From Mollicutes bacterium (GTDB taxonomy: Bacteria > Bacillota_I > Bacilli_A > RF39 > UBA660), in assembly GCA_012837765.1 (NCBI GenBank), contig DUQO01000029.1:1-33664 (forward strand): a stretch of 33,664 nt of DNA. The letters are read 5' to 3'. Below are positions 1 to 33,664 of this stretch, one piece after another. Under the pieces are notes generated by a model. It saw only the letters and a program-made list of their open reading frames with translations, did no database searches and was not told the DNA's origin. Numbering within the stretch: position 1 is the stretch's first letter; each line of letters opens with the position of its first letter. The position numbers were made by a program, and so were the translations under genes.

Positions 1-2
1 AT

Positions 3-101
3 AAATTACACGAATATTATAGGTTATCTTGGTTAGATTCTGCTGAAAAAGAAGTTGTAAACAAAACAAATGGTTATGCTAAAACATTAATTAGGAATTA
101 A
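3..101 (+). CDS. 3' end of a truncated CDS, unknown product (…KLHEYYRLSWLDSAEKEVVNKTNGYAKTLIRN*)
   Basis: Open frame from the window edge to TAA at 99-101, followed directly by a terminator hairpin. Confidence 0.55.
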   Translation, partial: KLHEYYRLSWLDSAEKEVVNKTNGYAKTLIRN

Positions 102-126
102 AAAAAGTGCGAAAGCACTTTTTTAT
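101..126. terminator. Bidirectional terminator between convergent genes
   Basis: AAAAAAGTGC-GAAA-GCACTTTTTT hairpin with A/T tracts on both sides. Confidence 0.8.
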
Positions 127-1148
127 TTTATAAACATACTATCTCCAAATGAGAAAAAGCGATATTCTTCTTTTACAGCTATGTTATAAGCTTTCATAAT
201 CTTATCTTTACTAGCAAAAGCACTAACTAACATTATAAGAGTCGATTTTGGTAAATGAAAATTAGTTATTAAAGCATCAATCGCTTTAAATTCATATCCT
301 GGGTAAATAAATATATCTGTCCAGCCACTACACTCTTGAAATTTATTATACTTGTTTATTATTGTCTCTAATGTTCTAGTAGTTGTTGTACCAATACTAA
401 TAATTCTTTTTCCTAATTTTTTCGCTTCATTTAAAATTAAAGAAGTTTCTTTAGACATCTCATAATATTCAGAATGCATTTTATGTTGATTTATATCTTC
501 AACTTGAACCGGTCTAAAAGTACCAAGTCCTACATGAAGGGTAATAAATACTATTTTTATACCCTTTTCCATTATTTCCTTCATTAATTCATTTGTGAAG
601 TGAAGACCTGCTGTAGGAGCAGCTGCACTACCAGGACTCTTAGCATATACTGTTTGATAACGGTTTTTCTCTTCTAATTTCTCATGAATATAAGGCGGAA
701 GCGGCATTTCTCCTAACTTATCTAGAATTTCATATAAAATACCTTGATATAATAATTCAAAAGTTTTAAGTCCGTCTTGTCCTTCTTTAATACACTTTGC
801 TTTTAAAGTATCATTACCAAAAGTAATAACGGTTCCCTCTTTTACCCTTTTTGCCGGTTTAACTAAACATTCCCAATTATCTTTTTCTATATTCTTTAAA
901 AGTAATAATTCTATAACAGCTCCTGTTTCTTCTTTTATACCTATAAGTCTTGCTGGAAGAACTTTAGTATCGTTTAGTACTAAAACATCACCATTATTTA
1001 AATAATCAATAATATTATTAAATTTTTTGTGTTCGATATTACCTGTTTTTCTATCAAGTATTAAAAGACGTGAATTATCACGTTTTTTAAGTGGTGTTTG
1101 AGCTATTAAATTTTTAGGTAATTCATAATCAAATTCATCTATTTTCAT
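123..1148 (-). CDS. queA: S-adenosylmethionine:tRNA ribosyltransferase-isomerase
   Basis: Full-length QueA-like protein ([49 protein letters not shown]); located next to ruvB. Confidence 0.95.
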
Positions 1149-1152
1149 GATA

Positions 1153-1378
1153 TCATCCCTGTACTTTTTCTTTTTCTTTAAGATTTTGCAGAATTTTTAT
1201 ACGCTTTCCCCTATCACCATGTTCCTTATCATATGAAAACATTTTTAAAAGCGTACAAGGAAATAACGGGCACAAGCCACAGTGTTCTACATTAAGAAAC
1301 TTTACATCCCTTACACTTACAATTTTCTTTGTATTCACAGTTTTTGCAATCTAGTCCACAATATCCATATTAGTGCAT
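1153..1378 (-). pseudogene. DUF3795-like cysteine-rich protein, disrupted
   Basis: RBS AGGAGG, then ATG CAC TAA, then in that frame YGYCGLDCKNCEYKENCKCKGCKVS*. The C-terminal half ([32 protein letters not shown]) is in another frame. Confidence 0.6.
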
Positions 1379-1387
1379 CTTTTCCTC

Positions 1388-2392
1388 CTAAAATAATGAT
1401 CCATCTTTAGTAATATTAAAATGTTTATAAGCAAGCTCTGTAACTACACGTCCCCTTGGTGTTCGTTTCATAAAACCAGTTTGTAATAAATATGGCTCAT
1501 AAACATCTTCTATTGTTGTCACTTCTTCACCTATTGATGCTGCAACAGCTTCAAGTCCTACAGGACCTCCATTAAATTTGTTGATAATTGTCAACAGTAA
1601 TTGATGGTCTGTATCATCAAGTCCACTTTCATCAACTTTCAATCTATCAAGAGATGTCTTAGTAATTTCTAAATCAACATTCCCATTACCAAGAACTAAT
1701 GCAAAATCACGAACACGTTTAAATAACCTATTAGCTATACGAGGTGTACCTCGACTTCTTTTGGCAAGTTCTAAAGCTGCATCATCTTCTATTTCAACTT
1801 CCATTACTCTACTAGTTCTTTTAAGAATAGTTACTAATTCTTCTACTGTATAATAATTTAATTTAGCTATAATACCAAAGCGATCTCTTAAAGGACTAGT
1901 TAAATCACCGGCTCTTGTTGTAGCGCCAACTAAAGTAAATGGTGGCAAATCAATTTTAATATTGCGAGAACTGCCTTCCCCACCTACTATAATATCCAGT
2001 GTAAAATCTTCCATAGCCGGATATAATATTTCTTCAATATATCTTGGCATACGATGAATTTCATCAATAAATAACACATCACCAGGTTCAAGTGTTGAAA
2101 GAATAGCAGCTAAATCACCACTTTTTTCAATTGTAGGACCACTTGCTGTTTTAATATTAGTACCAAGTTCATTAGCAATAATGTATGCGAGAGTTGTTTT
2201 ACCAAGACCAGGAGGGCCATATAATAATACATGATCTAATGACTCATCCCTCATTTTTGATGCTTCAATAAATACTTTTAAATTTTCTTTCACATCTTTT
2301 TGACCAATATACTCATCGATACTATCTGGTCTAATTGTTTTTTCAAAAGTATCTTCTTCTAACTTTCGATTTGTAACGACACGTTCTTCCAT
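1388..2392 (-). CDS. ruvB: Holliday junction branch migration helicase RuvB
   Basis: Walker [31 protein letters not shown]. Confidence 0.97.
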
Positions 2393-2396
2393 CGTT

Positions 2397-2804
2397 TCAC
2401 CTCTTTTTGTTATTTGATTTTTGGAATTTTAGAGTTTTTTGTTTTGCTTTTACTTTAAACAAATTAATCTTTAGTATTTTTATTGGATTGAAACTTAATC
2501 TATAAAACATCATATTTAAAAATAAGGAACTATATTTAACAATATTTTGAATATTAACTATTTCTTCATTTGCAATAATATAACTTGATGTATGGTTAAT
2601 AACAAAAGTCATTACTTGATCTAAATTATTATCAATTTTATTTTTAATCATATAATCATATAAGGTCTTACAAAAAATATAATGTTCATTATAATACACA
2701 TTGTTATCAATATTAAAAAGCTTAGTTTTTTTATTTAAAAAAGTATATGTTTTGTCAGCTACTTTATCTACCAATTTTTCATCAAATGAAATTACATTAC
2801 TCAT
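2397..2804 (-). CDS. Hypothetical 135-aa protein between ruvA and ruvB
   Basis: Start overlaps the ruvA stop (ATGA) and the ORF ends 4 bp before ruvB, so it sits inside the operon; no family recognised. Confidence 0.75.
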
Positions 2805-3355
2805 TTTAATAACAAACGTAAAGCTTCCTTTATTTGTTCTTCAATTGATAAATCATGATTTACTTTTGGAATAATTTTATTTATATCATTTTGTTTATAA
2901 CCTAAGCCTTTTAACACTTCGAACAATTCATCATTATTATCAATAGTTAATTGTTCTTCACTTGCCACTAATTTACCTTTTAAATCTAAAATAATTTGCT
3001 TAGCTAGTTTGTCTCCTATTTTGGGGAACTTTTTTAAATATAAAATGTTTTCCCTTTCAATAGCATCTATTATTCCGTTAACAGAACCAGTAGCTAACAT
3101 AGGGAGAACCATTTTTGGTCCAACTCCCTTAACTTCAATCAATCTTAAAAACAACTTTTTTTCTTCGAATGTTTTAAAACCATATAAAGATAGTTCATCT
3201 TCTCTAATATGTTGATATATATATATTTTATACTCTTCGTTCTCATGAAAAATATATGGATTAGGGGTTGCAATGTTATATCCAATTCTATTATTTTCAA
3301 GCGTTATATGTGTTGGTCCTATCTCTGTTATTTTTCCATGTATATATGAATACAT
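2801..3355 (-). CDS. ruvA: Holliday junction DNA helicase subunit RuvA
   Basis: N-terminal OB fold MYSYIHGKITEIGPTHITLENNRIGYNI; HhH region; adjacent to ruvB. Confidence 0.93.
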   Translation of the reverse strand: MYSYIHGKITEIGPTHITLENNRIGYNIATPNPYIFHENEEYKIYIYQHIREDELSLYGFKTFEEKKLFLRLIEVKGVGPKMVLPMLATGSVNGIIDAIERENILYLKKFPKIGDKLAKQIILDLKGKLVASEEQLTIDNNDELFEVLKGLGYKQNDINKIIPKVNHDLSIEEQIKEALRLLLK

Positions 3356-3401
3356 ATCATCACTTCCTAACTACATCAATTATATCATAAAACCACATTA
3401 A

Positions 3402-3422
3402 TAAAAAAAGGAGTTTTTATTC
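3402..3422 (-). terminator. Terminator after the Flp-like pilin gene
   Basis: On the minus strand GGAG-loop-CTCC followed by TTTTTTT. Confidence 0.5.
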
Positions 3423-3635
3423 CTCCCAATAATTCTTTTTTTCTTCACACCTAGCTTCACCTGGCGATTTTCCTTCAACATATTCTTTGTCAACAAGGGA
3501 ACACGAAGATTTTGTAATGGCATCTTTCAAATATCCACCAAAAACCGTTACAATACCAATTGCAATAACTGTGATTAAGGATATAATCAACACATATTCA
3601 ATCAATGCTTGTCCCTTATTCAACAAAAACTTCAT
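3417..3635 (-). CDS. Flp/Fap-type short pilin-like protein
   Basis: 72 aa; MKFLLNKGQALIEYVLIISLITVIAIGIVTVFGG (G-QALIEY class III signal/TM). Confidence 0.8.
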   Translation of the reverse strand: MKFLLNKGQALIEYVLIISLITVIAIGIVTVFGGYLKDAITKSSCSLVDKEYVEGKSPGEARCEEKKNYWEE

Positions 3636-3692
3636 GACTGACCACCTTTATTCCTACAATTATAGTTTATAGTTTATAGTTTATAAAACAAA

Positions 3693-3721
3693 TTGTCAAT
3701 ATCATAGTTATTTGTTATGAT
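3693..3721 (+). promoter_or_regulatory. Sigma-A-type promoter for the DUF192 gene
   Basis: TTGTCA (3693-3698), 17-nt spacer, TATGAT (3716-3721). Confidence 0.55.
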
Positions 3722-3736
3722 GTTTTTGGTGGTATA

Positions 3737-4045
3737 ATGAAAATAAACGTAAAACAAATAAACATAGAGATAATTGAGTGTGATAATATAATTAAAAGAC
3801 TGTTAGGATTTATGTTTAAAAGGAAAAAAATAACATACGGTTTAAGATTTAAAAAGTGTAACTCAATCCATACATTTTTCATGTTTCAACCTATTGATGT
3901 GATTATGACTGATATCAATGATAATATTTTATATACTTATGAAAATCTAGAAAAAAACAAAATTATATGGCCTAAAAAAAACGTTTATAACACATACGAA
4001 CTTCCTCTTGGAAGTATTGAAAAATTAAAAAAACTTAATAAATAA
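3737..4045 (+). CDS. DUF192 family protein
   Basis: 102 aa; RLLGFMFKRK…IHTFFMFQPIDVIMTDINDNIL resembles DUF192. Confidence 0.7.
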   Translation: MKINVKQINIEIIECDNIIKRLLGFMFKRKKITYGLRFKKCNSIHTFFMFQPIDVIMTDINDNILYTYENLEKNKIIWPKKNVYNTYELPLGSIEKLKKLNK

Positions 4046-4068
4046 AACACTATTAATAGTGTTTTATT
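4041..4068. terminator. Bidirectional terminator
   Basis: Perfect 28-bp palindrome AATAAAACACTATTAATAGTGTTTTATT between convergent genes; includes both stop regions. Confidence 0.8.
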
Positions 4069-5335
4069 CTCTATATTCAAAAATATAATCAAGTATTTTT
4101 ACTTCATCACCATCTTTGGCACCTAACTTTTTAAGTTCATCATCGATACCAATAGTTTTTAATTTTCTAGCAAAGCGAAGTGTGGCATCATTAGAAGTAA
4201 ATTTTGTCATTTTAAGAAGACGCTCTATTTCTTCACTTCTAACATACCAATAACTACCTTCTTTTGTAATAGTAAATGGTTTTTCTTGTTTAAATTTATA
4301 TAAAACATGTTTTTCCATTTGTTCCTCATTATATAATGGAACATTAGGTGTCTTATCTAAAATATCAGCCAGAGCTATTAAAACTTTATCTAATCCTTTG
4401 TTTTGAATAGCACTAACTTCATATACGGGAACATCTACCTTTTCTTTAAAACTTGCTAATTTTTCATTAGCGCCTTCAATATCCATTTTGTTGGCAATAA
4501 TAATTTGATCTCTTTGTAATAATGAATGATTATAGGCTTTTAATTCGTTGTTAATAGTAACATAATCGTCATACGGAGCTCTTCCTTCAAAGCCGCTCAT
4601 ATCAATTACATGAGCAATAACTTTAGTACGTTCGATATGCCTTAAAAAGCGATCTCCTAAGCCTTCTCCTAAAGATGCACCTTCAATTAAACCGGGCAAA
4701 TCAGCTACCACAAAAGATCTATTATCGATAGTTTTTACAACACCTAAATTAGGTGATAAGGTTGTAAAATGATACTCTGCTATTTTAGGTTTAGATGCTG
4801 ATATCATAGATAATATTGTTGATTTACCAACACTTGGCATACCAACTAAACCTACATCAGCAAGTAATTTTAATTCTACCTTCAAGGTTCTTTCTTCTCC
4901 TGGTTCGCCATTTTCTGAAATATCAGGTGCAGGACGTAAAGCAGTGGCAAAGGCTTTGTTTCCTCTTCCACCCCTACCTCCATTTGCAACAATTACTTCT
5001 GAATCTTTATGGGATAAATCAGCAATAATAAGATCTGTTTCCAAATCTTTAATAACGGTTCCAAGAGGCACTTTAATAATAACGTCTTCAGCAGTTTTAC
5101 CTGTTTGATTTTTGCCAGAACCGTTCTCACCTTTTTTACCTTTAATTGTTTTATTATATCTAAGATCAAGTAATGTTCTAAGCCCTTCATCAACCTTAAA
5201 AATTATATTACTACCTCTACCTCCATTACCGCCATCAGGTCCACCATTAGGCACATATTTTTCACGACGAAAAGAGGTACAACCATCTCCACCCCTACCA
5301 GCTTCTACTTTTACTGTAACTTCATCAACAAACAT
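4064..5335 (-). CDS. obgE: GTPase Obg/CgtA
   Basis: MFVDEVTVKVEAGRGGDGCTSFRREKYVPNGGPDGGNGG; GMPSVGKST; DLPGLIEGA; C-terminal OCT domain. Confidence 0.97.
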   Translation of the reverse strand: MFVDEVTVKVEAGRGGDGCTSFRREKYVPNGGPDGGNGGRGSNIIFKVDEGLRTLLDLRYNKTIKGKKGENGSGKNQTGKTAEDVIIKVPLGTVIKDLETDLIIADLSHKDSEVIVANGGRGGRGNKAFATALRPAPDISENGEPGEERTLKVELKLLADVGLVGMPSVGKSTILSMISASKPKIAEYHFTTLSPNLGVVKTIDNRSFVVADLPGLIEGASLGEGLGDRFLRHIERTKVIAHVIDMSGFEGRAPYDDYVTINNELKAYNHSLLQRDQIIIANKMDIEGANEKLASFKEKVDVPVYEVSAIQNKGLDKVLIALADILDKTPNVPLYNEEQMEKHVLYKFKQEKPFTITKEGSYWYVRSEEIERLLKMTKFTSNDATLRFARKLKTIGIDDELKKLGAKDGDEVKILDYIFEYRE

Positions 5336-5407
5336 ACATATTACCTTCTTCCCATAAGTATTCTATCAAATGAATTAATATATGTCTATGAAAGTTTTAA
5401 AAAACAA

Positions 5408-5908
5408 TTATTTAAACTTATAAACTTTGTCTTCCTTTTCTTTATCTATTATTCTATTTTTAAAATCACAATAAATTTTTTCATAATCACTAGTATCATA
5501 ATCTTTTATAAAATTACTATACAGTTGTTGAACAACATAATACGATAATGTTGTTTTTATAATCTTAGTATCCTTAAAATTATAATCACGATCTTCAATC
5601 AATTTTCCACAATCTAAACAATAACACTTAATATATCTTCGAATTTCATAAGTATCTATATATTCATTAGCATAACACAATATATTATGATCACAGTGTT
5701 TCTGATGTAGAGAGATAAGTTGTTCTTCTAACTTAGCAATCCCTCTATGTATTTTATTTTGTTCTTCCTTGTATTAAATATACCTTTTGACTTCAGGATT
5801 TGCTTTTAAATGCCTACCAACATTAATATAACTATCCCTTGCCTTACATAATAAAAGTCTGTATTTTTCCTCAAGTTTCCTTAATTGTTCTTTAATACTA
5901 TCGTCCAT
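5408..5908 (-). pseudogene. Coiled-coil plus Zn-ribbon-like protein interrupted by one in-frame TAA
   Basis: AGGAGG RBS and ATG at 5906-5908; frame reads MDDSIKEQLRKLEEKYRLLLCKARDSYINVGRHLKANPEVKRYI*YKEEQNKIHRGIAKLEEQLISLHQKHCDHNIL then continues into the annotated 90-aa ORF; TAA at 5774-5776. Confidence 0.75.
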
Positions 5909-5935
5909 TTAATTTCCTCCTAACTAATATTATTA

Positions 5936-5966
5936 AAAAAACAAAATAATTGATATTATTTTGTTT
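5936..5966 (-). terminator. Terminator after rpmA
   Basis: ACAAAATAAT-TGAT-ATTATTTTGT stem; T-tract on the minus strand. Confidence 0.7.
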
Positions 5967-6246
5967 CATATACACTCACTTGTTTACGGTTCTTGCCAAT
6001 TTGTTCAAATTTAACATAACCTGATATTTTAGCATAAACAGTATCATCTTTTCCGATACCTACATTCTTACCAGGATATATTTTAGTACCCCTTTGACGA
6101 TAAAGAATTGAACCACCTGTTACAAATTCTCCATCTCCAGCCTTTGCGCCAAGTCTTTTTGATTCTGAATCACGACCATTAGTTGTAGAACCTTGGCCCT
6201 TTTTTTGTGCAAATAATTGAATATTAAATTTTATCACGGAATACAC
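5956..6246 (-). CDS. rpmA: 50S ribosomal protein bL27 with cleavable N-terminal extension
   Basis: [35 protein letters not shown]…[29 protein letters not shown]. Confidence 0.97.
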
Positions 6247-6250
6247 CTCC

Positions 6251-6550
6251 TCAATTTATCTTAACGTTTTTTGGATAATCTTTTTCTAATTCACTTAACA
6301 TTAATAGCATGTTGTTTAATAATTTGTTAGTTATATCATCTTTTTTTATAACATTAATTATAACTTCATCCTTATTTTCTACATAATCTATCGTTTTTGA
6401 TAAAGATAAAATGCCATTGATAGTTGTAATAACAGTGGCACTTACAGCAGCACAAACAATATCTCTGCCATAATCATCGTATTTAGCATGACCATGAATC
6501 CTTATTTTATTTATCTGGTCATTTTGTTTTTCTACATAAATTTTTATCAT
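6251..6550 (-). CDS. prp: Ribosomal-processing cysteine protease Prp
   Basis: YsxB-like; [20 protein letters not shown] (catalytic His and Cys), between rplU and rpmA. Confidence 0.93.
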
Positions 6551-6559
6551 TATATATAC

Positions 6560-6862
6560 CTATAATGATACAACTTTTGTAATCTTAACTCTAGTATATG
6601 GTTGTCTGTGACCTTGTTTTTTATGTGAATTTTTCTTTGGACGATATTTGAAAATACTGATTTTTTTCTTTTTACCATGTTTAACTACTGTGCCTTTTAC
6701 AACAATGTTAGAAAAATATGGTTGGCCTGCTACACCATTAACCATTAAAACTTTGTCAAAAACTACTTCTGATCCTACTTCAGCATCTAGTTTTTCAACA
6801 TGGATTTCAGAACCCTCTTCAACATAATATTGTTTTCCACCAGTTTCGATAATTGCTTTCAT
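6560..6862 (-). CDS. rplU: 50S ribosomal protein bL21
   Basis: MKAIIETGGKQYYVEEG…KYRPKKNSHKKQGHRQPYTRVKITKV. Confidence 0.97.
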   Translation of the reverse strand: MKAIIETGGKQYYVEEGSEIHVEKLDAEVGSEVVFDKVLMVNGVAGQPYFSNIVVKGTVVKHGKKKKISIFKYRPKKNSHKKQGHRQPYTRVKITKVVSL

Positions 6863-6952
6863 AAACTTACCTCCCTTAAACTAAGACTCGCCTATAAGGT
6901 ACATAAAATGTTTAAAACCTTTGTCGTGCGGTTGTAGACCGAGGTCTAACTA
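6863..6952 (-). ncRNA. Candidate ribosomal protein L21 leader RNA
   Basis: Structured 5'UTR between a strong promoter and rplU (AGACCTCGGTCTACAACCGCACGACAAAGG…TAGGCGAGTCTTAG); resembles Firmicutes L21 leaders from memory. Confidence 0.6.
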
Positions 6953-6958
6953 TCAGAA

Positions 6959-6987
6959 ATTGTATCACATAACACCTTGTAAGTCAA
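6959..6987 (-). promoter_or_regulatory. Sigma-A promoter of rplU-prp-rpmA
   Basis: TTGACT (6982-6987), 17-nt spacer, TACAAT (6959-6964) on the minus strand. Confidence 0.8.
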
Positions 6988-7149
6988 ACAAATACTTACT
7001 CTGTCTTATATATTTTATGCAATTCTTTAAAAAAACTAAAAAGTTTTATTTTTTTGTTGTCATTTTAAGACCATCACGTTTCTCTTACCTATTGTCTAAA
7101 TTAATAATTAAATAACATTTAAATATCTTATTGCTTTAAATTCGAACAT

Positions 7150-7190
7150 AAAAATAGATTGTTCCTTCTTCAAAGTAACAACCTATTTCT
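7150..7190 (-). terminator. Terminator downstream of tRNA-Leu
   Basis: Minus strand AAATAGGTTGTT…AACAATCTATTTTTA hairpin (one mismatch) ending in T-rich sequence. Confidence 0.55.
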
Positions 7191-7265
7191 AACTGTTTTA
7201 TATTAAATAAATACCAATCCCTTATAACTATAAAAACTACAAGGAGATAGCAATATTTTCATATT

Positions 7266-7350
7266 TGGTGCAAGAGAAGGGACTTGAACCCTCAAGGAAT
7301 AATCCATACGCCCCTCAAACGTACGCGTATACCAGTTCCGCCACTCTTGC
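7266..7350 (-). tRNA. tRNA-Leu(GAG), CCA encoded
   Basis: GCAAGAG acceptor 5' arm pairs with CTCTTGC-ACCA; long variable arm; GGTTCAAGTCC T-loop; anticodon loop TTGAGGG gives GAG (7314-7316). Confidence 0.92.
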
Positions 7351-7398
7351 ATTCATTACATCATAATTTTAATATAGGTTTTATTATTTGTAAAGAGA

Positions 7399-8175
7399 TT
7401 ATTTACTCTTATATCTTCTTTTTAACACTTCTTTTTCTGTTATCTTTTTATTATTTATTATAAAAAGATGCCTTTTGTCACGCATCATTTTTGACAACTT
7501 ACTTCCTTTAATAATTTTGATTGTTTTAAAATAAAAATCATAAAGATATCTTTCAAGTAAAAAACGATTATATAACATCTTATGGTTTTTATTTTCGCTT
7601 ATTATTTTTATTAAAAGAAGAACTAATAATAAATATATATTTATACCAAAACTAATGTGTTTTAAACTTAATAAACAAGCAATGATAACAATATATGATG
7701 TATAGATCATTGTTAAATGAGCTTTTTTAAAAGATATAAATTTTGATAGCAAAAGATTTAATAATTTCGAACCATCAAGCGGAAAAATAGGCAATAAATT
7801 AAAAAATAATAATGTGTAATGATAATTTATTATAAGGTTATAAGTATTTGCATTTATTAAACTAAAATAGTTGAATGTAGACATGATTAAAAAATAAATA
7901 ATTTGTACTATTGGTCCACTTATTAAAATTATTAGTTCTTCTTTAATAGGTTTATTGATCTTTTCGTTAAATTTTATATGTCCACCAAAAGGATATAAAT
8001 GAATTTTCTCAATATTATATTTATAATAAAAGGCTGCTATTAAATGACCCACTTCATGAATAACAATAATTGAAAACATTACAACAAATTCTTTAAAAAG
8101 TCCCGTAATAATAGATGATGCTGCAACAAAAAGAAGTAAAGGATGAATTTCTATTTTACTTAATATATTCTTTAT
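7399..8175 (-). CDS. Site-2 protease, M50B family (SpoIVFB-like)
   Basis: HEVGH motif, NLLPIFPLDGSKLL, TM-rich. The track starts at 8079, but the conserved KIEIHPLLLFVAASSIITGLFKEF lies upstream in frame, bounded by TAG. Confidence 0.8.
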   Translation of the reverse strand: MKNILSKIEIHPLLLFVAASSIITGLFKEFVVMFSIIVIHEVGHLIAAFYYKYNIEKIHLYPFGGHIKFNEKINKPIKEELIILISGPIVQIIYFLIMSTFNYFSLINANTYNLIINYHYTLLFFNLLPIFPLDGSKLLNLLLSKFISFKKAHLTMIYTSYIVIIACLLSLKHISFGINIYLLLVLLLIKIISENKNHKMLYNRFLLERYLYDFYFKTIKIIKGSKLSKMMRDKRHLFIINNKKITEKEVLKRRYKSK

Positions 8176-8779
8176 AATCTAATACTTTCCCTTCTTTTTT
8201 AAATACTAAATATAACTTATCATCGCTTACTTCACCTAATAAAGCCCCAGCTTCCACATAATCATACATTTTAACATTTAAATTATCGACATTCCCATAC
8301 CATACATCAACCCCATTTACTTGCTGAACTATAACGGTCTTACCATAGTCTTCTTTTTCACCTATAAATACAACTATCCCACTTTCTAATGTAGGGACTA
8401 AATAAGATTTGGCAACACTAAGAACGACACCATCTTTATAAATGTTTTTTTCACCATAGACTAAATTCTCTTTAAAAACTGGTTTATTATCCTTAATTAA
8501 ATCCTTAAAAGGAATAATATCACCTAAATACTTATTATAAAAATTGTTAATAGTTGCAAAAGATATATTATCCTTGAAAATGGTATCATAAAACATCTGC
8601 TTATTTTCATTTGACAATTTGGTAAATATTAAAGTACATAGAAAAAGAACGCTAAGGGCCATTATTTTTATTACAAATGTAAATATTTTAGGATTATCAT
8701 GTAACGACTTTTTAGCATTTTCAAAATATCGATTATGTCTTTTTTCCCTCATCTGCCTTTTTAAGAGTTCTATATCCAT
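8156..8779 (-). CDS. SpoIVFA-like membrane protein with degenerate M23/LytM domain
   Basis: Single TM followed by a LytM-like fold (SGIVVFIGEKEDYGKTVIVQQVNGVDVWYGNVDNLNVKMYDYVEAGALLGEVSDDKLYLVFKKEGKVLD); adjacent to the SpoIVFB-like gene. Confidence 0.75.
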   Translation of the reverse strand: MDIELLKRQMREKRHNRYFENAKKSLHDNPKIFTFVIKIMALSVLFLCTLIFTKLSNENKQMFYDTIFKDNISFATINNFYNKYLGDIIPFKDLIKDNKPVFKENLVYGEKNIYKDGVVLSVAKSYLVPTLESGIVVFIGEKEDYGKTVIVQQVNGVDVWYGNVDNLNVKMYDYVEAGALLGEVSDDKLYLVFKKEGKVLDYKEYIK

Positions 8780-8821
8780 AGTATCACCGGTATATTATAT
8801 GAAAAAAGGCTTTAAAATATG

Positions 8822-9301
8822 TTACAAGCCATACCTTGATATTTTTCTTTTATGTTCTTTAAAGACAATATATATAAATATGAAAAAAAATGTATTTGTA
8901 AGTATGATACTTAATAAATTATCTAATATCAAAACAAAATTAAATGGTAAATAACCAATCAATACTAAAATAACAAAAGTTACAAGTTTATAAATAATAA
9001 GTACTAAAAGATTTATAATAATACCATTTAAAAGGTTGTTAGAAAAAAACAAATATAACTTGCTGATTATAAAACCTAGCAATAAAAAAATAAGTGTATT
9101 TAAAGGAAAAGTATTTGTATACAATAGATCATATATAAAACCAGCGAATAAACAGGCTTTATAATAAAATGAAGAGTCTTTATGATATCTTAAAAAAAGA
9201 AATATTAATGCCACAATACTAAACATCGGTGTGATATGTAGTGTTTTTTGATAAATTGATAACAAACCATCTAAAAAAAAGGAAATAATTAAATTAATCA
9301 T
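8822..9301 (-). CDS. mreD: Rod shape-determining protein MreD
   Basis: TM-rich 159 aa overlapping the 3' end of mreC. Confidence 0.75.
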   Translation of the reverse strand: MINLIISFFLDGLLSIYQKTLHITPMFSIVALIFLFLRYHKDSSFYYKACLFAGFIYDLLYTNTFPLNTLIFLLLGFIISKLYLFFSNNLLNGIIINLLVLIIYKLVTFVILVLIGYLPFNFVLILDNLLSIILTNTFFFIFIYIVFKEHKRKISRYGL

Positions 9302-10157
9302 TCGCTATATCTCCTTTCAACACAGTTACATATCTTAAAGAATTAAAGTTTGTCGCTGGGGTTACCCTAACTCTTCTAGAAGTTGCAAAATCATCACTTT
9401 CTATTTTAGAAACTGTACCTATAATAATACCTTTTGGAAAAACATCACTAAGTCCTGAGGTAACAACTTTATCCCCAATGTTTATTGGAGTGTCATCTAT
9501 AATATCGATAACCAACAATTCCTTCTTTTTTATGTCATATCCAGATAACAAGCCATAAGTCGTGTTATCTTTTGAAGATACACCAACTGATATTTTAGTA
9601 TTTAGATCCATCGTTGTAATTAATTTCACATCACTTGTATAAAAACTTGTTTTTATTATTTTTCCTATTAAACCACTATCTGTTATTACAACCATACCTA
9701 CTTTGATACCACTTTTTTCTCCCTTATCAATCGTTAAAGTATTGTACCAATCTCCAACATTACGGTTGATAACAGCAGCATTTTCTTTTTCGTATTCACT
9801 TAAGTGATTTTTTAATTCTAATAACTTTTTAAGCTCATCTAAACTTTTCTTTAATTCTTCATTTTCCGCTTCTAAAACGTTGATTTTAGATTTTCTTTCA
9901 TCTAATTCTTTATAACTTTTATATATTCTTTTCATATCGCTATATTCATCTATTTTATCACCTATAAATCTAAACGGCGTATATAAAACCTTTTGAATAT
10001 TTAAACCAATATCTCTTATACCCTTTTCAATAAAAGTTTGATGTCGGTCACCTTTGACAGACAAAGAAAGAAAACCAATAAGTATAAGAATACCTGCTAT
10101 AACAATTAGTACTACATATTTAAATTCTATTTTTTTTCTACGCCTATTTAATTTCAT
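9294..10157 (-). CDS. mreC: Rod shape-determining protein MreC
   Basis: N-terminal TM, coiled coil, then AAVINRNVGDWYNTLTIDKGEKSGIKVGMVVITDSGLIGKI. Confidence 0.93.
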   Translation of the reverse strand: MKLNRRRKKIEFKYVVLIVIAGILILIGFLSLSVKGDRHQTFIEKGIRDIGLNIQKVLYTPFRFIGDKIDEYSDMKRIYKSYKELDERKSKINVLEAENEELKKSLDELKKLLELKNHLSEYEKENAAVINRNVGDWYNTLTIDKGEKSGIKVGMVVITDSGLIGKIIKTSFYTSDVKLITTMDLNTKISVGVSSKDNTTYGLLSGYDIKKKELLVIDIIDDTPINIGDKVVTSGLSDVFPKGIIIGTVSKIESDDFATSRRVRVTPATNFNSLRYVTVLKGDIAND

Positions 10158-10184
10158 AAATGATTATCACCACCACTATATATA

Positions 10185-10877
10185 TTATATATGATTATTT
10201 TCAAAAAAACTATAATATCCATCATTAGAAACAATTATATGATCTATTACCTCTATACCTAGTAATTTACCTATCTCAATTAATTTACTTGTTAGTTTTT
10301 TATCTTCTATACTAGGTTCAGGGCTTCCAGAAGGATGATTATGTACACAAATGATTGATGAAGCTGATAAAAGATATGCACTTTTAAAAATTTCTCTTGG
10401 ATGGACAATACTTACATTAAGTGTTCCAATAAATAATAATTTATAATCAATTAAGTTTTTTTTATTATCTAAATAAAGGCAATAAAAATATTCTTGCTTT
10501 GCATCATTTATTTTGTATTTAAAATATTCATATATACTCAAAGGATTATTTAATTTTGTTTTATTAGTTATCTTTTTTTCATAATATACTCTTCTTCCTA
10601 ATTCAATAGCTGCTAATAATTCAATTGCTTTTACAACCCCAATACCTTTTATATTAGATAAACTATTCACATTAAAAAGTTTTAATTCACTTATATCTTT
10701 TACTTTAGATAATATAAGACTTGCTATATGTTTAGAAGAAAAAGATTTTGTGCCAGTCTTTATTAAAATAGCTAATAAATCTTCATTAGAAATATTAGAA
10801 ACACCATATTTCAACAATCTCTCACGAGGCTTTTCTTCATTTGGAATATCTTTTATCATTGTAGTAAGCATTATCAC
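10185..10877 (-). CDS. radC: JAB/MPN domain protein RadC
   Basis: IPNEEKPRERLLKYG; HPRE…CVHNHPSGSPEPSIEDKKLT; start possibly the second Met. Confidence 0.93.
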   Translation of the reverse strand: MIMLTTMIKDIPNEEKPRERLLKYGVSNISNEDLLAILIKTGTKSFSSKHIASLILSKVKDISELKLFNVNSLSNIKGIGVVKAIELLAAIELGRRVYYEKKITNKTKLNNPLSIYEYFKYKINDAKQEYFYCLYLDNKKNLIDYKLLFIGTLNVSIVHPREIFKSAYLLSASSIICVHNHPSGSPEPSIEDKKLTSKLIEIGKLLGIEVIDHIIVSNDGYYSFFENNHI

Positions 10878-11003
10878 ACCACTTTCTATTTACTATATAT
10901 TCTACATATAAAAGATTTTCTCCTTCTCAAACATTATAAATTAAAAAGGATAATTCATTTATTATCCCTAACTCTTAATAAAAACAATGAGACCAGTACA
11001 ATA

Positions 11004-11462
11004 TCATTCTTCATTTTGTAAAACTAATTCATCATACTTACTTATTATTTGTTTTTGTATTTGCGATAATTCATCCCCACCACTACTGCTTTCTAATAAC
11101 AAATCATATTGTTTTAATAACTCTAAAAATTCAGGGTTGCTAATTGTTAATTCTCTTACATATATATTATTTCCCTTAGATATATAATAATTTTTTAGTT
11201 TATCAACATTATTTTTGTTATGAGTTATTGCAACATATACACGATAATATTTATCATCTTGTTCTACAGTATAGTAATCTAATTTTGTTGTATATTTCGT
11301 TACGTTTTCTAAAGACGAATATACCCCTTGTTGTAATACATATATTTTTTCTTTTTCATTAAAAACTTTATCTACCTTACCTTCATATTGTGAAAATAAT
11401 ACCTTTCCGATAAATAATCCAATTGCAATTGCGCTGATGATAGGTACAATAATTTTTTTCAT
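11004..11462 (-). CDS. Hypothetical membrane-anchored protein, possibly SPOR-like extracellular domain
   Basis: N-terminal TM then a ~120-aa domain (YVLQQGVYSSLENVTKYTTKLD…YRVYVAITHNKNNVDKLKNYY). Confidence 0.6.
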   Translation of the reverse strand: MKKIIVPIISAIAIGLFIGKVLFSQYEGKVDKVFNEKEKIYVLQQGVYSSLENVTKYTTKLDYYTVEQDDKYYRVYVAITHNKNNVDKLKNYYISKGNNIYVRELTISNPEFLELLKQYDLLLESSSGGDELSQIQKQIISKYDELVLQNEE

Positions 11463-11554
11463 GTTATCACCTAATGGTATTTTATCAATATTAAACTAAA
11501 AAAAATGTTATCTTTTGTCACCGTAATAACAACTTTATATTCTTATTATAAATA

Positions 11555-11582
11555 CAAATAAAAGATAGGTTTTCCCTATCTT
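11555..11582 (-). terminator. Terminator overlapping the proS stop
   Basis: AAAGATAGG-loop-CCTATCTTT stem followed by TTTATTT on the minus strand. Confidence 0.7.
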
Positions 11583-13273
11583 TCATTTAATAATTCATTA
11601 ATATAACCATATATCTCATCAATATTTACATCTTTAATTTCATTACCATTTCTTAATTTTAATTCAACAATATTTTCTTCTACTTTATTACCTACTGTAA
11701 TTCTAATAGGTATACCAATTAAATCCATATCATTGAATTTTACTCCTGCTCTTTCGTCTCTATCATCCAACAAACATTCAATTCCCATTTTTTCTAAGTT
11801 GTCATATATTTCATTTGCAATTTTCAATTGTTTATCATTACTATTATTGATAAGGACGATACCTACTTTAAAAGGCGCTATACAGATTGGCCAAATAATT
11901 CCTTTTTCATCATTGTTTTGTTCTACTAAAGTTGCCATACAACGTCCTAAACCAATTCCATAACTTCCCATTACAACAGGATGTAAAGTGTTGTTTTGAT
12001 CTAAATAATTAACATTTAAAGCTTCTGTATATTTAGTACCAAGCTTAAATGTGTTTCCTATTTCAATACCTTTTTTAAAATAAATTTTTCCTCCACATTT
12101 AGGACAAATGTCGCCCTCTTTTATGTTCCTTATATCTTCTACATAATTGTAGTCGAAATCATTTAAATTAACATTTTTATAATGATAATCAGACTCATTA
12201 GCCCCAACAATAAAATTAGTCATATTTGATACTTCTTTATCTATTATAACTGGTATTTTAAGACCTATTGGACCTGCAAAACCAACATCTGCCTGAGTAA
12301 CCGATTCAACTATATCTGAAGTTGCCAAAGAAACATCATTTGCGTTTAAAAGTTTTCTTAATTTTGTTTCGTTAACATCGTCATCACCCTTAACTAAGCA
12401 AGCATAAGGGTTACCATCAACTTGATAGATAAGTGTTTTTACAAATTTTGATTTGTCTTCATTTAGAAAATGAGAAACTTCTTCAATTGTTTTTGCATTT
12501 TTTGTTTCAATCAATTCTTTGGGTAATAATTCTACCTTTTTTTCAACCTTTTCTGTAACACATTCACTAACTTCAATATTAGAAGCGTAATCACAAGAAT
12601 CACATAAAACTAAAATGTCTTCTCCAATATCTGTTACAGCTTGGAATTCTTCAGATAGTAAGCCACCCATAGCACCAGTATCAGCTTTTACTATTTTGTA
12701 ATCAATTCCCATTCTGTCAAATGCATTTTTATAAGCATCAAACATTTTTTGGTATGATTTATCTAAGCCATTTAAATCAACATCAAAAGAATACGCATCT
12801 TTCATAATAAATTCTCTTACTCTTATAAGTCCATAACGAGGTCTTGCTTCATCTCTAAATTTAGTTTGAAATTGATATAATGAGAATGGCAAATCTTTAT
12901 ATGACTTAACATGCATGGAAGCTGCTATTGCAAAGAATTCTTCATGAGTAGGACCTAATACATATTTTTTATTATATCGATCATTTAATTTAAAAAGACT
13001 ATCGCCAAACGAGTTTATACGACCTGATTTTTCAAATACTTCAGTTGGTAACATATCAGCCATATAAAGCTCTAAGGCTCCTGTTTTATTCATTTCTTCT
13101 CGAATAATTTGTTCAATGTTCTTTAAAACTTTATATCCAAGAGGCATAAATATATATATACCTGATGCTATTTTTTTTATCATTCCACTTCTAACTAAAA
13201 GATTACTACTAATTGAATCTTCATCTTTAGCGTCTTCTCTTAAAGTATAGAAAAAATTATTTTTTAGTTTCAT
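11576..13273 (-). CDS. proS: Prolyl-tRNA synthetase (bacterial type)
   Basis: SSNLLVRSGMIKKIASGIYIFMPLG; LGPTHEEFF; RPRYGLIRVREFIMKDAYSF; GSYGIGLGR. Confidence 0.96.
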   Translation of the reverse strand: MKLKNNFFYTLREDAKDEDSISSNLLVRSGMIKKIASGIYIFMPLGYKVLKNIEQIIREEMNKTGALELYMADMLPTEVFEKSGRINSFGDSLFKLNDRYNKKYVLGPTHEEFFAIAASMHVKSYKDLPFSLYQFQTKFRDEARPRYGLIRVREFIMKDAYSFDVDLNGLDKSYQKMFDAYKNAFDRMGIDYKIVKADTGAMGGLLSEEFQAVTDIGEDILVLCDSCDYASNIEVSECVTEKVEKKVELLPKELIETKNAKTIEEVSHFLNEDKSKFVKTLIYQVDGNPYACLVKGDDDVNETKLRKLLNANDVSLATSDIVESVTQADVGFAGPIGLKIPVIIDKEVSNMTNFIVGANESDYHYKNVNLNDFDYNYVEDIRNIKEGDICPKCGGKIYFKKGIEIGNTFKLGTKYTEALNVNYLDQNNTLHPVVMGSYGIGLGRCMATLVEQNNDEKGIIWPICIAPFKVGIVLINNSNDKQLKIANEIYDNLEKMGIECLLDDRDERAGVKFNDMDLIGIPIRITVGNKVEENIVELKLRNGNEIKDVNIDEIYGYINELLNER

Positions 13274-13300
13274 AAATTTTCGCCTTCTTTCTTTAGCAGT

Positions 13301-14035
13301 TTATTTTGCTTTTACTTTTTCGGAAGTAAATTTATCATATAATTGTTCAACATATTGCATTTCAACAATGCTTTTCTCCCTTAAAAAATTTGCAAATGAT
13401 TTTACATCGTTGTTATTTATAAAATTCATATACTTATCTTTATCTTCCTCAGTAAATAATATTGGAGCATAATTATTTTGTAATAAATTAAATCCTGTAA
13501 GAATCTGTACTGTTCTCTTATTACCATCTTCAAAAGGTTGTATTCTAACTAAAGTTAAATGAAAAATTGCTTCTCTTTCAAAAATATCGTTTTGATTCCA
13601 AACATTATAATAATTATCAATCAAAGACATCATTCTAAATGGAATTTCCCTTGCTTCTGCTGGACTAAAATTAACATTTCTATTTATAGCTACAGCTGTT
13701 TTTCTATAACCATAGGAATATCCTGAGGGTTCATTTATCAATTCAGCTATTTTTTGAATATGATGTGGATATAGCCTTTCTATTTTATCTGTGTTGTTAA
13801 AAAGATAATTCATAGCATCGGAAGTGCTTTTAAGGGTGTTTTTCCTAAGTTGATCTAAATCGTTTTGATTAAAAATAAATCCAGGATTATTAGCTTTTAA
13901 TTCATGTACTAAGTAATATATAAGTGATGAGTAACAAGTTTTAGAATACCTTTCAGCAAAATTTGATAAATAATATTCATAAAACAAAGGATCTTTTTCA
14001 AATTTTACAATCATATCTATTTCTCCTAACAACAT
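13301..14035 (-). CDS. Fic family protein
   Basis: Fic core FHLTLVRIQPFEDGNKRTVQILTGFNLL; the usual motif His is Gln here. Start likely MIVKFEKD. Confidence 0.82.
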   Translation of the reverse strand: MLLGEIDMIVKFEKDPLFYEYYLSNFAERYSKTCYSSLIYYLVHELKANNPGFIFNQNDLDQLRKNTLKSTSDAMNYLFNNTDKIERLYPHHIQKIAELINEPSGYSYGYRKTAVAINRNVNFSPAEAREIPFRMMSLIDNYYNVWNQNDIFEREAIFHLTLVRIQPFEDGNKRTVQILTGFNLLQNNYAPILFTEEDKDKYMNFINNNDVKSFANFLREKSIVEMQYVEQLYDKFTSEKVKAK

Positions 14036-14084
14036 TATTATTTATTAAAGTATATCATATTAACCTTAATCGTTTTACTATTTT

Positions 14085-14426
14085 TTATCTTACAGCAACT
14101 TTTTTTGCTTCCTCACCTAAAAACTTATAAATCTCCCACTTATGATCTTTTTCAACAAGCGCATATCCAGCTTTCAAAGCTACTCTTTTAGAAGCCATAT
14201 TATTTATATCTATTTCTAATACGGGATTATGTAGTTTCTTCGTCACTTCTCTTAAAGCTGCTGTTGCAGCTCCATTACCTCTAAATTCCTTTTTAATTTC
14301 ATAGACAACATGATTCTCTACTGTAAATAATATCCCCACAACCATATTTGTGTCCTTATCAATAATATTATAGAAAGTCTCTTGGTCTTTTTGATTATTT
14401 TCTACCTCTAAAATACCAATATTCAT
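14085..14426 (-). CDS. GNAT family N-acetyltransferase
   Basis: YEIKKEFRGNGAATAALREVTKKL…NMASKRVALKAGYALVE. Confidence 0.8.
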   Translation of the reverse strand: MNIGILEVENNQKDQETFYNIIDKDTNMVVGILFTVENHVVYEIKKEFRGNGAATAALREVTKKLHNPVLEIDINNMASKRVALKAGYALVEKDHKWEIYKFLGEEAKKVAVR

Positions 14427-14529
14427 ATTATCACCTATATTGATTATACTACATTTATTATAAAGAATCGTGTTTGTTTACATTGATTGACATTGTTATT
14501 TTAGAATTTTTTACCATAAGTCATATAAT

Positions 14530-14557
14530 AAAAAACTTCTACTGATTAGTAGAAGCT
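14530..14557 (-). terminator. Terminator after valS
   Basis: CTTCTACT-loop-AGTAGAAG then TTTTTT on the minus strand. Confidence 0.8.
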
Positions 14558-14564
14558 TTTATAT

Positions 14565-16985
14565 TTATTCTATAGATTCTAAATTTAGTTCAACGTCATA
14601 TATTTCATAGTCGTTTTGGATATCTTTTATATTTAAATTCTCTATAAATAAAGTGGCTTTAAAATCTTTAGAAGATTCATTTATAGCTTCTTTCAAACTA
14701 TTACCTGCACCAATAGTCAAATTTTTTATCGGAGTTTTTAAAGATACATTATTATTTGTTTTTACCCCTCTTGCTTGACTTATGATATTCATCATTAAAT
14801 CTCCATTTTTAATTTCTTCTTCAAAATCATAATTTAATGGCTTGATTTCAGTTAAATGGATAGATTTTTCTTCATGATATAATGCTTGATAAATTTCTTC
14901 TGTAATAAATGGGAAGAAGATACTAAAGTCTTGTAATAGTTTATAAAGAATAGTATAGACTGTTTTCTGACCAGAATATCTAGGTATTTCACCAAATTCT
15001 TCAGGTCTATATAATCTATGTTTAACTATTTCGATATAGTTATCACAGAAGTTCCAAAAAAATTTTTCTAAGTGATTTAATGCTAACCCCACTTCATATT
15101 CATCAAGATATTTTAAGAAGCCTTTCTCCATTCCTTGAAAGCTTCCTAAAATCCATTTATCAATATATTCAAAATCAGTAAATTCCTTATCTTGATAATC
15201 AGTTAAATGCATTTCAATAAACTTAGAAACATTCCATAACTTATTAACTAATTTACGTCCTCTTTGTAATGTTTCTTCACTAAATACAATGTCAGTTCCA
15301 ATTCTTCCTGAACCAGCCCAATAACGTATAACATCTGCTGAATATTCTTTGATTAAATCAAGTGGTTCAACTTTACTATTACCTTTACTCTTGCTTATTT
15401 TTTCGTTTTTTCCAGCCATTACAAAACCAGAAATCATCACATTATCCCAAGGTCTTTGACCAAAGTGATAAAAGCTTTTAACAATTGTATAGAAATCCCA
15501 TGTTCTAATTATTTCTGAAGCGTTAGTTCTTAAACTCATAGGTTTTAAAATTGATTCATAGTTATTTTCTTCACCATATCTCATATTTATTAAAGGTGTT
15601 ATAGAAGAAGTTGCCCAAGTGTCCATTACATCACTTTCAGGTTTAAACACTGTACTACCACATTTAGGGCATTTATCTATATGAGGTTTAGTGGATAAGG
15701 GATTAACTGGTAAGTCTTCAATTCTTGCAAAGATTGGTTCTCCACAATCGCTACAATACCAAACAGGAAATGGAACCCCAAAATATCTTTGACGTGAAAT
15801 ACACCAATCCCATGCTACATTGCTGACCCATTCGTCATATCTAGATTGCATATGTTCTGGGTACCATTTTATTTCATTTCCTATTTTTATAAAATCATCT
15901 TTATGGTTCATAATATCGATGAACCATTGTTTCATTATAGAATATTCAACTTCCCTACCACATCTTTCATGGGTTTGAACTTCATGTTCTAAATCTTCAA
16001 TTTTAACAATATATCCACCTGCTTGTAAATCTTCAATTATTTGTTTTCTGGCTTCCTTAATTTTTAAACCACCATATTTAGGTACTGAATCAACAATCCT
16101 ACCATCAGCAGTAAATATATATTTTAATGGTAAATTATATTTTTTCCACCATTCAATATCTGTTTGATCACCAAATGTACAGCACATAACAACACCTGTA
16201 CCTTTATCAATAGCAACCTTTTCATCACCCATAATTGGTACTTCTACATCGATCACTGGTATATGTGCCTTTTTGCCAATCAAATGATTATGTTTTTCAT
16301 CTGCTGGGTTAACAAATACACATACAATTGCTGGCAATAGTTCAGGTCTTGTAGTAGCGATAGTAAAGACTTCTTCATCTTCATCTGTTTTAAAATTAAT
16401 ATAATTAAAAGTCGTTTTTAAGGATTTAGTTTCAAGTTCTGCTTGAGCAATGGTTGTTAAACATTCATTACACCATAAAGCAGGACTTTCTTTATGATAA
16501 CAATGTCCTTTATTTACTAAATCTAAAAATGACCATTGACTTATTTTTATAGTAGATGGACTTATGGTTTTATAACGAATATCCCAATCAGTACTTACCC
16601 CCATCTTACTAAACAACTCTTGAAACTCAGCTTCATATTTATCGGTAGTTTCATAACATAATTTTGAAAAATCTTCTCTACCAATTTCATGAGCTTTTTT
16701 GCCTTGTTCCTTTTCAACTAATCTTTCACTAGGTAATCCATTATCATCAAATCCAAACGGATAAAAAACATTATATCCTCTTAATCTTTTATATCTTGCT
16801 ATCATTTCAGTTTGAGAATAAGAAAAAATATGTCCTATATGAATATTCCCACTAACAGTTGGAGGGGGTGTATCAATAGAATAAACTTTCCTTTCATCAA
16901 CTTTAAATTCATATATTTTATTCTCTTTCCAATATTCTAACCATTTTTGTTCTTTTTCTTGTGCATTATATTTTTTGTCTAACAT
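14565..16985 (-). CDS. valS: Valyl-tRNA synthetase, archaeal-like type
   Basis: PPPTVSGNIHIGH; GFDDNGLPSERLVEKEQG; KISKSKGNS; class I aaRS of 806 aa. Confidence 0.93.
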   Translation of the reverse strand: MLDKKYNAQEKEQKWLEYWKENKIYEFKVDERKVYSIDTPPPTVSGNIHIGHIFSYSQTEMIARYKRLRGYNVFYPFGFDDNGLPSERLVEKEQGKKAHEIGREDFSKLCYETTDKYEAEFQELFSKMGVSTDWDIRYKTISPSTIKISQWSFLDLVNKGHCYHKESPALWCNECLTTIAQAELETKSLKTTFNYINFKTDEDEEVFTIATTRPELLPAIVCVFVNPADEKHNHLIGKKAHIPVIDVEVPIMGDEKVAIDKGTGVVMCCTFGDQTDIEWWKKYNLPLKYIFTADGRIVDSVPKYGGLKIKEARKQIIEDLQAGGYIVKIEDLEHEVQTHERCGREVEYSIMKQWFIDIMNHKDDFIKIGNEIKWYPEHMQSRYDEWVSNVAWDWCISRQRYFGVPFPVWYCSDCGEPIFARIEDLPVNPLSTKPHIDKCPKCGSTVFKPESDVMDTWATSSITPLINMRYGEENNYESILKPMSLRTNASEIIRTWDFYTIVKSFYHFGQRPWDNVMISGFVMAGKNEKISKSKGNSKVEPLDLIKEYSADVIRYWAGSGRIGTDIVFSEETLQRGRKLVNKLWNVSKFIEMHLTDYQDKEFTDFEYIDKWILGSFQGMEKGFLKYLDEYEVGLALNHLEKFFWNFCDNYIEIVKHRLYRPEEFGEIPRYSGQKTVYTILYKLLQDFSIFFPFITEEIYQALYHEEKSIHLTEIKPLNYDFEEEIKNGDLMMNIISQARGVKTNNNVSLKTPIKNLTIGAGNSLKEAINESSKDFKATLFIENLNIKDIQNDYEIYDVELNLESIE

Positions 16986-16993
16986 ATTTTCAC

Positions 16994-17746
16994 CTACCTT
17001 AAAATATCAAAATTATTATTTAAAAACTGTTCAATATAATTAAAAATTTTTATTGATTTATCTTCTTTTAATTCTAATGATTCAAACAATAAATTTAAAT
17101 AATTTTCCCTTCTAATAATTTCATAACTATATACAAAGTTTATATCATATAAAAAACCTATTGTAACAAGTATTTCATCTAAAGGTGTTTTTTTCATTTT
17201 CAAGTCGATCGGCGATCTATTTATGATGCAATCAACTACCCCTTCACTTATTGCTTCATCTTCAAATTTATGAATACCTGCTTCTGATTTAATACGAAAA
17301 ATGTCTATTTTATCAGCATCGCGAATAATCTTTGAAAAAAGGGTTTCATTACTATTATATGTGTCTGGAATAGCTATTTTATTGTGATTATATATTGTTT
17401 TTTTTATGATTTCATCATATTCATCTGTTTTAATATAATCTCTTATCAAACCTTTATCAAACAGAAGTTCTACTCCTAACCCTCCGTGATCAATTGATTT
17501 TAAATCATCAAAGGTATTATATAGCTTTATTTGTTCAAATCTTCCAATATCATGTAAAAGTCCAATTAGCATTGCTAAATTAGTATATTCTTCATCCAAA
17601 TGAAGTGCTGTTGCAAGTTCACCACACATTTCGGACACCCTAAATGAGTGATAATATTTTTTTTTGATATTGGGATTTGTCATATCATATTTCTTTACAT
17701 ATTTTTCAAATGTCTTTTTTGCTTTCTTAATATCAATCATTACCAC
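16994..17746 (-). CDS. HD domain phosphohydrolase
   Basis: H(19-aa)…LLHDIGRFEQ…DADKIDIFR; 250 aa, overlaps the upstream GNAT gene. Confidence 0.85.
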   Translation of the reverse strand: MVMIDIKKAKKTFEKYVKKYDMTNPNIKKKYYHSFRVSEMCGELATALHLDEEYTNLAMLIGLLHDIGRFEQIKLYNTFDDLKSIDHGGLGVELLFDKGLIRDYIKTDEYDEIIKKTIYNHNKIAIPDTYNSNETLFSKIIRDADKIDIFRIKSEAGIHKFEDEAISEGVVDCIINRSPIDLKMKKTPLDEILVTIGFLYDINFVYSYEIIRRENYLNLLFESLELKEDKSIKIFNYIEQFLNNNFDILR

Positions 17747-18254
17747 TTACTCCTATTCTATAAATATAAATTATTTGTTCTTTTGCTCTATCATCTAAAT
17801 CCATATCAATATGGTCCTTTTTACCACCCATTTTCTCATAAAACCTTTGGGCCTGATAATTATATTTATTACAAGATAAATAAAACTTTTTAATATTATT
17901 TCTTTTAGCATAATTAAGTACTTCTTTAAACAAAGTTGTGCCTAATCCTTTGCCTTGATAATCTTTCAAAATATGAAGATACTTTATAACATACTCATAG
18001 TCTTTATATAGTTTATCATCTTTTGAAAAACATATATAACCAATTATTTTATTATTATGAAGCGCTACTTTAAACAAGGTGTTAGGCCTATCGATATAAC
18101 TTTTGAAACGTTCTTTTGCTCTTTCGTAATCAAAATTATCGATTGCTTGATCACTATAGATTCCTCTATATGTTGTATTCCATACTTTTTTTCTTACAAC
18201 AGACATTTCGTGAACATCTTCTATTCTTACATCTCTAATAATTATATTATTCAT
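17733..18254 (-). CDS. GNAT family N-acetyltransferase
   Basis: MNNIIIRDVRIEDVHEMSVVRKKVWNTTYRGIYSDQAID; YQGKGLGTTLFKEVL; AQRFYEKMGG. Start reassigned from 18272 (inside the T-box terminator) to ATG 18252-18254. Confidence 0.9.
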   Translation of the reverse strand: MNNIIIRDVRIEDVHEMSVVRKKVWNTTYRGIYSDQAIDNFDYERAKERFKSYIDRPNTLFKVALHNNKIIGYICFSKDDKLYKDYEYVIKYLHILKDYQGKGLGTTLFKEVLNYAKRNNIKKFYLSCNKYNYQAQRFYEKMGGKKDHIDMDLDDRAKEQIIYIYRIGVSGND

Positions 18255-18270
18255 ACTCGTTCCCTTCTTC

Positions 18271-18476
18271 AAAAAAATCGTCCTAAAAATAAGGACGATT
18301 TATCGCGGTACCACCTTAGTTCATAATAATTATTATGCTCTTGATATTATAACGGTATTACCGTCATATCTTACTACTATTTCAGATATGAAACTCCCAA
18401 GCTACAATTAAACAACCTAATCTTAGTTTGCACCAACCACTAAGTCTCTTGTAATAAATTGCTTAACCCTCTTGTT
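18271..18476 (-). ncRNA. T-box riboswitch leader, Val specifier (GUA)
   Basis: T-box AAGGTGGTACCGCG (18304-18317), terminator AAATCGTCC…GGACGATTTTTTT, AGAGA element, specifier GTA followed by GCTTGGGAGTT (GTA at 18403-18405). Confidence 0.92.
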
Positions 18477-18484
18477 CTAAGTCT

Positions 18485-19135
18485 TTAATTTTTTATATCT
18501 AAGCCCCCAAAAAAGGAAGTATAATTTATAATTAATTCTTTTTTAGCATTCTCATTCGCAACAGCTTTGTTTTCAACTCCACCAAAGATTGGTAAGCCTT
18601 TAACAGTAACTTTAACATCTTCAGGGACAATAATAGTTGCTCCACCAAAAATCGTCGTCACATCTATATAGCCAACTTTATCCTTAATTTTTATTTTTCT
18701 ATAATCAACGTCAGCTCCACCAAAGATTGCAACTATTTCACTACGAACATATTCTTCACTTATATTTTTATCCTCTACTCCTCCAAAAATAGCTGTATAA
18801 GAAGTAACTGATTTGTTACTAAAACTTTTTTTGTTAAAATTAAGAAGTAAAGATAACCCAATAGCTATAATAACAATAGGCAAAAATAACAAATCAAATA
18901 TATCTTTATCTATTATACCTAAATTTGATAAGAAATACATGCCTCCTACCAAAACAAAAGTAAACATTATTAAATCAAAGCGTTTCTTTTCAAACATTCC
19001 CACTATGCCAATAATGACAACTCCTAATGAAAATATTAAACCAGAAACATTTTCAAATGAAATAATTTCAAAATTAGATAATAGTATTAAGATACCCGTT
19101 GCAATAACTATTAAGCCGATCGTTTTTTTGATCAT
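18485..19135 (-). CDS. LiaF-like membrane protein
   Basis: Four N-terminal TMs, then repeated AIFGGVED / AIFGGADVDYRKI / TIFGGATIIVPEDVKV / PIFGGVENK / SFFGGLDIKN. Confidence 0.82.
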   Translation of the reverse strand: MIKKTIGLIVIATGILILLSNFEIISFENVSGLIFSLGVVIIGIVGMFEKKRFDLIMFTFVLVGGMYFLSNLGIIDKDIFDLLFLPIVIIAIGLSLLLNFNKKSFSNKSVTSYTAIFGGVEDKNISEEYVRSEIVAIFGGADVDYRKIKIKDKVGYIDVTTIFGGATIIVPEDVKVTVKGLPIFGGVENKAVANENAKKELIINYTSFFGGLDIKN

Positions 19136-19147
19136 ATTAACCTCCGT

Positions 19148-19169
19148 TAATTTAGATACATCTAAATTA
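19148..19169. promoter_or_regulatory. 22-bp palindromic operator candidate upstream of the liaF-like gene
   Basis: TAATTTAGAT-AC-ATCTAAATTA; overlaps the -10 of TTGTAA-17-TATAAT (minus strand, 19166-19171 and 19189-19194). Confidence 0.55.
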
Positions 19170-19223
19170 TATCAATTAATTGCTTATTTTACAATATTTT
19201 ATATGTGCAATGTCAAAAAAATA

Positions 19224-20510
19224 CTAATAATTTTCTTTTTTTCTAGCTATACAATACGGATATTTAATTTCATCAATAATACAAGTAACAATTTTACCGA
19301 TATCATTTTCATCACCAGGAAGTTTTATTTTTAAGTAATTAGAGCTATGGCCTATTAAATAACCATCTTCATATTTTTCTGGAATAACTTCAAGTTCTTT
19401 GTTAAGAAATTGATTCATATATTTTAATTCTAATTTTTTTGATAATTCGATTAACTTTTTAACTCTTTCTTTTTTTACATTACCATTAACTTGATTTGGC
19501 ATCGAAGCAGCTTTAGTACCTTCTCTTTTTGAATATGGGAAAACATGTAACGCGAAGAAACCTATCTCTTCTATAAATTTATATGTTTCCTCAAAATGTT
19601 TTTCTTCTTCATAAGGAAATCCTACAATTACATCGGTTGTTATTGCAATGTCTTTTCTAATTGATCTAATCAAGTTAATCTTATCCATAAAATATTTTTT
19701 ATCGTATTTACGGTTCATTAATTTTAATATTTCATCACTTCCTGATTGAAGTGGAATATGTAAGTGATCTACAATTATATTGTTTGTTCTTAATACATTC
19801 AATACTTGATCATTTAATTCTGTTATTTCAATTGAAGATATTCTAAGTCTTTTTAAACCTTCTATTTTACTTACATCATTTAGTAAGTCAGCAAAAGAAT
19901 AATCATCAAATCCATAATGTCCTGTATGAATACCTGTTAAGACAATTTCTAAATAACCATTGTTTACTAATTTAGTAATTTCATCAATTACTAAACCTTT
20001 ATTTTTCGAACGAACTCCACCCCTTGTATAAGGAATAATACAATAACTACAATAATTTTCGCAACCATCTTGAATCTTTACAAAAGCTCTTGTTTTACCT
20101 TCTAAAAAAGACACTTCCATATCTTCAAATGGTATATCATCAATACTTCCTACAATATTGATATTCTTTTTGTTTTCTATATATTGTTCAACTAATTCAA
20201 CTATTTTACTTCGGTCCTTAGTTCCTACTATAATGTTTACCCCTAATTCTTCAAGTTCCTTACTACTTGCTTGTGCATAACACCCCATTACAACAATAAT
20301 AGCCTCATTATTTTTTCTAATAGCACTTTTAATAACTTTCCTACTTTTTGAAGCACTAGTATTTGTAACAGTACAAGTATTTATAATATATATATCAGCT
20401 ACTGATGAATTAGAAACAACTTCATAATTTGCATTACGAAACATATTTGAAACAGCTTGTGTTTCATATAAATTAACTTTACAACCAAGTGTATAAAAAG
20501 CTACTTTCAT
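19224..20510 (-). CDS. mtaB: tRNA (N6-L-threonylcarbamoyladenosine(37)-C2)-methylthiotransferase MtaB
   Basis: MKVAFYTLGCKVNLYETQAV; FVKIQDGCENYCSYCIIPYTRGGVRS; DVIVGFPYE. Start moved to the RBS-preceded ATG. Confidence 0.93.
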   Translation of the reverse strand: MKVAFYTLGCKVNLYETQAVSNMFRNANYEVVSNSSVADIYIINTCTVTNTSASKSRKVIKSAIRKNNEAIIVVMGCYAQASSKELEELGVNIIVGTKDRSKIVELVEQYIENKKNINIVGSIDDIPFEDMEVSFLEGKTRAFVKIQDGCENYCSYCIIPYTRGGVRSKNKGLVIDEITKLVNNGYLEIVLTGIHTGHYGFDDYSFADLLNDVSKIEGLKRLRISSIEITELNDQVLNVLRTNNIIVDHLHIPLQSGSDEILKLMNRKYDKKYFMDKINLIRSIRKDIAITTDVIVGFPYEEEKHFEETYKFIEEIGFFALHVFPYSKREGTKAASMPNQVNGNVKKERVKKLIELSKKLELKYMNQFLNKELEVIPEKYEDGYLIGHSSNYLKIKLPGDENDIGKIVTCIIDEIKYPYCIARKKENY

Positions 20511-20523
20511 AATTACCTCCAAA

Positions 20524-20543
20524 AAAGAAAACCCCAAGGGGTT
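20524..20543 (-). terminator. Short hairpin/attenuator just before mtaB
   Basis: Minus strand AACCCC-TT-GGGGTTTTCTTTTTT, next to the mtaB RBS GGAGG. Confidence 0.5.
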
Positions 20544-21225
20544 ATTCTAAATTTTTTCTAAATTTGATTAAATTGTTTAAAAAGGCCTCTTCTTCATCAT
20601 ATTGATTTTTCATAGACACTTCAGTTTGTGGTTTTATTTCAACTTCCTTCGTTTTTATTGCTCCTCCCTTTGGATCTTGAATACCAAAAACAGGAGAAAT
20701 GAAAACAGATGATTTGAATTTTCCTTCTTTAGGAGGATTTACATATGGTTGTTCCTCTTCTATTTCCTCTGCCACCATATTTTTATGAAGTTGATTAGAT
20801 AAGGAAAATTCTTCTTTAGGTGGTTCTACATCCTTACCTATCTTTTTAACTAATTCCTTATAACTAATAACAGAGTTGTTCTCTTGATCTTCTTCAAATT
20901 TTGTTAAATTGATAGCACGATTTTCGATAGCTGATTGAATTTTTTCTGTTATTTCTTTTAAGTTTCGTGTCTTTTCATTTGTCTCATCTATATCTAAATT
21001 GTCTAAATCTAAATCCATCACTTCGAGGTCTTCAATATCTTTTATCTTCTTACTAGCTATTTTTTTAGTTACTCTTTTCTGTTCCCTCATGATAATAAAA
21101 AGAATTACTAAAATTAATATTAAAATTAATATAATGTAGATGATTAACTTTTCAGCATCAGCTAAAGACAAATAATATCTACGCCAATTATTGAAAAAGG
21201 ATGTAATATTTTCTCCTAAAAACAT
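20542..21225 (-). CDS. Hypothetical single-TM protein with long charged cytoplasmic region
   Basis: N-terminal TM (LIIYIILILILILVILFII), coiled/charged region, short motif FKSSVFISPVFGIQDPKGG. Confidence 0.75.
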   Translation of the reverse strand: MFLGENITSFFNNWRRYYLSLADAEKLIIYIILILILILVILFIIMREQKRVTKKIASKKIKDIEDLEVMDLDLDNLDIDETNEKTRNLKEITEKIQSAIENRAINLTKFEEDQENNSVISYKELVKKIGKDVEPPKEEFSLSNQLHKNMVAEEIEEEQPYVNPPKEGKFKSSVFISPVFGIQDPKGGAIKTKEVEIKPQTEVSMKNQYDEEEAFLNNLIKFRKNLE

Positions 21226-21232
21226 TTGTACT

Positions 21233-21943
21233 TCACCTCATTAATTCATAATTTATAACACTCATAACAAACAATGGTGCTGTTTCAACCCTTAAAATTA
21301 AATTACCTAATGATGTCTTTTCAAAGCTATTTAAAATGAGTAGATCCTCCTCTTCAGGTGTTATTCCGCCTTCAGGACCTATAACTACTAATATTTTACC
21401 ACATCTTTCATATTTTGATAATATCTGTTTCAGATTTGTTGCATCTTCTTGTGTACTACAGACAATTTTTAAATCATAATCTAGTTTTATTAAATCACTT
21501 ATTTTCATTATATTTAAAATTTTTGGTATAGTAGTTCGACGAGATTGTTCAGATGCCTCCTTGCATATTTTCATCCATCTTTCATATTTCTTTTCAGATT
21601 TGTTATTATCAATTTTTATAAGGGTTCTAGACAATTGTAAAGGGATTATTTCACTTACTCCTAACTCTGTTGTTTTTTGCAAAATCAAATCCCATTTTTG
21701 CTCTTTTACGAGTGAAACGGCAATTGTTACCGGAGGTAAAAAATCATTAGAAGATTCTAATTTTTCGATTATTTTTAACTTTACATCATTTACATTTAAA
21801 GACGTTATTTCACAAATAAAAACTTCTCCATCATATACCACTTCTATTTTGTCAGACGTTTTCATTCTCATAACTTTATATATATGATGTATATCAGATG
21901 AGCTAAGTTCTAATTTTTCATTAAGAGCAAAATATCTTTGCAA
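21233..21943 (-). CDS. rsmE: 16S rRNA (uracil(1498)-N(3))-methyltransferase
   Basis: MQRYFALNEKLELSSSDIHHIYKVMRMKTSDKIEVV; VIGPEGGITPEE; LGNLILRVETAPLFVMSVINYEL. Confidence 0.95.
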   Translation of the reverse strand: MQRYFALNEKLELSSSDIHHIYKVMRMKTSDKIEVVYDGEVFICEITSLNVNDVKLKIIEKLESSNDFLPPVTIAVSLVKEQKWDLILQKTTELGVSEIIPLQLSRTLIKIDNNKSEKKYERWMKICKEASEQSRRTTIPKILNIMKISDLIKLDYDLKIVCSTQEDATNLKQILSKYERCGKILVVIGPEGGITPEEEDLLILNSFEKTSLGNLILRVETAPLFVMSVINYELMR

Positions 21944-21983
21944 AAAATCACCCTTTTCACATAGTAATTAAATATTTATATTT

Positions 21984-22012
21984 ATTATATAGGTGTTGTC
22001 TTCATAATTCAA
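21984..22012 (-). promoter_or_regulatory. Promoter of the rsmE operon
   Basis: TTGAAT (22007-22012), 17 nt, TATAAT (21984-21989) on the minus strand. Confidence 0.65.
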
Positions 22013-22102
22013 GTGTTATGTATTTCCATATACTACCCAACTTATTTTTTATTGTATAATAAATGTCAGTAATTTTACAAATAATAAAACGAGGTGCTTA
22101 CA

Positions 22103-23644
22103 ATGAATGCTTTTTTTAATTCTTTGCCTCTTCCTCTCTCTGATGAAGAGACAACAAAATATTTTGAAATGATGAAAAAAGGAAATAAAGAGGCTAAAAA
22201 CAAATTGATTGAACATAATTTAAGATTAGTTTATTATCTTGCACTAAAATATAAAAAAAAGGTATATACTCAAAACTTCTACTTTTCAGTAGATGATTTA
22301 ATGAGTATCGGTTCCATTGGTTTAATTAAAGCTGTAACATCTTTTGATCAAACAAAGGGTGCATCATTTGCAACTTATGCTTCAAAAGGGATAGAACTTG
22401 AAATTTTAAATTATATAAGAAAACATAAAAACTTAGATGTTAGTCTTCATCAGTCTTTAAGCAAAGATCAAGATGGACATTTATTTACTATTGAAGATTC
22501 TTTAACAAGTACTTCTAATATCGAAAAAGAATATATTTCAAAAGAAAATTATGAAGAACTAAAACCAGCTTTAAAGATTCTAACTAATGAAGAAAGAAAA
22601 GTTATTAGATTAAGATATGGAAATCATAAAGTAAGTCAAGAAAAAATAGCACAGATGCTTGATTATTCACAATCATATGTTAGTCGTATTGAAAAGAAGG
22701 CCTTAAGAAAAATTAAAAATTACTTGAAAGGAATCACTCATGAAGAAATAGAATTTACAACTGAGATTAAACCTAATATCAAAGATAAAACAAAGAAGAA
22801 AATATTAGAAGTTGCTAATACATTTCTTAAAGAGAACCTAACATTTAAAGAATTAGCAAAAAAATTTAATGTTAGCATATCAACCATCCACGTTTATTTA
22901 ACGTACAAATTAAAGTTTGTTGATGAGTTGTTATACAAAGAGGTTTTATCAACTATGAATAGAAGACAGGATGAAAAAAAGAAAAAAGTTATAGATAGAA
23001 AACGTAAATATGAAAAAACATTAGATGAAATAAAAAAGGTGCCTTTTAAAAAACAAAATGATAGCGAAAAGGAAAAAAGAATTAGAAGAAATACGACACC
23101 AATACCAATTGATGAGATTTTTCCACACCAACCAGAAGAAAAAATTTTAAAGGCTATTGATATGTTAAATGAAGTAAATAAGAAAATTTTTAAAATGAAA
23201 CATGGTTTAAGTGGATATAACCGTACTCATATCGATGATATAGCAAAAGAGATGAATATGTCAGCTAGTAATGTATCTTTAAGACTATACAACTCTAAAA
23301 AAATGATTAACAAGATACTTAATGATCCAAAATTAATGTCAAAATTAGATAATGAATTTTTTTCTTTATTTACAGGATTTACGAAAGAAGAAATTCTAGA
23401 AGTAGTCAATCAATTAGATAACAATAAAAAATTGATTATAGAACTATATTTTGGATTAAATGGCAAAGAAAAAACAGGTGTTAGAAGAATTGGTAGAATG
23501 ATAGGTTTAAAACAAAGTGAAGTTAAAAAATATGTTGATTATATTGCTCAATTTATAAAAAAAGAATTGGGTAACAAAAAAAATGATTTTGATTTTAATT
23601 ATGATCATGAAGTAAATCAACATAAAGGTAAATTACTAAAATAA
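22103..23644 (+). CDS. SigK/SigE-like sigma factor fused to a SpoIIID-like HTH and two further sigma-region-4-like HTH domains
   Basis: LPLPLSDEETTKYFEMMKKGNKEAKNKLIEHNLRLV…DDLMSIGSIGLIKAV…QSYVSRIEKKALRKIKNYLKG, then NIKDKTKKKILEVANTFLKENLTFKELAKKFNVSISTIHVYLTYKLKFVDELLYKEVLSTMNRRQDE, then two more HTH-like segments. Confidence 0.85.
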   Translation: MNAFFNSLPLPLSDEETTKYFEMMKKGNKEAKNKLIEHNLRLVYYLALKYKKKVYTQNFYFSVDDLMSIGSIGLIKAVTSFDQTKGASFATYASKGIELEILNYIRKHKNLDVSLHQSLSKDQDGHLFTIEDSLTSTSNIEKEYISKENYEELKPALKILTNEERKVIRLRYGNHKVSQEKIAQMLDYSQSYVSRIEKKALRKIKNYLKGITHEEIEFTTEIKPNIKDKTKKKILEVANTFLKENLTFKELAKKFNVSISTIHVYLTYKLKFVDELLYKEVLSTMNRRQDEKKKKVIDRKRKYEKTLDEIKKVPFKKQNDSEKEKRIRRNTTPIPIDEIFPHQPEEKILKAIDMLNEVNKKIFKMKHGLSGYNRTHIDDIAKEMNMSASNVSLRLYNSKKMINKILNDPKLMSKLDNEFFSLFTGFTKEEILEVVNQLDNNKKLIIELYFGLNGKEKTGVRRIGRMIGLKQSEVKKYVDYIAQFIKKELGNKKNDFDFNYDHEVNQHKGKLLK

Positions 23645-23703
23645 TTATCACTGGTAATATGTAATTGATTTTATTTATGGTATAATAATCATGGAGGATA
23701 ATT

Positions 23704-24660
23704 ATGGAAGAAGAAATTTTAGATTTGAGTATACCTGAACCTAAAAAATTGTCAATGATTGAACGATATGGTGAAGATTTAACAGCTAATACATATGTTA
23801 CAAATCCTGCTATAGCAAGAGAAGAAGAAATTAAAAAAATGATTCTTGCCCTTCTTATTCCAGATAAATCAGCTATCTTAGTAGGTAAACCGGGTATTGG
23901 TAAAACTGCTATTGTTGAAGGGTTAGCATATAAAATACAAAATGGTAATATACCTAATGCCTTAAAAGATTTTAAAATTATTAAAATAAACTTAACAGCA
24001 TTGCTGGGTACCAATACAACTGATGGAAACGAGGAAATAAAATTACAAGTACTAATCGATGAATTAAAAACTCTTGAAAATACAATTCTATTTATTGATG
24101 AAATTCATAACGTCATTGGAACAGGTGCAGTCAGCAGTTCACTTGACTTTGCAAATATGTTAAAATCAGGACTTGACCGTGGAACAATTAAAATTATTGG
24201 CGCTACAACTGATGCTGAATATAATCATTATTTAGTTCGTGATAGAGCCTTTTTAAGAAGATTTGAAAAAATAGAAATCGATGAACCAGATCAACCTACT
24301 ACTGTAAAAATAATAATTGGTAGCTTACCAAGAATTGAAAAACATACAGGTGTTAAATTTGATTATTCATCTTTCTTAGTTGAAAAAGTAATTACTTTTT
24401 TAGTAAATATGACAAGCGAATACAAAAGAATGTATGAAACAACTTCAAGATATCCTGATGTAACCTTTGCTCTTGTTAGTAAAATATTTTCTTTTGCAAT
24501 GTTTGATAATAGCCCTGTTGTTAGATTTAAACATATATGGGAAGCTGTTAAGACTTGTCAAAGTATATATCCGGATGTTTTAAAAAAGGAGAAAAAAGCT
24601 TTTATTGAAGAGTTTTCTTCCATACTAAATGAAGAAAACGTTGATATAAATGAAGAGTAA
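23704..24660 (+). CDS. Standalone Clp/Hsp100 D1-type AAA+ ATPase
   Basis: ERYGEDLTANTY…AREEEIKKMILALL…LVGKPGIGKTAIVEGLAYKIQNGNIP…ILFIDEIHNVIGTGAVSSSLDFANMLKSGLDRGTIKIIGATTDAEY; no second AAA module. Confidence 0.88.
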   Translation: MEEEILDLSIPEPKKLSMIERYGEDLTANTYVTNPAIAREEEIKKMILALLIPDKSAILVGKPGIGKTAIVEGLAYKIQNGNIPNALKDFKIIKINLTALLGTNTTDGNEEIKLQVLIDELKTLENTILFIDEIHNVIGTGAVSSSLDFANMLKSGLDRGTIKIIGATTDAEYNHYLVRDRAFLRRFEKIEIDEPDQPTTVKIIIGSLPRIEKHTGVKFDYSSFLVEKVITFLVNMTSEYKRMYETTSRYPDVTFALVSKIFSFAMFDNSPVVRFKHIWEAVKTCQSIYPDVLKKEKKAFIEEFSSILNEENVDINEE

Positions 24661-24661
24661 A

Positions 24662-24688
24662 AAAGTTCGAAACAATATTTCGAACTTT
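24662..24688. terminator. Bidirectional terminator between convergent genes
   Basis: AAAGTTCGAAA-CAATA-TTTCGAACTTT. Confidence 0.85.
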
Positions 24689-24701
24689 TTATTTTGATTT
24701 T

Positions 24702-27455
24702 CTAATCTAAAGGAATAAAATCCTTTCCAGAAATGTATCCGATTGTTACAGATCCATCTCCACCATTACCACCTTTCACAGCACATGGACCAGACACACC
24801 ACCAGCAGCTGTAATGGTTCCACTATTTTCATAATTGTTAATATAAAATATATTAACTGAACCACCACCAGAAGATCCACCAGAAGCTGCAACACCAGTA
24901 TTATAACCAACTGGGAAATGTGAAGAACTACCTCGTGATTCAATCACACCATTATTATAGATATTTTTACTATAAATAACTAAGAGTCCACCTGTACCAT
25001 CGTCTGCTGACGAAGGAGCATTTGCTGTAACCGTTTTATTTGCACCTGCGGTTGGCCTTGCATCTCGACCACCTGGATTTCCAGAACCACCAGATGAAAC
25101 ATACATTGTACTAGAAGTTCTACGCCCCACAGCGTTACCTCCTGGTCCTCCATTAATGCTACCATCTTTACCAGTAACAGGAGAATCTGCGGCTGAAGAA
25201 GCTCCTCCTCCACCAGTACCACCTGAGTATGATGTACCTGCTGCACCATTCCCACCCTTGGTTGCTGATCTCATTGAAGCACCAGAGCCACCACCACCAG
25301 TTGCTCTATTTAATCCACCTTCACCATTGATACCATTAACTTGACCTTTTACTGCTAACCCACCAGCTCCACCGATAGCTGGAATATATTCATAAGTATC
25401 ATCACTATTATTCCATAAATATACATTTTGCCCTTCCGCTATAGCACCACGAGCAGTCATTGAAATAGTACCGTTGTTAGTTAAAGTTCCTGAGACATAT
25501 ATTATCATACCTTTTTTCCTAGTTGTTGGTGTTACCAACACACCAGATTCAATAGTTAGATCACCATTATACTTTACTACTAATATTCTTTCATCAGAAA
25601 CATCATCACCTAAATAAACCGTTGATCCATCTTCTTGTTTATAGATAGTGTCACCATTGATATTGATAAGTTCTATATTATATGTTTCTTGATTGATAAG
25701 TATATCATAGTTACCATCAAGAAAACCATCACTTGCAATAGCACCTAAAATACTATCAGTCACAGTCGGATTAACAAATACCTTTCTACTAACAGTTGTA
25801 ACATTACTATCTGAATCGATAACTGAATAAACCACATTATATTCTCCAATTATATGTGGATTAACATTACTAGTTACAATTATTTTGTCTGTTAAATCGC
25901 CATCTTCGGCATCAAATGCTGTTGCACCTTGATCTTTATAAACATCGCCTTGTTTAATGCTGATTACTTTTTCACCAATAATATCTATTGCAGGTTCATC
26001 GCCTAATCTGACAAATGTTATTCTTGCAAACCCAGCTCCAAAATTACCTATCATTGTGGAATTGCCATCAATTGAAGGCATTGAAAATTTTCCATCTATC
26101 GTAGTAGAACTTTCAAAAACTTTTGTAGAATAATGAATTGATTGACCTGTATGCTCCCCTGTCTCATCTATAGCATCACAACCGGTATATCCAGAAATGA
26201 AAGACGAACCACCTGTTGCTGATTGCGAGCCAGCTGATGTTCCATTATGTTTAGAATAGCCTCCATAATATCCTCCACCTGCACCACTAGATGGTGTGTA
26301 ACCATGGTTTGTTCCAGGCTGCCCAATTCCAAAAGCATATCCTGTGGTTTGAGTAGCACCAGCTGAATAGGATATTGGGTCACTACTTAAAGTTCCACCT
26401 GCTCCTCCAACGCTTCCATAAGTACTTCCTGCTCCTCCAGCAGCAACCATGATTCTGCTTCTTAATGAATTAACATCATTCCAGGGCCCATCTACTAGCC
26501 TTACATCAGTAGCACCACCACCACCGCCACTTCCTTCATCATCATCTTTATCATTTCCGCCTTTAGCACCACCATTAAATCCACCATCTCCACCAATTTT
26601 ATTAGATGGCGAATCAAAACCAGCTCCACCTACATAAATATAAAGAACCTCATCCTTATCTAATTTTATAATTCCCGTTGTATAAGCTCCTGCACCACCA
26701 GGGTTGACTAAAGAACCGTTTTTTCTTCCCTTACCACCACTTGCTCCCCATAATTCAATCTTGTATTTTCCAGTTGCAGTTGATTTAAAAGTTTGATAAT
26801 CACCAGTGTGTGAATATTCACTTGTTCTTTTAACGACTTGTACCTCTCTTATTACTGTTGCTTCATTATTGTTATTATCTTTAACAGTATAAGTAAGAGT
26901 ATATACTCCTTCTACATTTTCATCTACTTCACCAGTTATTTGTACTTTGTCACTTAAATCAACACCTTTAACGTCAAATGCACTAACACCAGCATCTTCA
27001 TAAGGTTCACCTAAAAAGGCAGCAACTCTTTTACCTCCAACAAGAGAAATAGTAGGACCCATATCATCCGTTACGCATTCATCTAAATCTTCCGTTACTT
27101 TAATATTTCTAATAGTACCACAAGCAAATAAACCATTCCATTCATTTATACCATTTAGTACTAACATATAATCGTCATCTTTTAATTCAATTTTAACAAG
27201 ATTATAATTACTTGAATCTAAACCAAGTTGTTCATTCATATTCTCTTTTGTAACCAGTAATGGATCAAAATTTTCATCTTTAAGTTTTCTATATTTTACA
27301 GCTCTAAGAACCATCTTAGCATTGCTTCTAAAAGCACTGATGCGTGAATTATTAACTAAATTTGAAATTGTAGGAATAGCAATTGCTAAAATTATCACTA
27401 GAACAACTATTACCGATAATAATTCTATTAATGTAAAACCATTTCTTTTATTCAC
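24702..27455 (-). CDS. Giant prepilin-anchored glycine-rich, Ig-like surface protein
   Basis: NGFTLIELLSVIVVLVIILAIAIPTISNLV prepilin N-terminus; two DUF5011/HYR-like modules (GEPYEDAGVSAFD…, GDVYKDQGATAFDAEDGDLTDKI…); ALK-type glycine-rich domain (YKIELWGASGGKG…GGGGGATDVRLV…MVAAGGAGS); second Gly-rich C-terminal domain. GTG start. Confidence 0.88.
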   Translation of the reverse strand: MNKRNGFTLIELLSVIVVLVIILAIAIPTISNLVNNSRISAFRSNAKMVLRAVKYRKLKDENFDPLLVTKENMNEQLGLDSSNYNLVKIELKDDDYMLVLNGINEWNGLFACGTIRNIKVTEDLDECVTDDMGPTISLVGGKRVAAFLGEPYEDAGVSAFDVKGVDLSDKVQITGEVDENVEGVYTLTYTVKDNNNNEATVIREVQVVKRTSEYSHTGDYQTFKSTATGKYKIELWGASGGKGRKNGSLVNPGGAGAYTTGIIKLDKDEVLYIYVGGAGFDSPSNKIGGDGGFNGGAKGGNDKDDDEGSGGGGGATDVRLVDGPWNDVNSLRSRIMVAAGGAGSTYGSVGGAGGTLSSDPISYSAGATQTTGYAFGIGQPGTNHGYTPSSGAGGGYYGGYSKHNGTSAGSQSATGGSSFISGYTGCDAIDETGEHTGQSIHYSTKVFESSTTIDGKFSMPSIDGNSTMIGNFGAGFARITFVRLGDEPAIDIIGEKVISIKQGDVYKDQGATAFDAEDGDLTDKIIVTSNVNPHIIGEYNVVYSVIDSDSNVTTVSRKVFVNPTVTDSILGAIASDGFLDGNYDILINQETYNIELININGDTIYKQEDGSTVYLGDDVSDERILVVKYNGDLTIESGVLVTPTTRKKGMIIYVSGTLTNNGTISMTARGAIAEGQNVYLWNNSDDTYEYIPAIGGAGGLAVKGQVNGINGEGGLNRATGGGGSGASMRSATKGGNGAAGTSYSGGTGGGGASSAADSPVTGKDGSINGGPGGNAVGRRTSSTMYVSSGGSGNPGGRDARPTAGANKTVTANAPSSADDGTGGLLVIYSKNIYNNGVIESRGSSSHFPVGYNTGVAASGGSSGGGSVNIFYINNYENSGTITAAGGVSGPCAVKGGNGGDGSVTIGYISGKDFIPLD

Positions 27456-27633
27456 ATGTATAACCCCTTACTCTTCTTTAACAAATATAATATTAGTTAT
27501 GCTTTTATTAGTATGCTATTATAAATTAGTTTTTATCAATTTCATCAAAGTAAACTTTGACTAAATCGGTTCTTAAATCCCCTTTCTATTATCATCTTAA
27601 AAAAAAGCGTAGGGCAATTATAACAGTTGATAT

Positions 27634-27660
27634 AAAAAAGTTCAAACCTTAGTTTGAACT
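27634..27660 (-). terminator. Terminator after the metallophosphoesterase locus
   Basis: AGTTCAAAC-CTTA-GTTTGAACT stem, TTTTTTA on the minus strand. Confidence 0.8.
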
Positions 27661-27661
27661 A

Positions 27662-28320
27662 TTATTTTACTTTCCTTTTATATCTTTTTACATTTATAGC
27701 CTTTTCTTCATATATAGAATAATTAGTGAATAAAACAGCTGATTCTTCAAATGTACCAATTACAAAGCCGATATCCTTTTTATTTACTCCTATGTTTGAT
27801 AATGAAGGTATAATCATGAAAACAAGATTAGGTAATTCAAAATAACCAAATTTATGATAATGCCTTGTATTGCTATATCAATGCCTTTTGCATTATATAA
27901 TATATTATTACTAAAATAATGAGCCATTATTATCCTGACATTATTAATAAATATTGGTGAAGGAGCTTTTTGGAAATATATTATATCTTTTCTTTTACTA
28001 GCAATATATTTTAAAATATCAAAATTATTATTATACATATGCGAATTATCATGATTTCCTTTGATGCAATGTGTTTTTATTCCTGATACTTTAGGATAAT
28101 TATATATAAAGTGATCTGCCTGTTCTTTAGCACCAATTACTTTTAAACCCTCAGTTGAATATGATAGAATTCCATCTACCAAATCACCTAAATGAAAAAT
28201 TGTTTTTATGTTGTTTTTATCTATTATTTCTAGGGTTTTATTAACAGCATATAAATCTTCATTTTTGCTTCCAAAATGAGTATCCGATATAAAAGCAATC
28301 CTATTATCAGTAATTATCAT
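27662..28320 (-). pseudogene. YfcE-like metallophosphoesterase with frameshift in the GHxH motif
   Basis: SDTHFGSKNED…GDLVDG…KGNHDNSHMY…MAHYFS…IDIAIQG; the other frame resumes (G)HYHKFGYFELPNLVFMIIPSLSNIGVNKKDIGFVIGTFEESAVLFTNYSIYEEKAINVKRYKRKVK*. Shift at about 27861-27864. Confidence 0.88.
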
Positions 28321-28351
28321 TTTTTCACCACTTCAATAATTATTGTAACAT

Positions 28352-28380
28352 AAAACCCTCCACAGGAGGGTTGTTTTATT
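28352..28380 (-). terminator. Terminator after dnaJ
   Basis: CCCTCC-TGT-GGAGGG followed by TTTTATG on the minus strand. Confidence 0.75.
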
Positions 28381-29485
28381 TTACCTTCTTTTTATATTTG
28401 GTGAATATATCATTATTCTCTAAATTGGTTTCTGCAAGTTTATTTATTAAATCCTTTTGCTTTCTATCCAATTTAGTTGGAATTACAACATTTACTATAA
28501 CGTACATATTTCCTTTTCTTTTAGTTGAGACATTTGCAATACCTTTATCTTTTAATAATAACTTAGCTCCACTTTGGGTACCAGATGGTATTGTCAAAAT
28601 AACTGATCCATATAAAGTAGGTATTTCTTTTTTAGCACCTAAAATAGCTTCCGTTATTGTAATAGGTAGTTCCAAATAAATGTCATTATCTTCTCTTATA
28701 AATAATGGATGAGAATCAATTTTAAATTCAATATACAAATCACCATTTGGACCACCATTGATGCCAATACCACCTTTACCAGCTAATCTTAATTGACTAT
28801 CTTCATCAACACCAGCTGGTATTTTTACTACTATTTCCTTATTGGTTTTTACATGTCCCCTACCTCTACATTTTGAACAAGAATTTTTGTAAGTATGTCC
28901 TTTCCCTCTACATACTGGGCAAGTTGTTTTTGTTAAGTAAGTTCCTAAAAGAGTACGCTGTTCTGCAGTAATGGTTCCACTTCCATGACACCTATCACAT
29001 CGCTCTTCACCTGTTCCACCATGACCGTTACAAGAAGAGCATTCTTCCTCAACTTCAATATTGATTGTTTTTTCTTTACCAAATGCAGCTTCCTCAAAAG
29101 TAAGATGCATTTGCATTGCTATATCAGCACCTTTTCTAGGACGATTAGTATTGCGACTACTTCCACCAAAACCAAAAGATGAACCAAAAATATCGGAAAA
29201 GATGTCGCCAAAATCAAAACCAGAAAAATCAAAGCCAGCACCACCGAAACCACCTGCATTTTCAGAAAAGGCATCATGACCAAATTGATCATATTGACTC
29301 CTTTTAGTTTTATCTGATAAAACAGCATAAGCTTCTTGAATTTCTTTAAACTTTTCAGTGGCATTTGGATCTTTACTAACATCTGGATGATACTCTTTGG
29401 CAAGACGTCTAAAAGCACTTTTTATTTCAGCATCAGATGCATTTTTACTTACACCTAGAATCTCATAGTAATCTCTTTTTGCCAT
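28376..29485 (-). CDS. dnaJ: Chaperone protein DnaJ
   Basis: [42 protein letters not shown]; four CxxCxGxG repeats. Confidence 0.97.
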
Positions 29486-29506
29486 ATCAACACTCCTTAT
29501 TATTAA

Positions 29507-29527
29507 ATGCAGAAACTAGTTCTGCAT
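29507..29527 (-). other. Intercistronic hairpin between dnaK and dnaJ
   Basis: ATGCAGAA-CTAGT-TTCTGCAT, no T-tract. Confidence 0.6.
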
Positions 29528-29535
29528 TCAATAAA

Positions 29536-31962
<2,427 letters not shown>

Positions 31963-31966
<4 letters not shown>

Positions 31967-32952
31967 CTTTCAATATTCTGCTTGATGTATTCTAAAATAC
32001 TTACAACGCGATCATATTCCATTCTCTTAGGACCTATAATCGCTATGGTACCTGTTTTACCATCAGCGACATATTTTGTTTTAATAATAGTCACATCATC
32101 ATCTATTTTCGACTCTTTCCCTATATAAACGTTTATACCATTACCATCTTCTTCAATACTATTTATTAAATCGCTATCTTCTAATTTGCTAACAATATTT
32201 TTAATTTTTGTAACATTATCAAATTCAGGTTGATTAAGAATGTTTTGTCTACCTACAAAATGAACATCACTTTTTATTGTAAAATCATTAAAGGCATTAT
32301 AAAAAACATTGTATATAGCTTCATGTTGTTTTATGTATTTTCCTATAATAGGTTTGATCTCAAATTCTAATTTTTCACTGATTTCGTCAATCGGTGTTCC
32401 GACTAACAAATTATTAATTAAATCAACCATCTTATGAACTTCTTCTACATTAATATTTTCATTTATTTTTATATTCTTATGTTCTACATGTCCTTTATCG
32501 GTAATAACGATTGCTATTATATTAGAAAAATCGATTGCTATTGCTTCGACTTTCTTAAGTCTGTTGTCAATTGCCGATTTACCAAGAACAATTGATGTAT
32601 AACTAGTTATCTCTGATATTATTTCCATACTTTTCAAAATTACATCATCAAGTTTTAAGGATTGATTTTGAAAAATTGTTTGTAACTTTAAAACATCTTC
32701 ACCTGTCATCTCTTTTGGTTTCATTAAATTTTCTACATAATAGCGATATCCATTTTCACTTGGAATCCTACCAGATGAAGTATGAGTTTTTTCTAAAAGA
32801 CCTTGTTCTTCTAAAAAAGCCATTTCATTACGAATAGTCGCACTAGAAAGATTTAAAAAATCACAAATTGATTTAGAACCAACAGGACGAGCTGTTTTTA
32901 CATATTCTTCAACTATCATCTTTAGAATGTTATTCTGTCTATCGTGTAACAT
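31963..32952 (-). CDS. hrcA: Heat-inducible transcription repressor HrcA
   Basis: MLHDRQNNILKMIVEEYVKTARPVGSKSICDFLNLSSATIRNEMAFLEEQGLLEKTHTSSGRIPSENGYRYYV. Start moved from 33009 (inside CIRCE) to the RBS-preceded ATG. Confidence 0.96.
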
Positions 32953-32980
32953 ATAACACCTCCTAACATGACATAAACCT

Positions 32981-33009
32981 ATTATAATAGTATGCGTTAG
33001 CAATGTCAA
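32981..33009 (-). promoter_or_regulatory. Sigma-A promoter of hrcA-grpE-dnaK-dnaJ
   Basis: TTGACA (33004-33009), 17 nt, TATAAT (32981-32986). Confidence 0.88.
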
Positions 33010-33023
33010 TACATGAGTGCTAT
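32997..33023. promoter_or_regulatory. CIRCE operator (HrcA site), one degenerate half
   Basis: TTAGCAATG-TCAATACAT-GAGTGCTAT versus consensus TTAGCACTC-N9-GAGTGCTAA; overlaps the -35. Confidence 0.88.
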
Positions 33024-33027
33024 TTTC

Positions 33028-33062
33028 AAAAAAGAAATTAATCTTTTATTGATTAATTTCTT
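33028..33062 (-). terminator. Terminator of the FGE-like gene
   Basis: AAGAAATTAATC-loop-GATTAATTTCTT then TTTTTT on the minus strand. Confidence 0.8.
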
Positions 33063-33093
33063 ATAATTCTTCTGAAAAACATTTTAAACTAGA

Positions 33094-33664
33094 TTAAAGT
33101 CCTTCACCGACAGTTAAGACAGCCCGAAATCCACTATAGTTTAATGCTCCTCCACTGCTAATTGTAAAATAAAACGGTCCCGAAACGGTGCTATGATTGT
33201 AATTACCTCCGCGACGAAACCAAGGATTATCGACTTTTGGCATATAAGAATAGTCACTATACCATGCTATCCCACCAGTACCTACACTACTTGTTTCATA
33301 TAATGCATCGCCTTTAGACGAGATAGTTAATTTGTAATTATCTGATTCACTATCAGTTTCAGCCACTTCATATACATCTTTATATTTTGAGTGTGATGTG
33401 TAAAAGCTATTACATATGTTGTTAAATTTGAGTGTGAATTATCTACATAAACAGATACATATTCAAAGGCTCCACCTGACATATCATATATGCCATAAAT
33501 GTTACCAGTTGTACTTGCTTTTACTCCATCAGTTGTATGGTACTCATTACATATATCTTCATTAGATGCATCAACACTACTACCTGCACACCCAGTCTTA
33601 TATGAATTGTTTGAATTGTTCCAAATTTCATTTGGATTACCATACTGTGATTTTGATAGATATG
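33094..33664 (-). pseudogene. FGE-sulfatase-like domain protein, frameshifted, 5' end outside window
   Basis: Upstream frame YLSKSQYGNPNEIWNNSNNSYKTGC…STTGNIYGIYDMSGGAFEYVSVYVDNS; downstream frame NSFYTSHSKYKDVYEVAETDS…NPWFRRGGNYNHSTVSGPFYF…SGFRAVLTVGEGL. Confidence 0.7.

Follow-up and report, generated by a model that had tools for sequence, protein, structure and literature searches.

The window considered here, a stretch of 33,664 nucleotides from a Mollicutes bacterium, belongs to a draft genome of 1.0 Mb that is 94% complete. It contains a gene for a protein of 917 residues in which a prepilin N-terminus is followed by two Ig-like domains, a glycine-rich domain (GRD) of the ALK/LTK type and a further glycine-rich domain (Table 1). 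The protein that the first-pass annotation placed at 24702-27455 does exist as an open reading frame, although it is read from the minus strand and starts with GTG at 27455; the plus strand of the same interval has many stops. Downstream lies what we take to be a convergent AAA ATPase gene, sharing the 3' hairpin and T-run, and upstream is an open reading frame presumed to encode a metallophosphoesterase, followed by genes that we take to be those for DnaJ, DnaK, GrpE and HrcA. The gene is alone between housekeeping genes, away from the pil genes, and looks monocistronic. A stretch on its 5' side (27771-27896), which includes the 3' end of the metallophosphoesterase frame, matches, over 127 bp and at 80% identity, a part of contig C2 of the same genome that lies just downstream of a modular pilin.

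Another genome of the same genus (G001; record DUVE01000015, a 'Mollicutes bacterium' MAG) has a collinear ortholog of 917 residues, which aligns without any indel at 76% identity with a dN/dS of 0.23, and the gene is under purifying selection. Constraint is strongest in the GRD (82% identity, dN/dS 0.16), the C-terminal domain has a dN/dS of 0.22 at 79% identity, and the Ig-like domains and stem are 65-73% identical. In G001 the gene also has the same downstream neighbours, which are ATPase, sigma-factor-like and RsmE-like genes. This conservation, together with the absence of the GRD family PF12810 from all 14 control genomes, argues that the architecture is not due to chance. The isolate code of the nearest named relative MAG, AS08sgBPME, also appears in a biogas-reactor survey (PMC7038595), so that the gut origin supposed in the first-pass annotation is not established.

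Table 1. Features of the modular prepilin gene (window coordinates) and of the pilus machinery elsewhere in the genome (contig coordinates)
Feature	Position	Strand	Remarks
Modular prepilin gene, 917 aa	24702..27455	-	GTG start 27455; stop 24702-24704; collinear 917-aa ortholog in G001
Shine-Dalgarno-like AAGGGG	27464..27469	-	8 bases 5' of the GTG; read from the sequence by eye
Prepilin leader MNKRNG, aa 1-6	27438..27455	-	Gly at -1, then FTLIE, Glu at +5
Pilin module, aa 1-130	27066..27455	-	AF2 full-length model: long helix aa 9-59 and four strands
Ig-like domain 1 (PF16403), aa 136-207	26835..27050	-	Pfam; beta-sandwich in model; Foldseek matches bacterial Ig domains
ALK/LTK glycine-rich domain (GRD; PF12810), aa 228-481	26013..26774	-	Pfam E = 6.6e-49
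Ig-like domain 2, about aa 489-562	25770..25991	-	Second PF16403 stretch; strands 489-562 in model
Gly-rich C-terminal domain, uncharacterised, aa 563-917	24705..25769	-	79% identical in ortholog
Hairpin then T-run, 3' end common to the 917-aa gene and the convergent ATPase gene	24662..24689	.	AGTTCGAAA..TTTCGAACTTTTTATTTT, read by eye
PilB	C52:9564-10898		T2SSE E = 4.2e-126; two minor pilins adjoin
PilC (two T2SSF domains), PilD (A24_N_bact and Peptidase_A24), small prepilin	C2:10406-13648		Contiguous; PilD at 12500-13267

Domain architecture and predicted fold

The N-terminus has the features of a class III leader, in that a short charged segment with glycine at -1 is followed by glutamate at +5 and a hydrophobic helix (MNKRNG^FTLIE). 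Both the Pfam N_methyl motif (residues 1-27, E = 3.6e-6 in a scan of the whole protein) and the NCBIfam prepilin domain TIGR02532 score over their cut-offs, and the description of this end as a bona fide type IV prepilin N-terminus stands. The same is true of the Ig-like and ALK/LTK glycine-rich modules said to follow it, since Pfam recognises PF16403 in two stretches (E = 1.3e-36) and PF12810 with 167.5 bits against a curated cut-off of 24.5. These are domains without a pilus-specific role. The C-terminal beta-propeller (IPR008707) of the PilC/PilY1 tip adhesins was not found in the Pfam scan of the protein.

An AlphaFold2 model of the full-length protein, as the first-pass annotation had proposed, was built on an alignment of 13 sequences, a version that set C-terminal homologs onto the GRD having been left out, and reached a pTM of 0.39. 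The stem, the Ig-like domains and part of the C-terminus were resolved, but the GRD was not. Within the pilin module the long alpha-1 helix is accompanied by an antiparallel sheet (strands 84-92, 95-102, 110-113 and 118-121), with pLDDT values mostly of 70-90. None of the best 50 Foldseek matches listed is a pilin; they consist of Ig domains and other folds of surface proteins.

When modelled alone, without templates and from 29 family members, the GRD gave a pLDDT of 93.7 and a pTM of 0.92, and it is by prediction a folded domain, contrary to the concern that structure prediction might reveal no folded glycine-rich domain. The best 21 PDB matches of this model in Foldseek are all ALK or LTK (E = 1.4e-8, with a TM of only about 0.5), and a sequence profile search with the domain likewise retrieves ALK (E = 1.4e-10) and LTK (8.7e-6). 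The profile and fold are those of the ligand-binding region of these receptors, which consists of a TNF-like and a poly-glycine part (PDB 7nx3, 7lrz, 7nx1). Unlike ALK and LTK, the 917-residue protein lacks an EGF-like region, and Pfam recognises no kinase domain in it; its GRD is carried by a pilin, and its ligand is not known to be a cytokine.

The same fold recurs among predicted viral structures, where Foldseek against BFVD finds it in phage virion and tail-type proteins with TM values up to 0.76 and E values down to 5e-17, whereas a tblastn search of phage genomes with the GRD gave no match. Pam3 gp24 (PDB 7ypx), which combines a TNF-like domain with a glycine-rich domain and whose variable tip has been proposed as the receptor binder (PMC9608196), matches the fold only weakly (E = 0.75). 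The GRD fold is what the glycine-rich proteins of phage virions and tail fibres have in common with the 917-residue protein, but phage fibres are trimers with attachment domains of their own. Phage virion-type proteins in BFVD bear the name 'receptor protein-tyrosine kinase', apparently only on account of their GRD content, and this label is likely to be a database misannotation. Within the bacterial family the GRD keeps its strands and glycine motifs but differs in the length and sequence of several loops, a pattern that would fit a scaffold with changeable binding loops.

The C-terminal domain is more obscure. It has no Pfam family and no PDB relative, and profile searches against PHROGs and the PDB gave nothing convincing. 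Relatives are found in 5 of 141 same-family genomes, a count that includes its own genome and that of the ortholog. Members of this domain family (window 24705-25769 and loci L195, L196, L198 and L200) include tandem copies in open reading frames of 2,253-2,917 residues, and weak relatives are present in viral contigs (L204-L211). The domain may be a second binding head.

Pilus machinery and glycine-rich domains in the genome and its family

Pilus-assembly genes are lacking from the 33,664-nt window, as first noted, and are found elsewhere in the genome, which encodes PilB, PilC and PilD; these supply the ATPase for assembly, the platform protein and the prepilin peptidase, so that the refuting case named in the first-pass annotation, a genome with no prepilin peptidase or assembly ATPase, does not arise. 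PilB is present in 137 of the 145 same-family genomes sampled. Among the T2SSE matches over the cut-off in the genome only one is a PilB-like ATPase, none could be identified as a separate PilT-like ATPase for retraction, and the remaining matches lie in a Tad-like cluster or beside TadB-like genes. A Tad-type pilus cluster (G000:C42:19045-23254), with CpaE-, CpaF-, TadB-, TadC- and TadE-like genes, coexists with the type IV pilus. At G000:C51:18231-27511 a TadA/VirB11-like ATPase with TadB-like partners lies beside small repeated membrane proteins and is possibly another secretion or conjugation-like system.

About 22 prepilins (22 N_methyl matches) are encoded in this 1.0-Mb genome. Four small pilins in tandem on contig C20 look like candidates for the major pilin, and the stem of the 917-residue protein is 36-43% identical to them and 36-48% identical to the stems of the genome's other prepilins, the modular pilins included. 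The suggestion of a new surface filament is rejected, given that the machinery is of the ordinary type IV kind (PilB, PilC and PilD) and that the stem closely resembles the small pilins of the genome itself. Among the other large prepilins there are Ig arrays, a LamG/ConA-like lectin module and an FGE-like module, so that this very small genome encodes several modular pilins, of which the 917-residue protein is one.

A piece of another FGE-like modular pilin lies at the right end of the window (33094-33664, minus strand). Contigs C8, C11, C20, C23, C25, C60, C63 and C69 also end in or beside modular pilin or GRD genes, and these genes share DNA that is 65-94% identical, so that the assembly probably breaks at this gene family and undercounts its members. 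Frameshifts or stops interrupt prepilin paralogs at G000:C2:13787-15296, C36:4489-6103, C43:14688-16206 and C60:2867-3226; these may be decaying copies, phase-variable genes or assembly errors, which look the same in a draft MAG. Phase or antigenic variation among the paralogs was considered in view of these interruptions, but was not adopted, as the copies are only 65-94% alike and the genome is a draft MAG.

Of the 145 same-family genomes, 66 contain the GRD family PF12810, with up to 20 copies in each; in a phylum-wide sample only two genomes from outside this bacterial family had it. Of 150 places with a GRD, 13, in 11 genomes, lie within 3.2 kb of pilB, against an expectation of about 1.8 for the 6-kb limit applied; as the genomes are related, the Poisson value serves only as a guide. 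Most of these places are either about 0.84 or 1.4-1.5 kb from pilB, spacings that recur since the GRD is attached to a homolog of the one or the other pilB-linked minor pilin. The gene order at locus L145 is pilC-pilD-pilB-minor pilin with GRD, at L188 both minor pilins bear the domain, and at L176 the order prepilin-PF16403-GRD is that of the 917-residue protein. The minor pilins of L145, L168, L176 and L188 combine a prepilin N-terminus with a GRD, and in L176 also with PF16403, and belong to the same type of machinery as the 917-residue protein, but they are shorter (479-681 residues), have another minor-pilin stem and are encoded beside pilB.

In the genome of the window the pilB-linked minor pilins are short and without a GRD, and the domain is found in the dispersed 917-residue pilin and in a second protein of 353 residues. 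The latter (G000:C42:31230-32291; L029:16230-17291) has an atypical N-terminus, NKRGIVLSGLVYALL, of a KGF..LY class that lacks glutamate at +5; N-termini of this class are found again together with GRDs, in L168 next to pilB, and could represent an unusual kind of prepilin. A prepilin N-terminus is present in 22 of 105 distinct GRD open reading frames (the larger classes and others listed, one false call having been removed), and many others of the lineage have ordinary secretion signals or membrane anchors or are giant surface proteins. Most of the sampled GRD proteins are not prepilins, so the GRD is a surface module of general use, taken up by pilins, rather than one specific to pili.

Probable display on type IV pili and its alternatives

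The 917-residue protein is probably a type IV modular pilin with the GRD as its binding head, and its ALK/LTK-like outer part most likely serves as a head for binding that type IV pili present. This is the best reading because relatives fuse the same head to pilins encoded beside pilB, which is the strongest of the new evidence. In the mechanism envisaged, PilD would cleave after MNKRNG, and PilB and PilC would draw the pilin module, along with the small pilins of the genome, into a filament of the type IV kind. The first Ig-like domain would act as a spacer that holds the GRD outward, and the second would hold out the further glycine-rich domain. The GRD itself, a TNF-like and poly-glycine scaffold with variable loops, would be the head that binds a ligand on cell surfaces, in the matrix or among glycans. 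Because it extends about 787 residues past the stem, the protein would fit only at the tip, or else on the side of the filament as an infrequent subunit. Its processing, incorporation into the filament, tip position, adhesive function and ligand are all what we infer.

An unlikely alternative is that the prepilin N-terminus serves only as an anchor or export signal for a membrane-bound surface protein that never enters a filament. The body of a filament would indeed have little room for 787 residues, ordinary signal peptides or membrane anchors are common among the GRD proteins of the lineage, and the gene lies outside the pil locus. However, the glycine at -1 and the glutamate at +5 are intact, the modelled module is pilin-like, the genome has a prepilin peptidase and relatives carry the same head on pilins beside pilB. 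Moreover, the large modular pilins of Streptococcus sanguinis are filament subunits (PMC9934059). In a self-association or matrix role, the glycine-rich domains could bind one another or neighbouring cells of the same species, generating microcolonies rather than attachment to a host; this is distinctly unlikely, although it would agree with a nearest relative from biogas reactors rather than a host and with a family of about 22 prepilins in the genome, several of which have differing modules. Against it, the variable loops of GRDs across the family suit diverse external ligands equally well or better.

It is very unlikely that the protein belongs to a competence pilus in which the glycine-rich domains bind DNA or help the pilus to reach it. 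ComEC is encoded in the genome, and a single PilB-like ATPase with no separate PilT-like one found resembles the Gram-positive Com systems, yet the GRD gives no sign of DNA binding, the solved GRDs of ALK and LTK bind protein ligands, the phage relatives are tail or virion proteins and Com pili do not need subunits of 900 residues. The presence of ComEC does mean that the pilus may serve DNA uptake too.

Relation to known modular pilins and wider significance

That a binding module can be grafted onto a large pilin is an established idea (PMC8179133, PMC9934059). PilB of S. sanguinis joins a pilin module to a vWA adhesin (PMC8179133), and its PilC, built as pilin-Ig-lectin, binds sialylated glycans and heparin-type chains (PMC9934059). 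It has been argued that only the tip can accommodate modules of such size (PMC8179133, PMC9934059). The 917-residue protein shares with S. sanguinis PilC the order of pilin module, Ig-like domain and binding module, a monoderm host and a minimal machine of the PilB/PilC/PilD type. The head of PilC is a ConA-like lectin, whereas that of the 917-residue protein is a GRD, with a second Ig-like domain and an extra glycine-rich domain besides, and the protein is much larger and encoded outside the pil cluster. The modular pilin survey describes more than 1,200 modular pilins in 264 architectures, one of them of 860 residues, and its main text makes no mention of 'glycine', although its Dataset S1 may list the architecture (PMC8179133).

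The literature searched gave no publication that ties PF12810 or ALK-type domains to pili, and nothing relevant on ALK/LTK domains in bacteria. What would be new here is the GRD as a binding head on pili, which is absent from that literature, and its expansion in one uncultured family of Bacilli. We rate as evenly balanced the broader proposition that across this small-genome family the GRD is an interchangeable head of type IV pilins, gained or lost on orthologous minor pilins and carried also by giant dispersed modular pilins. If this is true, interchangeable GRD heads would constitute a new class of type IV pilus tip adhesin, built on a scaffold common to phage virion proteins and animal receptors.

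The modular-pilin idea would in this way extend to a receptor-type domain common to animals and phages, and the GRD may also account for the phage proteins named after receptor tyrosine kinases. As a single clonable domain, the GRD makes the question of binding testable. Type IV pili are nearly universal in the sampled members of this uncultured family, and the GRD is a concrete candidate for what these pili bind with.
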